From: Loktanella sp. D2R18
GTDB lineage: Bacteria; Pseudomonadota; Alphaproteobacteria; Rhodobacterales; Rhodobacteraceae
Direction of reading: 5' to 3'
NCBI RefSeq assembly: GCF_003318235.1
Contig: NZ_QOCG01000030.1
Coordinates: 1-64,000 of the forward strand
DNA length: 64,000 nucleotides
The translations under genes and the position numbers were made by a program. This document shows positions 1 to 64,000 of this stretch, piece after piece. The notes below the pieces were generated by a model, which saw nothing but the letters and a program-made list of their open reading frames with translations, was not told where the DNA came from and searched no databases. Within the stretch, counting starts at the first letter, position 1, and each line of letters starts with the position of its first letter.

Positions 1-312
1 CGAAATGGGGCTTTCGTCCGCGATGCGGTCATCGGGCTGAGAAATTGAACCAATCAGCCTTCGCAGACGCAGCTAAGGTTCGGTTTGAGCCCATTTTGCC
101 GATTTTCCGCAACGCGGCTAAAGTCTGCTTTCAGGAACTGGGAGTTTTGAGCTCAGTAAGTTTCCACACAGCCGACCTTGGTCATCCAGTAATCACGCTG
201 CAGCGCTCCCTTCTGCGGGGACACGTTGCAAACGTAAAATTAAGTAGATTCTGAAAATAACGCAGAGCCGACCGTTTCTTTGCTTTCATCTCTAGGTGCT
301 CGAAAAATGGCC
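1..312. other. Non-coding stretch with an imperfect tandem repeat
   Basis: No supported gene lies here, downstream of the amidase. Two imperfect copies of a unit of about 46 bp begin near 62 and 108. Both carry a segment of the form cgca-acgc-gctaa-gt-cgctt followed by purine-rich sequence. A short open frame crossing the copies shows the same peptide repeat, which is what a translated DNA repeat would give, so I do not call it a gene. The stretch looks like degraded intergenic repeat material. Confidence 0.5.
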
Positions 313-1704
313 TTAGTCGACCAAGCTGCGTTCAATAGTGTGGCAGTGGTTGAGCAGTTTCAAATCGTCAGAGTTCGCCATCGAAAACAGCACTCCGATC
401 GGCGTACCGTTTTTCGCGTGACCCGCAGGAATGCTGACACCCGGCATTCCCAGATAATTTCCCAACATCGTGTTGCGTAAAGCGAGCAAATTCGTCTGTA
501 TGAAATAGTCGTTATCAGCTTCAAGCGCGGCAATCGATGGTGCGGTGATCGCGACCGTTGGGAAGACCAAAATGTCTTGACCTAGATCAGCGGCAACAGC
601 GCGTTCAAGACGTGCACGGGCCCACTGCAGTTGGATGTAGTCCTGCGCGGAAAACTGTGTGGCGGTTCCGATGCGTTCGCGCACCCGTTGATCCATTTTG
701 TCGGCATCGGGGCCAGCCAGCAGGTCTTTGTGCAGTGTCGCGGCCTCTGCCACGGTGAGCGTGCCGTGCTTGGCGAACAGGGCGACTACGTCGTCAAAGA
801 TCGGGAACGCGCGGCGGGTGATGGCGTAGCCAGCGTTTTCAAGTTTCTCTAGCGCATGACTGAAACACGCGGCGACCTCAGGTTCCAACCCGTCCATGAC
901 CACGTTTGTTGGGACGACAAGGTCAGGTTTTTTGGTTGACCCTGTTGGGATTTCTTGCGGTGTCTGGCCCCGCAAAATGGCGTCGAATGTGACGATGTCT
1001 TCAACCGAATGCGCAAAACTGCCGACTGAATCCAGGCTTTCTGATAGCGGGAAAATGCCCGTCCTGTCATAATGGCGCTGGCTGGATTTGAAGCCAGTGA
1101 TCCCGCAGAATGATGCGGGGACGCGTACAGAACCCGCTGTGTCCGTGCCGATGGCCAGCGGCACGAGGGACGCGGCGACCGCAACCGCAGAGCCTGCTGA
1201 TGAGCCGCCCGGTGCCAAGGGGTCGTCGCCGGAGTGCGGGTTCACGGGGTTGCCAAAATGCGGGTTCAACCCAAGGCCGGAATAAGCAAATTCCGACAGG
1301 TTGGTTTTGCCGATGCAGATCAGCCCGGCCTTGGTGCAGTTTTCATAAATGACCGCGCCCCGCGCGGGTGGGGTTGCGTGTTCATAAACTGCACTTGCAG
1401 CCGTGGTGGGCGTGCCGGGGATATCAACCAAGTCTTTCCATGCGACGGGGATACCATCCCAATGGCTGAGCAGCTGACCAGCCTTGCGGCGCGCATCGCT
1501 TTCGCGGGCGGCGGCCAGCGCAGTCTCTTCAGTCAAGATGATGAATATCGCGTCGTCCCCTTGGGCCTTGATCGCGGCAAAGCAGGCTGTGACCAGCGCT
1601 TCGGATGTTAGGTCGCCAGCAGCAAGGCGGGCGGCCAGTGCTGTTGCAGTTACAGCAGTCAGGTCAGTAATCAATTCAGGCTCCGAGCAGGTTGAGGGGG
1701 TCAC
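313..1704 (-). CDS. Amidase, amidase-signature family (GatA-like)
   Basis: This 463-residue protein hydrolyses a C-N amide bond, probably in the cytoplasm. The Ser-cisSer-Lys triad is visible: Lys90 in AWKDLVDIPG, cis-Ser168 in the GGSSAGS motif and nucleophile Ser192 in the TDTAGSVRVPAS motif, with the spacing of GatA-type enzymes. Length is normal for the family. The start is GTG, and its GTGA overlaps the stop of the TRAP large permease gene, so the two are probably translationally coupled. No gatB or gatC is nearby, so a catabolic amidase acting on an imported amide is more likely than the tRNA amidotransferase subunit. The substrate cannot be read from the sequence. Confidence 0.9.
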   Translation of the reverse strand: MTPSTCSEPELITDLTAVTATALAARLAAGDLTSEALVTACFAAIKAQGDDAIFIILTEETALAAARESDARRKAGQLLSHWDGIPVAWKDLVDIPGTPTTAASAVYEHATPPARGAVIYENCTKAGLICIGKTNLSEFAYSGLGLNPHFGNPVNPHSGDDPLAPGGSSAGSAVAVAASLVPLAIGTDTAGSVRVPASFCGITGFKSSQRHYDRTGIFPLSESLDSVGSFAHSVEDIVTFDAILRGQTPQEIPTGSTKKPDLVVPTNVVMDGLEPEVAACFSHALEKLENAGYAITRRAFPIFDDVVALFAKHGTLTVAEAATLHKDLLAGPDADKMDQRVRERIGTATQFSAQDYIQLQWARARLERAVAADLGQDILVFPTVAITAPSIAALEADNDYFIQTNLLALRNTMLGNYLGMPGVSIPAGHAKNGTPIGVLFSMANSDDLKLLNHCHTIERSLVD

Positions 1705-2963
1705 ACGAACAGCGTGATGACCGTGGGAAAAAGGATCAGCAGGATCAGGACGATCAGATAGGCCCCGATGTAGGGCAGAGCACTTTTGGAGATGTCTTCC
1801 ATGCGCGACCCCGATAAGCGGGCTGCAATAAACAGGTTCAGCCCGACGGGTGGGGTAAAGTTGCCCACGGCCAGCGCGATGACGGTGAAAACGCCGAAAT
1901 AGATCGGGTCGATACCGACTGCGGTGATTAAGGTGCCCAGTGTAGGAACCAGCAACACAAGGGCTGCGACGTTGTCCAGAAACGTGCCCGCGATCAATAG
2001 CAGCACAAGAATCATCGCCATGATCAGCGTCGGATTTGAGCTGATATCAAGGATGGACGCTGCGACGGCCTGTGGCAGTTGTTCGGCGGTGATGATATAG
2101 GAAAACGCGTTCGCTGTGCCCATCAGATACATAACAATCGCGGAGCTGATGGCGGTGTTGATAAAGATCGGCCCGAGGGATTTGATCGTGATGGAGCGGT
2201 AGACGAACATGCCAACGATAAGCCCATAGAGGCAGGCGACAGCGGCGGATTCAGTTGGCGTAAAGATGCCGCCATAGATGCCACCAAGGATGATTGCGGG
2301 CATGATGAGGGCGAGGCTGCTTTCGGCGATGACCTTGCTTGCCTTTACATCGGGGTTCACAGGTTCACCCGCCAGCCCTTGGCGTTTTGCGAGTAGATAA
2401 TTCACCACGCCCAAGGCCAGCGCAATGACAATGCCCGGCAGGATTCCTGCGATAAACAAATCGCCAATCGAAACATCTGCGATCGTGCCATAAATTACCA
2501 TGGTCAAGCTGGGCGGAATGATGAGGCCGAGCGCGCCTGATGACGCAACCACAGCACCCGCAAATGCAGGTGCGTAACCGCGATTGACCATGGACGGGAT
2601 CAGGATTGACCCGATAGCGGAGGTCGTCGCAGGCGCAGAGCCGGAGATGGCACCAAAGAACGCAGACGCGCCCGTCGACATTTGCGCAAGCCCGCCGGGA
2701 TAGCGGCCAAGGGCGAGACCTGCCAGTTTGACCAGCCGTTCGGAAATTTGCGCGGCGGCCATGATGTTGCCTGCCAGCAAGAACAGGGGGATGGCAAGGA
2801 AGGGGAATGAATTCAGTCCGTTAAACAGCTTTTGCGGCACGATGATCAATGGGATCGGGCTGGCGAAATACAAGGCCGCTACGGACGCGATGCCAAGTGA
2901 GAATGCGACAGGTACGCCGAGAAGCAGCAGACCGAACAGGGCGATAAAGAGAATCTCAGTCAT
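1701..2963 (-). CDS. dctM: TRAP transporter large permease (DctM family)
   Basis: This 420-residue, highly hydrophobic inner-membrane protein has about a dozen predicted membrane segments and is the large transport subunit of a tripartite ATP-independent periplasmic transporter. The glycine- and proline-rich stretch with IPPSLTMVIYG and the repeat-like later stretch with NFTPPVGLNLF are typical of the family. Its start overlaps the end of the small permease gene by 8 nt, and its stop overlaps the amidase start. The order dctP-dctQ-dctM-amidase indicates one operon. The solute is unknown, though the linked amidase suggests an amide. Confidence 0.95.
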   Translation of the reverse strand: MTEILFIALFGLLLLGVPVAFSLGIASVAALYFASPIPLIIVPQKLFNGLNSFPFLAIPLFLLAGNIMAAAQISERLVKLAGLALGRYPGGLAQMSTGASAFFGAISGSAPATTSAIGSILIPSMVNRGYAPAFAGAVVASSGALGLIIPPSLTMVIYGTIADVSIGDLFIAGILPGIVIALALGVVNYLLAKRQGLAGEPVNPDVKASKVIAESSLALIMPAIILGGIYGGIFTPTESAAVACLYGLIVGMFVYRSITIKSLGPIFINTAISSAIVMYLMGTANAFSYIITAEQLPQAVAASILDISSNPTLIMAMILVLLLIAGTFLDNVAALVLLVPTLGTLITAVGIDPIYFGVFTVIALAVGNFTPPVGLNLFIAARLSGSRMEDISKSALPYIGAYLIVLILLILFPTVITLFV

Positions 2964-3429
2964 GGCGTTTGGCCTTTAAGAACTGGCACATTTGCTGTTC
3001 TGCGAGAAAGACCAACGCGAGGATTGAGCCGACAGGAATGGCCATCGTGATGTAGCCGACCGGTATTTTGGCGGCAGGCGAAGACTGGCGCATGGCGCGT
3101 ATGGCAAGGTCGTAGCCCTCAGTTGCGATGAGGCACAAAAAGCCCGCGAGGAGGACAAAAATCATGATATCTGCCAGCCGTCCAACGGACACTGGTAACT
3201 TGTTTTTCAGGATATCCATCGCGATGTGGCTGTTGGAGCGGAATGCCACGGCAGCCCCTAAAAACACCGACCAGATCATTGCGTAGATCGACAGTTCACT
3301 GGCCGCCGCGAGAGAAAAATTGAATATGAAACGGCTGGCCACCTGAGCAGTGACCAAGGCGAACACCGAGAACAAACACAATCCGGCGACGATACGGACG
3401 ACAGTTTCCAACAGATCAAACAGTTTCAT
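2956..3429 (-). CDS. dctQ: TRAP transporter small permease (DctQ family)
   Basis: This 157-residue protein has four predicted membrane helices, as expected for the small membrane subunit of a TRAP transporter. I chose the ATG at 3429 (MKLFDLLETV) because a GGAGG ribosome-binding site lies just upstream; a longer frame begins at 3459 without one. It sits between dctP and dctM and overlaps dctM by 8 nt. The conserved tryptophan-containing segment in helix two (IYAMIWSVFLGAAVAF) fits the family. Confidence 0.92.
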   Translation of the reverse strand: MKLFDLLETVVRIVAGLCLFSVFALVTAQVASRFIFNFSLAAASELSIYAMIWSVFLGAAVAFRSNSHIAMDILKNKLPVSVGRLADIMIFVLLAGFLCLIATEGYDLAIRAMRQSSPAAKIPVGYITMAIPVGSILALVFLAEQQMCQFLKAKRHD

Positions 3430-3479
3430 GGGTAGCCTCCGTTCGGCCCGCAGACACATCGCCTGCGGGCCGGTTTGGG

Positions 3480-4457
3480 TTAGTCGGCAAGTTGTGTTTG
3501 AATTTCTTCAATTATGCCAGCGTCGAGCGTTTGCTTAAACATCTCAATCACAGGTGCCGTTGCTTCGCGGAATGGTGCTGCGTCAACGTCGTTGATCTGG
3601 TTGCCAAGTTCAGCCAGTTCAGCCCATTGCGCGTCTTCCAGATCGTTCACCATCTGCAAATGCACGCCGGCCATTTCAGTGGCAGCCGTCAGAATGATTT
3701 CACGATGCTCTTCAGACAGGGACTCCAACAGGGCTTCGTTCATGATCAGCGGTGAGCCGAGGTAGATGTGGGCTGTGCGCGATGTGTATGCCTGAACTTC
3801 ATAGAACTTCTGCGTCAGGATGTGGGCTGGCGGGTTTTCCTGTGCGTCGGCGGTGCCGAGCTGCAGCGCGGAATACAATTCACCAAAGGAAATCACGACA
3901 GGGTTTGCACCCATGGCTTTGAAGGTTTCAACGAAAACCTCGCCTTCTGGAACACGGATCTTCACGCCTTCAAGCTGGGATGGGCCGGTGATGGGTTGCA
4001 CGTTGTTGGTGATGTTGCGCAAGCCGCCCATCCACCAACCGATGACAACAGCGCCTGTGCCGTCCATCTTTGCCTCAAGCTGATCACCGACGGGGCCCTC
4101 AAGCACTTCGTGTACGTCATCCAGCGACGAGAACAGGAATGGCAGGTTCAGAATACCCATGTCCGGCACCCAGTTGGACAGCACGGTGTCCGACACAAGG
4201 AAGATGTCTTGCGTGCCCAACATGGTGCCTTCGACGGCTTCAAGCTGTTTGCCCAACTGGTCAGCCGGGTAGACGTCGATTTGGATTTCACCATCTGAGC
4301 GCTCACTGACCGTTTCGGCGAACAGTTCGGAAATGGTTTGGTAGTGGTGGGTCGGCGCGCCAGTGTGGCCAAGACGCAAGGTGACGTCTTGGGCGTTCGC
4401 GGCGCTGGCGAGCAGAGTCGACGCGGCGAGGATGGAAGCGGTTGAAAATAGTTTCAT
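3480..4457 (-). CDS. dctP: TRAP transporter periplasmic solute-binding protein (DctP family)
   Basis: This 325-residue secreted protein captures substrate in the periplasm and delivers it to the DctQM permease. A Sec signal peptide spans about residues 1-22, with cleavage after ASAANA. The mature part carries DctP features: RLGHTGAPTHH near the N terminus, the substrate-arginine region GVKIRVPEG, and the AQENP segment. The ATG at 4457 was chosen because it starts the signal peptide and follows AAAGGA; a longer frame from 4490 would spoil the signal. It is the first gene of the operon and diverges from the LysR gene. Confidence 0.95.
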   Translation of the reverse strand: MKLFSTASILAASTLLASAANAQDVTLRLGHTGAPTHHYQTISELFAETVSERSDGEIQIDVYPADQLGKQLEAVEGTMLGTQDIFLVSDTVLSNWVPDMGILNLPFLFSSLDDVHEVLEGPVGDQLEAKMDGTGAVVIGWWMGGLRNITNNVQPITGPSQLEGVKIRVPEGEVFVETFKAMGANPVVISFGELYSALQLGTADAQENPPAHILTQKFYEVQAYTSRTAHIYLGSPLIMNEALLESLSEEHREIILTAATEMAGVHLQMVNDLEDAQWAELAELGNQINDVDAAPFREATAPVIEMFKQTLDAGIIEEIQTQLAD

Positions 4458-4653
4458 AAGGGTTTCCTTTGTTGGACAGGATGAAAACAAGCAGTGTTTT
4501 TCTTTTTATAAGGCAGGCACATTCGGGTCAGTCGCCCCGAATGCGCCAAACAAACAAGAGCATGACGGTTGCAGGTCAAGCGCCCCCTGGATCGTTTTAC
4601 CAACTATGGCATTGCAAATTTTGAAGAAGGTAGCATTAACTTGCGACGCAGGT

Positions 4654-4670
4654 GTTGCCAAATCGGCAAC
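4654..4670. promoter_or_regulatory. Candidate LysR operator (T-N11-A inverted repeat)
   Basis: GTTGCC-aaatc-GGCAAC is a perfect 6-bp inverted repeat with 5-bp spacer. It contains the T-N11-A core (T4656 to A4668) typical of LysR-type regulators. It lies in the 264-bp divergent region between dctP and the LysR gene, about 50 bp before the latter. Binding is inferred. Confidence 0.6.
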
Positions 4671-4721
4671 GGATGTCATCGAAATTTGGGTGATATTTGT
4701 GCGAAAAAACAGGGCGACGCT

Positions 4722-5681
4722 ATGAATTTAAACGGTTTGAAATATTTCTTGGAAGTCGCGAAGTGCAAATCAATCCGGCGTGCATCTGAACGCCAACATG
4801 TAGCGGCGTCTGCCATCAGCCGTCAGATTTCCGCGTTAGAACATGAACTAGATTGCGTGCTTCTGGATCGCAGATCTGACGGGGTGAGGCTGACCGAAGC
4901 GGGTGAGCGGTTGTGGGCGCATGGGTTAAAGATCGAGGCGCAGTTGCAGTTGGTGCAGTCGGATATCGACGATCTACGCGCCCTGCACCGCGGCGCGATC
5001 CGCATTACGACCGTTGAGGGGATTACGGAAAATTTCTTGCCGGACATTTTGACGGAATTTAATGACCTGTACCCTGATGTGACATTTGAAATTACGGTGG
5101 CCAGCCGCGATGAAACGGTGGACGCCCTTGATCGCTACGAGGCGGATATCGGGTTCGTGTACGATTTCTCGAACCACCATGCGATAGAAACAACGGCCCA
5201 TTGTCACCAACCGCTGATGGCGTTTGTGCCGCCGGATCACCCACTCAGCGATGGGCGTGAGATTGAACTGGCGGAACTTTTGACCTACGCCCACGTTTTG
5301 CCGGACGACAGTTTCGGCATTTCCCAGCTGATCAAACGCGTGGCGAAAAAGGAAAAGGTTGCGGTGTTACCTTGCGTACGCAGCAACCTATTAAATTTTT
5401 TACGCAATTACGCGCTGCGCAATCAGGCCATTATGTTTGTGCCGCTTCAGGGGGTGTATAGTGAGGTGAGCAACGGCACCATCGTGCCGGTCAATCTAAA
5501 CTGTGCGGCGCTGGCCCATCGCCGCCTGTCTATTGCGCGGCGTCGGCAGCGGGCCTTGTCCCCGGCAACGGAGCTATTTGCCACGTTTGCCGAGGGTCGT
5601 TTTTCGCATTGGGAGGCCTTGGATGCGCAGGCGCTTTTGGCGGCCCAGCAAAAATGGTGGACCCAGCCGCCGTCATTCTGA
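4722..5681 (+). CDS. LysR-family transcriptional regulator
   Basis: This 319-residue DNA-binding regulator has an N-terminal winged helix-turn-helix (about residues 1-60, with LKYFLEVAKCKSIRRAS and AISRQISALE), followed by an effector-binding domain with the usual periplasmic-binding-protein-like fold. I chose the ATG at 4722, which opens the canonical domain, over an in-frame start at 4569. It is divergent from the TRAP-amidase operon, so it probably controls that operon and itself through the inverted repeat at 4654-4670. Its 3' end overlaps the convergent RidA gene by 9 nt. Confidence 0.93.
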   Translation: MNLNGLKYFLEVAKCKSIRRASERQHVAASAISRQISALEHELDCVLLDRRSDGVRLTEAGERLWAHGLKIEAQLQLVQSDIDDLRALHRGAIRITTVEGITENFLPDILTEFNDLYPDVTFEITVASRDETVDALDRYEADIGFVYDFSNHHAIETTAHCHQPLMAFVPPDHPLSDGREIELAELLTYAHVLPDDSFGISQLIKRVAKKEKVAVLPCVRSNLLNFLRNYALRNQAIMFVPLQGVYSEVSNGTIVPVNLNCAALAHRRLSIARRRQRALSPATELFATFAEGRFSHWEALDAQALLAAQQKWWTQPPSF

Positions 5682-6170
5682 TTTGAGTAGAACCGTCATT
5701 TCGGCCTCGACCGGTGCATCCAAGCCAAGCTCGTTCTGGAACAAGGCCGCGCGCGCATGCTTTCCACGTTCTGGCCCAAGCAGTTCGACATAAAGGTCGG
5801 ATGCGCCATTCATCACCAGATGTGCTTCGGTAAAGCCGGGCGCAGAATTAACGTAGCCGACCATTTTGACAATACGTTCTATACGGTCCAAATCGCCGAT
5901 GACCATCTTCATCAGGGCCAAATGGTTTAACGCCATCAACTTAGCGGATTCATAACCTTCGGCAATGCTCAGCTCTCCGCCGAGCTTGCCTTTGATGGGC
6001 ATGATGTCTTTGTCGTTTTCATCACGGATCGTGCCCAAGGTGCCAGAGACATACAGCATGTTTCCAACCTTAACCGCAGGCAGGTAGTTCCCGATGGGGC
6101 GCGGGGGTGGCGGCAATTGCAGTCCAAGCGCTTCCAGTTTCTGTTCGATAACGCCCTTGGTCTCTGTCAT
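5673..6170 (-). CDS. RidA family protein (reactive imine/enamine deaminase)
   Basis: This 165-residue member of the YjgF/YER057c/UK114 family is slightly longer than the 128-residue archetype and resembles the longer RidA-like subgroup. It starts with a helical extension and a proline-rich PPPPRPIGNYLP segment, followed by the core LYVSGTLG. Archetypal RidA hydrolyses reactive enamines/imines; subgroup members often act in nitrogen-compound catabolism. The ATG at 6170 is supported by AGAGGA six bases upstream. Its position beside a LysR/TRAP/amidase locus fits nitrogen catabolism, but it is convergent with the LysR gene and so is not in that operon. Confidence 0.88.
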   Translation of the reverse strand: MTETKGVIEQKLEALGLQLPPPPRPIGNYLPAVKVGNMLYVSGTLGTIRDENDKDIMPIKGKLGGELSIAEGYESAKLMALNHLALMKMVIGDLDRIERIVKMVGYVNSAPGFTEAHLVMNGASDLYVELLGPERGKHARAALFQNELGLDAPVEAEMTVLLKSE

Positions 6171-6751
6171 GATCATTCCTCTTTCTGGGTATGAACCTAT
6201 CATTAGTTTTCGGGCGTCGGCGCGGGAAGAACGCATCAGGTAGGGGAGCTTTGCCGAAACGGCAACAGCGTGGTTACGGGTTCAAAATAGTGAACAAAGA
6301 CCAGGTCGCGAAGGCCGAGACCAAGGATGCTCAGTCTTAAGCAAGACAAATTGCGGTCTCAGACGGTGTCCGTTTTTATACAGCCCGACCGAACGCAGTG
6401 CTGTTGAAGAGAATGGCGCCTTTCCCAACCCATCCTACTTTTTTGCCGCATCAGAAGCCTGTAGAAAGCGGCCATTGGTTGAGAACGCTCCAAGGCCCGA
6501 AAAGTCCCGCATGGCGGAATTTGACTCAGCAACAACCAAGGTCGGCTTTGGGCAAGAAACGCGTGACGTTTCGTCCCGTATTCGAAAACCCCCGCCCGAT
6601 ATTTTATTGCGCATTCCCTAGCGTCATCTTCGCTTACCTTTCGTCAGCTTCAAAATGACGCCACGTTCCGTTTACGTTAACGTCACCTTTGCTTGTAAGG
6701 TAGGCCTCATATCCGCAGGTGCATGGCAGACCATGTAACTAAGGAACGAGT
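6171..6751. other. Non-coding region upstream of the MerR gene
   Basis: I see no convincing gene in these 580 bp. Contents noted: a GTTCA-N6-TGAAC inverted repeat at 6280-6295; a 7-bp inverted repeat GCGTCAT/ATGACGC at 6621-6627 and 6655-6661; and the probable MerR operator at 6671-6685. The stretch from about 6400 to 6600 looks like degraded intergenic repeat sequence. Confidence 0.5.
6671..6685. promoter_or_regulatory. Candidate MerR (LiuR-like) operator
   Basis: TTTACGTTAACGTCA contains the perfect 10-bp palindrome ACGTTAACGT (6674-6683) and lies 67 bp upstream of the MerR start. It resembles, from memory, the sites reported for LiuR-type MerR regulators of branched-chain amino acid and fatty-acid degradation. 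Autoregulation and control of the downstream beta-oxidation genes are inferred. Confidence 0.6.
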
Positions 6752-7156
6752 ATGATGACGACCGAAATGATGAACATCCGCGAAATGTGCGACGCCTTTG
6801 ATGTAACCCCGCGTACGCTACGTTTCTACGAATCTAAGGAACTTTTGTTCCCAACCCGCGAGGGCCAAAAACGGCTTTTCTCGAAACGAGACCGCGCGCG
6901 GTTGAAATTGATTCTACGCGGCAAACGCTTTGGTTTCAGCCTAGAAGAAATCCGCCAGCTGCTAGACCTTTACCACATGGACGACGGCCAAGAGGCGCAG
7001 CTTTCAAAAACCTATGTCACCGCTGAACGTCACCTTGCCGATATGGAGGCGCAACGCGCCGAATTGGACGAGGCGATTTCAGAATTGAAAGAACAAATGG
7101 CCTGGGGGGCTGCTAAGCTTGCCGAACTTGGCCATCGCAAACACGACGCGGCCTAA
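6752..7156 (+). CDS. MerR-family regulator of the beta-oxidation operon (LiuR-like)
   Basis: This 134-residue regulator has an N-terminal MerR winged helix (residues about 8-75, with [18 protein letters not shown] and the [15 protein letters not shown] hinge) and a C-terminal dimerisation coiled coil rich in Glu, Lys and Ala. It lacks the cysteine arrangement of metal-sensing MerR proteins, which fits the acyl-CoA-related LiuR type. The start follows an AAGGA site by six bases. It lies 37 bp before the acyl-CoA dehydrogenase gene on the same strand and a palindromic operator lies upstream, so it probably represses itself and the operon. Confidence 0.88.
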
Positions 7157-7193
7157 ACAGCCACGCATCACGCCTTTAGGGAGAGAGACGACA

Positions 7194-8972
7194 ATGCCAA
7201 TTTACAACGCACCGACCAAAGACCAACAGTTTGTCCTGCATGATCTGCTGAAAGTCAGCGAACAAGATATTCCGGGCTACGAAGACTTGGATCGCGATTT
7301 TACAGGTGCTGTACTTGAAGAATCTGGCAAGGTCGCCACGGCTGTTTTGCACCCGCTGAATGTGGCCGGTGACAAAGAGGGCTGTGTACTTGAAAATGGC
7401 GTTGTGCGCACCCCGACCGGCTTTAAGGCCGCGTTTGAACAGATGAAAGAAGGCGGCTGGACCGCGATGGATTGCGATCCTGACTACGGTGGTCAAGGCC
7501 TGCCCTACGTCATGAACTGCGCCGCGCAAGAACCGTTTGTATCCGCCAACATGGCATTCAACATGTATCAGGGCCTGACCCACGGTGCCTATTCCGCGAT
7601 CCACGCGCATGGTACTGATGCGCAGAAACAAAAGTTCCTGCCAAAAATGGTATCGTGCGAATGGACCGGCACGATGAACCTGACCGAACCGCATTGCGGC
7701 ACCGATCTGGGCTTAATGCGCACCAAAGCCGCCCCGCAAGCGGACGGTAGCTATAAGATTTCCGGCCAAAAGATTTTCATCTCAGCTGGCGATCACGACA
7801 TGGCGGATAACATCATTCACCTTGTCCTTGCCAAAATCGAAGGCGGACCCGAAGGCATCAAGGGCGTGTCCTTGTTTATCGTCCCCAAAGTGATGGTGAA
7901 TGACGATGGAAGCCTTGGCGAAGGCAATGCTGTGTCTGTTGGCTCGCTCGAAGAAAAGATGGGCATCCACGGCAATTCCACCTGCGTGATGAACTATGAC
8001 GGCGCGACGGGTTACCTGTTGGGGACGGAACACAAAGGCATGCGCGCCATGTTCACAATGATGAACGAAGCCCGCATCGGCGTCGGCCTGCAAGGTTATG
8101 CCCAAGCAGAAAGCGCTTATCAAAACGCAGTGGCCTATGCCAATGACCGCCTACAAGGGCGCGCCGTAACGGGTGCGGAAAACCCAGACGGCCCGGCCGA
8201 TCCGCTGATGGTGCACCCTGACATTCGTCGCAATCTCATGGATCAAAAATCATTCGTCGAAGGCGCACGCGCATTCACGCTGTGGGGGTCGAACCTGATC
8301 GACCGCGCGCACCGCAATGGCGATAAAGACGCTGATGGGCTGATCTCATTGCTGACACCTGTGATCAAAGGTTTCCAAACTGACAAAGGGTTCGAATACG
8401 CGATTGCCGCGCAGCAGGTTTACGGCGGTCACGGCTATATCGAAGAATGGGGCATGTCCCAATACGCCCGCGACGCGCGTATCGCGATGATCTACGAAGG
8501 GGCCAACGGCGTGCAAGCGCTTGATCTTGTTGGTCGCAAACTGGCCCAAGACGGCGGCAAACATGTCCTGGCCTTCTTTGAGATGATCAAAACCTTTATC
8601 AAAGAAAACGACGGGAATGAAGCACTGAAGGCCGATTTTCTTGATCCGCTGAAAGCCGCCAGCAAAGACCTGCAAGCGGCGGGCATGTATTTCATGCAAA
8701 ACGGGATGAAAAACCCGAACCATGCGCTCGCTGGGTCATACGATTTCATGCACATGCTAGGGCATGTTTGCTTTGGCTTGATGTGGGCGAAAATGGCCAA
8801 GGCCGCGATGGAAGCATTGGAAGGCGGCGCATCTGACACCGCATTCTATGAAACCAAAATCGCGACGGGTCGTTACTATATGGCGCGCCAATTGCCAGCC
8901 ACAACCATGCATCTTGCCCGGATCAACACCGGGGCAGATACGGTCATGGCGCTGGATGCTGCAAACTTCTAA
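7194..8972 (+). CDS. Acyl-CoA dehydrogenase (FadE/DmdC-type, about 590 residues)
   Basis: This 592-residue FAD enzyme oxidises acyl-CoA to trans-2-enoyl-CoA. It has an N-terminal helical domain, a middle beta domain ([15 protein letters not shown]), a C-terminal helical domain and the extra C-terminal extension found in the longer enzymes. The catalytic glutamate is in [15 protein letters not shown] chose the ATG at 7194 ([11 protein letters not shown]), after GGGAGAGAG; a longer frame overlaps the MerR gene. Roseobacters carry several such paralogues, including DmdC (3-methylmercaptopropionyl-CoA dehydrogenase). With fadA and fadB in the same operon and no dmdD beside it, a fatty acyl-CoA substrate is more likely. 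Confidence 0.9.
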
Positions 8973-8979
8973 GGTCATA

Positions 8980-9007
8980 GGGGGTGCCGCGATTTTGCGG
9001 CGCCCCC
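8980..9007 (+). other. Strong hairpin between acyl-CoA dehydrogenase and GST genes
   Basis: GGGGGTGCCGC and GCGGCGCCCCC pair over 11 positions (one T-G wobble) around the loop GATTTT, starting 8 bp after the stop codon. No T-run follows, so partial termination or mRNA 3'-end protection is more likely than a full terminator. Confidence 0.6.
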
Positions 9008-9059
9008 ATCCGATGATCCCCATGGGGTATCGGGCACAAAAGGTTTGGAGGCCTGCACT

Positions 9060-9689
9060 ATGACCATGAAATTGCATTGCTTTGGCGAAAGCGGCCATTC
9101 GTACAAAGTTGCGATGGCCCTATCGATGATGGACATCGAATGGGAACCTGTTTTCATCGATTTCTTCAACGGCGGATCGCGCAGCCCAGAATACCGCGAC
9201 CTGAACATCATGGGCGAAGCGCCAGTGCTACAAGACGGCGATCTGACGCTGACGCAATCGGGGGTGATCCTTGATTATCTTAGCTCAAAGACCGGAAAAA
9301 TGGGCGGGCGGTCCGCCGATGCGCGCCGCGAGGTCCTGCGTTGGATGTTCTTTGACAACCACAAAGTATCCAGCATCGCGGGCATTCTACGGTTCCAGAT
9401 GAATTTCCTGCCCGAAGAAAAACGCAACGCCGATGTGATCGCTTTCCTTACCGGACGGCTAACAGGCGCGCTTAAAACAATGGACGAACAACTGACCAAT
9501 CACGCATGGCTTGCTGGCGACGATATCACCGTCGCGGATCTGTCCTGCGCAGGCTACCTGTTTTACCCCGAAGCGTTCAACTTTGATCGCAAAGATTACC
9601 CCCATGTCGACCGCTGGTTGGATGCCATCGCAGCCCAACCCGGTTGGAAACCACCTTATGAACTAATGCAAAAGGCGTTTCCCGCTTGA
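9060..9689 (+). CDS. Glutathione S-transferase family protein
   Basis: This 209-residue cytosolic GST-fold protein has an N-terminal thioredoxin-like domain (residues about 3-80, with the cis-proline region GEAPVLQDGDLTLTQSG) and a C-terminal all-helical domain (HAWLAGDDITVADLSCAGY). An active-site Ser/Tyr candidate is in GESGHSYKV. The start at 9060 is fixed by GGAGG eight bases upstream. It lies inside the beta-oxidation operon; the role is unknown, possibly detoxification of reactive enoyl or aldehyde intermediates. Confidence 0.88.
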   Translation: MTMKLHCFGESGHSYKVAMALSMMDIEWEPVFIDFFNGGSRSPEYRDLNIMGEAPVLQDGDLTLTQSGVILDYLSSKTGKMGGRSADARREVLRWMFFDNHKVSSIAGILRFQMNFLPEEKRNADVIAFLTGRLTGALKTMDEQLTNHAWLAGDDITVADLSCAGYLFYPEAFNFDRKDYPHVDRWLDAIAAQPGWKPPYELMQKAFPA

Positions 9690-9762
9690 ACTATAGTCCT
9701 ATCATATACACCTCTTGGATAAGACAGGCACATAGAGGCCTTATAAACTCTGGGGATCAATC

Positions 9763-10170
9763 ATGTTCACGCGCGCAGCTTTGGGCGGCATCTGGCTTTA
9801 CCAAAGATATGTCTCGCCCCACAAAGGGTTCCGATGCGCGCATTCTGTCGTGCATGGAGACGCAGGCTGTTCCGGCTATGCCAAACACACCATTCGCCAG
9901 CACGGGCTATTCCAAGCTATCCCAATCATGCGGCAACGGCTTCGCGACTGCAAAGCAGCATATAATACGCTGCGAGAGCGAAAGTCAGCGGACGAAGAGC
10001 AAAAAACCAACGCGAAAAAATCCGATAGCTGCGCCAAGCAATCTCGCGACGGGTGCTGTGATGCTGTGGCTTGGGAAAGCTGCGACGGCTGCCTTTCGAG
10101 CGCTGGCCGGATCATTCCAGGGGCTTCAAAACCCTGCGACGCCGATTGCGATTTCTGTAGCTGCTTCTGA
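9763..10170 (+). CDS. YidD-like protein with a cysteine-rich tail
   Basis: This 135-residue protein has an N-terminal region (residues about 8-65) matching the YidD (membrane protein insertion efficiency factor) pattern: WLYQRYVSPHKG, a cysteine-containing loop GDAGCSGYAKHTI, then QHG and an arginine-rich segment ending in DCKAAY. Classical YidD ends near residue 70-85. Here a charged linker and a tail with nine cysteines follow, including CCD, CDGC and CDADCDFCSCF. The start follows a GGGGAT site. It sits between GST and thiolase genes, away from yidC/rnpA. The cysteine clusters suggest metal binding or disulfides. YidD assignment is fairly confident; function here is unknown. Confidence 0.75.
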   Translation: MFTRAALGGIWLYQRYVSPHKGFRCAHSVVHGDAGCSGYAKHTIRQHGLFQAIPIMRQRLRDCKAAYNTLRERKSADEEQKTNAKKSDSCAKQSRDGCCDAVAWESCDGCLSSAGRIIPGASKPCDADCDFCSCF

Positions 10171-10224
10171 TCGACGCCTGTCGCACAACGATTTCTTAAT
10201 TCAAAAGATCCACCGGAGGAAACT

Positions 10225-11436
10225 ATGACCGAAGCCTATATCTATGACACCGTGCGCACCCCGCGCGGCAAAGGCCGCAAGGACGGCAGCCTGCACGAGG
10301 TGACGTCCGCGCGGCTTTCTGCTGGCGTTCTGAATGCGCTCAAAGAGCGGAACAATCTCGAAGGCCACGCCGTTGAGGATGTGATTTGGGGCAATGTGAC
10401 CCAAGTGGCCGAACAGGGCGGCTGCCTTGCACGGACGGCTGTTTTAGCTTCGGATCTTGATCAATCCATTCCCGGCCTTGCGATCAACCGTTTCTGTGCA
10501 TCTGGCATGGAAGCGGTCAATCTAGCCGCGAACCAAGTGAAGGGCGGCGCAGGCTCTGCCTATATCGCGGGCGGCGTCGAAATGATGGGCCGCGTTCCAA
10601 TGGGGTCTGACGGGGCTGCGATTGCGGTTGATCCATCCATCGCGATGGACACCTATTTCGTCCCCCAAGGGATTTCCGCCGATATCATCGCCACCGAATA
10701 CGGGTTCACCCGTGAAATGGCCGATCAGCTGGCAATGGAAAGCCAAAAACGCGCGGCGGCGGCTTGGGAAGACAACCGTTTTGCCAAATCCATTGTGCCT
10801 GTGACAGACATCAACGGGCTCCCCATTCTGGATCGCGACGAATACATGCGTCCCGGCACCGACATGCAATCGCTTGGCGGGTTGAACCCTGCGTTCCAAG
10901 CGATGGGCGAAGTCATGCCCGGCTTTGATAAAGTTGCGCTGATGAAATACCCGCACCTGGAAAAGATCAACCACATCCACCACGCTGGGAACTCTTCGGG
11001 TATCGTAGACGGCGCGGCGGGCGTACTTATCGGATCAAAAGAATACGGCGAAGCGATGGGGATCAAACCGCGCGCGGTGATCCGGGCCACAGCCAAAATA
11101 GGCACCGACCCAACCATTATGCTCACCGGCCCTGTGCCCGTGACCGAAAAAATCATGAAAGACAGCGGCATGTCGATTGCCGACATCGATCTGTTCGAAG
11201 TGAACGAAGCCTTCGCATCGGTCGTTTTGCGTTTCATGCAGGCATTCGATGTCGACGATAGCAAAGTCAACGTAAACGGCGGATCAATCGCGATGGGCCA
11301 CCCGCTGGGCGCCACGGGCGCGATCATCATCGGCACATTGCTGGACGAGCTAGAGCGCACAGGCAAAGGCACAGGCCTTGCCACGCTTTGCATCGCATCC
11401 GGCATGGGTGCAGCCACGATTATTGAGCGCATCTAA
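10225..11436 (+). CDS. fadA: Acetyl-CoA C-acyltransferase (thiolase, FadA type)
   Basis: This 403-residue thiolase cleaves 3-ketoacyl-CoA to acetyl-CoA and a shortened acyl-CoA. Nucleophile Cys91 is in NRFCASGMEA, His359 in the GHPLG motif and the acid/base Cys389 in CIASGMGAA, all at family spacing. GGAGGAAACT precedes the ATG. It works with the FadB protein encoded 0.3 kb downstream as the two halves of the trifunctional beta-oxidation complex. The next small gene starts 2 bp after its stop, so they are in one operon. Confidence 0.95.
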   Translation: MTEAYIYDTVRTPRGKGRKDGSLHEVTSARLSAGVLNALKERNNLEGHAVEDVIWGNVTQVAEQGGCLARTAVLASDLDQSIPGLAINRFCASGMEAVNLAANQVKGGAGSAYIAGGVEMMGRVPMGSDGAAIAVDPSIAMDTYFVPQGISADIIATEYGFTREMADQLAMESQKRAAAAWEDNRFAKSIVPVTDINGLPILDRDEYMRPGTDMQSLGGLNPAFQAMGEVMPGFDKVALMKYPHLEKINHIHHAGNSSGIVDGAAGVLIGSKEYGEAMGIKPRAVIRATAKIGTDPTIMLTGPVPVTEKIMKDSGMSIADIDLFEVNEAFASVVLRFMQAFDVDDSKVNVNGGSIAMGHPLGATGAIIIGTLLDELERTGKGTGLATLCIASGMGAATIIERI

Positions 11437-11437
11437 C

Positions 11438-11722
11438 ATGGCATTCACGCATCCCATCGGTGAAGAACATCCGTTTCCAGCTGTCTTTGCCTTGGCGCAG
11501 GCCGAAGGCTTTGCGCGGCTCGAAATGGTGAACGTCTATGATGGGGCGTTGATCCGACTGTTTTGCAAAAACCCGGACCTCGTTTTCCGGCTGCAAGGCG
11601 ATCCGGGCAGCGCGATGGATCGGCAGACATTCGACTATTACAAACACATCACCGTCGAAGCCACCACCCCGCATGACATGCTTGCAACACTGAAATCCCA
11701 CATCGCTGAGAGCGGCGCATAG
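11438..11722 (+). CDS. Small conserved-looking protein between fadA and fadB
   Basis: This 94-residue acidic soluble protein starts two bases after the fadA stop and ends 30 bp before fadB, so it is co-transcribed and probably translationally coupled. It has no signal peptide, membrane helix or familiar motif. It contains a hydrophobic/aromatic core (FARLEMVNVYDGALIRLF) and an acidic C-terminal half. I do not recognise the family. Its position suggests an accessory or regulatory role in beta-oxidation. Confidence 0.75.
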   Translation: MAFTHPIGEEHPFPAVFALAQAEGFARLEMVNVYDGALIRLFCKNPDLVFRLQGDPGSAMDRQTFDYYKHITVEATTPHDMLATLKSHIAESGA

Positions 11723-11752
11723 ACAGCGCCCCCAGACGAAAGGAGACACTTA

Positions 11753-13948
11753 ATGACTGACTTTAAAATGAAAACAGACGCAGACGGCGTCGCAATCATA
11801 ACTTGGGACGTGCAGGGTAAATCCATGAACGTCATGACGCTAGAGGCATGGCCAGTGCTTGATGGTCTGATCGACGACGCGCTCGCCGATGACGCGGTCA
11901 AAGGCATCGTGATCACCTCTGGCAAAGACAGCTTTGCTGGCGGCATGGATCTGAACGTCATTGCCAAGATGAAAGAAAGCGCGGGCGACAATCCTGCCAA
12001 AGGCCTGTTCGACGGGTTGATGGAAAGCCACGCAATCCTGCGCAAGATTGAGCGCGCAGGCATGGATGCGAAAACCAACAAAGGCGGCAAACCCATCGCA
12101 GCCGCCCTGCCCGGCACAGCGCTTGGCATTGGTCTAGAAATTCCACTGGCCTGTCACCGCATTTTTGCCGCCGACAATCCCAAAGCCAAAATCGGTCTGC
12201 CAGAAATCATGGTCGGCATTTTCCCCGGCATGGGCGGCACCACCCGGCTGTCGCGCAAATTGGGCGCAATGGGCGCATCGCCCCTGCTGCTCGAAGGTAA
12301 GCTGAACGACCCGAAAAAAGCCAAGGCGGCAGGTGTCGTTGATGAAGTCGTCCCTGCGGATGAATTGCTGTCCGCTGCCAAAGCATGGGTTCTGTCAGAA
12401 CCTAAAATCGTTAAGCCATGGGATGAAAAGGGCTATAAAATGCCCGGCGGTGCACCGTACCATCCGGCAGGTTTCATGACCTTTGTTGGCGCCTCTGCGA
12501 TGGTCAACGGCAAGACCCAAGGTGCATTCCCCGCAGCCAAAGCCCTGCTATCCGCCGTCTACGAAGGCGCATTGGTGCCATTTGACACCGCGCTAAAAAT
12601 CGAGGCCCGCTGGTTCACCAACGTGCTGATGAACCCGTCATCCTCTGCGATGATCCGCAGCTTGTTCATCAACAAGGAAGCGCTGGAAAAAGGGGCCAAC
12701 CGCCCTGCTATTGCAGACCAAAAGGTGCAGAAGGTTGGCGTGATCGGCGCTGGCATGATGGGCGCAGGCATCGCGCTTGTGTCCGCTCTGGCAGGCATCC
12801 AAGTCGTCTTGATCGACAATACGCAAGAGGCCGCTGACAAAGGCAAAGCCTATACCACCGCGCATCTTGATAAAGGCATCGCCCGCAAGAAAACCACGCC
12901 AGAGAAAAAAGAAACAGTGCTTGGCCTGATCAACGCAACAACCGATTACGCAGCACTGGCTGGCTGTGATTTGATCGTTGAAGCCGTATTCGAAGACGTG
13001 GGCGTCAAGGCCGAGGTCACCCAAAAGGTTCAAGCTGTTGTTGGTCCCGATTGCATCTTTGCAACCAACACATCGACCTTGCCGATCACCGAATTGGCCA
13101 AAGCATCGAATGACCCTGAAAAATTCATCGGCATTCACTTCTTTAGCCCGGTCGATAAAATGCTGCTGGTCGAGATCATCAAGTGCAAAGAAACGGGCGA
13201 TGTGGCCGTGGCCAAGGCGCTCGACTTTGTACGTCAAATCCGTAAAACGCCGATTGTCGTCAATGACGAACGGTTCTTTTATGCAAACCGCTGCATCATT
13301 CCGTACATCAACGAAGGTATTCGGATGGTGAAAGAAGGCGTGGAACCCGCGCTGATCGAAAATGCAGCAAAACTGCTTGGCATGCCATTAGGTCCGCTGC
13401 AACTGGTTGATGAAACCTCTGTTGATCTGGGCGTCAAAATCGCAAAGGCGACCAAAGCTGCGATGGGCGATGATTACCCTGATGGTGAAGTTGACGATGT
13501 TCTGTTCTGGATGTTCGACCAAAACCGTCTGGGCCGCAAATCCAACAGCGGCTTCTACGATTACGATGCCAAGGGCAAACGTACCGGTCTTTGGGAAGGC
13601 CTCGCAACGCAGTACCCTGTTGCGGATGACCAACCAGATCTGACAACCGTGCAGCACCGTCTGATGTTCGCGCAGGTTCTCGAAGCTGTACGCGCGCTGG
13701 AAGAAAACGTGCTCGAAGACATCCGCGAAGGCGATGTTGGCGCGATCCTTGGTTGGGGCTTTGCGCCTTGGTCGGGAGGGCCGTTTAGCTGGCTCGACAT
13801 CATCGGTGCGCCCTATGCGGCCGAACGCTGTGACCAATTGACCGAAGAATTCGGCGCACGGTTCACAACCCCTGCCCTGCTGCGCGAAATGGCTGACAAA
13901 AGCCAAGCGTTCTACAAACGCTTTGGGCAGGACACCAAAGCAGCCTAA
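11753..13948 (+). CDS. fadB: Bifunctional enoyl-CoA hydratase / 3-hydroxyacyl-CoA dehydrogenase
   Basis: This 731-residue cytosolic enzyme carries out the two middle steps of beta-oxidation. The crotonase-fold hydratase domain covers about residues 1-190 (LPGTALGIGLEIPLACHR, then GLPEIMVGIFPGMGGTTRL). The NAD-binding Rossmann domain begins near residue 329 with GVIGAGMMGAGIALV, and the catalytic histidine is His462 in HFFSPVDKM. The C-terminal dehydrogenase helical domain runs to about residue 725. AGGAG precedes the ATG. It ends the operon, followed by a strong terminator. Confidence 0.95.
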   Translation: MTDFKMKTDADGVAIITWDVQGKSMNVMTLEAWPVLDGLIDDALADDAVKGIVITSGKDSFAGGMDLNVIAKMKESAGDNPAKGLFDGLMESHAILRKIERAGMDAKTNKGGKPIAAALPGTALGIGLEIPLACHRIFAADNPKAKIGLPEIMVGIFPGMGGTTRLSRKLGAMGASPLLLEGKLNDPKKAKAAGVVDEVVPADELLSAAKAWVLSEPKIVKPWDEKGYKMPGGAPYHPAGFMTFVGASAMVNGKTQGAFPAAKALLSAVYEGALVPFDTALKIEARWFTNVLMNPSSSAMIRSLFINKEALEKGANRPAIADQKVQKVGVIGAGMMGAGIALVSALAGIQVVLIDNTQEAADKGKAYTTAHLDKGIARKKTTPEKKETVLGLINATTDYAALAGCDLIVEAVFEDVGVKAEVTQKVQAVVGPDCIFATNTSTLPITELAKASNDPEKFIGIHFFSPVDKMLLVEIIKCKETGDVAVAKALDFVRQIRKTPIVVNDERFFYANRCIIPYINEGIRMVKEGVEPALIENAAKLLGMPLGPLQLVDETSVDLGVKIAKATKAAMGDDYPDGEVDDVLFWMFDQNRLGRKSNSGFYDYDAKGKRTGLWEGLATQYPVADDQPDLTTVQHRLMFAQVLEAVRALEENVLEDIREGDVGAILGWGFAPWSGGPFSWLDIIGAPYAAERCDQLTEEFGARFTTPALLREMADKSQAFYKRFGQDTKAA

Positions 13949-13970
13949 GGCACAAAACATCTAAAACTTG

Positions 13971-14002
13971 AAACGCGCCTTGCTTGCAGGGCGCGTTTTT
14001 TT
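13971..14002 (+). terminator. Intrinsic terminator of the beta-oxidation operon
   Basis: AAACGCGCC and GGCGCGTTT form a 9-bp stem around a 10-base loop (ttgcttgcag) and are followed by a run of T, starting 22 bp after the fadB stop. This is a textbook Rho-independent terminator. Confidence 0.9.
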
Positions 14003-14043
14003 GTCATAAGTACCTTAGTTTTAATTTTGAAAAAGTTTTACAA

Positions 14044-14445
14044 ATGAAAATATCTGCCGCAATCATTGCCGCCCTGCTGACGACACCCGCAATGGCCGAC
14101 GAGATCACCAGCTATTACGCCGCTCTGAACTATGCCGACTCGTACAACTCGCGCGGGGAGCAATTGTACGAAGTCGGTGCAATCTTGCAGCAAGACCGGG
14201 CCAACGTACACCGTTTTGGCGTTATGCAAGAAGGTGATGAAATTGATGGGCTTTTCGGAAACGCTGAAATGCGTGCCCAAATACCAACCCTTTATGAGAA
14301 TGGGCCAAAAGTTGCAGGCGTCGCCACATGGCTCGAAGGCGGTGGCGACATGCTTTTTTACGTCAGCGTTTGCGGCACAAAATCGCGGGCCGAATATTTG
14401 ATCGTGAATTTTGGTGACGGCGATCTGGCATATACTTGCGATTAG
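14044..14445 (+). CDS. Small secreted protein of unknown function
   Basis: This 133-residue protein has a clear Sec signal peptide (residues 1-18, KISAAIIAALLTTPAMA, cleavage before DEI). The mature domain of about 115 residues is acidic, with two cysteines (VSVCGTK and the C-terminal YTCD) that could form a disulfide. The ATG at 14044 begins the signal peptide; an earlier in-frame start at 13984 lies in the fadB terminator and is rejected. I do not recognise the family. It is separated from the beta-oxidation operon by the terminator. Confidence 0.7.
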   Translation: MKISAAIIAALLTTPAMADEITSYYAALNYADSYNSRGEQLYEVGAILQQDRANVHRFGVMQEGDEIDGLFGNAEMRAQIPTLYENGPKVAGVATWLEGGGDMLFYVSVCGTKSRAEYLIVNFGDGDLAYTCD

Positions 14446-14520
14446 CCCCCACAAACATATTACCGACATGACAATCCCACCGCCCCGCGATAAGTTCGAT
14501 AAAAAAGGGCGGTTGGGGCA

Positions 14521-15537
14521 ATGACAGCACTTGAAAAATATGAGCGGCTGGAATGCGACGGGCTTTGGCGCGCGGATAAGGATACGCAGCGCCGCGATGT
14601 TGTTGTGTCATTCGGCAACGCCACGCTGGTCATTGCCGATGGCACCGGGCGACCATTGACCCATTGGTCCCTGCCCGCGCTTGAACGGCAAAACCCCGGT
14701 GAAATACCAGCGATCTACACCCCCGGCGAAGACGCTGAAGAAACGATTGAAATCGCCGACACACTGATGATCGACGCGATAAATGCGATCCAAAAGGCGC
14801 TAGAAAAGGCCCGCCCAAAACCCGGAAAACTACGGCTATTCATGACCTTGGCTACGGTGGCCGCGGCGACTGCGCTTGCATTTTTTTGGCTTCCGGGCGC
14901 GTTGTCACGCCAGACCCTCGCCGTCGTACCAGCCGCAAAACGCATGGAAATCGGCGCGACGCTTTTGGGATATATGCAAGAGACAACCGGCGCGCGCTGC
15001 AACGAGCCGCACGCGAATATGGCGGCGGCAACCCTTGCCAAGCGCCTATTTGGAAATAACACGCAGACCCAGATCATTGTCGTGCCGCATCTTGAACAAG
15101 GTGCTGTGGCTATACCGGGACAGTTGATCGTGATCGACTATAGGCTTTTGCAGCAGGCTGATGATCCTGCGGCCATCGCTGGGTTCATCGTGGCCAGCCG
15201 GTCGTCAATGCAGCAAAATGATCCGCTCGAAACCCTGCTGCACAGTGCAGGGCTTGGCGTGACTTTCAAGCTGCTTACCACCGGTGAAATCCCTGCACCA
15301 GTCCTGGCGGAGAATGCGCAATCCATCGTCAACGCGCCCGCAACTGTCGCCGATGCCGATGCCATCCAAACGGGCTTTGTCAACGCACAAATCCCGCTCG
15401 CCCCCTATTTGACCCTGCTGGATCAGGCGACGGGGAATATGCCCGACATCGGGCCAGATGCGCTCGAAGGACAAACGCTGCCCGCCATTATGACGGACAG
15501 CGCATGGGTTAGCTTGCAGAATATCTGCAATATTTAG
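14521..15537 (+). CDS. Membrane-anchored, M48 peptidase-like protein lacking the zinc motif
   Basis: This 338-residue protein has a cytoplasmic N-terminal region (1-100), one membrane helix (about 104-125) and a periplasmic domain. The latter follows the M48 layout: VAIPGQLIVIDYRLLQQ (197-212) matches the 'ALPGG-ivv--gll' strand, and DDPAAIAGFIVASRSSM matches the helix that normally carries HExxH, but VASRSS (224-229) replaces it. The later DADAIQTGF segment resembles the third-ligand helix. No zinc ligands remain, so it is predicted non-catalytic. The similarity is judged by eye. It is convergent with upp and only 2 bp from it. Confidence 0.65.
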   Translation: MTALEKYERLECDGLWRADKDTQRRDVVVSFGNATLVIADGTGRPLTHWSLPALERQNPGEIPAIYTPGEDAEETIEIADTLMIDAINAIQKALEKARPKPGKLRLFMTLATVAAATALAFFWLPGALSRQTLAVVPAAKRMEIGATLLGYMQETTGARCNEPHANMAAATLAKRLFGNNTQTQIIVVPHLEQGAVAIPGQLIVIDYRLLQQADDPAAIAGFIVASRSSMQQNDPLETLLHSAGLGVTFKLLTTGEIPAPVLAENAQSIVNAPATVADADAIQTGFVNAQIPLAPYLTLLDQATGNMPDIGPDALEGQTLPAIMTDSAWVSLQNICNI

Positions 15538-15539
15538 GG

Positions 15540-16172
15540 CTATTTGGTGCCGAACATCCGATCGCCCGCGTCGCCTAAACCGGGAACGATATAGCCTTTT
15601 TCGTTCAGCTTTTCGTCGATGGCCGCCGTGATAATCGGCACATCAGGGTGTGCTTCTTTCATCCGGGCAATGCCTTCGGGGGAAGCCAACAAGCACAAGA
15701 AACGAATGTTTTTTGCACCCGCATTTTTCAACAGATCAATCGCGGCAACGGATGAATTGCCGGTCGCAAGCATCGGGTCAACCGCGATCACTAAACGATC
15801 ATCCAGCTCAGTCGGGACCTTGAAATAATACTGCACAGGTTCCAGCGTTTCTTCGTCGCGGTATAGCCCCACAAAACCAACCCGTGCAGATGGGATCAGT
15901 TCAAGGACACCATCCAACAACCCGTTACCAGCACGCAAAATTGACACCAGTGCCAGTTTTTTGCCGTCAATCACCGGGGCATCCATCATTTGCAACGGGG
16001 TTTCAATCTGACGTGTTGTCATCGGCAGGCCGCGTGTGACCTCATAAGCCAATAGCTGGCTTATCTCGCGCAACAGCTGGCGAAAGCTCGCGGTTGAGGT
16101 GTCTTTTTGGCGCATCAATGTCAGTTTGTGCTGCACAAGCGGGTGGGTCACATGGGTCACGTGATCAGTCAT
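15540..16172 (-). CDS. upp: Uracil phosphoribosyltransferase
   Basis: This 210-residue cytosolic salvage enzyme makes UMP from uracil and PRPP. The PRPP-binding loop [11 protein letters not shown] (about residues 131-141) and the C-terminal uracil-binding [17 protein letters not shown] are present. The ATG at 16172 ([11 protein letters not shown]) gives standard length; a longer frame from 16301 runs into the adenosine deaminase gene. It overlaps the end of add by 8 nt and is the last gene of the salvage operon. Confidence 0.96.
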
Positions 16173-17157
16173 CTTTTGGCTCCAGTCGTTTCGCCACACG
16201 GGCGCGGGTTTCTTCGTCGCAGAATGCGGCATCAAGGGCGACCTTATTGAGCGCCCGGAAATCATCTTCGCCCCAGCCAAATGTCTGGGCGAGCATGTCA
16301 TATTCGTCGGTCATCGTTGTGTGAAAGAACGGCGGATCATCGGTGGATATGGTCACGGGCACACCGGCGTCACGCAGTTTTGCTATTGGGTGTGCATCCC
16401 ATCCTGTGACCGCTTTCAGCACAACGTTCGATCCGGGGCAAACCTCTAGAACGATCCCTTTATCCGCAATTTCAGCCATCAATGCGGCGTCTTCAATCGC
16501 GCCGATCCCATGACCGATGCGTTCAACTTTCAGATCACGTATGGTTTCCGCGACCATCGACGGCCCGCCCCATTCGCCTGCATGCGCCGTCAGTTGCAAC
16601 CCAGCTTCGCGGGCCATGTCAAAACTATAGGCATAATCACCCGGACGGCCTGCCATTTCGCCACCAGCCATGCCGAAACCCGTGATAAAATCACCTTTGG
16701 TTTCCGCAGCACATGTAGCCGCAACTTTGCATTTATCAGGCCCAAAATGACGGATGCCGGTCACGATGCCGCGCAGGGTGATACCCATCGTGCGCTCGGC
16801 CTCGTCTGCAGCATCTTGCATTGCAGCCAGATAATCGCGCCACGCCGCCACATCACCGCCACCGCAAAAATCGGGCGACACAAATGTTTCCATATAAACG
16901 ACGCCATGGGCTGCCGTCTCTTCAAGAACGGCAATCGTTAAGCGGCGGAAGTCTTCGGGCGATTGAAGTGGTTCGCAAGCGGCTTCATAGACTTTAAGAA
17001 AATGATCGAAATCACGAAAGGCATAGCCCCCGTTCGCATCAAAAATTCCTGAAATGTCGATGTTCTTTTCACGCGCAAGCGCTGCGATAAACGCAGGCGG
17101 TGCAGACCCTTCAAGGTGCGTGTGCAATTCAACCTTTGGGATGCTTTTGAAATTCAT
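16165..17157 (-). CDS. add: Adenosine deaminase
   Basis: This 330-residue zinc hydrolase deaminates adenosine (and deoxyadenosine) to inosine. Zinc ligands are seen in HTHLEGS (His12, His14) and [10 protein letters not shown], and the catalytic aspartates in STDDPPFF near the C terminus. The ATGA overlap with the deoB stop shows tight coupling. Length is typical of bacterial Add. Adenine deaminase is possible in this superfamily, but the nucleoside operon favours adenosine. Confidence 0.92.
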
Positions 17158-18332
17158 AAGAAACTTTTCCCTTTTCCATCATAATCCACTTCCAGATACG
17201 CGGCGATGGATGCGGCGACATCGACGAACTTCAACTGACCCAATGCACGTGCACCCAGACCATGCACCAAGATAGGCACCTGTTCGCGGGTATGGTCCGT
17301 GCCGGGCCACGTCGGGTCATTGCCATGATCTGCGGTGACGATCAACAGATCATCGGGGCGCAATCGCGGCAAAAGCTGACCAAGCCTAGTATCAAACCAC
17401 GCGAGGTGGTTGGCGTATCCTTTGGGGTCGCGACGATGCCCGTATTCGCTGTCGAATTCCACCAGATTGGCAAAGATAAACCCGCCATCTTCCGCCGTAT
17501 CAACAAGATCGCTGATATGCCCCATCAACGCGTCATCACGGCCTTTGCGCAGATCATCGATCCCGCGCATCGAAAAAATGTCGCCAATCTTACCAACCGC
17601 ATACACTTTGCGGCCCGCCTCATGAACATAATCACAGATCGTCTTTGCGGGTGGCGCGATGGCATAGTCTTTGCGGTTTGCGGTGCGGGTGAAACTGCCC
17701 ACGTCGCCAACAAATGGGCGCGCGATCACACGTCCGACTTTCATCGTGTGCAGTACAGGCGCAATATCAGCACAAAGTTTCAGCAACCGATCGAGCCCAA
17801 AATGGTCTTCGTGTGCGGCAATCTGCAATACGGAATCCGCCGACGTATAACAAATGGGCCAACCCGATTTCAGATGGGCCTCGCCCTCTTGCGCGATGAT
17901 CGTAGTGCCCGATGCGTGGCAATTGCCCAATATCCCATCGGTTCCAGCCGCCGCGCATATCTGCGCAACAACGTTATCAGGAAAGGCAGGGGTCGCATCC
18001 TCGAACACATGCCAATCCCACGGCACTGGCACACCGGCTAATTCCCAATGACCGGACGGGGTATCCTTGCCCGGTGATATTTCACGCGCCGCCCCCCATG
18101 CCCCTGTCGGTTCGGCACCAAGGCCCAACGCCACATCACCCGAGGCCAACGTCACCGCAGCACCCAAGCCCAACGCGTCCATCATAGGCACATTCAGCCC
18201 CGCGGTTTGTGCGATATGTGCAACCGTGTTGGCGCCGGTATCCGGCAGGTCGCCATTAAAAAACTGATCCGCATCCGGCGCGCCACCGATGCCGACACTG
18301 TCGATAACGATTAAAAACGCACGTCCCATCAT
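17154..18332 (-). CDS. deoB: Phosphopentomutase
   Basis: This 392-residue metalloenzyme of the alkaline-phosphatase superfamily interconverts (deoxy)ribose-1- and -5-phosphate, feeding salvaged pentose into central metabolism. The metal-binding IDSVGIGGAPD is at residues about 9-19 and the C-terminal TADHGNDPTWPGTDHTREQVP carries the remaining ligands. Its start overlaps the deoA stop (ATGA) and its stop overlaps the add start. Confidence 0.96.
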   Translation of the reverse strand: MMGRAFLIVIDSVGIGGAPDADQFFNGDLPDTGANTVAHIAQTAGLNVPMMDALGLGAAVTLASGDVALGLGAEPTGAWGAAREISPGKDTPSGHWELAGVPVPWDWHVFEDATPAFPDNVVAQICAAAGTDGILGNCHASGTTIIAQEGEAHLKSGWPICYTSADSVLQIAAHEDHFGLDRLLKLCADIAPVLHTMKVGRVIARPFVGDVGSFTRTANRKDYAIAPPAKTICDYVHEAGRKVYAVGKIGDIFSMRGIDDLRKGRDDALMGHISDLVDTAEDGGFIFANLVEFDSEYGHRRDPKGYANHLAWFDTRLGQLLPRLRPDDLLIVTADHGNDPTWPGTDHTREQVPILVHGLGARALGQLKFVDVAASIAAYLEVDYDGKGKSFL

Positions 18333-19624
18333 GTGATCCTTTCAATGATCAGTGGACCGGGGGGCACCGGGTCACCAATAGTGATCGCCCCCTGCACCGC
18401 CGCGCTTGCCGCTGCGGCCTGCGCATCTGTCGCGGCATGAACCATGCAGAGCGGATCATTTTTAGCGACTGCCTGCCCTAAGCCGATCATATCGGTAAAA
18501 CCAACGGATGGGTTAATCTTGTCGGTCTCAACCCGGCGTCCACCGCCAAGTGTCACAACAGCGAGCCCCAATGCCTCGCCATTGATCGCCGCAACATGGC
18601 CCGCGATTGGTGCACGTACAGGTTTGACAATCGGGGCTTTAGGCAAATGCGTGTGCCAATCATCTGCCATATCCGGTGGGCCACCCAAAGCAGCAACCAT
18701 CTGGCTGAATTTCTCCATCGCAGCACCCGAACTGATCGCGGTTGTGATCTGAATTTTTGCATCTGTGATCCCGCGCATTGCCAACAGGCGTTCGCACAAG
18801 GATACCGTCAATTCATACAGACGCGGTGCGGCTGCGATATTGCCAGACAGCACCTCCATACACACCGCCACCTCCAAGGCGTTACCAAGCGCAGGCGCAA
18901 GCGGCGCGTTCATATCAGTGATCAGGCTTTCGGTTTTGCAGCCAGCGCCGTTACTGGCATCGGTCAAGGCACGCGCCAGTACCCGCGCGTCATCAGGCGT
19001 TTTCATAAACGCGCCGGACCCGCATTTGACGTCTAAGATCAGGCCTTCTAGGCCCGCCGCCAGTTTTTTGGCCAAGATTGACGCTGTGATAAGATCCACG
19101 CTTTCAACTGTCGCCGTCACGTCGCGGATCGCATAAAGCCGTTTATCAGCGGGGGCGATCTGGCCGGTTGCGCTGACAATCGTGCAGCCCACATCGCAGG
19201 TGATCTGACGCAGCTTCGCCTCATTCACATCAACCGATAGACCGGGGATCGCTTCGAGCTTATCCAGCGTACCGCCCGTATGCCCAAGCCCGCGACCGGA
19301 AATCATCGGGACGTAAACACCACAAGCCGCCAAAATAGGTGCAAGGATCAACGATACACAGTCGCCAACACCGCCAGTCGAATGTTTATCAAGAACTGGC
19401 CCCGGCAGGTCCCAATGCAACACATCCCCACTGTCACGCATCCCCTTGGTCAACGACACGCGGCCAGCATCTGATAACCCGTTCAAACAGACCGCCATCG
19501 CAAACGCACCCGCCTGCGCATCGCTTACCGCCCCAGTAGCAAGACCATTCGCGAACCACGCCAATTCAGCATCTGCTGGTGTTTTCTTACGGCGGATAGC
19601 GGAAATAATCGCGCGGGCATCCAT
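18329..19624 (-). CDS. deoA: Thymidine phosphorylase
   Basis: This 431-residue enzyme cleaves thymidine/deoxyuridine with phosphate to give base and deoxyribose-1-phosphate, the substrate of the neighbouring DeoB. The DKHSTGGVGD glycine-rich phosphate motif and the LKLxAGxxG-like KKLAAGLEGLILD segment are present. The ATG at 19624 (MDARAIISAIRRKK) gives the normal length; a longer frame begins at 19693 inside the preceding gene. It starts 1 bp after the stop of the small membrane protein gene. Confidence 0.95.
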   Translation of the reverse strand: MDARAIISAIRRKKTPADAELAWFANGLATGAVSDAQAGAFAMAVCLNGLSDAGRVSLTKGMRDSGDVLHWDLPGPVLDKHSTGGVGDCVSLILAPILAACGVYVPMISGRGLGHTGGTLDKLEAIPGLSVDVNEAKLRQITCDVGCTIVSATGQIAPADKRLYAIRDVTATVESVDLITASILAKKLAAGLEGLILDVKCGSGAFMKTPDDARVLARALTDASNGAGCKTESLITDMNAPLAPALGNALEVAVCMEVLSGNIAAAPRLYELTVSLCERLLAMRGITDAKIQITTAISSGAAMEKFSQMVAALGGPPDMADDWHTHLPKAPIVKPVRAPIAGHVAAINGEALGLAVVTLGGGRRVETDKINPSVGFTDMIGLGQAVAKNDPLCMVHAATDAQAAAASAAVQGAITIGDPVPPGPLIIERIT

Positions 19625-19625
19625 A

Positions 19626-19982
19626 CTACGCGTCCTCACTCGCGGCGTCAGCCTCTCTGTCATCCTGTTGAAAGCGAGATAACGTCTTTGCATCTCTTAA
19701 CGCTCTCCGGCCAACTCTTAAAACTAACCGAATTGCGAACGGTAGCCAAATAATTGTCCCAAACCAAGCAAGCAAGTACACTACTAAGAATGGAAATACC
19801 TGGCCAAAAGCGTACATACCTTCATCCATCCCATTGTAAAAACTGGCGAACAAGGAATTATCGTATGCAGGTGCCACCGTAACAATAGGCTCACCCATTG
19901 TTACCGGAGGTGCTTCCATAATTTCAACAACGGGAACTTGCTCAGCTACCGCAGTGTCGACTTCCTCTGTATGACTACCCAT
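19626..19982 (-). CDS. Small membrane protein inside the nucleoside-salvage operon
   Basis: This 118-residue protein has an acidic N-terminal region, one long or two closely spaced hydrophobic segments (about residues 58-88, FPFLVVYLLAWFGTIIWLPFAIRLVL) and a basic then acidic C-terminal tail. It has no recognisable domain and no cleavable signal peptide. Only 1 bp separates it from deoA, and it follows cdd by 27 bp, so it is in the operon. The sequence is somewhat more AT-rich than its neighbours. A role in nucleoside uptake or enzyme tethering would be speculation. Confidence 0.7.
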   Translation of the reverse strand: MGSHTEEVDTAVAEQVPVVEIMEAPPVTMGEPIVTVAPAYDNSLFASFYNGMDEGMYAFGQVFPFLVVYLLAWFGTIIWLPFAIRLVLRVGRRALRDAKTLSRFQQDDREADAASEDA

Positions 19983-20009
19983 CCGTGAATACCTTCGCTT
20001 GAAACAATT

Positions 20010-20405
20010 TTAATGCGCACGCGCCATATATTTGGCGTCAAAGCTACCCGGCAACAGATCGGTCACAGTGGTTTGCGCCGTCATTCCGTCGACCGTGGTC
20101 ATGGTAACGACAACATCACCATCCGCAAACTCCGCAATCTTTTGGCGGCACCCGCCACAGCAGCTAACCGGTTGCGGGCTGTCGGCGATCACAGTGATTT
20201 CGGCAATGCGTTTATCACCCGCAGCAATCATCGCAGCGATGGCCCCCGCTTCGGCACAGGTGCCTTCGGGATAGGCCACGTTTTCGACATTACAGCCCAC
20301 ATAGACGGCCCCCGATGTCGCACGGATCGCAGCCCCAACCTTAAAATTTGAATAGGGCGCATGGGCATTTTCACGCACGGCGCGGGCGGCGTCTATCAGG
20401 GTCAT
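20010..20405 (-). CDS. cdd: Cytidine deaminase
   Basis: This 131-residue zinc enzyme deaminates cytidine/deoxycytidine to uridine forms, supplying DeoA and then Upp. The NVENVAYPEGTCAEAGAI motif carries the Cys ligand and the catalytic Glu, and SCCGGCRQK carries the other two zinc cysteines, as in the homotetrameric class. The ATG at 20405 (MTLIDAARAVRENAHAPYS) gives standard length. It is the first clear salvage gene of the operon. Confidence 0.95.
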   Translation of the reverse strand: MTLIDAARAVRENAHAPYSNFKVGAAIRATSGAVYVGCNVENVAYPEGTCAEAGAIAAMIAAGDKRIAEITVIADSPQPVSCCGGCRQKIAEFADGDVVVTMTTVDGMTAQTTVTDLLPGSFDAKYMARAH

Positions 20406-20475
20406 ATGTTTCTCCGGTGTTAATCGACCCAGATTGATCTTTGCGCCCCTCAGATGCAAGCATGAACCGCCATCG

Positions 20476-21567
20476 TCAGCCGGTTTGCACCGACGTAAAC
20501 CGCCCTGGCAGGCTCACCTCTAGCAGTTCAAGATCGTCAGACGGATCAGCATAGCGTGTGGCCATTCCCGGCGGGATCACAAAAGCATCGCCGGGTGACA
20601 GACGTTGCGGATCACGGGTTTCACCGTGCAATGTCATTTCGCCGCGCATAACAAAGGTGAAATGAATATCGGCATCATGTTTCGCCCATGCGGTATCGCC
20701 ATCACCTCGCCGGATAACCTGAACGCCTGCGACGTCCTTGGTGTTTGTCGCAATGGTGGTGTCGCGCGCAATAAACCCTTGTAATTGCGCAGGCGACCAT
20801 TCAGCGCCTTCGGCCTGATTAAATACAAATTTTTGTCCCTGCCATTCCCGGTCTGGGCGCAGATGCGGGTTTGGCAACGTCATGTCGTGGTCAATTTCGG
20901 TGATATGTTCAGCCGGAACGCCAATTTCGATCACTTCAATGCCTTCGGATGCCTCAAGGACGCGGTGGCGGATTTCCGGTGGCTGAATAAAGCAATCGCC
21001 AGCGGTTAAACGGATCGGCGGGCCTTGGTCCTCGTAGACGACATCAACCCACCCACGGTAACAGAAAATCAACTGAAACCCGACACGGTGAAAATGCACC
21101 ATATCAGGCACCGGGCCACCATCAGGAATACGGATATGGCTAGCAATGATTGACCCGCCTAGACGGCTAGGAATCAGATCACGGTAATGCATGCCTGCAC
21201 GCCCAATCACCCAAGGTGCTTGATCCGCAAGACGGCGCACAACAAAGGCATGGCTTGTTTCAGGCTTCTCAACCGGCGGTTTCAACGGGTGCACCGATAC
21301 GCAGGTTCCGCCCGGCGCTGTCAAAGTTGTCACGCCATCCGCAAAGCCCGGATCGTCAGTCAAAATGCGCAGGAAACCTGCCGGGCCATCCATTTGCATC
21401 AACCGCACGCACAACCCATGCCCCGAGAATACGGCAGTCACGGGGTTATCCGCCGGAAAAATCATATCCAACCGCATCCCAAGTACCTTGCCAAAAAAAC
21501 CAAGGTCTGCGCGTAAGTCGGTCGTGGTCAAACAGGCCTCTGCCCGCGTTTGAAAAGTATTGTTCAT
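20476..21567 (-). CDS. VOC-domain/bicupin fusion protein
   Basis: This 363-residue protein joins an N-terminal glyoxalase-like VOC domain (about 1-95, TTDLRADLGFFGKVLGMRLDM) to two cupin barrels (about 140-235 and 265-355). The first cupin keeps an HFH pair and GDCFIQPPEIRHR, so it probably binds metal. In the second, GDAFVIPPGMATRYAD lacks the usual histidine of motif 2, so it may be structural. It lies 70 bp upstream of cdd on the same strand and could head the salvage operon or be separate. The start at 21567 opens the VOC domain. The reaction is unknown; dioxygenases, isomerases and aminohydrolases all occur among such folds. Confidence 0.75.
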   Translation of the reverse strand: MNNTFQTRAEACLTTTDLRADLGFFGKVLGMRLDMIFPADNPVTAVFSGHGLCVRLMQMDGPAGFLRILTDDPGFADGVTTLTAPGGTCVSVHPLKPPVEKPETSHAFVVRRLADQAPWVIGRAGMHYRDLIPSRLGGSIIASHIRIPDGGPVPDMVHFHRVGFQLIFCYRGWVDVVYEDQGPPIRLTAGDCFIQPPEIRHRVLEASEGIEVIEIGVPAEHITEIDHDMTLPNPHLRPDREWQGQKFVFNQAEGAEWSPAQLQGFIARDTTIATNTKDVAGVQVIRRGDGDTAWAKHDADIHFTFVMRGEMTLHGETRDPQRLSPGDAFVIPPGMATRYADPSDDLELLEVSLPGRFTSVQTG

Positions 21568-21671
21568 ACGGTGATCGTGGCGGGCGTAGTGGCGATTTGC
21601 AATACAATGATTTGCCAAATGCCCCCAATCTATGTTTAACCGAAACCAGTTAGATTCCGTAGGGTACGGCG

Positions 21672-21691
21672 ATAGTTTAACATTAAACTAT
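21672..21691. promoter_or_regulatory. Perfect inverted repeat before maeB
   Basis: ATAGTTTAA-CA-TTAAACTAT is a perfect 9-bp inverted repeat with a 2-bp spacer, lying 4 bp before the maeB ribosome-binding site (GGAGA, 21696-21700). Half-site-like GTTTAA also occurs near 21634. The position suits a repressor operator at the start of the transcript. The binding protein is unknown. Confidence 0.6.
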
Positions 21692-21705
21692 ATTTGGAGA
21701 ATGTG

Positions 21706-23985
21706 ATGACAGATAACGCAAACGACAGCACGCGGCAGGCGGCGCTTGACTATCACCAGTTCCCAAAACCCGGCAAACTTGAAATTCGCGCAACCAAACC
21801 GCTGGCCAACGGGCGTGACCTGTCGCGCGCCTATTCCCCCGGTGTCGCCGAAGCCTGCCTTGAAATCAAAGCCAACCCAGACACGGCCCGTGATTACACC
21901 ACACGCGGGAACCTTGTAGGGGTCGTGACCAACGGCACGGCGGTGCTGGGCCTTGGCAATATCGGCGGGTTGGCATCAAAACCTGTGATGGAAGGCAAAG
22001 CGGTTCTCTTCAAAAAATTCGCCAATATTGACTGTTTTGATATCGAATTGAACGAACCGGACCCTGAAAAGCTCGCGGATATCGTCTGCGCGCTTGAACC
22101 AACGTTCGGCGCGGTGAACCTCGAAGACATCAAAGCACCTGATTGCTTTATCGTCGAAAAAATTTGCCGCGAACGGATGAATATCCCGGTCTTCCACGAC
22201 GACCAGCACGGCACAGCTATTGTTGTGGGGGCTGCCGCAACAAACGCGCTACGCGTCGCAGGCAAAAAATTTGAAGACATTAAAATCGTCAGCACCGGCG
22301 GCGGGGCGGCAGGCATTGCTTGCCTGAACATGCTGTTAAAATTGGGAGTAAAGCGCGAAAACGTCTGGCTTTGTGATATCGAAGGCCTTGTTTACAAGGG
22401 CCGCGAAAAAGACATGACACCTCAAAAAGTAGATTACGCCCAAGGCACCAGCCCTGCCACATTGGACGATGTGATCGCAGGCGCGGATATGTTTCTTGGG
22501 TTGTCCGGCCCCGGCGTTCTCAAGCCCGAAATGGTCGCAAAAATGACCGACGCACCGATCATCTTTGCACTGGCAAACCCTACGCCAGAAATTAGCCCCG
22601 ATGACGCACGCGCCGTCAAACCCGACGCGATCATCGCTACAGGTCGCAGTGATTTCCCGAACCAAGTCAATAACGTGCTGTGTTTTCCGTTTATCTTTCG
22701 GGGCGCGTTGGATGTGGGCGCGACCGATATCAACGACGAGATGAAAATCGCCTGCATCGAAGGTATCGCCGCGCTTGCGCGTGAAACGACCAGCGCCGAA
22801 GCCGCTGCCGCGTACCACGGTGAAAAGCTCACCTTTGGGGCCGACTACCTGATCCCGAAACCCTTTGATCCGCGTCTGATGGGTGTCGTCGCAAGTTCTG
22901 TCGCCAAGGCCGCGATGGAAACTGGGGTTGCCACCCGCCCGATTGCTGACATGGATGCCTACAAGGCCAATCTTGATGGCTCTGTCTTTAAATCCGCGAT
23001 GATCATGCGCCCCGTGTTCGAGGCAGCCCGTTCGACCACCCGTAGCATTGTCTTTGCCGAGGGCGAGGATGAACGCGTGCTGCGGGCATCCCAAGCCATC
23101 ATGGAAGAAACCACGGATACGCCGATCTTGATTGGGCGTCCGGATGTGATCGCGCAACGTTGCGAACGCGCAGGCCTCAAAATTCGGCCCGGCGTTGATT
23201 TCAAAATCGTAAACCCAGAAAATGATCCGCGCTACCGCGACTATTGGGAAACCTACCACAAGTTGATGGCGCGCAAAGGCGTGACCCCGGACCTGGCCAA
23301 GGCGATCATGCGCACCAATACCACGGCCATTGGCGCGGTCATGGTCCAACGCGGCGAGGCCGACAGCCTGATCTGCGGGACCTTCGGCCAGTTCTTATGG
23401 CACTTGAACTATGTCACCCAAATTTTGGGCGATCAGACTCTGCACCCTGTTGGCGCGCTCTCACTGATGATCTTGGAAGACGGGCCCTTGTTTGTGGCCG
23501 ACACGCAAGTCCACGCAGAACCGACCCCGGAACAAATCGCTGAAACCGTTATTGGGGCCGCCCGCCATGTGCGCCGCTTTGGGGTGGAACCTAAAATTGC
23601 GCTCTGCTCACATAGTCAATTTGGCAATCTCGATTGTGACACAGGCCGCCGGATGCGCGCAGCGATGGAAATCCTAGACAGTCAGCCCCGCGATTTCGCA
23701 TATGAAGGCGAAATGCACATCGACGCCGCACTTGACGTCGAACTGCGCAACCGCGTGTTCCCCGATGCCCACCTTCCGGGGGCCGCAAACGTTTTGGTTT
23801 TCGCGAACACCGACGCGGCATCTGGCGTGCGTAACATTCTAAAAATGAAAGGCGGCGGGCTTGAAGTTGGGCCGATATTGATGGGCATGGGCAACCGCTG
23901 TCATATTGTCACACCCTCGATCACGCCACGCGGTTTGCTGAATATGTCGGCGCTCGCCGGAACACCTGTAGCGCATTATGGTTGA
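21706..23985 (+). CDS. maeB: NADP-dependent malic enzyme, MaeB type with phosphotransacetylase-like domain
   Basis: This 759-residue enzyme decarboxylates malate to pyruvate, giving NADPH. The malic enzyme part spans about residues 1-425 (SRAYSPGVAEACLEI, VFHDDQHGTAIV, the NADP-fold VSTGGGAAGIACL). A C-terminal phosphate acetyltransferase-like domain (about 430-755) is typical of the long MaeB form and binds acetyl-CoA as a regulator rather than catalysing transfer. The ATG at 21706 is five bases after GGAGA. It probably links acetyl-CoA and propionyl-CoA oxidation to pyruvate supply, which fits prpE downstream. Confidence 0.95.
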   Translation: MTDNANDSTRQAALDYHQFPKPGKLEIRATKPLANGRDLSRAYSPGVAEACLEIKANPDTARDYTTRGNLVGVVTNGTAVLGLGNIGGLASKPVMEGKAVLFKKFANIDCFDIELNEPDPEKLADIVCALEPTFGAVNLEDIKAPDCFIVEKICRERMNIPVFHDDQHGTAIVVGAAATNALRVAGKKFEDIKIVSTGGGAAGIACLNMLLKLGVKRENVWLCDIEGLVYKGREKDMTPQKVDYAQGTSPATLDDVIAGADMFLGLSGPGVLKPEMVAKMTDAPIIFALANPTPEISPDDARAVKPDAIIATGRSDFPNQVNNVLCFPFIFRGALDVGATDINDEMKIACIEGIAALARETTSAEAAAAYHGEKLTFGADYLIPKPFDPRLMGVVASSVAKAAMETGVATRPIADMDAYKANLDGSVFKSAMIMRPVFEAARSTTRSIVFAEGEDERVLRASQAIMEETTDTPILIGRPDVIAQRCERAGLKIRPGVDFKIVNPENDPRYRDYWETYHKLMARKGVTPDLAKAIMRTNTTAIGAVMVQRGEADSLICGTFGQFLWHLNYVTQILGDQTLHPVGALSLMILEDGPLFVADTQVHAEPTPEQIAETVIGAARHVRRFGVEPKIALCSHSQFGNLDCDTGRRMRAAMEILDSQPRDFAYEGEMHIDAALDVELRNRVFPDAHLPGAANVLVFANTDAASGVRNILKMKGGGLEVGPILMGMGNRCHIVTPSITPRGLLNMSALAGTPVAHYG

Positions 23986-24120
23986 TATAACAGACACTTA
24001 CCAACCCCACCCCGCAAGGTAAATTATTTTACGGATCAGGCGTAGCAGGCGCAACGCGCGCTTGCCCGCAGCCAGCCCAAGGCGTAACACTTTCTCTCAG
24101 GTTGTTTTGGGAGGAACACA

Positions 24121-26013
24121 ATGGGTTACGCGGATGTTTATGCGGCATGGAAAGCCGATCCAGAGGCATTCTGGATGGAGCAAGCCAAAGCCATCGATTG
24201 GGACACACCGCCAACACGCGCGCTGAACGACGACAATGCGCCGCTATACGAATGGTTTGCAGATGCAAAGGTAAACACCTGCTATAACGCGGTAGACCGG
24301 CACGTCGAAAATGGCAGGGGCGAGCAAACAGCGATCATCTACGACAGTCCGATCACCCATACCAAACGAGAAATTTCATATATTGAACTGCGCAACCGGG
24401 TGGCCAGCCTTGCAGGTGCGCTGCGTGCCAAGGGCGTTGAAAAGGGTGACCGGGTCATCATTTACATGCCGATGATCCCCGAAGCGCTGGAGGCGATGCT
24501 CGCTTGTGCGCGACTTGGCGCGATCCATTCTGTGGTATTTGGTGGTTTTGCTGCGAACGAGCTTGCCGTGCGCATTGATGACGCGAAACCCAAAGCCATC
24601 ATCGCGGCGTCCTGCGGGCTGGAGCCGGGGCGCGTTGTGCACTACAAGCCACTTGTTGATGGCGCAATTGAGCTGGCCGAACATAAGCCTGATTTTTGCG
24701 TAATTTTCCAGCGCGAACAAGAGGTTGCCGAACTGATCCCCGGTCGTGACTATAACTGGCATGGGTTCCAATACGGCGTGGCACCCGCCGAATGTGTCCC
24801 TGTCGAAGGCAACCACCCGGCCTATATCCTTTATACGTCCGGCACGACTGGCGCGCCCAAAGGGGTCGTACGGCACACCGCCGGGCATCTGGTTGCGCTG
24901 AACTGGACCATGAAAAATATCTATAACGTCGACCCCGGCGATGTGTTCTGGGCAGCATCAGATGTTGGTTGGGTCGTGGGGCACAGCTATATCTGCTATG
25001 GCCCGCTGATCCACGGCAACACAACGATCGTTTTCGAAGGCAAGCCGATCGGCACCCCCGATGCAGGCACATTCTGGCGCGTCATCGAAGAACATAATGT
25101 AAAATCCTTCTTTACCGCACCGACTGCATTCCGCGCGGTGAAACGCGAAGACCCAACAGGCGAATACGTCAAGAAATACGACCTCAGCTGTCTTGATCAG
25201 GTGTTCCTCGCCGGTGAACGCGCCGACCCTGACACGATCATCTGGGCGCAGGACCAGTTGAAGAAACCGATCATCGACCATTGGTGGCAGACAGAACTGG
25301 GCTATCCCGGTGTCTGCAACCCTGTCGGCATCGAATTGCTGCCTGTCAAACTGGGTTCCCCGTCGGTACCGCTGCCCGGCTACGAGATGAAAATCCTCGA
25401 TGATGAAGGCAATGAGCTCCCACCCGGTGAGTTGGGCGCGATTGTAACGCCCCTGCCCCTGCCGCCCGGCACATTCCCGACCCTATGGAACGCCGAGGAC
25501 CGCTTTCAGTCGAGCTACCTTGAAACCTTCCCCGGCTATTATGAGACCGGCGATGCGGGCATGATTGATGAGGATGGTTATCTTTACATCATGGCGCGCA
25601 CCGATGACGTGATCAACGTCGCGGGCCACCGCCTGTCAACGGGTGCGATGGAAGAAGTATTAGCCAACCATCCGGACGTTGGTGAATGCGCTGTGATTGG
25701 TGTGACAGATCAGCTGAAAGGGCAATTGCCGCTTGGGTTTATCTGCCTCAACAATGGCTGCGACCGCCCACATGACGAAGTGATCAAAGAGGTCGTCGCC
25801 TCTGTCCGCAACACCATCGGCCCCGTCGCCGCGTTTAAGCTGGTTGCTGTCGTTGATCGGCTTCCCAAAACGCGGTCTGGCAAAATCCTGCGCGCAACAA
25901 TGGTCAAAATCGCCGATAATGCGGACTTCAAAATGCCCGCGACCATCGACGATCCGGCGATCTTGGATGAAATCCGCGCGGCGCTCAAACCTATGGGCTA
26001 CGCCGGAGCCTAA
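24121..26013 (+). CDS. prpE: Propionyl-CoA synthetase (PrpE-type acyl-CoA synthetase)
   Basis: This 630-residue AMP-forming ligase activates propionate (or acetate/acrylate-like short acids) to CoA thioesters. The ATP-binding YTSGTTGAPKGVVR motif, the GYYETGDAGMIDEDGY region and the regulatory C-terminal lysine motif TRSGKILRATM are present. The N-terminal YADVYAAWKADPEAFW is the PrpE type rather than AcsA. GGGAGGAAC precedes the ATG. A weak inverted repeat GTAAA/TTTAC lies near 24019-24032. PrpE enzymes support propionate and DMSP-derived acrylate/propionate use in roseobacters; the exact substrate is not shown here. Confidence 0.93.
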   Translation: MGYADVYAAWKADPEAFWMEQAKAIDWDTPPTRALNDDNAPLYEWFADAKVNTCYNAVDRHVENGRGEQTAIIYDSPITHTKREISYIELRNRVASLAGALRAKGVEKGDRVIIYMPMIPEALEAMLACARLGAIHSVVFGGFAANELAVRIDDAKPKAIIAASCGLEPGRVVHYKPLVDGAIELAEHKPDFCVIFQREQEVAELIPGRDYNWHGFQYGVAPAECVPVEGNHPAYILYTSGTTGAPKGVVRHTAGHLVALNWTMKNIYNVDPGDVFWAASDVGWVVGHSYICYGPLIHGNTTIVFEGKPIGTPDAGTFWRVIEEHNVKSFFTAPTAFRAVKREDPTGEYVKKYDLSCLDQVFLAGERADPDTIIWAQDQLKKPIIDHWWQTELGYPGVCNPVGIELLPVKLGSPSVPLPGYEMKILDDEGNELPPGELGAIVTPLPLPPGTFPTLWNAEDRFQSSYLETFPGYYETGDAGMIDEDGYLYIMARTDDVINVAGHRLSTGAMEEVLANHPDVGECAVIGVTDQLKGQLPLGFICLNNGCDRPHDEVIKEVVASVRNTIGPVAAFKLVAVVDRLPKTRSGKILRATMVKIADNADFKMPATIDDPAILDEIRAALKPMGYAGA

Positions 26014-26058
26014 ACCTACATAATGTAATGTCCATATCCATCGTGACGATCATGGACA

Positions 26059-26643
26059 TTACTGACACCAAAGAGCAACCTTCCACCCCCATCGTGTCAA
26101 TTCCGTGGTCGGAATTGATGTGGAAACAGTACCAGCGGGCACGCTTCCGCCCAATATACGACCATTGTTGGCTGCCACAATCTCAGAAAGCTGTTCACCA
26201 CCATATCGGCGACCATATGTATTGGCAGTGATCTGCTTGCCTTGGCATTCAGACTGTGATGCGATCTGGACGGCCATACGGTACGCTAGGTCAGATGATT
26301 GATCTGCACCATATGTCGATGCAAATTCTTCTGCCGTGGCTTGATCAATGGGAGAAAGGAACGTGTTGTGACGCGTATAACTATCCGTCATTTCAACATC
26401 TAGATCGACGTTTACAGGGTATCCACGGTGCGTGCTGTTATTGCCACCGCGCAAAACCCGCGCTGAAATATAACGATGGCGCGCTGCTTCTGTTGGCATT
26501 TTTATAACGATACCCACCGAACCAAACGCGGTGTTATCCACAGTTGTATATTGTGGCGCAGGCGCTAACGGTTGCGGCTCGGCACATGCCGAAACAAATG
26601 TAACGAGTGAGAAGGCGGTGAGTATATTTTTTGATTTTAGCAT
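26059..26643 (-). CDS. Putative lipoprotein of unknown function
   Basis: This 194-residue protein begins with a type II signal peptide: basic MLKSK, a hydrophobic core, and the lipobox FVSAC, with Cys20 as lipidation site. The mature part starts with a proline/alanine linker (EPQPLAPAPQ) and has a domain of about 160 residues with two further cysteines (SECQGK and the C-terminal WCQ) that may form a disulfide. It is convergent with prpE and downstream of the rpsA terminator on the same strand. I do not recognise the family. Confidence 0.78.
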   Translation of the reverse strand: MLKSKNILTAFSLVTFVSACAEPQPLAPAPQYTTVDNTAFGSVGIVIKMPTEAARHRYISARVLRGGNNSTHRGYPVNVDLDVEMTDSYTRHNTFLSPIDQATAEEFASTYGADQSSDLAYRMAVQIASQSECQGKQITANTYGRRYGGEQLSEIVAANNGRILGGSVPAGTVSTSIPTTELTRWGWKVALWCQ

Positions 26644-26711
26644 TTAAAAAAGGCCCGTATTTTCAGTTTTCAGAACACTACCGACGCTTGCAGGCACGTC
26701 CAGTGCAAAAC

Positions 26712-26744
26712 AAAAAAACCCGCCGCAGTTTCCTGCGACGGGTT
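26712..26744 (-). terminator. Intrinsic terminator of rpsA
   Basis: Read on the minus strand, AACCCGTCGCAG pairs with CTGCGGCGGGTT (one mismatch) around the loop gaaa, followed by a run of seven T. It begins 26 bp after the rpsA stop codon. Confidence 0.92.
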
Positions 26745-26769
26745 AAATTCGTAACGCTTAAGCCGTGGC

Positions 26770-28446
26770 TTATTCGTCACCGCCTTTAAGAGCCGCACCA
26801 AGGATATCGCCCAAAGATGCGCCAGAGTCGGATGAACCGAACTGCTCAACAGCTTCTTTTTCTTCAGCGATTTCACGTGCTTTGATCGACAGACCCAGTT
26901 TGCGTGTTTTGCTGTCGATGTTGGTAACGCGGACGTCAACCTTGTCGCCAACGCCGAAACGCTCTGGACGCTGCTCTGCACGGTCACGTGACAGATCTGA
27001 ACGACGGATAAAGGATTTCGCACCTTCATAGTCGACCTCAATGCCGCCATCTTCGATCTTCGTCACTTCAACAGTGATGATCGAACCGCGCTTCACGCCG
27101 CCAACGGCTTCTGCGAACGGATCACCGTCCAACGCTTTGATGGACAGAGAAATACGCTCTTTCTCAACGTCAACTTCAGCAACCTTGGCTTTGACAATGT
27201 CACCTTTGCGGAAATCGCCGATGACGTCTTCGCCACGGCCTTCCCATGTCAGGTCAGACAAGTGAACCATGCCGTCGATGTCGCCTTCGAGGCCAATAAA
27301 CAGACCGAATTCGGTGATGTTTTTGACTTCGCCTTCGACTTCAGTGCCTTCTGGGTGTGTCTCAGCAAAGACTTCCCATGGGTTGCGCTGTGTCTGCTTG
27401 AGACCAAGTGAAACGCGACGCTTGGCTGAATCGATTTCCAGAACCATGACTTCGACTTCTTGTGAAGTAGACACGATTTTGCCTGGGTGTACGTTTTTCT
27501 TTGTCCAAGACATTTCAGAAACGTGCACAAGACCCTCAACACCGGCTTCCAGCTCAACAAATGCGCCGTAATCAGTGATGTTGGTCACGCGGCCCTGATG
27601 CACAGAACCAAGGCTGAATTTCGCTTCAACAGCATCCCATGGATCTTCTTGCAGCTGCTTCATGCCGAGGCTGATGCGGTGGGTTTCTTTGTTGATCTTG
27701 ATGACCTGCACCTTGATCGTCTCACCAATTGTGAGGATCTCGGATGGGTGGTTGACGCGGCGCCATGCCATGTCAGTCACGTGCAGCAAACCGTCAACAC
27801 CGCCAAGGTCAACGAACGCACCGTATTCGGTGATGTTCTTGACGACGCCGTCAACTTCTTGGCCTTCTGTCAGGTTGCCAATAACTTCGGCGCGCTGTTC
27901 GGCACGTGATTCTTCAAGGATCGCACGGCGTGATACAACGATGTTTCCGCGACGGCGGTCCATCTTCAGGATTTGGAATGGCTGTTTCAGACCCATCAAT
28001 GGGCCCGCGTCACGCACTGGGCGGACGTCAACCTGAGAACCCGGCAAAAACGCAACCGCGCCGCCAAGATCAACAGTGAAACCACCTTTGACGCGGCCAA
28101 AGATAGCCCCATCAACGCGAAGTTCGTCAGCGTATGCTTTTTCCAGACGATCCCAAGCTTCCTCACGGCGCGCCATCTCACGAGAGATAACAGCTTCGCC
28201 ACGGGCGTTCTCAACTTGGCGCAGGAACACTTCGACAGTGTCACCAACAGCCAGTTCAGCGTCTTCACCTGGGTTTGCAAATTCTTTCAGATCAACGCGG
28301 CCTTCCATTTTGTAGCCGACGTCGATGATCGCTTGGCCAGCCTCGATAGAGATGACTTTGCCTTTGACAACAGACCCTTCGGCCGGTGTGTCCATTTCGA
28401 AGCTTTCGTTCAAGAGTGCTTCAAACTCTTCCATTGTATTAGCCAT
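26770..28446 (-). CDS. rpsA: 30S ribosomal protein S1
   Basis: This 558-residue protein helps the 30S subunit bind and unfold mRNA. It consists of six S1/OB-fold repeats of about 75-85 residues, with repeated signatures such as KNITEYGAFVDLGGVDGLLH and VTNITDYGAFVELEAGVEGL. The ATG at 28446 (MANTMEEFEALL) is the standard start; a longer frame from 28566 has no support. A good promoter lies at 28621-28649, giving a leader of about 170 nt, and a terminator follows. The aroA-cmk pair usually found just upstream in alphaproteobacteria is here 2.8 kb away, and ihfB is absent downstream. Confidence 0.97.
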   Translation of the reverse strand: MANTMEEFEALLNESFEMDTPAEGSVVKGKVISIEAGQAIIDVGYKMEGRVDLKEFANPGEDAELAVGDTVEVFLRQVENARGEAVISREMARREEAWDRLEKAYADELRVDGAIFGRVKGGFTVDLGGAVAFLPGSQVDVRPVRDAGPLMGLKQPFQILKMDRRRGNIVVSRRAILEESRAEQRAEVIGNLTEGQEVDGVVKNITEYGAFVDLGGVDGLLHVTDMAWRRVNHPSEILTIGETIKVQVIKINKETHRISLGMKQLQEDPWDAVEAKFSLGSVHQGRVTNITDYGAFVELEAGVEGLVHVSEMSWTKKNVHPGKIVSTSQEVEVMVLEIDSAKRRVSLGLKQTQRNPWEVFAETHPEGTEVEGEVKNITEFGLFIGLEGDIDGMVHLSDLTWEGRGEDVIGDFRKGDIVKAKVAEVDVEKERISLSIKALDGDPFAEAVGGVKRGSIITVEVTKIEDGGIEVDYEGAKSFIRRSDLSRDRAEQRPERFGVGDKVDVRVTNIDSKTRKLGLSIKAREIAEEKEAVEQFGSSDSGASLGDILGAALKGGDE

Positions 28447-28847
28447 GTGGCGTCGTTTTCCTAACGTTTTGGTTTTATACGGGCCGTGCGGTTGTCTCCG
28501 CCGGTCTTTGGATTTCAGTTGGTCTGAGCACCTTCGCGAACATAAAACAACAGGGCCGGTAAACACCGACCCCGCTCAAGTCTCACGCCCGCACCTGTTC
28601 TCGGCACTTCGACAGGGCGGCGTATAGGTCGGTTCTGGTATGTTTGCAAGGGATTTTGTCTCTTTTACGCGCCCTGCGCAGCAAGCAAATCCAAACGCCC
28701 GCCCTGTCAGGGCAGTTAGCGTGCTGCCTTTTCATCTCTCTGGTTCAGAGTCCGCAGTTATAGACACTTTTAGCAATGTTGATGTCTGCCGCTACCGACA
28801 GTGGGTTATAGCCCATCCCGGTGAAAATTACCTGCCGTGCAAGTAGC
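28447..28847. other. Leader and promoter region of rpsA
   Basis: No gene is supported in these 400 bp; a 68-codon frame at 28640-28846 has no ribosome-binding site and no recognisable content. The stretch holds the predicted rpsA promoter, a leader of about 170 nt, and a compact palindrome GCCCTG-T-CAGGGC at 28701-28713 that could end transcription from the upstream gene. Confidence 0.6.
28621..28649 (-). promoter_or_regulatory. Predicted sigma-70 promoter of rpsA
   Basis: On the minus strand TTGCAA (28649-28644) and TATACG (28626-28621) are separated by exactly 17 bp. The predicted start near 28614 leaves a long leader before the rpsA ATG at 28446, where S1 autoregulation could act. Confidence 0.55.
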
Positions 28848-29567
28848 TTATTGCGCCAAAAACCTCTCTATATCTCTTATCATATTTTGCCGCACAAAAT
28901 CGGCTGGGAACTCAACAACTCCGTCGGCTTCAATCATCTCCAAAAGTGGTTCGAGACTTGGTTCAAAGAACCCCGGTGCAGTCGAAATCGTAGACATTGT
29001 GATGTCTTGTATTTCCTGCCTAGTTACTATGAACGCTTCGCCGGGTGGCCTACTGGTAAACGCACTATACCGTGTGAAATCATCGAGCTCCAAATAGCTT
29101 CCCCAATCATCAAGAACCTCTCGGTATCCGTAGCGACCCGAATACTTCGGTTCAAATATACCTTCGTCTTTTGCGATCGACAGCATGCGTTCACCAGTTG
29201 GTGTCTGAAAAAAGTCGACTATCTCGGACAGACCGTCAGCGCCAAATTGTTCAACGGTAATATTTTCCACGAAGGTTCGATGTTCGTCAAATATGTCTTG
29301 CGCTGTTCGTTTAGGAATCAGGGCGTAGAAACGACGTTCGTCCACAACGCGCGCATTGTCTGTATCAAGTGCTTCACGATAAAAACGTTCAGTATTTAAC
29401 CGGTGGTCAGTCTGGATACGAATCCAAAGCCCATCACCCATTAAATGCGATATGAAAAACCTGGCATCTTCGCTGGTATCAGCAAACGAAGCCTTTCCAG
29501 CCAAACACATTAAAATGATGAGTGAAGTTTTCAGAAAAGATGATCTACGGGGCAACGAAATCTCCAT
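28848..29567 (-). CDS. Exported DUF2059-like protein
   Basis: This 239-residue protein has an N-terminal hydrophobic segment with signal-peptide character (about residues 10-29, ending CLAGKASFA before DTS). It is rich in acidic and aromatic residues. The segment LSEIVDFFQTPTGERMLSIA resembles the helical DUF2059 motif (aromatic, TPxG, then hydrophobic), seen in small periplasmic proteins of unknown function. Codon use is more AT-rich than that of rpsA or cmk. With the PilJ-domain gene it lies in the space between cmk and rpsA. Family assignment is tentative. Confidence 0.7.
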   Translation of the reverse strand: MEISLPRRSSFLKTSLIILMCLAGKASFADTSEDARFFISHLMGDGLWIRIQTDHRLNTERFYREALDTDNARVVDERRFYALIPKRTAQDIFDEHRTFVENITVEQFGADGLSEIVDFFQTPTGERMLSIAKDEGIFEPKYSGRYGYREVLDDWGSYLELDDFTRYSAFTSRPPGEAFIVTRQEIQDITMSTISTAPGFFEPSLEPLLEMIEADGVVEFPADFVRQNMIRDIERFLAQ

Positions 29568-29941
29568 ATGCTATTGAATACAAAAGCGCATACTTACAAT
29601 TGAGTGAAGTCTTTTAATGATTTCTCACATATATAAATTTACTGATCATATCCATGAGGCACATTTGCAGAATGCGGCATCAAAGCCGCCATTGGCGCTG
29701 CCACAACGAAATCTAAAGATGTCCACACAGCCGGCAATCTCAAATCCTAACAGTTCTTAGCGCATGCCCCATTAACCAACCTCTCCCACCTCAAAACCAC
29801 ACAACTTGCCATACACTGTGCATACGCAAATCCGACGTTTTGCCGACCGTATATTTCTTATGTTTTCAAAGCATAAACGCGCATTAACCCGCCCGCGTGT
29901 TGCGCGGGCAGGCTGGGACACCGTTCGGTGCCTGCCCGCAT
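29568..29941. other. Intergenic region with nested inverted repeats
   Basis: No supported gene in 374 bp. GCGGGCAGGC (29904-29913) and GCCTGCCCGC (29930-29939) are perfect 10-bp arms ending 2 bp from the stop of the PilJ-domain gene. The left arm also overlaps a second hairpin CCCGCG/CGCGGG (29892-29908). Together they probably terminate or protect the minus-strand transcript, though no long T-run follows. The rest is AT-rich. Confidence 0.55.
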
Positions 29942-30868
29942 TTACATATTATCAAGCGGAACCAATGTTGCGGCGGCGTCGACGTACATGCCGACGACCG
30001 TGTTCATATTGGCCATCGTGACGTTCAACTGTTGGAATTTCACCGTGTTGCCATCGGCATCAAGAGAATTGCCCGCAAGCACCTCTGTCACATAGGGCTT
30101 TGCGCCGCTCCAGTCAGTCAGCACACCATCAAGACCTGTTGCGATCATGTCGTTTGGTGGTGGCTGCACGCCCACAACTGGCATGCCGTTTTGCAATGCA
30201 TCCAACGAGTTTTCAAAAATACGCATCGTCGTTTGAAGATCTTCGACAGTCACTGTCGTATCGAAATCACCCTCTAGAATGCAGGATTCTTTGGACATTT
30301 TCTGCGTCAACATGCGCTGCCGCCCTGAAATGTCGACCAAAACCAAAGCTGCAAATGTTGTCGCATTTGGGTTGGAATATTGCTGTACAAGCCGTTCAAC
30401 CAACAACTGGGCCGCGCGCAAAACGGGCAAGTTTTCATTCAGCACATAATTGCGCTCGGCCTCGGTCGCAGTGTCGTTTGCAACTGCTTCGGCGGCAGCC
30501 CTCAGCGGCTCCCACAATGTGCGCAGCTCCGCAATGAGCGCAAGCGTCTGTCCATTCGTTTCAGGCAGTTGAATGCTCAGATCAGCGTCCCCAAATTCGA
30601 GCCCGGTCAGAATTTTTTCAAACTCCGTCGTTGCAGCCACCAGCAAAGCCGCCGAACCCTCTACATCAATACCGCGCGAAAAGTGGCATGCCGCCGATGG
30701 AACACGCTGTGACAACATCCGCAATTTCCCAGAAAAATTAATTCGTTGCTCCGCATTTTCTTCGATGATCGGCGCGCTCTGGCCGAGCGCGATGCTGGGC
30801 ACGATAGTTGCCGGGTATGCAGCTCCAAGTAGAAACACGAGTTTCAGGTGCTTAGGTATCATAATCAT
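29942..30868 (-). CDS. Periplasmic protein with two PilJ/NarX-type sensor modules
   Basis: This protein of about 308 residues has a signal peptide (cleavage near SIALGQ-SAP) and then two copies of a four-helix-bundle sensor module. Each opens with the same signature: INFSGKLRMLSQRV at about residues 43-56 and VDISGRQRMLTQKM at about 178-191. This is the PilJ N-terminal domain pattern, related to the NarX nitrate-sensor domain, whose corresponding arginine contacts nitrate. There is no membrane helix after the signal and no kinase or methyl-accepting domain, so it is a free periplasmic binding protein at most. Two starts (30868, 30862) are possible. An FNR-type box lies upstream. Ligand binding is inference. 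Confidence 0.75.
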   Translation of the reverse strand: MIMIPKHLKLVFLLGAAYPATIVPSIALGQSAPIIEENAEQRINFSGKLRMLSQRVPSAACHFSRGIDVEGSAALLVAATTEFEKILTGLEFGDADLSIQLPETNGQTLALIAELRTLWEPLRAAAEAVANDTATEAERNYVLNENLPVLRAAQLLVERLVQQYSNPNATTFAALVLVDISGRQRMLTQKMSKESCILEGDFDTTVTVEDLQTTMRIFENSLDALQNGMPVVGVQPPPNDMIATGLDGVLTDWSGAKPYVTEVLAGNSLDADGNTVKFQQLNVTMANMNTVVGMYVDAAATLVPLDNM

Positions 30869-31219
30869 CTTTCTGTCTTTATTCTTAGGGAATGACTGCG
30901 CCGTCGGTGCGCCAAATGACATTCGGTTCGTTCGGCTTTACGTGGGCGTCTCAAGCGTTGGAGAGAAACCCTAAAAATGCTTATAATTATGATTATGTTT
31001 GATTTATGTCAAATTCGGTGAACCGCAGAAAACTGCAAGTTTGGCTGCTTTTTACGCGGAAAAAATCCCGACTGATCACTTATTGTGCAATGCAAGAACT
31101 CCACGACTCACCCAGCATAAATCACAATCGAAGGGTGTGTTCATACTTTATGAATGTGCAACACATGCGCAGTTCCACGAAACCTATTTACGAACCCCGT
31201 ACCATCCGCACGATGCAAA
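30869..31219. other. Promoter region of the PilJ-domain gene and downstream of cmk
   Basis: No gene is supported; an 87-codon plus-strand frame at 31006 has no ribosome-binding site or family resemblance. The region is AT-rich around 30970-31015 and contains the FNR-type box and promoter-like elements for the leftward gene. Confidence 0.55.
30986..31012 (-). promoter_or_regulatory. FNR/CRP-family box and promoter elements for the PilJ-domain gene
   Basis: TTGATTTATGTCAA at 30999-31012 matches the FNR-family pattern TTGAY-N4-RTCAA on both half-sites. On the minus strand the same bases give TTGACA, a perfect -35, followed after 15 bp by CATAAT (30991-30986). Regulation by FnrL or a Dnr/NnrR-type nitric-oxide regulator is plausible but inferred. 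Confidence 0.55.
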
Positions 31220-31834
31220 TCACCGCACGCCCAACCCAGACCGAACGGCTTCAATTGCCGCGGCGGTAGCCTGCGCAATCGTCATATCTGACGTGTCAAT
31301 TTCCACTGAATCATCTGCTGCGACCAGCGGTGCTTCTTCACGGCTGCGATCACGTGCGTCGCGGATTTTGACATCTGCCAGAACCTGGTCAAGGGTGATT
31401 TCCATACCCTTACCCACTAGCTCGTTGAAGCGTCGCTCGGCCCGGCATTCCGCTGAGGCCGTCACAAAGAGTTTCACAGGCGCATCTGGACAAATCACTG
31501 TGCCGACATCACGCCCATCCAAAACCGCCCCACCATCCCGCGCTGCAAATTTGCGCTGAAACGCGACAAGCGCGCTGCGGACATCTGCGATCACCGCGAT
31601 TTCGCTGGCAGCTTGGGCCACCGCAGGCGTTCGCAAACTATCATCTTCAAGGTCACGCGGATCAAGCAGTTGCGCCGCTGCAACCGGATCAGCCCCGGCA
31701 AGCACCTTAGCACCGACAGCGCGGTACAAAAGCCCAGTATCAAGGTGTGCAAAGCCGAAATGCGCGGCAACGGCCTTGCTGATCGTGCCTTTTCCAGCGG
31801 CAGCAGGCCCGTCAATCGCGACCGTAAATATCAT
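31220..31834 (-). CDS. cmk: Cytidylate kinase
   Basis: This 204-residue P-loop kinase phosphorylates CMP/dCMP. The P-loop [14 protein letters not shown] is at residues about 7-20, and the GRDVGTV substrate loop and the lid arginines ([13 protein letters not shown]) are present. Its ATG overlaps the aroA stop (ATGA). In many alphaproteobacteria rpsA follows directly; here two periplasmic-protein genes intervene. Confidence 0.95.
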
Positions 31835-33183
31835 GCGTTTGCGCGCACGACCTGCGCCCCAAGCCCCGCCATCAGCGGTTCAAAAATAGGGAATGATGTC
31901 GCAATCGGTGATCCATCATCGACGGACATCGGTTTTTGCGTCGCCATCCCCATCACCATAAATGCCATCGCAATCCGGTGGTCCAACACGCTGTCCACAG
32001 TCACGCCGCCGGGTACATTGCCGTGCCCTAACCCGGTGACTTTCCACCAGTCGGGGCCTTCGTCCACGGAAACGCCCGCGGCGCGCAGCCCTTTGGCCAT
32101 CGCGTCGATCCGGTCGCTTTCTTTGACGCGCAATTCCTTGACACCCTGCATATCAGTGACGCCTTGCGCAAAGGACGCAACCACCGAAAGCACGGGATAT
32201 TCGTCAATCATGCTGGCCGCACGCGCAGGCGGCACCGCAATCCCTTTGAGATCAGGAGAATATTTCGCGCGCAAATCGGCAACCGGTTCACCGCCTTCTT
32301 CGCGCATATTTTCATAGGTCAGATCCGCGCCCATCTCGATCAGCGTTGTGAATAGGCCGGCGCGTGTCGGGTTCAACCCAATATTGGGGACCAGCACGTC
32401 AGAGCCGGGCGTGATGATCGCCGCGCAGACTGGGAAAGCCGCCGACGACGGATCGCGCGGCACAACAATAGTTTGCCCCTGTAATTCAGGTTGCCCATCC
32501 AAGGTAATCACCCGACCTTCTTCGGTGTCTTCAACCGTCAATGTCGCACCAAACCCTTGCAACATGCGTTCCGTGTGGTCGCGCGTCGCTTCTTTTTCGA
32601 TCACAACCGTTTGGCCCGGCGCGTTCAACCCAGCGAGCAGAACCGCAGATTTCACCTGCGCAGAGGGGACAGGCACAGTGTAACGCACTGGCACCGGATC
32701 GGCGGCCCCGACAAGGGTCATTGGCAGGCGCCCCCCTTCACGGCCAACGGTTTGTGTCCCAAACAGCGCTAGCGGGTCGGTCACACGGCCCATCGGGCGG
32801 CCATTAAGCGATGCGTCGCCCGTGAATGTCACTGTGATCGGTGATGTCGCCATTGCGCCCATGATCAGGCGCACGCCGGTACCTGAATTGCCGCAATCAA
32901 TCACATTCTCAGGCTCGGCAAAGCCGCCGACACCCACACCTTGCACCGACCATTCACCGCCGCCGTGATCTGTCACTGTCGCCCCAAAGGCGCGCATCGC
33001 CTTGGCCGTGTCCAGCACGTCCTCGCCTTCGAGCAAGCCCGTCACCCGTGTTTCCCCAACGGACAACGCCCCTAAAATCAACGAGCGGTGCGAGATGGAT
33101 TTGTCGCCGGGCACATTGGCCTCACCCTTTAGCGGGCCGCAAGGGCGGGATGTCATGGGAATGGGGGTACCGTGGCCGGACAT
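31831..33183 (-). CDS. aroA: 3-Phosphoshikimate 1-carboxyvinyltransferase (EPSP synthase)
   Basis: This 450-residue shikimate-pathway enzyme joins PEP and shikimate-3-phosphate. Visible signatures are [13 protein letters not shown] near residue 25, [12 protein letters not shown] near 100 and the [11 protein letters not shown] motif near 355. Length and the alanine in [15 protein letters not shown] are compatible with class II enzymes, though I cannot assign inhibitor sensitivity with certainty. It is coupled to cmk by a 4-nt overlap. Confidence 0.95.
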
Positions 33184-33241
33184 AGCGTATTCCTTTATTC
33201 TTCAAGGGGCGGTTTACCGCAGGGCGGCAAGAGGGTCTATG

Positions 33242-33955
33242 TCAGATCCGCAGGAAAGTCAGGTAATGGGGGGTACGCCCTTCGCGCAGGGCTTTTTGCT
33301 CGTAGCGGGTCGAAATCCAATCACCCCAGGGATCGCGCCAATCTGCGGGCCCTTCGGCCAGCCATTCGAACCCTTGCGGTGGCACCTCTTCAAGCGTTTG
33401 GCGCACATAATCTTTGATATCCGTCGCAACGCGCAATTCTGCACCCGGCTTCATCACGCGGTGCAACGGGGCCAAATGTTCTGGCGTCACAAAGCGACGG
33501 CGATGGTGCCGTTTTTTTGGCCACGGATCTGGATAGTTTAGGAACACCTTGCTCAGGCTATTGTCCGGCAAAACATCAAACAGATCCCGCACATCGCCCG
33601 GATGGACGCGCAGATTGTCGACGTCCGCCTTGCGGATTTTACCCAATAGCATTGCAACACCGTTGATAAACGGCTCGCAGCCAATCAGCCCAATGTCGGG
33701 ATAGGTTTCGGCCATGTGGACCAGATGTTCACCACCGCCAAAGCCGATCTCTAGCCAGACATCTTTGCCGGGAAAGACCGTGTTTAGATCAAGCGGCGTC
33801 CGTTCGGGGTTTTCTTCCCAACTGATTGGCCCCGGGGACAGGGGGATCAGATCGTTATCAAGGTAATCTTGCTGGCTGTTCCGGATCGTCTTGCCCCGGA
33901 AACGGCCATAGAAATTGCGCCACGGAGCGCCCGAAGGGTGTCTATCGTTTTCCAT
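33242..33955 (-). CDS. trmB: tRNA (guanine-N7-)-methyltransferase
   Basis: This 237-residue SAM-dependent enzyme forms m7G46 in tRNA. The SAM motif LEIGFGGGEHLVHMAE and the catalytic NYPDPWPKKRHHRRRF are present. The ATG at 33955 (MENDRHPSG) gives family length; a much longer frame reaching 34264 overlaps the next gene and is rejected. trmB commonly follows metK in this group; here two unrelated genes lie between them. Confidence 0.94.
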   Translation of the reverse strand: MENDRHPSGAPWRNFYGRFRGKTIRNSQQDYLDNDLIPLSPGPISWEENPERTPLDLNTVFPGKDVWLEIGFGGGEHLVHMAETYPDIGLIGCEPFINGVAMLLGKIRKADVDNLRVHPGDVRDLFDVLPDNSLSKVFLNYPDPWPKKRHHRRRFVTPEHLAPLHRVMKPGAELRVATDIKDYVRQTLEEVPPQGFEWLAEGPADWRDPWGDWISTRYEQKALREGRTPHYLTFLRI

Positions 33956-33995
33956 GACGCTGCCATAGCAAGCCGCCGCGCGCTGCGCAATTGGT

Positions 33996-34649
33996 TCAGT
34001 CGCGCAAGACACCTGACTCTTCAAGTTGGCGGCGTGTCGGATACCACATGTTTGACCGCTCGCGCTTTGTTTCGATCGCAAACACAGGATCAACACCGCG
34101 TGCGACCAAATAGGAAAGCTGGTTATGCATCTCGGTCTGTACATCCCGGTACAGCCATTGCCCAAAATCAAATGGATTGTCCCAGTTTTCTTCGCGATGC
34201 CAATATTTGTAATATTCGCGCAGCCCATCCGCGTTCCACGCGTTTTGATGAAATCCGATCGCACTTCCGCGGTCCATTTCGCGGCGTTCGCCAGCCAAAA
34301 ACAGCGTCACACAAGCACTGCTACATTCACCCGAGACGCGCGTATCCAAACGATAATCCATCGCGATCCGCGCCATTTGTTCGCCCGCCCAAACAGAGCC
34401 GCCCGTACTGGTCAGCCGCAGCAGCTTTGTGTTTGGGTTCTCAGCCAAGATGTCAGAGAACGCATCGACGTCAGTGCTGTCCATTTCCGCATACTGGTCT
34501 GGCGGCACGTTGTTTGTATTGTAAACAAGCGTCGTGCCATCGACAAAGAACTTACCAATCCGCGCATCATCACTCACCGGTAGTTTTTGGGCCATAACGG
34601 GGCCAGAAGCCCCTAGACACACAACAACAAAAACGCGAAACAATTTCAT
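33996..34649 (-). CDS. Periplasmic ClpP/crotonase-like protein (COG3904 type)
   Basis: This 217-residue protein has a signal peptide (residues 1-20, cleavage after GPVMA). The mature domain looks like the ClpP/SppA fold: LRLTSTGGSVWAGEQMARIA (oxyanion-strand glycines) followed by GECSSACVTLFLAG with the serine and cysteines at the nucleophile turn, and GFHQN. This matches the COG3904 class of predicted periplasmic proteins; proteolytic activity is unproven. The ATG at 34649 starts the signal peptide. It lies just upstream of trmB on the same strand. Confidence 0.75.
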   Translation of the reverse strand: MKLFRVFVVVCLGASGPVMAQKLPVSDDARIGKFFVDGTTLVYNTNNVPPDQYAEMDSTDVDAFSDILAENPNTKLLRLTSTGGSVWAGEQMARIAMDYRLDTRVSGECSSACVTLFLAGERREMDRGSAIGFHQNAWNADGLREYYKYWHREENWDNPFDFGQWLYRDVQTEMHNQLSYLVARGVDPVFAIETKRERSNMWYPTRRQLEESGVLRD

Positions 34650-34995
34650 AACACTCTCCCAAGACTTGCTTGATTTGAACTGCATTCGCGCGGAACCCTC
34701 AACCCCTTAGGCTGAAAAAAACACATTGATCGGAGCAGAAACGTGACCTTATCCATGCGCAACTGACGCGACCTGTTGAAAGAGCCTAGCATCTCGAAAT
34801 TGCAGCGATTGCCAGAGGTATGTAGATTTGGTTCGCATCCATTGATAAGAGACGTGTCCCACATAGGTGACCCAACTCGTGGATGCGAAGGTGCCTACAC
34901 TTGTGGCCATTCACCGCACCATTCGAATGGCAGCATTTATGGTCTTGCCCGTCGAGGGTATTGTGCACGGCAGCAGTTACGTTGATGCTGAGAAG
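34650..34995. other. Divergent intergenic region with a 10-bp inverted repeat
   Basis: About 345 bp separate the COG3904-type gene from the MFS gene. No gene is supported. TTCGCATCCA (34832-34841) and TGGATGCGAA (34880-34889) are perfect inverted copies 38 bp apart. This could be an operator pair, a large hairpin or a scar of a lost element. Confidence 0.5.
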
Positions 34996-36267
34996 ATGAA
35001 AACCGAAACAGAATTCTCTTTTGCAGCACTGAATAAGCAAGCGCGACGGCACATTCGCGTGTTTCAAATTCACCAGTTTCTCGACCGGTTCGCGATGGGC
35101 CTCACGGTCGCCGTTGTTGCTCTAGCCTTAACCGACAGAGGCATGGGCCTTTTTCAAATCTCGCTGCTTTTCGGGATCTATTCGCTTACAACAATGACGA
35201 TGGAACTCCCGTTTGGTGGTCTCGCCGATAGCATTGGCCGCAAGCCGGTCTTTCTGACAGCGGTCGTAGCGAGCCTGATATCGCTAGCACTTTTTCTTTC
35301 GACGACCGAATTCAACGTTCTGGCGCTTTCATTTGCATTCATTGGTTTTGGACGGGCGCTGCGGTCGGGCACGCTTGATGCGTGGTTTGTCGAAACCTTC
35401 AAAACCGCCGCGCCAAACGTGGATGTGCAACCAGCATTGGCCAAAGCGCAATGGGCCAATGCCGTGGGGTTGGCCATTGGTGCCGTTCTAGGGGGGCTTT
35501 TGCCCGATATTTGGGGCTCGGTCGCGAAAAACCTTGGTTTTAGCATCTATGATGTGTCCTACGCGGCAAGCTTTGCCGTGATGCTATGCGTGTTTGCTTT
35601 TACAAAATTTGCCATCATCGAAAATCCTCCTCCGATGAACGTCGTCGCACTCAGGCAGGGGCTCGTAAACGTTCCGACGGTGATCAAAGACGCAGGCGTT
35701 CTCGCGGTAAGACATCCCACGCTTTCAATCCTGATGCCATCGCTAGCGTTTTTTCTGATGGCGACAAACCCGGTCGAAGTGATCTGGCCAACCCATGCAA
35801 AGCCCATGCTGGATGCGAGTTACGCAAACACTATCATTGGTGTCGTAACTGCGACTTATTTCTTCGCCATCGCTTTCGGCGCATCTCTTTCCCCGCACAT
35901 CAGCAGGCTATTCAAACGGCAGCACGCCCTCACGCTGGCAGCCACGTTTGCTTGTTTGGCAGGTGTTCAGATAGCATTGGCATTGCAAGGCGGTATCGTA
36001 GGCTTTGTGACGATTTTCATCGTGTATTCTGTGATCCTTGGTGTGAGCGAGACACCTGCCAGCAGCATTCTACACCGCTGTGTCGAGGACCGTCAGCGGT
36101 CAACAATGCTGTCGCTGAGATCGTTGATACAACAATTAGGGGCCGTACTGGGGCTAATATTGGCCGGTGCCGTCGCCGAAATATACGCCACACCTGTCGC
36201 ATGGATTATTGGTGCACTGTTTCTTGTTATTGCAGTGGTACTGACCTTGCTGTTGATCAAACGATAG
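34996..36267 (+). CDS. MFS transporter
   Basis: This 423-residue inner-membrane protein has about 12 predicted helices and the major facilitator signature between helices 2 and 3 (GGLADSIGRKPVFL). I chose the ATG at 34996 (MKTETEFSF) because the longer frame from 34867 adds a non-conserved hydrophilic stretch; the ribosome-binding site is weak (GAGAAG, very close), so the start is uncertain. Substrate is unknown; the family includes drug and metabolite exporters. It is the only plus-strand gene among the minus-strand housekeeping genes here and has somewhat different base use, suggesting later arrival. Confidence 0.85.
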   Translation: MKTETEFSFAALNKQARRHIRVFQIHQFLDRFAMGLTVAVVALALTDRGMGLFQISLLFGIYSLTTMTMELPFGGLADSIGRKPVFLTAVVASLISLALFLSTTEFNVLALSFAFIGFGRALRSGTLDAWFVETFKTAAPNVDVQPALAKAQWANAVGLAIGAVLGGLLPDIWGSVAKNLGFSIYDVSYAASFAVMLCVFAFTKFAIIENPPPMNVVALRQGLVNVPTVIKDAGVLAVRHPTLSILMPSLAFFLMATNPVEVIWPTHAKPMLDASYANTIIGVVTATYFFAIAFGASLSPHISRLFKRQHALTLAATFACLAGVQIALALQGGIVGFVTIFIVYSVILGVSETPASSILHRCVEDRQRSTMLSLRSLIQQLGAVLGLILAGAVAEIYATPVAWIIGALFLVIAVVLTLLLIKR

Positions 36268-36322
36268 GGTTTGCAAACCGATAGCTAGGGACCCCGGCAT
36301 CATGCACTTTAGGTAGGCACCA

Positions 36323-36374
36323 GACACTAAAGTGTCGCTGATCGCGCCCTCGCAAGCACATGATCAGCAACACT
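36323..36374. other. Overlapping inverted repeats between convergent MFS and metK genes
   Basis: GACACT-aa-AGTGTC (36323-36336) is a perfect 6-bp palindrome. Its right arm also starts a larger stem: AGTGT-c-GCTGATC (36331-36343) with GATCAGC-a-ACACT (36362-36374), 12 pairs with one mismatch. The two hairpins exclude each other. A TCCTTTT stretch follows on the plus strand, so it may serve as terminator for the MFS gene. Confidence 0.5.
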
Positions 36375-36417
36375 TCCTTTTCGTAATGGCGCCTTTTTTA
36401 TCCAGCACCGCGATGGT

Positions 36418-37599
36418 TTAAACCGCGCGTTTCAGCGCCTCGACCAAATCGGTGCGTTCCCAGCTAAACCCACCGTCCGCGTCCGGGGCCCGGCCAAAGT
36501 GACCGTAAGCTGCCGTGCGTTCAAAGATCGGTTTATTCAGGCTTAGGTGCTGCCGGATTCCGCGCGGTGTCAGGTCCATGACCTGCGCGATGGCGCGTTC
36601 AATTTCTGCAGGTGACACTTCGCCTGTGCCATGGGTATCCGCATAGATCGACAGCGGCTTGGCGACACCAATCGCATACGACAGTTGTATTGTGCAGCGA
36701 TCCGCCATGCCAGAAGCGACCACATTTTTCGCCAAATAGCGCGCGGCATAAGCGGCAGAGCGATCGACTTTGGTCGGGTCTTTACCAGAAAATGCACCGC
36801 CGCCATGTGGGGCCGCACCGCCGTAGGTATCCACGATGATTTTGCGCCCGGTCAGCCCGGCGTCCCCATCAGGGCCACCGATGACAAATTTACCTGTTGG
36901 GTTCACCCACCACTCGGTTTTCGGCGTGATAAAGCCAGCGGGCAGCACCTCGCGGATGTAAGGTTCTACGATTGCACGGATATCATCGCTCGATTGATCT
37001 TCGTCGCGGTGCTGTGTGGACAGCACGATTGATGTGACCTCGACCGGTTTCCCGTCTTCGTAGCGCACGGAAACTTGGCTTTTGGCGTCCGGGCGCAACG
37101 TTGGCTGTTCGCCTGATTTACGTACCTCGGCCAAACGGCGCAGCATCGCATGGGCGTATTGGATCGGCGCAGGCATCAATGCATCGGTTTCGGTTGTCGC
37201 GTAGCCAAACATGATGCCTTGATCACCAGCACCTTCGTCTTTGTCGACGGCGGCATCAACACCCTGGGCGATATGCGCGGATTGTTCATGCAACAGGTTA
37301 GTGATCTTACAGGTGGCGTGGTGGAATTTGTCCTGCTCATAGCCGATGTCTTTGATGCAGGCGCGTGCGATATCTTCGACACGGCCCATATAATCTTTCA
37401 GCTTTGACTGATCTGTCAGCCCAACTTCGCCGCCAATCACGACACGGTTTGTCGTCGCAAATGTTTCGCAAGCAACCCGCGCTTCGGGTTCTTCCGCCAA
37501 AAATGCGTCGAGAATTGCATCTGAAATACGGTCGCACACCTTATCCGGGTGCCCCTCGGAAACGGATTCCGAAGTGAAGGTGTAGTTTTTTCGTGCCAT
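36418..37599 (-). CDS. metK: S-adenosylmethionine synthetase
   Basis: This 393-residue enzyme makes SAM from methionine and ATP. Signatures include [21 protein letters not shown] at the N terminus, the loop [10 protein letters not shown] and the phosphate-binding [15 protein letters not shown]. The ATG at 37599 (MARKNYTF) follows a GGAG that is itself part of the SAM/SAH riboswitch at 37606-37648, so translation is probably shut down when SAM is abundant. It lies downstream of lnt on the same strand. Confidence 0.97.
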
Positions 37600-37605
37600 G
37601 AGAAG

Positions 37606-37648
37606 TGCTCCATTGAATATATCCGCCACGTCAGGAAGCCGTTGTGGC
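37606..37648 (-). promoter_or_regulatory. SAM/SAH-type riboswitch controlling metK
   Basis: Read on the minus strand the region gives GCCAC, then AACGGCTTCCTGAC, GTGGC, an AT-rich linker, and AATGGAGCA. GCCAC/GTGGC forms the stem, and the GGCTTCC loop can pair with the GGAGC that is also the metK ribosome-binding site, forming the pseudoknot. This matches the small SAM/SAH riboswitch known upstream of metK in Rhodobacterales. A possible promoter with TTGACG at 37690-37685 overlaps the lnt stop. Confidence 0.88.
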
Positions 37649-37686
37649 AGTACTAGCGACGGGTCTATGCCCGCACGATTATGGCG

Positions 37687-39171
37687 TCAATCGCTATCGC
37701 GCTTTTGCGCCAGATAACACCCCAACGTTAACAACATGAGTATGCCAAACAACAGCCAGTCGCTGAAACGGCTGTAAAGGGTTGCTGCCCCTGTTGTTGG
37801 CAGCGCGATATCAAGCGCACCGTCGCTGTTCAACGGCAGTGACGCGATGATCCGCCCAAAAGGATCAATCATCGCGCTCACCCCTGTATTGGCGACCCGC
37901 ACCATCGGCAGACCTTGTTCAATGGCGCGCAACCGCGCCTGCGCAAGGTGCTGGTAGGGGCCAGCGGCCACCCCGAACCACGCGTCATTTGTGATCAAGA
38001 GCAATAGACGCGGACGGTCGCCACCATCGCCGATTTCTTCGGCAAAAATGCCTTCGTAGCAGATCAGCGGAATCGCGTCGCCGATCCCCGGCAGGTTGAT
38101 ACGCGGCGGCGCGGTGCCCGCGGCAAACCCCGCCCCGTCGCTTGTCGCCAGCCCACGAATGCCAAATTGTCCAAGCAAATCACCGCCGGGGATATATTCC
38201 CCAAACGGCACAAGATGGCGTTTGTCATATGTGCTGTGCAGGGTCCCGCCCTGTCCCATCACAACAAGGCTGTTGTGATAATGCAGGTTTTCGTTCCGCC
38301 GCTGAATACCAAACACCAAAGGCGCACCGCGCGCGGCCTCAGCCATCAGCACGAGATCCCCATGCACATAATTCAGCAGGTACGGCACCGCCGTTTCCGG
38401 CCAGACAATCAGATCGGGGCGCGCGCCCTGCCCGGTCATCGTAATCATGCGATTTAAAAACACGTCACGATACGCAGGGTCCCATTTCTGGTCCTGCGGC
38501 GCATTGGGCTGTATCAGCCGCACTATGGGCGCATTTGCATCGGCAGGTTCGAGCGGCGAAGGCACAGCCCAAGCGCCCAATCCAATCAAACCCAATATCA
38601 CCCCCCCACCAGCGATCCACGCTTGCCCAAACAGCGCGTAAACGGCCCATGCCGCGCCAATCGTGAACAGGGTTAATAGGTGCGGACCACCAAAAGCAGC
38701 CAATTGCGCAAGTGGTGTCGGCACCCAAATGTGGCCCAACAACGCCCAAGGAAATCCGGTAAACACATGCGCGCGTGCCAGCTCCGCCCAGACAAGCGCA
38801 AGCGCGATGCCGCCTACCGCGCGCGGCGCAATGCGTGCACCTATATAAGCAAAACCGCCCCAAAAGAGTGCTGCCCCTGCGGCCATAAATGTGATCGCAA
38901 ATGGGGCCATCCAGCCGTGGTTGGCGGCATCGACAAAAAACGGCTCAACTATCCATCGCAGGGATACAGCAAAATAGCCAACCCCAAACGCCCAAACTTG
39001 AAACGCGGCGCTGCGCGGCCTTTGATCCAGCACCAAAAACAGTGCGGCCAGTGCCAAGATGGTCAGAAACCATAAATCTTGTGGGGCTTGGCCAAGCCCG
39101 GCGATTGCCCCACCCAACGCCAAAATGCAAAACCTTGCCCAGCGCGGTAGGCGCGCAAAGCCCAGACTCAC
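37687..39171 (-). CDS. lnt: Apolipoprotein N-acyltransferase
   Basis: This 494-residue inner-membrane enzyme adds the third acyl chain to lipoproteins. About seven membrane helices precede a nitrilase-like domain with the Glu-Lys-Cys triad: VWPETAVPY, YDKRHLVPFGEY and ICYEGIF. I chose the GTG at 39171, directly after the stop of the CorC/TlyC gene and preceded by AGGA at good spacing; a longer frame from 39234 would lie deep in that gene. It supports lipoprotein maturation, including the lipoprotein at 26059-26643. Confidence 0.92.
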   Translation of the reverse strand: MSLGFARLPRWARFCILALGGAIAGLGQAPQDLWFLTILALAALFLVLDQRPRSAAFQVWAFGVGYFAVSLRWIVEPFFVDAANHGWMAPFAITFMAAGAALFWGGFAYIGARIAPRAVGGIALALVWAELARAHVFTGFPWALLGHIWVPTPLAQLAAFGGPHLLTLFTIGAAWAVYALFGQAWIAGGGVILGLIGLGAWAVPSPLEPADANAPIVRLIQPNAPQDQKWDPAYRDVFLNRMITMTGQGARPDLIVWPETAVPYLLNYVHGDLVLMAEAARGAPLVFGIQRRNENLHYHNSLVVMGQGGTLHSTYDKRHLVPFGEYIPGGDLLGQFGIRGLATSDGAGFAAGTAPPRINLPGIGDAIPLICYEGIFAEEIGDGGDRPRLLLLITNDAWFGVAAGPYQHLAQARLRAIEQGLPMVRVANTGVSAMIDPFGRIIASLPLNSDGALDIALPTTGAATLYSRFSDWLLFGILMLLTLGCYLAQKRDSD

Positions 39172-39172
39172 G

Positions 39173-40060
39173 CTAGGTGTCCTGGGCGCTAGGCAAGCGA
39201 ACACGCAAGCGTTTGATCCGGCGCGGGTCCGCATCGACGACTTCGAACTCGGGCCCGTCAGGATGCACGATCACCTCTCCACGCGCGGGCAAATCACCGG
39301 AAAGCATCGTCACAAGACCACCAAGCGTGTCGATTTCTTCTTCGTCGATCTCATCGTGGGCGGTCAGCTTCATGCCGATCTCGGCCTCGAAATCCTCTAG
39401 CTCTGTGCGGGCCTGCGCCATGTAGACACCCGGTTTTTCCATGAACCAGCTTTTTGCCTCGTCGATGTCGTGTTCATCTTCGATGTCGCCGACGACCTGT
39501 TCGATCAGATCTTCGATTGTGACCAGCCCATCCGTGCCGCCGTATTCGTCGATGACAAGCGCCATATGAATACGTTCAGCCTGCATTTTTTGCAGCAGAA
39601 CACCCAATGGCATTGACGGCGGGACAAACAGCAGCGGCCGCGCGGTGTCGCGCAGATCCAATTCAGAGGTCTCCCCGTTGAATCCATGGCGCAGCGCAAA
39701 GTCCTTAAGGTTCACAATGCCGACAGGCGTGTCCAATGTACCATCATAAAGCGGCAATCGCGTCAGCCCGCTATCACGAAACACTTTGACCAAATCATCT
39801 TTGGAAATACCCAAAGGAACGGCGACAATGTCGGTTTTTGGCACGGCAACATCTTCGACCCGCTTGCGCCGCAGGTTGAGCATTCCCAACACAGATTGTG
39901 GTGTCTGGCTGACCTCATTTGGCGCTTCATCGTGCACCTCGGGAATCGCCTGTGGCTGAAAAACATAGCGCAGCCGGGTCCAAAACCCTCGAGCCGTCAC
40001 ATTTTGATCCATATGCGCGCTTTGCGCTGCGATAGATGGACCGTCGTTGGAGTCGCCCAT
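39173..40060 (-). CDS. CBS-domain CorC/TlyC-type transporter-associated protein
   Basis: This 295-residue cytosolic protein has two CBS domains (about residues 75-200, with [21 protein letters not shown] and [21 protein letters not shown]) and a C-terminal CorC_HlyC domain ending [19 protein letters not shown]. Older annotations call it hemolysin; the family is linked to magnesium/cobalt efflux or other ion handling. AAGGAAGAA precedes the ATG. It sits between ybeY and lnt, its usual place in proteobacteria. Confidence 0.93.
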
Positions 40061-40090
40061 TTCTTCCTTACCTATGCGGGCAAAATCGCC

Positions 40091-40582
40091 CTAATCGTCC
40101 CTATATGGGTCACAAACACCCAGTTTGCCAAGTATCTCGACCTCTAATCGTTCCATCAAGGTGGCGTCTTTGTCACGCTCGTGATCATACCCGAGCAAAT
40201 GCAACGTCCCATGCACAAGTAAATGAAGGGTATGATCCTGCATCGACTTACCCGCCTCTTGCGCCTCGCGGGTGCAGGTTTCAAAGGCAATCGCGATATC
40301 GCCCAGCTCTGCATCCATCGGCAGTTCGGGCGCTTCCGGGGTGTCGCCTTCAACGCCAGCCCCGCGTTCATCCGATGGCCAGCTCAGCACATTGGTCGCG
40401 GTTTCTTTGTCGCGAAAGTCAGCATTCAGCACGGCAATCCGCGCGTCACCACAGGCCAAGAGGCTGATCTCAAACGCATTGGGGTCGTAGCCCAAATGCG
40501 CCAAAGCGGCATCGCTTGCGCGCTCAGCTAGGGCTGCGATGCCATCCCAACGGGGATCTTCGATGATGCAATCAACCGCCAT
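40091..40582 (-). CDS. ybeY: Endoribonuclease YbeY (rRNA maturation)
   Basis: This 163-residue zinc metalloenzyme takes part in 16S rRNA 3'-end processing and ribosome quality control. The H3xH5xH zinc motif is visible as HGTLHLLGYDHERD near residue 125. It starts one base after the stop of the 512-residue EF-hand-loop protein gene and precedes the CorC/TlyC gene by 30 bp. In most relatives phoH lies directly upstream. Confidence 0.95.
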   Translation of the reverse strand: MAVDCIIEDPRWDGIAALAERASDAALAHLGYDPNAFEISLLACGDARIAVLNADFRDKETATNVLSWPSDERGAGVEGDTPEAPELPMDAELGDIAIAFETCTREAQEAGKSMQDHTLHLLVHGTLHLLGYDHERDKDATLMERLEVEILGKLGVCDPYRDD

Positions 40583-40583
40583 T

Positions 40584-42122
40584 TCAAAAAGTAAATACTG
40601 CGCGGATTGGACAGTCGTCTTGGCCGTGCCAAATACCGGTTGTATCGTCTAAGACACACGCATCTGCGATACCACTGGTTGGCATTTCTATTCCTGCATC
40701 CACGATGAAGTTTCTATTTCTCAATACCGGCAGGTCTGCGATTGGCTTCAAGATTCGATAGGTATTCGCATTCTCTACACTCAAGACCCCCAAATCAACC
40801 AATTCAAGCAGCCGCATCGTAGCAGGCAGCTGATTGGCCTCGACCAGCATTGGGTTCGTTAAAATCTGCGCCGGATCGACATAAACCATCCCTGCGCTGT
40901 TGCGCGCTAGCAGTCGCCAGAAATGGCGTGATCTTTCGTGATCAAAAACGCGCGGGGGACGTGGAACAAGTTCGCTTCCAGACCAATCATACGACAGCAT
41001 CGTACGATTGAAATTCTGGTCCGTTATGTCCAACGGTTCAAGATAGTCACTTGCGCTATAACTTGGCACGCTTACATGCGCGACATTCTCTAATCGGACG
41101 ATTTGTTCAACCTGCGTCCGAAGCAAGACTGACGCGCGTGCGCGTTGGTATGCATAGAAATCGGCACGCCATTCCTCATCAAGTGAACTCATAAAAGGCG
41201 GATAAGAGTTTAAAAAGGCAAGACACAGCGGTTCATTCTGGACAGTGACGGCATCAGTCGGCAATCCAGAAACGCCGATCCCTTTGCCATAGCCGATCAT
41301 CTGGCGCACTCTAGATACGTCACCTTCGAACAGCACGATCATATCACTGCGCGCACCAACAACGATAAATAGCGGCGTGGTCCCGTTTTCGATATTCACA
41401 ACCAGCACTGATGCCGGGGAATGATCACCAAATCCTACATTTACCGACGCATTGCTGCTACTGGCAGTCAACACGATCAGCTCGTCCTGTGCGTTTGGCA
41501 TCGGCAGACCGCAGGTCGCCAGTTCACTACGTTGATCTTCGTCCTGAAAAACATCGTAATTCCCGATTTCGTAAAGCGTTTCAAACGCTGCGATATCGTC
41601 ACGGGTCATCACCCCGTCAGCATTCATATCAAGCTGCGATAGGCGCGGGAAATCAATATCCGCGTATAAAACCCGATCACTGACGTCGCCATCAATAGTT
41701 AGCAACTCTGACGCCACGACAGGTTCGTCATCACTCAAATCAAATCTGTCATCCGCAACAACCATGTCTGACACAGCAGTACCAAAATCCAAAGGGAGGT
41801 CACCCAACGCGACACCGCCGTATACGTTTCGATCAAAGGACACCAAGGGTAACTGCGATCCTCGTCGCAACAATGCCAAAGCGATCTCGCGCTCGAAACG
41901 TGGCGCGTCACGCCTATGTCGCGGCCCTTCACTTAAGATTTTTTCAACCTCGATGTTCATTGAGTTGTTACGGCTAAAGCCCTCAAGCAATGATCGATCG
42001 CTGCGAAGGTAACGATAGATTAACTTATCTTCATAAGGGTCTTCCGGTGGTTCCCAAACAGATTCAGCCAATGCCCCACTCGCAGTAAAGAGGCACCAAA
42101 AAAGGATTAGGCTAAATTTCAC
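40584..42122 (-). CDS. Large exported protein with an EF-hand loop, inserted between phoH and ybeY
   Basis: This 512-residue protein has a signal peptide (residues 1-19, cleavage after SGALA) and a long acidic mature part. One canonical EF-hand calcium loop is visible at 165-176 (DMNADGVMTRDD, ligands at 1, 3, 5, 7, 9 and 12). Three cysteines cluster near the C terminus and middle (ATCGLP, DACVLDD, DDCPIR), compatible with disulfides in the periplasm. The GTG start overlaps the phoH stop (GTGA), and ybeY starts 1 bp after its end, so it is embedded in the operon. I do not recognise the overall fold. It is more AT-rich than its neighbours. Confidence 0.78.
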   Translation of the reverse strand: MKFSLILFWCLFTASGALAESVWEPPEDPYEDKLIYRYLRSDRSLLEGFSRNNSMNIEVEKILSEGPRHRRDAPRFEREIALALLRRGSQLPLVSFDRNVYGGVALGDLPLDFGTAVSDMVVADDRFDLSDDEPVVASELLTIDGDVSDRVLYADIDFPRLSQLDMNADGVMTRDDIAAFETLYEIGNYDVFQDEDQRSELATCGLPMPNAQDELIVLTASSSNASVNVGFGDHSPASVLVVNIENGTTPLFIVVGARSDMIVLFEGDVSRVRQMIGYGKGIGVSGLPTDAVTVQNEPLCLAFLNSYPPFMSSLDEEWRADFYAYQRARASVLLRTQVEQIVRLENVAHVSVPSYSASDYLEPLDITDQNFNRTMLSYDWSGSELVPRPPRVFDHERSRHFWRLLARNSAGMVYVDPAQILTNPMLVEANQLPATMRLLELVDLGVLSVENANTYRILKPIADLPVLRNRNFIVDAGIEMPTSGIADACVLDDTTGIWHGQDDCPIRAVFTF

Positions 42123-43132
42123 GATGCCTCATCTGCCTCGTAAGCTTCGATAATCGCGGCGACTAGTGGGTGGCGCACGACATCTTTAGAGGTGAAGTAA
42201 TTAAAGCTGACTTTGGGGATGTGTTTAAGCAGGCGTTCCGCGTCACGTAGCCCTGAATTCACCCCACGCGGCAAATCGATCTGTGTGCGGTCGCCAGTGA
42301 TCACCATGCGTGAACCTTCGCCAAGGCGGGTCAGGAACATCTTCATCTGCATAGTCGTCGCGTTTTGGGCCTCATCCAGCACAACAAAGGCGTTTGACAA
42401 GGTCCGCCCCCGCATAAAGGCCAACGGTGCGATTTCGATCACCTTTTCTTCCATCATTTTCGCGGCTTGTTTCCCCGGCAAAAAATCGTTCAGCGCATCA
42501 TAAAGCGGCTGCATGTATGGATCGACCTTGTCTTTCATATCGCCGGGCAGATAGCCTAGTTTCTCCCCCGCTTCGACAGCAGGGCGCGACAGGATAATCT
42601 TATCGACATGGCCCGAAATCAGCATATTCACGCCAACAGCCACCGCCAGATAAGTTTTCCCCGTCCCAGCCGGACCAATCCCAAACGCAAGCTCTTTGTC
42701 GAACAGTGATTTCACATAGGCTTTTTGCGCGTCGGTGCGCGGTTCAATCAACTTCTTGCGCGTTTTTATCTCAACCCGCGCGTTTTCACCTTTGAACATT
42801 TCGGTTTGCTCAGTTGGCCCTGCGGGACCTCGGATCGTTTCCGGACCCATGCGCAATTCGCGGTCAATATCACCCGGATCTAAACTGCGCCCGGCCTCAA
42901 GGCGCCCATAAAGCGATTTGAGCACCTCTTGTGCGGTTTCGCGCGCGGCTGTGCCGCCCAACACATCAAGCTGGTTGCCGCGTCGCAGGATCTGCACACC
43001 CAAACTGTTTTCTATGGTCGTCAAATTGCGATCAAATTCGCCGCAAAGATCAATCAATAAAAAATTGTCAGGAAATTCTAGCGTAACTTCGGTGACAATA
43101 TCGTCGGTGAGGGTCGGTGCTCCAGTGGCCAA
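42119..43132 (-). CDS. phoH: PhoH family ATPase
   Basis: This protein of about 337 residues is a cytosolic P-loop ATPase, often linked to RNA metabolism next to ybeY. The Walker A GPAGTGKTYLAVAVGV and Walker B FVVLDEAQNAT are clear, with an N-terminal KH-like region. I chose the TTG at 43132 because AAAGGAGAG lies six bases upstream; a longer ATG-started frame from 43201 has no such site. Its stop overlaps the start of the EF-hand-loop protein gene. Confidence 0.93.
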   Translation of the reverse strand: MATGAPTLTDDIVTEVTLEFPDNFLLIDLCGEFDRNLTTIENSLGVQILRRGNQLDVLGGTAARETAQEVLKSLYGRLEAGRSLDPGDIDRELRMGPETIRGPAGPTEQTEMFKGENARVEIKTRKKLIEPRTDAQKAYVKSLFDKELAFGIGPAGTGKTYLAVAVGVNMLISGHVDKIILSRPAVEAGEKLGYLPGDMKDKVDPYMQPLYDALNDFLPGKQAAKMMEEKVIEIAPLAFMRGRTLSNAFVVLDEAQNATTMQMKMFLTRLGEGSRMVITGDRTQIDLPRGVNSGLRDAERLLKHIPKVSFNYFTSKDVVRHPLVAAIIEAYEADEAS

Positions 43133-43300
43133 ATGGCTCTCCTTTGAATCGGTATAAAACCAGCTTGGCAAGGGAATGCTGCGGGTGCAAGAACAGATCA
43201 AAGGTTGTTACGTGAATGACATCAAAAAGGTGGGCCTAAGCGAAAATTTGCACGTATCTGGTAAATTCACCGCAATTTTATATCCGTTAGGATCGCTGAG

Positions 43301-44608
43301 TTAAAGCAGCTCTCCTTTGAGAGAATTAGCTGCATCATCAACAATCTTGACCTTACGCACGGTGCCAATCACATCAAGCGGGGCTTCGGTGAAGACTGCG
43401 TGTAGGTATTCGGATTTACCGATCATTTGTCCGGCTTCACGGCCTGACTTTTCGAACAACACGTTCACTTCGCGGCCAACCATGGACCGTTGGGTCTCTT
43501 GCTGCTGATCGCGCAAGAGCGCCTGCAACCGCTGCAAACGTTCATTCATCACATCTTCAGGCAGTTGCGGTTTTTCGGCGGCAGGGGTTCCAGGACGGGT
43601 CGAATATTTGAACGAATAGGCCTGCCCGTAATGGACATCGCGCACCAACTGCATGGTATCTTCAAAATCTTGATCCGTTTCACCGGGGAAACCGACGATA
43701 AAGTCACCCGACAAAAGCAAATCAGGCCGGGCCGCACGAATGCGTTCGATCAGGCGCAGATAGCCTTCTGCGGTGTGCTTGCGGTTCATGGCCTTAAGAA
43801 TACGATCGGAGCCCGATTGCACCGGAAGATGCAAATATGGCATCAGTTTTTCACAGGTCCCATGCGCATCGATCAACGCATCATCCATGTCGTTGGGGTG
43901 GCTTGTTGTAAAGCGGATTCGTTCCAGCCCGTCGACCTTATCCAGCTCCCAGATCAGGCCTGCTAACCCACCCTCATGCCCGTGATAGGCATTTACGTTT
44001 TGACCCAGCAGCGTGATTTCGCGCACGCCTGCTTCAACCAATTCTTGTGCTTCGCGGATAATCCGGTCAGAGGCACGCGATACTTCGGCGCCGCGCGTAT
44101 AAGGCACCACGCAAAAGGCGCAGAACTTGTCGCAGCCTTCTTGCACCGTCAAAAATGCTGTCGGGCCACGCTTTGCCTTGCTGCGCGCCTTGAGCGTGTC
44201 GAATTTATCGTCGTCGGGAAAATCGGTATCAAGCGCCTTGGCCCCCGTCTGCACCGCATCATCCATCGCTGGCAGACGGTGATAGCTTTGCGGACCGACG
44301 ACCAAGTCAACCATTGGCGCGCGGCGCATAATTTCTTCGCCCTCGGCCTGCGCAACGCAGCCCGCAATCCCGATCTTCAGATTTGGGTTTTCAGCCTTCA
44401 GCGGCTTCATACGTCCCAATTCAGAATAGACCTTTTCCGCCGCTTTTTCGCGGATGTGGCAGGTATTGAGCAGAATCATATCCGCGTCTTCGGGAGTCTT
44501 CGTTTCCACATAGCCCTTGCCGCCCAGCGCTTCGGCCATGCGTTCGCTGTCGTAGACGTTCATCTGACAGCCGTAGGTCTTGATAAATAGCTTTTTGGGC
44601 GCGGACAT
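43301..44608 (-). CDS. miaB: tRNA-2-methylthio-N6-dimethylallyladenosine synthase
   Basis: This 435-residue radical-SAM enzyme adds the methylthio group to i6A37 of tRNA. The N-terminal domain has the three cluster-binding cysteines ([24 protein letters not shown]). The radical-SAM motif is [16 protein letters not shown], and a C-terminal TRAM domain (about 375-435) follows. It heads the miaB-phoH-ybeY-corC-lnt series, separated from phoH by 168 bp, so phoH may have its own promoter. Confidence 0.97.
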
Positions 44609-44720
44609 GTGCAGGCCTTGGATAGGGGTGGTTTAGACGCGTCATAGCGGCTTGGCCGATTGCTTGCAATGCGGAGCGATTTGGCACAGTTTACCCCGAC
44701 CCTATCCGGACAGGCGATTG

Positions 44721-45584
44721 ATGCACTACCCCGACCTCCCTTCCCTGATTTCAGACGCGAAAACGACACTGGCGCGCGGGCCAATCGCCTTGGTCCTCGT
44801 TGAAGACGACGTTGAAATCGCGGGTACAATCGTTCATCATCTTAAGCTTGGGTTCCGGCAATTGGTGCTCTTTTGCCCGGTCGACGTTCAAATACCCGAT
44901 GATATGGCGGCGAATGTCCACCGCGTCGATTTTGATGTCACCGCCGAGGGCGCGCTTGCGAAGATAAACAACGCAATCATCAAAGCCGCGCCGGGACAGT
45001 GGATCTATTACTGCTATAACGCCGAATACCTGATGTTTCCCTTCTGCGAGACACGCAGCATTGGTGAATTACTGACCTTCATGACTGAAGAGCGCCGCGA
45101 CAGCGTGATGTCCTACACCATTGATCTTTACGCGCGCGACCTGACGCAAACGCCCACTGCCGTCGACCCGCAAGCCGCCTATTTTGACCGCAGCGGGTAT
45201 TTTGCCTTGGCCCGCCAAGACGACGAAGGGAATACGCAAGAGCGCCAAATGAACATCCATGGTGGGCTACGGTGGCGGTTCGAAGAACATGTTGCCAAAG
45301 AGCGGCAGCGACTTGACCGGTCCTCACTGTACCGCGCAGTGCCGGGACTGCAAATGGCCGCAGACGGGTCGTTTTCAGAACCGGAGCACAATACGGTTTC
45401 TTGCCCTTGGCACAATAATTTGACGGTCGCGACGGCCTCGTTTCGGACTGCAAAGGCGCTCCGCCGCAATCCCGGCAGCAAGCACGCGTTTGTTACGTTT
45501 TACGGCGCGCATTCCGAGACCTTTAGCTGGTCATCACAACAGCTTTTGGATCTAGGTTTGATCGAGCCGGGACAATGGTTTTAG
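44721..45584 (+). CDS. GT-A-like protein, possible family 2/92-type glycosyltransferase
   Basis: This 287-residue soluble protein has an N-terminal Rossmann-like part (LVLVEDDVEIAGTIVHHLKLGF) and the layout of small GT-A glycosyltransferases of the Glyco_tranf_2_4 type. Where these carry D-x-D-E-F, this protein has YYCYNAEYLMFPF (about residues 96-108), so the metal-binding aspartates are not obvious. The following SIGELLTFMTEERRDSVMSYTIDLYA matches the family. The ATG at 44721 fits the fold; a longer frame at 44652 overlaps the miaB upstream region. Its 3' end overlaps the RAYT gene by 62 nt. Activity is uncertain. Confidence 0.6.
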   Translation: MHYPDLPSLISDAKTTLARGPIALVLVEDDVEIAGTIVHHLKLGFRQLVLFCPVDVQIPDDMAANVHRVDFDVTAEGALAKINNAIIKAAPGQWIYYCYNAEYLMFPFCETRSIGELLTFMTEERRDSVMSYTIDLYARDLTQTPTAVDPQAAYFDRSGYFALARQDDEGNTQERQMNIHGGLRWRFEEHVAKERQRLDRSSLYRAVPGLQMAADGSFSEPEHNTVSCPWHNNLTVATASFRTAKALRRNPGSKHAFVTFYGAHSETFSWSSQQLLDLGLIEPGQWF

Positions 45585-46068
45585 CCCCGCGTGGATCAAG
45601 ATCCACCCTACGCTTGCAGATCGACGCATAAGGCCAATCAGATGGCTTATCGACCAGCCCAGCGGTCACAGGGGCCGTGATGATAAGATGATCATGCAGG
45701 TCGTAATCCGCCTGATCTCGGATTACATGCTCCCAAAATCGGCGCTGCCAGATACCTTTTTCACCGGGGCGCAATTTGGATTGTGGCCGTTTGGCGGGGA
45801 CCGGGCAATGGCGCGAAAATGTCGACTTTATCAACCGCCAGCGTTTGGAATAGTCGGCGTCGTCGGGCGGCAACGTCCAGATCATATGCAGCTTGTTTGG
45901 CAAGATGACCGCCGCATTGATCTCGAACGGCCAGCGCTGCATGCAAAGACTGGTTACACTTCGCAAAAGATCGATCCGATCGACCAAAAGCGTAGAACCC
46001 GCGTCACGCAAATGGACAGAAAAGAAATAGGTGCCACCGGGCACATAGAGTCTGCGATACTTTGACAT
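45523..46068 (-). CDS. REP-associated tyrosine transposase homologue (RAYT), active site lost
   Basis: This 181-residue protein clearly belongs to the RAYT/IS200-like family: YRRLYVPGGTYFFSV at the start, WTLPPDDADYSKRWRLIKSTFSR and GIWQRRFWEHVIRD in the middle, KPSDWPYAS near the end. The HUH motif, usually H-x-H in PDHLHxIW, reads PNKLHMIW, with Lys59 for the first histidine. The catalytic region usually reading YIHYNPVKHG reads LIITAPVTAG, so the tyrosine is gone. The C-terminal part is encoded across one of two flanking palindromes. It is an intact frame of a dead enzyme: either decaying or kept for DNA binding. Confidence 0.85.
   Translation of the reverse strand: MSKYRRLYVPGGTYFFSVHLRDAGSTLLVDRIDLLRSVTSLCMQRWPFEINAAVILPNKLHMIWTLPPDDADYSKRWRLIKSTFSRHCPVPAKRPQSKLRPGEKGIWQRRFWEHVIRDQADYDLHDHLIITAPVTAGLVDKPSDWPYASICKRRVDLDPRGAKTIVPARSNLDPKAVVMTS
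45591..45612. repeat. REP-like palindrome, left copy
   Basis: GTGGATC-aa-GATCCAC followed by CCTACG. It shares the core and flank, in inverted orientation, with the copy at 46111-46136 and lies inside the 3' end of the RAYT frame. Confidence 0.8.
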
Positions 46069-46110
46069 CGCCTGACATTAGCACGGCATTGGTTAACGTT
46101 AGGTGAAATC

Positions 46111-46136
46111 CGTAGGGTGGATCTTGATCCACCCTA
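46111..46136. repeat. REP-like palindrome, right copy
   Basis: TAGGGTGGATC-tt-GATCCACCCTA, an 11-bp perfect inverted repeat with a 2-base loop, preceded by CG. It lies 43 bp upstream of the RAYT start and ends 1 bp after the stop codon of the membrane protein gene to its right, where it may also act as a transcription stop. Confidence 0.85.
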
Positions 46137-46137
46137 G

Positions 46138-46866
46138 CTAAGCGTCCGGAGCTGATTTTAGGGCCCCTTGGCGCGCAAGTTTCACCAGTGCAATGTCGGC
46201 TTTGCCCTTGACCAACCATGACAGACCGAACGCCCATATTCCGATAGCCTCCAGCCAAAATACTAGATTATAGCTGATCACTGCCGCCTTTGGTGCGCCA
46301 CTGCCAAGTATCTTGATCGCGGAAGCGACCGCGATTCCGACCAACGACGCCACGATAACCCAGCCACAAAACAAATAGATCCGTTTGCGGACAGGTTTGG
46401 CAGTACGCGTAAACTTCTTCAGACAAAATACTGCCAAGCAGCTAAAAAACACCAATGCCGATGCATAGTGAAACATTGGGCTTGTGCTGATTCCAACCAT
46501 TTTTTGAGTCATCGTCGCAATCTGGGCTGTCGGACTTTCATTGGGAAACAGCGCCACGCCAAACGCAGACATCCCGGCGATGGTGCCCAGCCAATCATCA
46601 TCAATCATATCGCCCGACTGCCGCCCGTAGCCACGGTAGCAAATCAAGAACACCCCGATCGCGCAGAGCGTGCCCACAAAAATATCCCTGTAAGTCGTAT
46701 GATAAAAATCGCTGATCGAGGGCTCCAGATGCCGCGCATCAAGTAGCCCACCCAAGATCAACACCAGCGGTAAACCCATGCCCAGCAGTCCCAGCGCCGT
46801 GCGCACCCGGTGATAAGATTGCACCATATCTCTGTGTTGTTCATGCGGCATACCAATAACATTCAT
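46138..46866 (-). CDS. Six-helix membrane protein of unknown function
   Basis: This 242-residue inner-membrane protein has about six predicted helices (near 24-42, 62-80, 92-107, 130-150, 163-187, 197-217). Conserved-looking motifs are PSISDFYHTTYRDIFVG between helices 1 and 2 and YRGYGRQSGDMIDDDWLGTIAG between 2 and 3. I recognise this pattern from uncharacterised bacterial membrane proteins but cannot name a function. Its stop codon adjoins the right REP-like palindrome. Confidence 0.75.
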   Translation of the reverse strand: MNVIGMPHEQHRDMVQSYHRVRTALGLLGMGLPLVLILGGLLDARHLEPSISDFYHTTYRDIFVGTLCAIGVFLICYRGYGRQSGDMIDDDWLGTIAGMSAFGVALFPNESPTAQIATMTQKMVGISTSPMFHYASALVFFSCLAVFCLKKFTRTAKPVRKRIYLFCGWVIVASLVGIAVASAIKILGSGAPKAAVISYNLVFWLEAIGIWAFGLSWLVKGKADIALVKLARQGALKSAPDA

Positions 46867-46929
46867 CTAAAAAATTATAGGATCTATGCGAGACCTTGAT
46901 CAAACACGCAAGCGTGACGAAAGCTGCCC

Positions 46930-47346
46930 CTATTTGCGGCGTAGCCGGATCACAACATCCACGGATGCGATTTCAGCACCGTTCGGCGCATGCGGCACCC
47001 GCGCGATTTCCAGCTGTTCAGCCGGTGCATCGGTCAAATGCCCTGTGTCTTCCCAATAAAAATGTGGGTGATCCGTCATGTTGGTATCAAAATAGCTTTT
47101 GGCGCCGTCAACAGTGATTTCGCGCATCAATCCAACGTCACAAAACGCGCGCAGCGTGTTGTAGACCGTCGCTAGCGATACTTTTTCGCCCGCAGTAGAT
47201 GCAGCATCAAATAGGCTTTCAGCAGTCACATGGCGGTCTTGCCCATCGCCAACCAATAGGTTGGCAAGCGTCATCCGTTGCCGCGTTGGGCGTAACCCGG
47301 CCCCCGAAAGCCAGTCTGTGCTGCGCTGAATAGTGATATCTGTCAT
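46930..47346 (-). CDS. irr: Fur-family iron response regulator Irr
   Basis: This 138-residue DNA-binding protein has the Fur winged helix (LRPTRQRMTLANLLVGDGQDRHVTAESL, then KVSLATVYNTLRAFCDVGLM) and the short Irr-type dimerisation domain without the usual CxxC zinc sites of Fur. In alphaproteobacteria Irr senses haem status and represses iron-using and haem genes. It is divergent from fabA, the arrangement usual in Rhodobacterales. Confidence 0.92.
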   Translation of the reverse strand: MTDITIQRSTDWLSGAGLRPTRQRMTLANLLVGDGQDRHVTAESLFDAASTAGEKVSLATVYNTLRAFCDVGLMREITVDGAKSYFDTNMTDHPHFYWEDTGHLTDAPAEQLEIARVPHAPNGAEIASVDVVIRLRRK

Positions 47347-47493
47347 GGCTGCCTGCCTGTTGCTAGCTCCTTTATAGGCCCGAAATATTGCGTTTCACAA
47401 TGGGAATTCGACATTCAGCGGTCTGACTTGCCCTTACAAAGCTCCAAGTGATAAAGGTTGCCTAACGAAGCAGACAACAATGAGACCAGACAA

Positions 47494-48003
47494 ATGGCCG
47501 ATTACCCCACGAGTTTTGACAAAGACGACCTGCTGAAATGCGCCCGCGGCGAATTATTTGGCCCCGGAAACGCACAACTTCCCGCCCCGCCGATGCTAAT
47601 GATGGATCGTATCACCGAAGTATCCGGCGATGGGGGGGCGCATGGCAAAGGGCATATCGTCGCTGAATTCGACATCACCCCTGAACTTTGGTTCTTTGAT
47701 TGCCACTTCCCGGGCAACCCCATCATGCCCGGCTGTCTTGGCCTTGACGGCCTGTGGCAGCTCACAGGTTTTAACCTTGGCTGGCGCGGCTGGCAGGGGC
47801 GTGGATACGCATTGGGTGTTGGCGAAGTTAAATTGACAGGCATGGTGCGCCCAGAGCGCAAGATGCTGACCTATAAGATCGACTTCACCAAAGCGATCCA
47901 AACCCGCCGCCTGACTATGGGCGTCGCAGACGGCATCGTAGAAGCAGACGGCGAAGTGATCTATCAAGTCAAAGACATGAAGGTTGCATTGTCTGAAAGC
48001 TAA
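47494..48003 (+). CDS. fabA: 3-Hydroxydecanoyl-ACP dehydratase/isomerase
   Basis: This 169-residue hot-dog-fold enzyme dehydrates 3-hydroxyacyl-ACP and isomerises trans-2- to cis-3-decenoyl-ACP, the branch point of anaerobic unsaturated fatty-acid synthesis. The catalytic His is in [12 protein letters not shown] and the Asp in CLGLDGLWQ. The ATG at 47494 ([12 protein letters not shown]) gives standard length. FabB and FabI, which continue the pathway, are encoded 1.9 kb downstream beyond a reverse-strand block. Confidence 0.96.
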
Positions 48004-48078
48004 TGGATTGTTCCTGCGTTGGTTCAAACTGATCGACGCAGGTACTGCTTTGCTCAGCGGACGGTGCTGCCAGTCGCC

Positions 48079-48681
48079 CTACCCCACCATCCAAACATCA
48101 TAGCGTGTTGTTTTCCCTAATATTTGATGGGAATACGGCTTGATGCCTGCAATTGGGTCGGCTTTTGCTGGCCACTTCAGAACGACCCGCGAACCCGCGT
48201 GTTTGAGCGCCACTTGCGCCAATTCAGCGGCGTCTTCATCCGTTCCGACGATGTCGCGGACTTGACGAAGTTCGAGTTTCACCAAAGCCGAATTTTTACG
48301 TTCAGGATGCATCGGATCAATGAGGATAGACTCCCCATCTAACCCGGGCAACAAATCTTTGGCATCGCCCTTTAGAAGGGTCATGCGTCCGATGATGTCG
48401 CGCAGTGCGCCCCCTTCTTTGGTAGCCCGATCCATACCATCAACAAGCAATGCGTGCATCTTGTCTGAACGCTCGATCATGGTGACATGCGCGCCCAATG
48501 ACGCCAACAAAAATGAATCGCGGCCCAAACCGGCCGTTGCATCAATGATTGTTGGCGTTTTCCCATCGCGCAGCCCCATTGCTTTTGCAATCGGTTGCCC
48601 GCGTCCGCCCCCGAACCGGAGCCGATGCGCGACCGCACCTTCGACAAAATCAACACGCAACTCTTTGACAGATTTCTTCAT
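48079..48681 (-). CDS. rsmJ: 16S rRNA (guanine1516-N2)-methyltransferase
   Basis: This 200-residue SAM-dependent enzyme modifies G1516 of 16S rRNA. The SAM-binding IDATAGLGRDSFLLASLGAHV and the RsmJ-specific catalytic region LIDPMHPERKNSALVKLELRQ are visible; the family usually has DPMFPHRxKSALVK. It is shorter than E. coli RsmJ at the N terminus. It is the last gene of a leftward group with trmL. Confidence 0.9.
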   Translation of the reverse strand: MKKSVKELRVDFVEGAVAHRLRFGGGRGQPIAKAMGLRDGKTPTIIDATAGLGRDSFLLASLGAHVTMIERSDKMHALLVDGMDRATKEGGALRDIIGRMTLLKGDAKDLLPGLDGESILIDPMHPERKNSALVKLELRQVRDIVGTDEDAAELAQVALKHAGSRVVLKWPAKADPIAGIKPYSHQILGKTTRYDVWMVG

Positions 48682-48730
48682 TTTACAGCTATACCCGAAG
48701 TCCCAAAAAACATGCCAAGCCTAGGGCCTT

Positions 48731-49204
48731 TTACCCGCCTAACTGTGTCCGCATTGCTTGATAGATCACTGCGGTCGCAACGTTGGCTAAATTCAGCGAC
48801 CGAACACGCTTATCGAGCATCGGCAGGCTGAGCGTGCGGTCTTCCATTCCGTTGAGGATTGCGGGTGGCAGACCCGCGGACTCGCAACCAAACACCAGAT
48901 ACCCGTCCTCTTGATAATCTGCGCTATAGACAGTTTGCGCGCCGTGTTCTTCGAAAAAGAACATGCTTTCAGGACGTGGTTTGCGCGCGTCTAAAAAGCT
49001 TTGCCAATTTTCATACTCCGTCAAGTTCACATATTTCCAATAATCCGTTCCCGCCCTGCGCACGGATTTTTCATCCAACGAAAACCCATAGGGTTTGATG
49101 AGGATCAGTTCAAGGTTCAGCGCCACACATGTCCGCCCGATCGCCCCTGTATTATAGGGAATTTCAGGTGTGACGAGGACAATTTTCATGCGTGGTTCAG
49201 ACAT
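48731..49204 (-). CDS. trmL: tRNA (cytidine34-2'-O)-methyltransferase (SPOUT family)
   Basis: This 157-residue SPOUT-fold enzyme methylates the ribose of the wobble base in tRNA-Leu. Motifs are PEIPYNTGAIGRTCVALN (1), LVFGCESAGLPP (2) and RSLNLANVATAVIYQAMR (3, part of the SAM-binding knot). The start is uncertain: ATG at 49204 or 49189 both fit; no strong ribosome-binding site is seen. It lies 49 bp upstream of rsmJ. Confidence 0.9.
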   Translation of the reverse strand: MSEPRMKIVLVTPEIPYNTGAIGRTCVALNLELILIKPYGFSLDEKSVRRAGTDYWKYVNLTEYENWQSFLDARKPRPESMFFFEEHGAQTVYSADYQEDGYLVFGCESAGLPPAILNGMEDRTLSLPMLDKRVRSLNLANVATAVIYQAMRTQLGG

Positions 49205-49244
49205 CACTGGTGCGTCTTTCATAGGACATGCGCAAGGATCAATA

Positions 49245-49724
49245 TTACCGGGTTCCAAGGAAATCGCAGGCCTCAAGCAGTGCGTTTGCGAGCCCATCAA
49301 AAAATCCCGATGTCGTGACATCAATCAATCCCGACGTCTTGCGGTCTTCATCGGCAACAACCTGCGCAACCGGAATGATCGCAAATGGCGTGACTTTAGC
49401 AGCCAGCAATTCACGGTAGCTTGCGCCAGTGCCGTGTTTGAGGACATTCACCGCGAGATAGTGCTTGTGAATTCGGTCTGCGAGATCGGGCTGCTTTGCC
49501 TCCAGCAGCGCGGCCTTGAGTTTGCGCGAAAACGGGCCGCGTTTGAAATGCCCCTGCATGCGGGCTTCAAATAACGTGAACGCATCAACGGCTGCCAATT
49601 CCAGCGCGGCTATCGCGGCCTGCTTGTCCGCGTCGTCTTGCGGGGCAGCAATGCGCGCTTCAAGGGTTTTAGCATCCGCTTGCGCAGCAATAATCAGCGC
49701 GGGCAAATCTTGCGTTTGTTCCAT
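49245..49724 (-). CDS. Helical protein of unknown function
   Basis: This 159-residue protein is predicted almost wholly helical, with an alanine-rich N-terminal half and no signal peptide. The segment RIHKHYLAVNVLKHGTGASYREL recalls the R-x-H and 'N-LKHG' helices of HEPN-like proteins, but the match is by eye only and the spacing is not canonical. It is 40 bp upstream of trmL in the reverse-strand block that splits fabA from fabB. I cannot name a function. Confidence 0.65.
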   Translation of the reverse strand: MEQTQDLPALIIAAQADAKTLEARIAAPQDDADKQAAIAALELAAVDAFTLFEARMQGHFKRGPFSRKLKAALLEAKQPDLADRIHKHYLAVNVLKHGTGASYRELLAAKVTPFAIIPVAQVVADEDRKTSGLIDVTTSGFFDGLANALLEACDFLGTR

Positions 49725-49855
49725 TGTTCAGTCTCCTTAGGCGCCCCTGGTTCCTTAAGCTAAGCTAGTAGAAATGATAGGGTGCAGACATGTTTCAATC
49801 GGGTCCCCTATCTGATGCGCCCACACATAGCCATACCTGCTTGCCCCCGGCCCCA

Positions 49856-49880
49856 CTGCTGCCGTACAAAGCGGTAGCAG
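49856..49880 (+). other. Hairpin in the fabB leader
   Basis: CTGCTGCCG and CGGTAGCAG form nine pairs (one G-T wobble) around the loop tacaaag, ending about 7 bp before the fabB ribosome-binding site (GGGAG). It could affect translation or mark a regulatory site; no function is shown. Confidence 0.45.
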
Positions 49881-49898
49881 TATACAGGGAGTGCGCCT

Positions 49899-51128
49899 AT
49901 GCGTCGCGTCGTCGTCACAGGTTTGGGGATTGTATCCCCGATTGGGAATAACGCCGAAGAGGTGAAAGCCTCTCTTATGGCTGGAAAATCCGGCATCGAA
50001 GCCTCGCCCGAGATGGCCGAGCACGGCTTCCGTAGTCAAATCGCGGGCACCGTAAAAATTGACATCAAAGAACATGTCGATAAGCGCGCGCTGCGCTTTA
50101 TGGGGCCAGGTGCCGCCTATGCCTATATCGCGATGGGGCAAGCCATTGCCGACGCTGGGCTTGATGAAGACACAGTTTCGAACGTGCGCACGGGTCTGGT
50201 TGCTGGCTCCGGTGGTCCGTCCACATCTGCAATGTTCGCGGCCCACAATGTTGTCAAAGACACAGGTGCCACCAAACGCATCGGGCCATTTGCCGTGCCG
50301 AAATGCATGTCGTCGACGATTTCGGCGAACTTGTCGACACAATACAAGATCAAGGGCATCAACTATTCGATCACCTCTGCTTGTTCGACATCCCTGCACT
50401 GTATCGGCAATGCGGCCGAACAGATCATGATGGGCAAACAGGACGTGATGTTTGCGGGCGGCGGCGAAGAATTGGATTGGACCCTGTCCTGCCTGTTTGA
50501 CGCGATGGGCGCAATGTCATCGAAATATAACGACACCCCTGAAAAAGCATCCCGCGCCTTTGACGCCAACCGTGATGGGTTTGTCATCGCCGGTGGTGGC
50601 GCGATGCTGGTGCTAGAAAGCCTTGAGCACGCGCAAGCACGCGGTGCAAAAATTTACGCAGAAGTGACTGGCTATGCAGCCACATCTGACGGGCACGACA
50701 TGGTAGCCCCATCAGGCGAAGGCGGCGAACGCGCGATGCGTTTGGCGCTGGAAACCCTGCCCGAGGGCCGCAAAGTCAGCTATATCAACGCGCACGGCAC
50801 ATCGACCCCAGTGGGCGACGTTGGCGAGATCGAAGCCGTGCGCCGCGTCTTTGGCGAAGGCAACACACCGCCTGTGTCTTCCACAAAATCCATGACAGGC
50901 CACAGCCAAGGGGCCACAGGCGCATCCGAGGCCGTCTATTGTCTGCTGATGCTCCAAGACGATTTCATCACCCCATCCATCAACGTTGACACCCTTGATC
51001 CGGCGCTCGCCCCCGCGGAAATCGCGACCGATCTGGTCGAAAACGCCGGGCTTGATACTGTCATGACCAACTCTTTTGGGTTTGGCGGGACAAACGGGTC
51101 AATGTTGCTTTCAAAGTTCAAAGGCTAA
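49899..51128 (+). CDS. fabB: 3-Oxoacyl-ACP synthase I
   Basis: This 409-residue condensing enzyme elongates unsaturated acyl-ACPs made by FabA. The Cys-His-His triad is visible: [22 protein letters not shown] and [13 protein letters not shown] precedes the ATG and fabI follows after 3 bp, so the two are co-translated. Pairing with fabA supports FabB rather than FabF. Confidence 0.95.
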
Positions 51129-51131
51129 GCT

Positions 51132-51941
51132 ATGACTATTTCTTTACAGGGAAAACGCGGCCTCATCATGGGTGTTGCGAACGAACGATCAATCGCTTGG
51201 GGCATTGCCAAATCAATGTCCGAAGCCGGGGCCGAACTGGCATTCAGTTATCAAGGCGAAGCATTCGGCAAACGGCTTGAACCGCTGGCGGCCTCTGTTG
51301 GGTCCGATATGTTGGTTGATGTCGACGTGACTGATGACGCCAGCATGGACGCCGCCTTTGACATGATTGCGCAAAAATGGGGCAAATTGGATTTCGTTGT
51401 CCACGCGATTGCCTATTCTGACAAGAACGAATTGGCGGGTCGGTTTACCGACACAAGCCGCGCAAATTTCCAAAATTCACTGACCATCTCGTGCTATTCT
51501 TTTGTAGATGTGGCCAAACGCGCCTCTGCGCTGATGCCTGACGGCGGCACATTGCTGACCCTGACCTATCAAGGATCCAACCGCGTCACACCGTTTTACA
51601 ATGTCATGGGTGTCGCGAAAGCCGCATTGGAAAGCGCCACACGCTATCTGGCCAATGATCTGGGCCCGCAAGGCATTCGCGTCAACGCGATCAGCCCCGG
51701 CCCGATGAAAACTCTTGCAGGGGCCGCAATTGCAGGTGCGCGACGCACTTACAAGCACACCGAACAAAACGCGCCCGCGCGTGAAAATGCGAGCCTTGCG
51801 GCGGTCGGTGGCACCGCTGTCTATCTTGCCTCTGACGCAGGTGCCTTTACGTCGGGCGAAATTATTCGCGTTGATGGCGGTTTCCACGTTTTGGGCATGC
51901 CCCAGCCTGAAAACCTCGTGATGCCGGTTGCCGGCAAATAG
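51132..51941 (+). CDS. fabI: Enoyl-ACP reductase (NADH)
   Basis: This 269-residue short-chain dehydrogenase completes each fatty-acid elongation cycle. The FabI cofactor region GKRGLIMGVANERSIAWGIA, the active-site YNVMGVAKAALE (Tyr-x6-Lys) and the C-terminal GGFHVLGM are present. It is directly behind fabB. Confidence 0.95.
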   Translation: MTISLQGKRGLIMGVANERSIAWGIAKSMSEAGAELAFSYQGEAFGKRLEPLAASVGSDMLVDVDVTDDASMDAAFDMIAQKWGKLDFVVHAIAYSDKNELAGRFTDTSRANFQNSLTISCYSFVDVAKRASALMPDGGTLLTLTYQGSNRVTPFYNVMGVAKAALESATRYLANDLGPQGIRVNAISPGPMKTLAGAAIAGARRTYKHTEQNAPARENASLAAVGGTAVYLASDAGAFTSGEIIRVDGGFHVLGMPQPENLVMPVAGK

Positions 51942-51950
51942 GCACAATCA

Positions 51951-51980
51951 GGGGGCGATAGTGGCTATCGTTGTCGCCCC
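51951..51980 (+). terminator. Possible terminator hairpin after fabI
   Basis: GGGGCGA and TCGCCCC form the outer stem, and GATAG/CTATC a competing inner stem, 9 bp after the fabI stop. No T-run follows, so termination is uncertain. Confidence 0.45.
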
Positions 51981-52033
51981 AGCTGATCTACACTTTTGCA
52001 GATTGAACGATATATTTTGCAAAAGGAATTGGC

Positions 52034-52966
52034 ATGGGCAACACCGCACATTTTCGGATCGATGGGATCTATGACGCGCAAACCTACTGGGAACGCGTCA
52101 AACGCAGCGAAGTCTTCTTAGGTCTTGATCGCGATCATATGCGGGCCTCGCAGGAAAAAATCGCGGGGGCAACTGTCGGCGTTGCCGGGCTTGGTGGTGT
52201 GGGCGGTGCGGTTGCAATGCTTTTGGCGCGGCTTGGCGTGCGACATCTGAAAATCGCCGATCCAGACGCCTTTGACACCAGCAATATCAACCGACAGCTT
52301 GGGGCCGCACCCGGCACTGTGGGCGCCTCCAAAGCCGGCACAATTGCGAACATGATCCATGAGACCACGCCGGATGTGACGCTTGATGTCTACCCAGCCG
52401 GGCTAACCGTTGAAAACGCGGCGGATTTCGTCGCGGATTGCGACCTGCTGATCGACTGCATTGATTTTTATACGATCGCCGAACGCTATGCCCTGCACCA
52501 AGCCTTTCGTGCCAGCCCCACCTGCATGGGATGCTTATCTTCCAAGATGGTTGGCTACGGCGCGAACCTTTATCTATTTACCCAAGACGGTCTTACCCTA
52601 GAGGATTTCTACGGCATCGCACCGGGCACCGAAATGACACCAGACCTAATGGACAAGCTGGTGCGCCTACAGGCCGCGTTCTTGCCACGCTTCCCAAGCC
52701 TTGATGTGATCTATGACTGGATGCAAGAGGTCGGCACCGCCCCGATGATCGCGACGACGCCGCCATTGACGCATTATCTGGTAGGGTCACGCGCGGCACT
52801 GATGCTAGCGGGGCTTGATCAGCCGCCCTATTGCGATGCGCTACCGCCGATGCCCAGCTATCTTTGGGTGGATGCAACGCGCGGGCAATGCGGGATCTAT
52901 GAATTCACCGGCGCATTCGCCAATCCTGACGAACACGCCGCATTTTTTGGAAAAACCCCGGGTTAA
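52034..52966 (+). CDS. ThiF/MoeB/E1-like adenylyltransferase
   Basis: This 310-residue protein has the E1-type nucleotide-binding fold: GVAGLGGVGGAVAMLLARLG (about residues 48-67), ADPDAFDTSNINRQLGA with the conserved Asp and Arg, and the SKAGTIANMI lysine helix. Such proteins adenylate the C terminus of ubiquitin-like sulfur carriers or small substrates. No ThiS/MoaD-type partner or sulfurtransferase is encoded in the window, so it is an orphan. AAAGGAATTGGC precedes the ATG. Its last 4 nt overlap the convergent FKBP gene. Confidence 0.8.
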   Translation: MGNTAHFRIDGIYDAQTYWERVKRSEVFLGLDRDHMRASQEKIAGATVGVAGLGGVGGAVAMLLARLGVRHLKIADPDAFDTSNINRQLGAAPGTVGASKAGTIANMIHETTPDVTLDVYPAGLTVENAADFVADCDLLIDCIDFYTIAERYALHQAFRASPTCMGCLSSKMVGYGANLYLFTQDGLTLEDFYGIAPGTEMTPDLMDKLVRLQAAFLPRFPSLDVIYDWMQEVGTAPMIATTPPLTHYLVGSRAALMLAGLDQPPYCDALPPMPSYLWVDATRGQCGIYEFTGAFANPDEHAAFFGKTPG

Positions 52967-53397
52967 ACCGCGTCGATCCCAACCATTTCGATGGCAAAAA
53001 TTAGGTCTTTACCCGCGAGCGCATGGTTCGCATCCAGAGTGACTTCGGTCTCGGTGACCTCGGCAACGGTGACCTGCATCATCTGACCTTGGGGCGTTTG
53101 CATTTGCAGCTGCGTGCCCAAATCAAGCGGGATGTTGTCAGGGATTTCGCCGCGCGGCACGGATTGGCGCGCGTCCGGATTGGTTTCGCCATAAGCTTGG
53201 GCACATGGCACATCGACCGTCTTTTTGTCACCCACTGCCATGCCCGGGATTGCGACATCAAGACCGGGGATAATTTGGCCAGAACCGACCACAAATTCCA
53301 ACGGATCGCGGCCGTCAGAACTGTCGAATGTTTCACCCGTTTTAAGGGTCCCTGTGTAATGGATACGGACGGTATCACCAGATTTTGCTTGGCTCAT
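52963..53397 (-). CDS. FKBP-type peptidyl-prolyl isomerase (SlyD-like)
   Basis: This 144-residue cytosolic protein has an FKBP domain (VRIHYTGTLKTGETFDSS, FVVGSGQIIPGLDVAIPGM) with an inserted IF chaperone domain (about 70-125) and the closing NHALAGKDLIFAIEMVGI. It lacks the histidine-rich metal-binding tail of E. coli SlyD. It catalyses proline isomerisation and helps folding. Confidence 0.9.
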   Translation of the reverse strand: MSQAKSGDTVRIHYTGTLKTGETFDSSDGRDPLEFVVGSGQIIPGLDVAIPGMAVGDKKTVDVPCAQAYGETNPDARQSVPRGEIPDNIPLDLGTQLQMQTPQGQMMQVTVAEVTETEVTLDANHALAGKDLIFAIEMVGIDAV

Positions 53398-53527
53398 CGT
53401 GGGTTCTTTCGGCTAATTTTTTAAAAATTCACGCCACGCTACGCTTCGGAGGCGCAAGTTGCAAATCGCTTTCGCTCTTTCCGTTACGCCAAGCCCATGA
53501 CACGATACCCAAAAGCCGGAGAATCCG

Positions 53528-54205
53528 ATGACGATAACAACCTGTGTATTTGATGCCTACGGGACCCTTTTCGACGTCAATGCCGCCGCGCAAGCCGCCG
53601 CCCGCGAACCCGCCCATGCGCAACTTGCCGATGTTTGGCCCGCGATTGCCCGTGATTGGCGCGCAAAGCAGTTGGAATATAGCTGGCTGCGTGCGGTGGC
53701 AGATCAGCACTGCGATTTTTGGCAAGTGACCCAAGACGGGCTGGATTGGGCGCTTGAAGCGAGCGGCATAACCAACGAAGCGACCCGCAAACGCCTGCTT
53801 GATCTGTATTGGGAACTGCAAGCCTACCCAGAGGTCCCCCAAGTGTTAGCCAATCTGCGCGCGGCAGGCATGAGAACCGCGATCCTTTCAAATGGCAGCC
53901 CTGAAATGTTGAACGCGGCGGTGCAATCTGCGCAGATTGGCCCGTTGCTTGATGCCTCCCTCTCGGTCCAAGACGTTGGCATATTCAAACCCTCCGCCCG
54001 CGTTTACGACATGGTTGGCAACAGTTTTGGCTGTGCCAAGGAAGAGGTTTTATTCGTGTCCTCAAACGGTTGGGATGCGGCGGGGGCTGCCGGATATGGG
54101 TTTCAAACGGCATGGGTTAATCGCGCAGGCGCACCCGTGGATCGGCTGTATGCCGCACCGCATCATATCGTGCCTGACCTCACTGCCATTTCGGGACTGA
54201 TCTGA
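53528..54205 (+). CDS. L-2-haloacid dehalogenase (HAD type II)
   Basis: This 225-residue HAD enzyme converts L-2-haloacids to D-2-hydroxyacids. The residues known from L-DEX enzymes are present: nucleophile Asp9 and Thr13 in FDAYGTLFDV, the Arg in the ARDWRAKQLEYSW region, Ser-Asn in LSNGSPEML, Lys in IFKPSARVY, and Ser/Asn/Asp in VSSNGWDAAG. Its stop overlaps the start of the next hydrolase gene (TGATG). It heads a six-gene overlapping chain. Confidence 0.9.
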   Translation: MTITTCVFDAYGTLFDVNAAAQAAAREPAHAQLADVWPAIARDWRAKQLEYSWLRAVADQHCDFWQVTQDGLDWALEASGITNEATRKRLLDLYWELQAYPEVPQVLANLRAAGMRTAILSNGSPEMLNAAVQSAQIGPLLDASLSVQDVGIFKPSARVYDMVGNSFGCAKEEVLFVSSNGWDAAGAAGYGFQTAWVNRAGAPVDRLYAAPHHIVPDLTAISGLI

Positions 54206-55023
54206 TGCCACATTTTACAGCCCAAGACGGTATCTCACTGCATTATACAGATCAAGGCACTGGATTACCTGTCATCGCTTTGGCCGGGCTCACCCGCAAT
54301 GGTGCTGATTTCGACCATATCGCGCCGGCTTGGCCAACCCGGCTGATCCGACCTGATTACCGGGGTCGCGGACAATCGGATTGGGCGGACCCTGCGACCT
54401 ACACAATCCCACATGAAGCAGCAGATGTCTTGACCCTGATGAACCACCTTAACATCGACCAAGCGGCCATACTGGGCACCTCGCGCGGCGGGCTGATCGC
54501 GATGACCCTTGCGATTACGGCCAAAGATCGGCTGCTCGGTGTCGCGCTCAATGACGTTGGACCTGAACTGAAACCAGAAGGCATGTCGATCATCATGGAT
54601 TACATCGGGCGCAACCCGGCACAAAAGACCTATGCCCAAGCCGCTGCCGCGCGCGCGCACCTATGGACCACCTTTGAAAACGTACCGATGGACCGCTGGA
54701 TGGCCGAGGTGAAAGCCCATTACGAAGAAACCCCCGAAGGTTTGATCATACGCTACGATCCGAAACTGCGTGATGCGATTATCGCCAGCGGCGCACAGCC
54801 AATGCCGGATCTTTGGCCGCTTTTTGATGCCTTTGACGGGTTGCCACTGGCGTTGATCCGTGGCGCAAATTCCGATCTTTTGTCCGTTGAAACCGCTGAT
54901 GAAATGGCCCGACGTCGCCCTGATATGATCCGCGCGGATGTGCCTGGGCGTGGGCATGTGCCCTTTTTAGATGAACCACAATCGCTAACTGCCTTGCGCA
55001 GTTGGCTGGAGAAAATGACATGA
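54205..55023 (+). CDS. Alpha/beta hydrolase
   Basis: This 272-residue protein has the alpha/beta-hydrolase fold: oxyanion region IALAGLTRNGADF, nucleophile elbow GTSRGG (Ser near residue 93), acid Asp in the RGANSDLLS strand and the His in GRGHVPF. Substrate is unknown; esterase, dehalogenase and lactonase activities occur in the family. It overlaps the dehalogenase gene by 1 nt and the dehydratase gene by 4 nt. Confidence 0.88.
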   Translation: MPHFTAQDGISLHYTDQGTGLPVIALAGLTRNGADFDHIAPAWPTRLIRPDYRGRGQSDWADPATYTIPHEAADVLTLMNHLNIDQAAILGTSRGGLIAMTLAITAKDRLLGVALNDVGPELKPEGMSIIMDYIGRNPAQKTYAQAAAARAHLWTTFENVPMDRWMAEVKAHYEETPEGLIIRYDPKLRDAIIASGAQPMPDLWPLFDAFDGLPLALIRGANSDLLSVETADEMARRRPDMIRADVPGRGHVPFLDEPQSLTALRSWLEKMT

Positions 55024-55982
55024 ATATCGACATGATCCGCGCGGCGGCCAAACGCATCGACGGCCATGCGCGGCGCACACCGATCTTATCATCACCATTC
55101 TTAGACGAAATCGCGGGACGACGCGTTTTTGTGAAAGCGGAGTGCCTGCAGCACACCGGATCGTTCAAATTTCGCGGCGCGTGGTCGGCAGTCTCCATGC
55201 TGTCGCCCGACCAGATCAAGGCGGGAGTGATCGCATTTTCAAGCGGCAACCACGCACAAGGCATCGCATTGGCCGCGCAAAAACATGGCGCGCCAGCGGT
55301 CATCATTATGCCATCAAACGCACCCGCAATCAAAATCGCCAATACGCGCGCTTTGGGCGCAGAGGTCGTGCTATATGACCGTTCAACCGAAGATCGCGAT
55401 GAAATTGGCGACCGGCTTGCGGCTGAGCGCAGCTTGACCTTGATCAAACCCTTTGACGAGCCACATGTCATTGCAGGCCAAGGCACCTGCGGGCTTGAGA
55501 TCGCGCAAGAGCTTGGAAATTTATCGGCGGAAGTTGCTGTGTGCTGCGGTGGCGGGGGACTAACATCAGGAGTCGCGATGGCCTTGGCCACAGACGCGCC
55601 AAACATGCGGGTGCGTCCAGTGGAACCCGCGGGTTTTGATGACGCCTCCCGGTCGCTTATCAGTGGTAAGATTGAACGAAACGCGCAAATGGATGGGTCG
55701 CTTTGTGATGCGATTATCACGCCACAGCCAGGCAATTTGACCTTTCCGATTATGCAAGAACATTGCGGCCCCGGTATTGCAGTGACCGACGACGAATGTT
55801 TGCGCGCGATGGCCGTTGCGTTTGCCCGGCTAAAAATCGTCATCGAACCCGGCGGTGTGGCCGCTTTGGCCGCCGCGCTTTATCACCCTGACGCCTTTAA
55901 CGGTGATGCCGTTGTCGCCATTGCGACCGGTGGAAACGTTGATCCGGCTGTATTTGCACGTGCCCTGGAGACCCTGTCATGA
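55020..55982 (+). CDS. PLP-dependent threonine/serine dehydratase-like enzyme
   Basis: This 320-residue fold-type II PLP enzyme has the lysine in TGSFKFRGA (near residue 45), the substrate loop SSGNHAQG and the phosphate-binding CCGGGGLTSG. The short length without an ACT domain indicates the catabolic threonine dehydratase, serine racemase or hydroxyaspartate/hydroxyectoine-dehydratase (EutB-like) group; these cannot be separated by eye. It is coupled by ATGA overlaps on both sides. Confidence 0.88.
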   Translation: MNIDMIRAAAKRIDGHARRTPILSSPFLDEIAGRRVFVKAECLQHTGSFKFRGAWSAVSMLSPDQIKAGVIAFSSGNHAQGIALAAQKHGAPAVIIMPSNAPAIKIANTRALGAEVVLYDRSTEDRDEIGDRLAAERSLTLIKPFDEPHVIAGQGTCGLEIAQELGNLSAEVAVCCGGGGLTSGVAMALATDAPNMRVRPVEPAGFDDASRSLISGKIERNAQMDGSLCDAIITPQPGNLTFPIMQEHCGPGIAVTDDECLRAMAVAFARLKIVIEPGGVAALAAALYHPDAFNGDAVVAIATGGNVDPAVFARALETLS

Positions 55983-57178
55983 CTCGATTTACGATCGCCA
56001 GCTTTAACGTCAAAAACCTGATCGAAGCGGATCAAGAATATTATAAATTCGAACAATACACCCCCGAGGAATACGCGTGGAAACGCGCATGGCTTGCGGA
56101 TCAATTACTGACCATGAACGCAGATATCGTCGGGTTTCAGGAAATCTTCAGCGAAGAATCCCTACGCGATGTCGTGATCGAAACCGATGAGTTAGGCATG
56201 GCAGCCAACGCGGCCAATATCCCCGATCGGTCAAAACGCTATGCCCGCAAGGCCATTTTCCGCAAACTTGCCTACGAACCCTATACAGAATCCGCGCTGG
56301 CATTCGCGCCCAACAGCTTTGATGGCGGCCCCGGCGCGCGTCGTCCGGGCGTTGCGATCTTGTCGCGGTTTGGCTTTGTTGGCACCCCCGAAATTATCCA
56401 AGACCTGCCAGAGCCGCTTGATATTCCCTTCAGCGACATTGATGGCACCGATGGGGGCTGCTATCAGGTCAAGCGCCTGTCGCGCCCGATCCTGAAAGTG
56501 CGCATTCCGATTGGCGATACAGTCGTGACCGTGTTCAACTGCCATTTGAAATCAAAGCTCGGCGAGCTGCCACGGCCCGAAGGTGCCGCCTTTCCACCTG
56601 CAGCGGATTTGGTGAACTATGACCCTGCGGCCCGTGCGATGGGATCGCTGCGTGCCGCCCTGCGCCGCATGGCCGAAGCATGGGTTTTGCGCAAAGCAAT
56701 CCTCGAAGAACTTGAGGCGGGCAATCCCGTCATGGTCTTAGGCGATTTCAACGATAGCGAAACCGCCGTTTCATCCGAAATCATCACTGGCGAGGCGCCG
56801 TTTAAAAACTACGCATGGATGCGTCGCCACGACGCCCAAACGAGCCGTGACCGCTATTCCGACGAACAAAACGAAGTGATCCAAGAGAAGATCAGCAAGG
56901 TGCGCCTGTTTTCAGCAGAGAAACTATTTGTGCGTAAATCACTGCGCGATATGGTCTACACCTCGGCCTTTGGGGGCGTCTTTGAAAGCATCGACCAAAT
57001 TTTGATGTCGCGTCATTTCCATCCTGAATTCGACGGCAAGATTGGTGAAATGGAATACTTTAGTGCGCTTAATGATCACCTGACGGACGGGTCCCACCCC
57101 GAGGCGCCGTATAACAAGCTTGCGTCAGATCACGGGCAGATCATGGCGCATATGGTTTTGGGTGACCCTGATGAATGA
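55979..57178 (+). CDS. Endonuclease/exonuclease/phosphatase family protein
   Basis: This 399-residue protein has the EEP metal-dependent phosphoesterase fold: TIASFNVKNLIEAD with the metal Asn, DIVGFQEIFS with the metal Glu, FNCHLKSK with the catalytic His, LGDFNDSE with Asp/Asn and the closing SDHGQIMAHM. There is no signal peptide. It could act on nucleic acids or phospholipid-like substrates. Its place in a chain of hydrolases is unusual. It overlaps both neighbours. Confidence 0.87.
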   Translation: MTRFTIASFNVKNLIEADQEYYKFEQYTPEEYAWKRAWLADQLLTMNADIVGFQEIFSEESLRDVVIETDELGMAANAANIPDRSKRYARKAIFRKLAYEPYTESALAFAPNSFDGGPGARRPGVAILSRFGFVGTPEIIQDLPEPLDIPFSDIDGTDGGCYQVKRLSRPILKVRIPIGDTVVTVFNCHLKSKLGELPRPEGAAFPPAADLVNYDPAARAMGSLRAALRRMAEAWVLRKAILEELEAGNPVMVLGDFNDSETAVSSEIITGEAPFKNYAWMRRHDAQTSRDRYSDEQNEVIQEKISKVRLFSAEKLFVRKSLRDMVYTSAFGGVFESIDQILMSRHFHPEFDGKIGEMEYFSALNDHLTDGSHPEAPYNKLASDHGQIMAHMVLGDPDE

Positions 57179-57968
57179 GCGGACGCAAGTTGACCGCGAC
57201 GACGTGAAGCTGAACGTTTTGGCCGAGGGCCCCGCCGACGGGCCTGCAATCGTCTTTGCCAATTCGCTAGGTACCGATCTGCGGCTATGGGATGGGATTG
57301 TCCCGCTGCTGCCAAGGGGCTTGCGGGTTATCCGCTATGATATGCGTGGCCATGGGCAATCGGATGTGCCTGCTGGACCCTACACGATGGGTCAGTTGGT
57401 CAGTGACGCAGAAGCCGTCTGCGACGGGTTTGATCTGCGTGACGTGTTGTTCGTGGGTCTCTCTGTCGGCGGCATGGTGGCACAGGGTTTGGCGATCAAA
57501 CGCCCTGATCTGGTCCGTGCGCTTGTACTGTCCAATACGGCGGCGAAAATTGGCAACAAGAAACTCTGGCAAGATCGGATCGACACTGTATTGTCGAAAG
57601 GGCTAGATGCCATGGCCGATGAGGTCATGAAGCGTTGGTTTTCCCCCAACTTTTACGCATCGGAATCAATGCTTGCATGGCGCGACATGTTGGTGGCCAC
57701 CCCGCTTAGCGGATACGTTGGGATTTGCCATGCGATTGCGGGCACTGATTTCTATACGCCAACAAGCGGGCTACGCATCCCAACATTGGGCATCGCTGGG
57801 TCAGATGATGGGGCCACGCCGCCCGATTTGGTGCGCGAAACGATCGATCTGATCCCCGGATCAAAGTTTGAACTGATCCGCCGTGTCGGACATCTGCCTT
57901 GCGCTGAAAACCCGGTTGGCTATGCGTCCCTGCTCAACACATTCATTCAAGATATCGGGCATGGCTGA
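57171..57968 (+). CDS. pcaD: 3-Oxoadipate enol-lactonase-like hydrolase
   Basis: This 265-residue alpha/beta hydrolase closely follows the PcaD pattern: VFANSLGTDLRLWDGIVPLLP, the RYDMRGHGQSDVPAGPYTM loop, nucleophile in GLSVGGMVAQGLA, Asp in AGSDDGATPP and His in VGHLPCAENP. PcaD opens the enol-lactone in protocatechuate/catechol degradation, but no other pca gene is in the window. The ATG at 57171 overlaps the EEP gene end by 8 nt. Confidence 0.85.
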   Translation: MNERTQVDRDDVKLNVLAEGPADGPAIVFANSLGTDLRLWDGIVPLLPRGLRVIRYDMRGHGQSDVPAGPYTMGQLVSDAEAVCDGFDLRDVLFVGLSVGGMVAQGLAIKRPDLVRALVLSNTAAKIGNKKLWQDRIDTVLSKGLDAMADEVMKRWFSPNFYASESMLAWRDMLVATPLSGYVGICHAIAGTDFYTPTSGLRIPTLGIAGSDDGATPPDLVRETIDLIPGSKFELIRRVGHLPCAENPVGYASLLNTFIQDIGHG

Positions 57969-58656
57969 GTTTCTATTGATCCACGGATCCTGTCATGGGG
58001 CCTGGTGCTGGGACGATCTTATCCCACACTTGCAGGCCGCCGGACACAGCGCCCGCGCGATTGATTTGCCGTCGCATGGCGATGACACCACTGATCCCGC
58101 AGAGGTTACACTTGATCGTTATGCCAACGCTATTATTACTGCAATCGACACGCCCGTCGTATTGGTTGGGCATTCGATGGCCGGCTACCCCATTACCCAA
58201 ACGGCGAATTTGGCCCCTGAAAAGATCAGCAAGCTGATCTATCTTTGCGCCTATGCACCGATGATCGGACAGTCTACGGCCCAGATGCGGCAGATGGCGG
58301 ACACCCAGCCATTGCGCGACGCGATCATTGTCGCAGCTGACCGGGTGACGTTCTCTATTGCCCCCTCCAAGGCCACCGAAAAGTTCTATCATGATGTTGA
58401 CCCAGCGCGCGCGGCTTGGGCCGTAGGGCAGCTTGGGCCGCAACCTATTTTACCGCAAGAGACCACGATCACGCAGATCCCCAATGTGCCACGCCACTAT
58501 ATCCGCTGTACTAATGACAAGACGATCCCACCTGCATTTCAGACCAAAATGACCGCCGATTGGCCTGCCAAAATGATCACGCAGTTGCCGACATCACATT
58601 CGCCATTCCTATCAGACCCCGCCGCATTGGCTACCGCGCTGATCAACGCCTTGTAG
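57961..58656 (+). CDS. Alpha/beta hydrolase (MES/HNL-like esterase)
   Basis: This 231-residue hydrolase resembles the plant-type methylesterase/hydroxynitrile-lyase group: LLIHGSCHGAWCWDDLIP at the start, nucleophile GHSMAGYPITQ, acid in CTNDKTIPP and His in TSHSPFLSDP. The bacterial relatives are short ester hydrolases. The ATG at 57961 overlaps the pcaD-like gene by 8 nt. It is the third hydrolase of the chain. Confidence 0.87.
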   Translation: MAEFLLIHGSCHGAWCWDDLIPHLQAAGHSARAIDLPSHGDDTTDPAEVTLDRYANAIITAIDTPVVLVGHSMAGYPITQTANLAPEKISKLIYLCAYAPMIGQSTAQMRQMADTQPLRDAIIVAADRVTFSIAPSKATEKFYHDVDPARAAWAVGQLGPQPILPQETTITQIPNVPRHYIRCTNDKTIPPAFQTKMTADWPAKMITQLPTSHSPFLSDPAALATALINAL

Positions 58657-58705
58657 ACTAAAATCACCCCTTGCAATGAGACGCAGGGCATCCAATTGTG
58701 CCCTC

Positions 58706-59923
58706 ATGAAAAGCAATCTTCCACTCACCTTTATCCTGATCACCGTCGTGATCGACGCCATGGGGATAGGGTTGATCATGCCCGTGATGCCCGAACTGAT
58801 CCAAGAGGTCGAAGGGCGCGATCTGGCGATGGCCGCCGTTTGGGGCGGTGTGTTGACCACGATATTTGCAGCGATGCAGTTTCTATTTGGCCCGACCATC
58901 GGCAGCCTATCTGACCGTTACGGGCGGCGGCCTGTTTTACTGTGGTCCCTCGTATTCATGGCGTTCGACTATGTGTTGATGGCTGTTGCGGGGACAATTT
59001 GGTTGCTGGTGGTTGGGCGCTTGATCGGTGGGATCACCGCAGCCACGCAATCGACCGCATCCGCCTATGTCGCTGACATTTCGACGCCGGAACAAAAGGC
59101 CGTCAACTTTGGCCGGATCGGCGCAGCGTTTGGGATAGGGTTTGTCTTTGGCCCGATGCTGGGCGGCGTCTTGGCCGAATTTGGGACGCGCGCACCATTT
59201 TGGGCAGCGGCCATATTGGCAGGGACAAATGCGATCTTTGGATATTTTGTGCTGCCTGAGACGGTGACCGACAAAATTCGACGCAAATTCGAATGGCGGC
59301 GCGCTAACCCCTTGGGTGCATTCAAGAGCATCGGGGCCCTGCCCGGCCTGAAACGGCTGATGCTGATCCAATTTGTCTATACCATCGCCTTTTTTGTCTA
59401 CCCCGGGGTCTGGGCCTATTTTGGGGTCGCGCGATTTGACTGGGGGCCAGGAATGATTGGGCTGTCGCTTGGGATCTTTGGCATTGGGATCGCCGTGGTG
59501 CAAGGTCTACTGATGAGACCCATTCTAGACCGGATTGGCGAACGCAAAGCCGTGATCCTAGGGCTATCAATCGATATCGCAGCCTTTGGCGTGCTCGGGT
59601 TCATAACCAACGGCTGGCTGGCGCTGGCATTGATCCCGCTTACTGCACTTGGATCAATCGCGGGGCCCGCCCTGCAAGGGATCATGTCGCGCACGGCATC
59701 GGACGACCAACAAGGCGAGTTGCAAGGTCTGGTCGCATCCATTGCAGCAGTGGCCACGATTATTGCGCCGCTTTTGGTGACGCAGACCTTCTACTACTTC
59801 ACCAGCGACACAGCACCCGTCTATATGCCCGGCGCGCCGTTCTTGGTGTCGGCCTTCTTAACCGTTGGCTGCGTTCTTGTGTTTGTACAAACGCCACGGC
59901 CAAGACGAAAACGCGCTTCATAG
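58706..59923 (+). CDS. TetA-like MFS drug efflux transporter
   Basis: This 405-residue inner-membrane antiporter has 12 predicted helices. The TCR-family features are TVVIDAMGIGLIMPVMPELI in helix 1, the loop 2-3 signature GSLSDRYGRRPVLL and the helix 5 motif GIGFVFGPMLGG. The group includes TetA but most chromosomal members have unknown substrates. The start at 58706 gives the usual N terminus. It ends 55 bp before the TetR gene. Confidence 0.9.
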   Translation: MKSNLPLTFILITVVIDAMGIGLIMPVMPELIQEVEGRDLAMAAVWGGVLTTIFAAMQFLFGPTIGSLSDRYGRRPVLLWSLVFMAFDYVLMAVAGTIWLLVVGRLIGGITAATQSTASAYVADISTPEQKAVNFGRIGAAFGIGFVFGPMLGGVLAEFGTRAPFWAAAILAGTNAIFGYFVLPETVTDKIRRKFEWRRANPLGAFKSIGALPGLKRLMLIQFVYTIAFFVYPGVWAYFGVARFDWGPGMIGLSLGIFGIGIAVVQGLLMRPILDRIGERKAVILGLSIDIAAFGVLGFITNGWLALALIPLTALGSIAGPALQGIMSRTASDDQQGELQGLVASIAAVATIIAPLLVTQTFYYFTSDTAPVYMPGAPFLVSAFLTVGCVLVFVQTPRPRRKRAS

Positions 59924-59952
59924 GGTTTTCATCGCGTTTTCCCCTTGCTACG

Positions 59953-59967
59953 GTGAACTGCGTTCAG
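59953..59967. promoter_or_regulatory. Candidate TetR operator 1 (before the tetR-type gene)
   Basis: GTGAAC-tgc-GTTCAG, an almost perfect inverted repeat 11 bp before the regulator's ATG. It shares the GTGAAC-N3-GTTCA pattern with the sites at 60580 and 60638, which supports autoregulation. Confidence 0.7.
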
Positions 59968-59978
59968 ATGAGGGTATT

Positions 59979-60575
59979 ATGGCTGGAAAAGTTGCACTGC
60001 GCCGCGCGGCATTGCGCGAAGATCTTATTAACATTGCGCAGCGACGGATCGCGGCAAACGGGCTATCAGCGCTGCGGGCGCGCGATCTTGCGACCGAGGC
60101 TGGGTGTGCCTTGGGGGCGATCTATAACGTCTTTGGCGATCTGAATGATCTGGTGCTGGCAGTAAATGCGCGGACATTTCACCAATTGGGGGCTGATGTG
60201 GCTGCTGCCCTAGCCGATGCGCCACAAGACCCGGTGGATCAATTGGTTGTCATGGCACAAGCCTATCACCATTTCGCGGCGGCACACCTGCACAGCTGGC
60301 GGGCACTATTCGATGTAGAGCGCGCGCCCGACACCCCCGCCCCCGATTGGTACCTGCACGAGATGGGACAGCTATTCACCTATATCTCTGATCCGCTTGC
60401 TGTGATTTTCCCCGCGCGCGATCCTCAAGAATTGACCCTTTTGACACGTGCGCTGTTTTCATCCGTGCATGGAATCGTGATTTTGGCGCTTGATGGGGCC
60501 AGCGCGGGCGTACCATCCGACGATATAGATCGTATGATCGCGCTTGTTTTAAGGCAATTGACATCTCAGCCATAA
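59979..60575 (+). CDS. TetR-family regulator
   Basis: This 198-residue repressor has an N-terminal helix-turn-helix (about residues 8-55, with ALRARDLATEAGCALGAIYNVFGDLNDLV) and a C-terminal ligand/dimer domain (TetR_C-like, with the AHLHSWRALFDVERAP segment). The ATG at 59979 opens the domain; a longer frame from 59865 overlaps the transporter gene. Three copies of one palindrome lie just before it and around the promoter of the pspA-like gene, so it probably controls both itself and that operon. Confidence 0.9.
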   Translation: MAGKVALRRAALREDLINIAQRRIAANGLSALRARDLATEAGCALGAIYNVFGDLNDLVLAVNARTFHQLGADVAAALADAPQDPVDQLVVMAQAYHHFAAAHLHSWRALFDVERAPDTPAPDWYLHEMGQLFTYISDPLAVIFPARDPQELTLLTRALFSSVHGIVILALDGASAGVPSDDIDRMIALVLRQLTSQP

Positions 60576-60579
60576 TTTT

Positions 60580-60594
60580 GTGAACTTTGTTCAC
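60580..60594. promoter_or_regulatory. Candidate TetR operator 2 (upstream of the pspA -35)
   Basis: GTGAAC-ttt-GTTCAC is a perfect 6-bp inverted repeat located 8 bp upstream of a TTGACC -35 element (60603-60608). Confidence 0.75.
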
Positions 60595-60602
60595 CTTTTT
60601 CC

Positions 60603-60628
60603 TTGACCCAGGGCGCGCGCCCCATTAT
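60603..60628 (+). promoter_or_regulatory. Probable promoter of the pspA-yiaA-plsC-cdsA operon
   Basis: TTGACC (60603-60608) is a good -35. The best -10 is CATTAT (60623-60628) at a short 14-bp spacing. It is bracketed by the two palindromes at 60580 and 60638, a layout suited to repression. Confidence 0.45.
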
Positions 60629-60637
60629 CACCACCTA

Positions 60638-60652
60638 ATGAACAATGTTCAC
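60638..60652. promoter_or_regulatory. Candidate TetR operator 3 (downstream of the pspA promoter)
   Basis: ATGAAC-aat-GTTCAC matches operator 2 in 11 of its 12 arm positions, with its centre 58 bp from that of operator 2. It ends just before the AAAGGA ribosome-binding site of the pspA-like gene. Confidence 0.75.
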
Positions 60653-60666
60653 AAAGGATGATAGCA

Positions 60667-61347
60667 ATGTTTAAGACACTCGCGACCTTGATAAACGGAC
60701 AGAATGCACGCGCCGAAGACCGTGTACGTGACGCATTCGCAATTGAGCTCATTGACCAAAAAATCCGTGAATCCGAAGGCAGCTTGCGCGCCGCAAAATC
60801 AACATTGGCCAGCCTGATCCAGCGTCAGCGGGCAGAAGAAAAACAACATAGCGCCCTGCGGGCCCGGATCAGCGACCTTACCACACGGGCCCAAGAAGCC
60901 TTGGAAAACAACCGCGAAGATATGGCCGCAGAGGCCGCCCGCGCCATCGCGACGATGGAAAACGAATTAACCGTACGGACCGAGACCCTGAATCGCTTGG
61001 ACCAAAAGGTGCTCCGTTTGCGGTCATCTATCGAAACCGGGCACCGCCGGATTATCGACCTTAAGCAAGGTGCGATCCAAGCGCGGGCGGTGCGTCGTGA
61101 ACAATCGATCCAAATGCAGATGGTCAAAACCGGCGCGACCCACGGCAGCGTCGAAGAGGCAGAAGAGCTGATCCAGCGCGTTTTAGGCCGTGATGATCCC
61201 TTTGAGCGCACTGAAATTTTGGCCGATATCAACCACGAACTTGATGGCGGCACGATCACCGACCGCATGGCTGACGCCGGGTTTGGTGGGGCCACACGAT
61301 CAACTGCAGATGATGTCTTGGCGCGGCTCAAGTCATCAAAGAAATAA
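60667..61347 (+). CDS. pspA: PspA/IM30 (ESCRT-III-like) membrane-stress protein
   Basis: This 226-residue protein is almost entirely helical coiled coil, with the amphipathic N-terminal helix MFKTLATLINGQ that binds stressed membranes, long heptad-rich hairpin helices (about 20-150) and a C-terminal helical tail. PspA proteins assemble into ESCRT-III-like rods that protect inner-membrane integrity. The ATG at 60667 is eight bases after AAAGGA; an ATG at 60658 is inside that site. No pspF, pspB or pspC is present, so control differs from E. coli and probably goes through the TetR protein. Confidence 0.9.
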   Translation: MFKTLATLINGQNARAEDRVRDAFAIELIDQKIRESEGSLRAAKSTLASLIQRQRAEEKQHSALRARISDLTTRAQEALENNREDMAAEAARAIATMENELTVRTETLNRLDQKVLRLRSSIETGHRRIIDLKQGAIQARAVRREQSIQMQMVKTGATHGSVEEAEELIQRVLGRDDPFERTEILADINHELDGGTITDRMADAGFGGATRSTADDVLARLKSSKK

Positions 61348-61385
61348 CAAAACCAATTCACGCAACTCAACAAGGATTTAGTAAA

Positions 61386-61664
61386 ATGGCACATAACAAA
61401 TCAGACAACACATTGATCATGTTTGTAAACGGCGCAGGTGTTGCGGTCGCTTATGGGATGCTGGGGATCTCGCTTTGGCTTTCACCAGATGTTCCATTGT
61501 CCACCAAAGGCTTTTGGGCGATGTCGGTGATGATGCTGACGCTGGCGCTGGTAAACTTTGTGAAATACCGATTTGACGACAAAATGTCCGAAGACCGTAT
61601 CCAGCGAATCGAAGACGCGAAGAACGAAAAATTGCTGTCAGACTACGTCGGTGAAACATCCTAA
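61386..61664 (+). CDS. YiaA/YiaB-like small membrane protein
   Basis: This 92-residue inner-membrane protein has two helices (about 10-32 and 44-60) joined by a short loop and a charged C-terminal helix (DDKMSEDRIQRIEDAKNEKLL). The layout fits the YiaA/YiaB two-helix domain family. It is 38 bp behind the pspA-like gene on the same strand, so it is a likely membrane partner or co-regulated factor. The gene ends 81 bp before plsC. Confidence 0.7.
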   Translation: MAHNKSDNTLIMFVNGAGVAVAYGMLGISLWLSPDVPLSTKGFWAMSVMMLTLALVNFVKYRFDDKMSEDRIQRIEDAKNEKLLSDYVGETS

Positions 61665-61745
61665 TTGTCTGCTCCCTGCCCGCGCAATTGCATGGGCAGG
61701 GAAATGCGCTTTTCAACACGATCGATATGCACCAAGGTTGGGTCC

Positions 61746-62387
61746 ATGAAATTTTTACGCCGCCTCGCGGCCCGGATTGTGGGCCATGCCATCCGAATTT
61801 TCGCACGGGCGATCACCGCGGTGCGCGCAGATTGGCAAGGGATCGAACCCGTGCCGCGCCAACGCGTCTATTTTGCCAATCACACAAGCAACGGTGACAT
61901 GCCGATGATTTGGGCGGCATTGCCGCCTGCACTACGCCGTGAAGTTCGCCCCGTTGCCGCGGCAGATTATTGGCTGAAAAACAAGCTGCGTGCCTTTGTC
62001 GGCCCTGAAGTGTTCAACTGCGTGCTCGTCGACCGCCGCCCAGAGGTCAAAGATAAGCCGATGGATAAGATCATTGCCGCCTTGGACGAAGGGGCGTCGT
62101 TGATCATCTTTCCCGAAGGCAATCGCAACATGACCGATGAGCCGCTTTTGCCGTTTAAGGCGGGGCTATATAACATGGGGCTGGCCCGGCCTGATATTGA
62201 TTTGGTGCCCACGTGGGTCGCCAATCTCAATACGATCATGCCCAAAGGCGAGGTGATCCCACTGCCGCTGATTTGCACCGTCACATTTGGTACGCCAATC
62301 CATGTCAAAGCCGACGAAGACAAGGACGCATTTTTGGCCCGCGCGTCAGACGCATTGGTCGCGCTGGCACCTGAGGTGACACAATGA
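61746..62387 (+). CDS. plsC: 1-Acyl-sn-glycerol-3-phosphate acyltransferase (PlsC family)
   Basis: This 213-residue membrane-associated acyltransferase makes phosphatidic acid. The HX4D catalytic motif is NHTSNGD and the glycerophosphate-binding motif is IIFPEGNRN. The ATG at 61746 follows the small membrane protein gene; a longer frame from 61665 lacks support. Its stop overlaps the cdsA-like start (ATGA), so product and next enzyme are made together. Confidence 0.9.
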   Translation: MKFLRRLAARIVGHAIRIFARAITAVRADWQGIEPVPRQRVYFANHTSNGDMPMIWAALPPALRREVRPVAAADYWLKNKLRAFVGPEVFNCVLVDRRPEVKDKPMDKIIAALDEGASLIIFPEGNRNMTDEPLLPFKAGLYNMGLARPDIDLVPTWVANLNTIMPKGEVIPLPLICTVTFGTPIHVKADEDKDAFLARASDALVALAPEVTQ

Positions 62388-63325
62388 GCCCCACAACGGT
62401 TGATATTTTGCTGCTGGCCTTTGGCAGTTTTGGCATTCTGATTGGGCTCACATTTATAGGTGAAGTCCTGCGCGCCCGCCAAACCCCTGGCACGCTAAAC
62501 CCTGTGCTTGAAACATTCATGACCCGCATCCAAAGCTGGTGGGGCATGGTCGCATTTGTCGGCGGCGCGCTTCTAATGGGAAAATTCGGGGTGATGGTGC
62601 TGTTCGCATTTTGCTCATTCGCGGCATTGCGCGAATTTCTGACGCTGACGGCCAAAGCACAGGCTGACCACAAATCGCTCGCGCTCGCATTTTTCGTGGT
62701 GCTGCCGTTGCAATATGTCTTTGTCGGCATGGGCTGGACCGGAATGTATACCGTTTTCATTCCGGTTTACGCGTTTTTACTTCTGCCAATCATGTCAGCA
62801 TTGCGCGGCAATGCTGATCGGTTTCTTGTGCGCGTGGCCGAAACCCAATGGGCGCTGATGATTGCGGTTTTTTGCGTCAGCCACGTACCCGCATTGATCA
62901 ATCTAGACCTAGGACAAAGCAGCGACCGTTCCGTCCTAATGATCGCCTTTTTGGTCATGGTCGTGCAGTTTGGTGATTTGCTCGAATATTTCTTTGGGCG
63001 TCGGATCGGGCGTCACAAAATCGCCCCCGGGCTGTCGCCTAAAACCCGCGAAGGTGTGCTCTGCGGTGTCATTTCCGCAATGTGTATCGGCGCGTTGCTG
63101 CATTGGATCACCCCATTTGGTATCTTAGGTGCAGCGGGCATGGCGGCGATCGCATCGTTTGTAGGCATGTTAGGCAGTCTTGTGTTTGCCGCCATCAAAC
63201 GCGACCGCGGCGTCAAGGATTGGTCACATCTGATCCCCGGCCAAGGCGGGTTTGTTGATCAATTGGACAGCGTGATTTTTGCCGCTCCGATCTTTTATCA
63301 TCTGACCGCATATTTCTATGGGTGA
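62384..63325 (+). CDS. cdsA: Phosphatidate cytidylyltransferase (CdsA family)
   Basis: This 313-residue inner-membrane enzyme converts phosphatidic acid and CTP to CDP-diacylglycerol. About eight membrane helices precede the C-terminal signature, here HLIPGQGGFVDQLDSVIFAAP, where the usual PGHGGxxDRxDS has Gln for His and Gln for Arg. The central GDLLEYFFGRRIGRHKIAPGLSPKT segment is typical. These substitutions occur in the YnbB-like branch, so a specialised paralogue is likely. Directly coupled to plsC. Its end overlaps the convergent glycosyltransferase gene by 10 nt. Confidence 0.88.
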   Translation: MSPTTVDILLLAFGSFGILIGLTFIGEVLRARQTPGTLNPVLETFMTRIQSWWGMVAFVGGALLMGKFGVMVLFAFCSFAALREFLTLTAKAQADHKSLALAFFVVLPLQYVFVGMGWTGMYTVFIPVYAFLLLPIMSALRGNADRFLVRVAETQWALMIAVFCVSHVPALINLDLGQSSDRSVLMIAFLVMVVQFGDLLEYFFGRRIGRHKIAPGLSPKTREGVLCGVISAMCIGALLHWITPFGILGAAGMAAIASFVGMLGSLVFAAIKRDRGVKDWSHLIPGQGGFVDQLDSVIFAAPIFYHLTAYFYG

Positions 63326-64000
63326 CGCAAAAACTGCGGCAGTTTCGATAAGTTCTTTGCAACCAACGTGCCTGCCCCGCCGATACGGTGTCGGCGGATT
63401 GCACGGTAATCTTCGCGACTTTTACGGATGAGCAGTTTGAGCGAGCCATTGCTGACCCCGCCGACCTGCATCTGCACCATCACTTGCGGCAAATAGGCCA
63501 ACCGCACATCTGCTGACAGATAGCGCAACATCGCCTCGTAATCGCCGGAAATACGAAACCTGGCGTCATAGGCTCCCATATTTTCAAACACTTGACGGCG
63601 CAGATACAGCGTTGGGTGCGGCGGCATCCACCCCCATTTCAGGCGGGTATTACAATAGGGCCCCGCCGTCCAATGCCGCACCACCCGGCCCGACCCATCT
63701 GCCGCCACATATTGCAAATCACCGTAAACGCCATCGATCGCCGGATCCGCAAGCGCCTTGGCCACAGCCGCCAGCACATTCGGCCCCGCGAGCTGATCAT
63801 CAGCATGCAGCACCCCCACGACATCCCCCGTTACGCGCGCAATCCCTGCGTTGATTGCTTCGTAAATCCCACCATCAGGGGCCGAAACAACTTTAGGGGT
63901 GATGCGGCGCTTTGCCCATAGAATGTCTAAAGTGCCATCGGTCGATCCGCCATCTTGCACCAGGTGTTCGATGTCAGGGTAGGTCTGCTGCGCAAGGCTA
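63316..64000 (-). CDS. Family 2 glycosyltransferase, truncated by the window edge
   Basis: This GT2 protein runs off the right edge: reading continues upstream of residue VQDGGSTDGT into SLAQQTYPDIEHL, so the true start lies beyond 64000. The nucleotide-sugar motif DGGSTDGT, the DxD-type HADDQ and the acceptor region GWMPPHPTLYLRR are present. It probably transfers a sugar in polysaccharide or LPS synthesis at the inner face of the membrane. It is convergent with cdsA. Confidence 0.88.
   Translation of the reverse strand, partial: SLAQQTYPDIEHLVQDGGSTDGTLDILWAKRRITPKVVSAPDGGIYEAINAGIARVTGDVVGVLHADDQLAGPNVLAAVAKALADPAIDGVYGDLQYVAADGSGRVVRHWTAGPYCNTRLKWGWMPPHPTLYLRRQVFENMGAYDARFRISGDYEAMLRYLSADVRLAYLPQVMVQMQVGGVSNGSLKLLIRKSREDYRAIRRHRIGGAGTLVAKNLSKLPQFLRHP

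Follow-up and report, generated by a model that had tools for sequence, protein, structure and literature searches.

A secreted tandem-PilJ protein from Loktanella as a candidate one-chain periplasmic nitrate receptor

What can a nitrate-sensor domain do when it is secreted in duplicate, within one chain and with no output domain attached? The question is raised by a gene at positions 29942-30862 (minus strand) of the window, by which we mean the whole 64,000-nt stretch of Loktanella sp. D2R18 DNA that was analyzed. The open reading frame list and its translation give a secreted double-PilJ protein of 306 aa; we took the ATG at 30862 as its start, and other in-frame ATGs lie at 30868 and 30922. 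Residues 1-27 (MIPKHLKLVFLLGAAYPATIVPSIALG; 30782-30862, minus strand) were read as a signal peptide without a lipobox, with the cleavage site placed by eye, and residues 8-26 form the sole hydrophobic segment, in agreement with the initial annotation of a free periplasmic protein. An apparent hairpin with 10-bp G+C-rich arms and no T run directly follows the stop codon (29904-29939, minus strand) and is a possible transcript end; the terminator scan listed no site for it.

The same annotation had proposed two tandem modules, each opening with the signature SG-(K/R)-x-RMLxQ, and this signature is indeed present in both (SGKLRMLSQ, residues 44-52, and SGRQRMLTQ, residues 179-187). The PF13675 (PilJ) HMM search that it had suggested as a check returned 95.9 bits against a cut-off of 26.6, in two stretches. 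Module 1 covers residues 37-162 (30377-30754, minus strand), as delimited by the best PF13675 stretch (35-138) and the model helices, and module 2 covers residues 167-299 (29966-30364, minus strand), as delimited by the profile, the model helices and a structural match; the two share 29 identical residues in 129 aligned. Up to E 1, hmmscan against Pfam-A named no family besides PilJ, an NCBIfam search returned no family for the protein, and Pfam and hydrophobicity revealed no kinase, MCP output domain or membrane segment beyond the signal peptide, as expected for a protein said to have no output domain. PilJ nitrate sensors have been described in sensor kinases, chemoreceptors, diguanylate cyclases and transcriptional regulators (PMC6381276).

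We kept the best 80 of 437 relatives for comparison. The 68-row alignment built from them (A1) leaves out 12 proteins of 554-620 aa, which have more than two modules, as well as L066, whose frame is open at the contig end, and it includes only the matched part of L024 and L025. Members of about 560 aa from Campylobacterota (L052, L053, L061, L064, L067, L080, L089, and L090) probably contain four PilJ modules, and rhodanese-like genes adjoin them as judged by eye, with the Rhodanese assignment confirmed for L052 only.

An AlphaFold2 model of the window protein, computed with 67 relatives, reached a pLDDT of 88 and a pTM of 0.83, with pLDDT values below 50 at residues 1-18 and 24-29. The predicted model consists of two four-helix bundles and not of a different fold, as the initial annotation had anticipated. 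Its best structural match was the transcription antiterminator NasR (4akk_B; Z 20.8, rmsd 3.8, 259 residues aligned, model residues 25-305), which covers both modules. The chemoreceptor McpN (6gcv_C) superposed on module 2 (Z 17.8, rmsd 1.8, 123 aligned), and the two-domain PilJ chemoreceptor 7zjr superposed on only one module of the predicted model (128 residues, Z 17.7). In Foldseek, the TM score was 0.52 against NasR (rmsd 5.5, E 6.5e-3) and, over the full length, 0.29 against the PilJ chemoreceptor (rmsd 25). Unrelated bundles in the same match list (designed proteins, vinculin, talin, and catenin) scored Z values between about 10 and 13. A second model, of the relative L086, was computed from 37 sequences (A2, the A1 rows without the cysteine pair described below); it also matched 4akk_B (Z 17.2, rmsd 3.5, 239 aligned, residues 1-257), in a tie with McpN on one module (Z 17.9). 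The sequence sets of the two models are disjoint except for the shared family. Since both models match NasR over both modules, we predict that module 1 pairs with module 2.

NIT-type domains are characterized by a single chain that holds a pair of four-helix bundles, and we find this trait in predicted models only. The NIT family profile (PF08376) did not match the window protein up to E 1 in the Pfam-A hmmscan, and 4AKK was absent, up to E 1, from a PDB search with the profile of the window protein's own family; this second profile found McpN at E 1.8e-18. Rows from a single-protein phmmer search of the PDB were weak (designed proteins first, at E 7e-4, and McpN at E 0.15), so that the profile search was needed. 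We predict from the models that the window protein works like a NIT domain, though it is not filed as one. The modules could instead be two independent sensors, each forming its site by dimerizing with another copy of the protein, and it is true that each of them matches a single-domain family on its own and that McpN superposes on module 2. We nevertheless consider this very unlikely, given that two single-chain models match NasR over both modules and that each module has one cysteine at an equivalent place. The earlier description of the modules as two sensors thus gives way to two halves of one binding site as the more likely reading.

The putative ligand site lies on helix 1 of each module. 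Here the N-box of module 1 (residues 41-52, INFSGKLRMLSQ; 30707-30742, minus strand) contains G45 and R48, and that of module 2 (residues 176-187, VDISGRQRMLTQ; 30302-30337, minus strand) contains G180 and R183, so the G-x-x-R sequence with the McpN-type arginine, on which the initial annotation had made its proposal depend, is present in both. This G-x-x-R was kept in 62 of the 68 aligned sequences for module 1 and in all 68 for module 2, where G, Q, R, M, L, and Q are invariant (68/68). The strict N-box, [IVL]-[ND]-x-A-G-x-Q-R-M-L-[ST]-Q as defined in PMC6381276, is found in neither window module: INFSGKLRMLSQ differs from it twice (Ser for Ala, Leu for Gln) and VDISGRQRMLTQ once (Ser for Ala). 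Across the alignment, 26/68 sequences carry the strict form in module 1 and 35/68 in module 2. Leu is described as usual at the Gln position in nitrate kinases (PMC8199190).

McpN binds one nitrate on its dimer axis, with key hydrogen bonds from R61 and further contacts from G58, A59, and M62 (PMC6381276), and nitrate recognition is lost in an R61A variant (PMC7247690). The bundles of the NasR NIT domain are reported to resemble the NarQ/NarX dimer, with R50 and R176 forming a putative pocket (PMC7247690). The two-domain PilJ chemoreceptor, as PMC6381276 describes it, does not bind nitrate and does not conserve the N-box. Because nitrate occupies the dimer axis of McpN, the window protein resembles such a dimer made as one chain. 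With G-x-x-R conserved but the strict N-box absent, nitrate is our best guess for its ligand.

A second pair of residues may link the same helices. Cys59 (codon 30686-30688, minus strand) lies 11 residues after the module 1 arginine and Cys194 (codon 30281-30283, minus strand) 11 residues after the module 2 arginine, so there is one cysteine per module, at matching places 135 residues apart. Both cysteines are present in 31 of the 68 aligned sequences and neither in 37; not one sequence has a single cysteine (0/68). The spacing of 135 is shared by the window protein and all five of its paralogues in the same genome. This both-or-neither pattern, together with the constant spacing, is consistent with a disulfide that links helix 1 of one module to helix 1 of the other, and a Cys59-Cys194 bond perhaps staples these helices together. 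The 31 rows with the pair are the window protein and L011-L040, all of which except L025 are labelled Rhodobacteraceae or one of its genera; because the pair is confined to these rows, it may have arisen in a single evolutionary event.

Six double-PilJ genes (12 PilJ matches), none with a further Pfam-named domain, occur in the window genome, and not all of them have retained the putative anion site. The PilJ match of L093 runs across a stop codon; this paralogue (G000 C6:49430-50113) has lost the module 2 arginine, has an internal stop codon, and keeps both cysteines. L094 has lost the module 1 arginine. That both keep the cysteine pair, as do the six relatives that lack G and R in module 1 (L032, L033, L036, and L038-L040), is what might be expected if a nitrate-receptor fold had been reused, with another ligand or none, for a structural or redox (Cys-Cys) role in the envelope. 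The location of some paralogues after a PBP_like_2-OmpA gene points the same way; such a gene precedes the double-PilJ gene in L092 and L094 of the window genome and also in L019, L022, L025, and L027, with another motif-bearing gene in between in L027. We think reuse of this kind unlikely for the window protein itself, in which both G-x-x-R motifs are intact and which belongs to a family whose G, Q, R, M, L, and Q of module 2 never vary.

Several further observations concern these paralogous regions. Upstream of L015, the PBP_like_2-OmpA gene is seen by eye only as a 110-aa fragment. The N-terminal stretch of the one PBP_like_2-OmpA example analyzed (..SADGTVNLVGEFVDF..) matched no Pfam family over the cut-off. 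The L094 paralogue (2604-6291, C11) stands in a row with the PBP_like_2-OmpA gene and a gene with hydrophobic segments, whose winged-helix-like C-terminus scored 20.9 bits for Trans_reg_C, below the cut-off of 26.2, and which may be a membrane regulator; a convergent gene with a hemerythrin domain lies in the same region. L092 (7658-9079) carries a C-terminal extension of about 170 aa that has no Pfam family and appears Cache/PDC-like by eye.

A receptor without an output domain would need another protein through which to report, and the initial annotation had suggested a separate signalling partner. For the window gene itself, no partner gene was found on either side. Its upstream neighbor is cmk, as in L011 and L013, and the gene downstream changes from one relative to the next, which left no candidate for an operon partner. 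In the window, the downstream gene (28848-29567) encodes a probably secreted 239-aa protein with a DUF2059 score of 16.6 bits, below the cut-off, and its place is taken by a different gene in the relatives that we looked at. Farther away, 33996-34685 encodes a probably secreted protein without a Pfam family, which contains the stretch ..GECSSACVTLF.. and is reminiscent by eye of ClpP-like periplasmic proteins.

In other phyla, a candidate partner is encoded next door. Of the 77 loci in which a downstream gene was called, nine have a chemoreceptor as the next gene (L046, L054, L057, L063, L074, L084, L086, L087, and L088), seven of them found by the hairpin motif and two (L057 and L087) by Pfam. 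These nine loci come from MAGs of Nitrospirae, Nitrospinaceae and the FCB group, from one gammaproteobacterial MAG, and from Ca. Thiodiazotropha, Vibrio and Desulfosediminicola. The next gene was not a chemoreceptor in the other 68, which include all Rhodobacteraceae loci. All nine receptors have MCPsignal over the cut-off, no PilJ match and no N-box, and their periplasmic part matched no Pfam family over the cut-off. The periplasmic parts of seven of the nine matched one another in all 21 pairs at E ~3e-8 or better (12-sequence database); those of L087 and L088 match these seven more weakly.

A profile of the seven periplasmic domains (A3) was searched in 13 source genomes, and it matched once in each of the seven profile genomes and in none of the other six, including those of L087 and L088, at E 1e-5. 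Only two of 369 genomes from the class of G041 had a match, G041 included, so the partner domain is rare outside certain groups; in the order of G403, 17 of 210 genomes had one, each in a single copy. In the reciprocal direction, we obtained 15 loci outside the profile (L139-L153), all from one order and hence not independent events. A frame with two N-boxes lay directly upstream, on the same strand and 18 to 38 bp away, in 14 of these 15, and the five upstream frames that were scanned (L139, L140, L150, L151, and L153) were all double PilJ over the cut-off. The fifteenth locus, L149 (extended as L154), has a 116-aa frame with a partial PilJ match at 26.7 bits vs. a cut-off of 26.6.

Other associations with signalling genes also occur. 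In L070, an Hpt-domain gene follows the double-PilJ gene at the contig end (5692-7048); in L075, a chemoreceptor of a different, HAMP-rich type lies 195 bp upstream; and in L023, a chemoreceptor is the third gene downstream. A convergent response-regulator gene follows the double-PilJ gene in L056 (6001-7258).

We also considered the chemoreceptors of the window genome, two of them intact and one present as two frames, as partners and rejected them, because their N-terminal parts do not match the partner domain (BLAST, E 1e-3); these N-termini match each other or nothing. The split receptor (L117, G000 C11:41550-42004) reads as two overlapping frames, possibly the result of a frameshift. The idea of a separate signalling partner is supported by computation for relatives in other phyla, where one is encoded beside the receptor gene.

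The initial annotation had further reported an FNR/Dnr-type box upstream of the gene. The motif scan located it at 30999-31012 as TTGATTTATGTCAA (read towards the gene, TTGACATAAATCAA), and it recurs in two orthologues: an identical box lies 150 bp before the start of the window gene, L011 and L012, and a box with one mismatch lies at 144 bp in L013. Taken alone, the box is weak evidence, as TTGAT-N4-ATCAA with one mismatch occurs six times in the window vs. 2.7 expected, and four of 100 shuffles reach six. Three results, namely a genome-wide excess, the position in orthologues and an enrichment in the family, indicate that it is more than chance. The genome contains 30 sites for TTGAYNNNNRTCAA vs. 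three for the reversed control pattern. Boxes within 250 bp upstream were present for 5/72 family genes vs. 0/555 other genes at the same loci (Fisher p 1.8e-5, or 1.5e-4 when L011 and L012 are counted once). The five boxed genes (L011, L012, L049, L078, and L080, the last being one of the long proteins) come from Rhodobacteraceae, a Gammaproteobacteria MAG and Campylobacterota MAGs. These counts cover 72 of the 80 target genes, because no gene was called at L013, L018, L031, L032, L048, and L058, and the upstream DNA available for L043 and L066 was too short. Across 849,552 bp, 6 of 10 box sites fall in the 24,066 bp upstream of family genes, a count that includes the L048 box, which is not among the 5/72. 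Another TTGAYNNNNRTCAA site in the window, at 55434-55447, lies inside a mechanical ORF and may be due to chance.

Fifteen of the 30 genome sites were fetched, and three of them adjoin ccoN, ccoG, and hemA, names that were assigned over NCBIfam cut-offs and that are classical FnrL targets. Among the remaining 12, at least six fall within long frames, and some TTGAYNNNNRTCAA sites may therefore have no function. The window genome has an FnrL-type gene (L119), which carries what we take to be the cysteine cluster expected of FnrL. Control by NO through a Dnr-type regulator was not our first choice. The only two COX1-family proteins of the genome are CcoN, over its cut-off, and a CtaD-like oxidase whose 668.0 bits fall slightly short of the CtaD cut-off (670.75), with NorB not among them; a NirK search of the genome gave no match; and none of its five molybdopterin enzymes reached the NapA cut-offs (NuoG; L111, a formate dehydrogenase over its cut-off; and L112, L113, and L114, all below curated cut-offs). 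Since no NapA-grade reductase, NirK or NorB was found, FnrL appears likelier than NO/Dnr to control the double-PilJ gene. Of the oxygen or NO regulation originally suggested, it is thus the oxygen part that gains support, from the box and the FnrL-type gene.

A candidate -10 hexamer, TATAAG, lies at 30980-30985 (minus strand); its spacing to the box is unchanged in L011 and L012, and L013 has TAATAA in its place. In the window gene, the center of the box is 23 bp from the center of this best conserved -10-like hexamer, and the box-to--10 distance in a classical class II activated promoter is longer than 23 bp. A box so near to the -10 element leans towards repression by FnrL or towards the use of another start site.

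We were also led to ask whether the protein might bind nitrate, or another small anion, without any signalling, and serve in the periplasm to buffer or deliver nitrate for uptake at low oxygen. The window genome appears to assimilate nitrate: it has a nitrate assimilation region with NirB over the cut-off and, by eye, NasST, an ABC transporter and a reductase (L112, called an assimilatory nitrate reductase solely because it shares a row with NirB). PilJ matches occurred in 19 of 25 genomes of the genus (18 over the cut-off; frames of 273 to 525 codons) and in none of 16 genomes that represent other families within the class. NirB was over the cut-off in 14 of the 19 PilJ-positive genomes vs. 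none of the six PilJ-negative ones (Fisher p 0.0026), such that every NirB-positive genome of the genus has PilJ matches; this correlation is confounded, because the six negatives are the smaller genomes, of 2.7-3.1 Mb. A buffering or delivery role would suit this distribution, as well as the lack of an adjoining partner gene, but the PilJ genes lie outside the fetched nas region and relatives in other phyla adjoin chemoreceptors or, in one case, precede an Hpt domain. We therefore regard such a role as improbable, to about the same degree as reuse of the fold.

The reading of the window protein that we prefer, and consider slightly more likely than not, is that of a single-chain nitrate receptor that is free in the periplasm and reports by docking. 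We infer a mechanism in which the two PilJ bundles would pack like the halves of a NarX or McpN dimer or like the NasR NIT domain, with G45/R48 and G180/R183 contributing to a single anion site on a pseudo-twofold axis that would run between helix 1 of module 1 and helix 1 of module 2. A Cys59-Cys194 disulfide would staple these same two helices. Binding of nitrate, as the presumed ligand, would change the packing of the two modules, and the receptor would report by docking onto another envelope or membrane protein, the putative partner in this organism. FnrL would tune the amount of receptor with oxygen.

More tentatively, and with somewhat less than even confidence, we suggest that the family represents a widespread split system, composed of a secreted NIT-like receptor and a dedicated chemoreceptor, and that in Rhodobacteraceae a stapled, multi-copy, FnrL-controlled branch of this receptor would report through a different partner. 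If so, nitrate taxis that is carried out elsewhere by the one-piece McpN would here be divided between a free receptor and a transducer. Nitrate sensing in bacteria could then be indirect, in the manner of sensing through binding proteins, and the co-encoded transducer, which has no known sensor domain, would be a chemoreceptor domain with a predicted partner. A small soluble protein would also allow nitrate binding to be measured without membranes or dimerization. For the window organism, the proposal suggests that nitrate is sensed in the periplasm of a bacterium that seemingly assimilates nitrate and, within the NapA, NirK and NorB searches, seemingly does not respire it.

Several known systems can be compared with the window protein. 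NasR of Klebsiella oxytoca (4AKK) is cytoplasmic, whereas the window protein is secreted, and no sequence match between its NIT domain and the window protein was found. The NIT domain likewise has two four-helix bundles in one chain, with one arginine per half (PMC7247690); NasR also has an ANTAR RNA-binding domain (PMC7496416), unlike the window protein with its lack of an output domain. The McpN domain (Pseudomonas aeruginosa PA2788, 6GCV) shares the PilJ fold and G-x-x-R, but McpN is a chemoreceptor with one PilJ domain that pairs between chains (PMC6381276). In NarX and NarQ, a PilJ sensor holds nitrate between the H1 helices of two protomers (PMC8199190); these are membrane kinases, and the window protein has neither a kinase nor an extra membrane segment. 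The PilJ chemoreceptor (7ZJR, 8WDF) likewise has two tandem PilJ domains, of which one module superposes. Among the best matches listed, open-access full texts described no free-standing tandem PilJ protein. We are likely dealing with a known domain in a new arrangement, free and self-paired and perhaps disulfide-stapled in one branch; in another branch, the dedicated chemoreceptor beside the receptor gene is also part of this new arrangement. The TorS and LytS chains appeared among the structural matches as helical-bundle matches only, and the TorT and XylFII receptors have a binding-protein fold. In TorT-TorS and XylFII-LytS, a soluble receptor feeds a membrane transducer, as we propose here.
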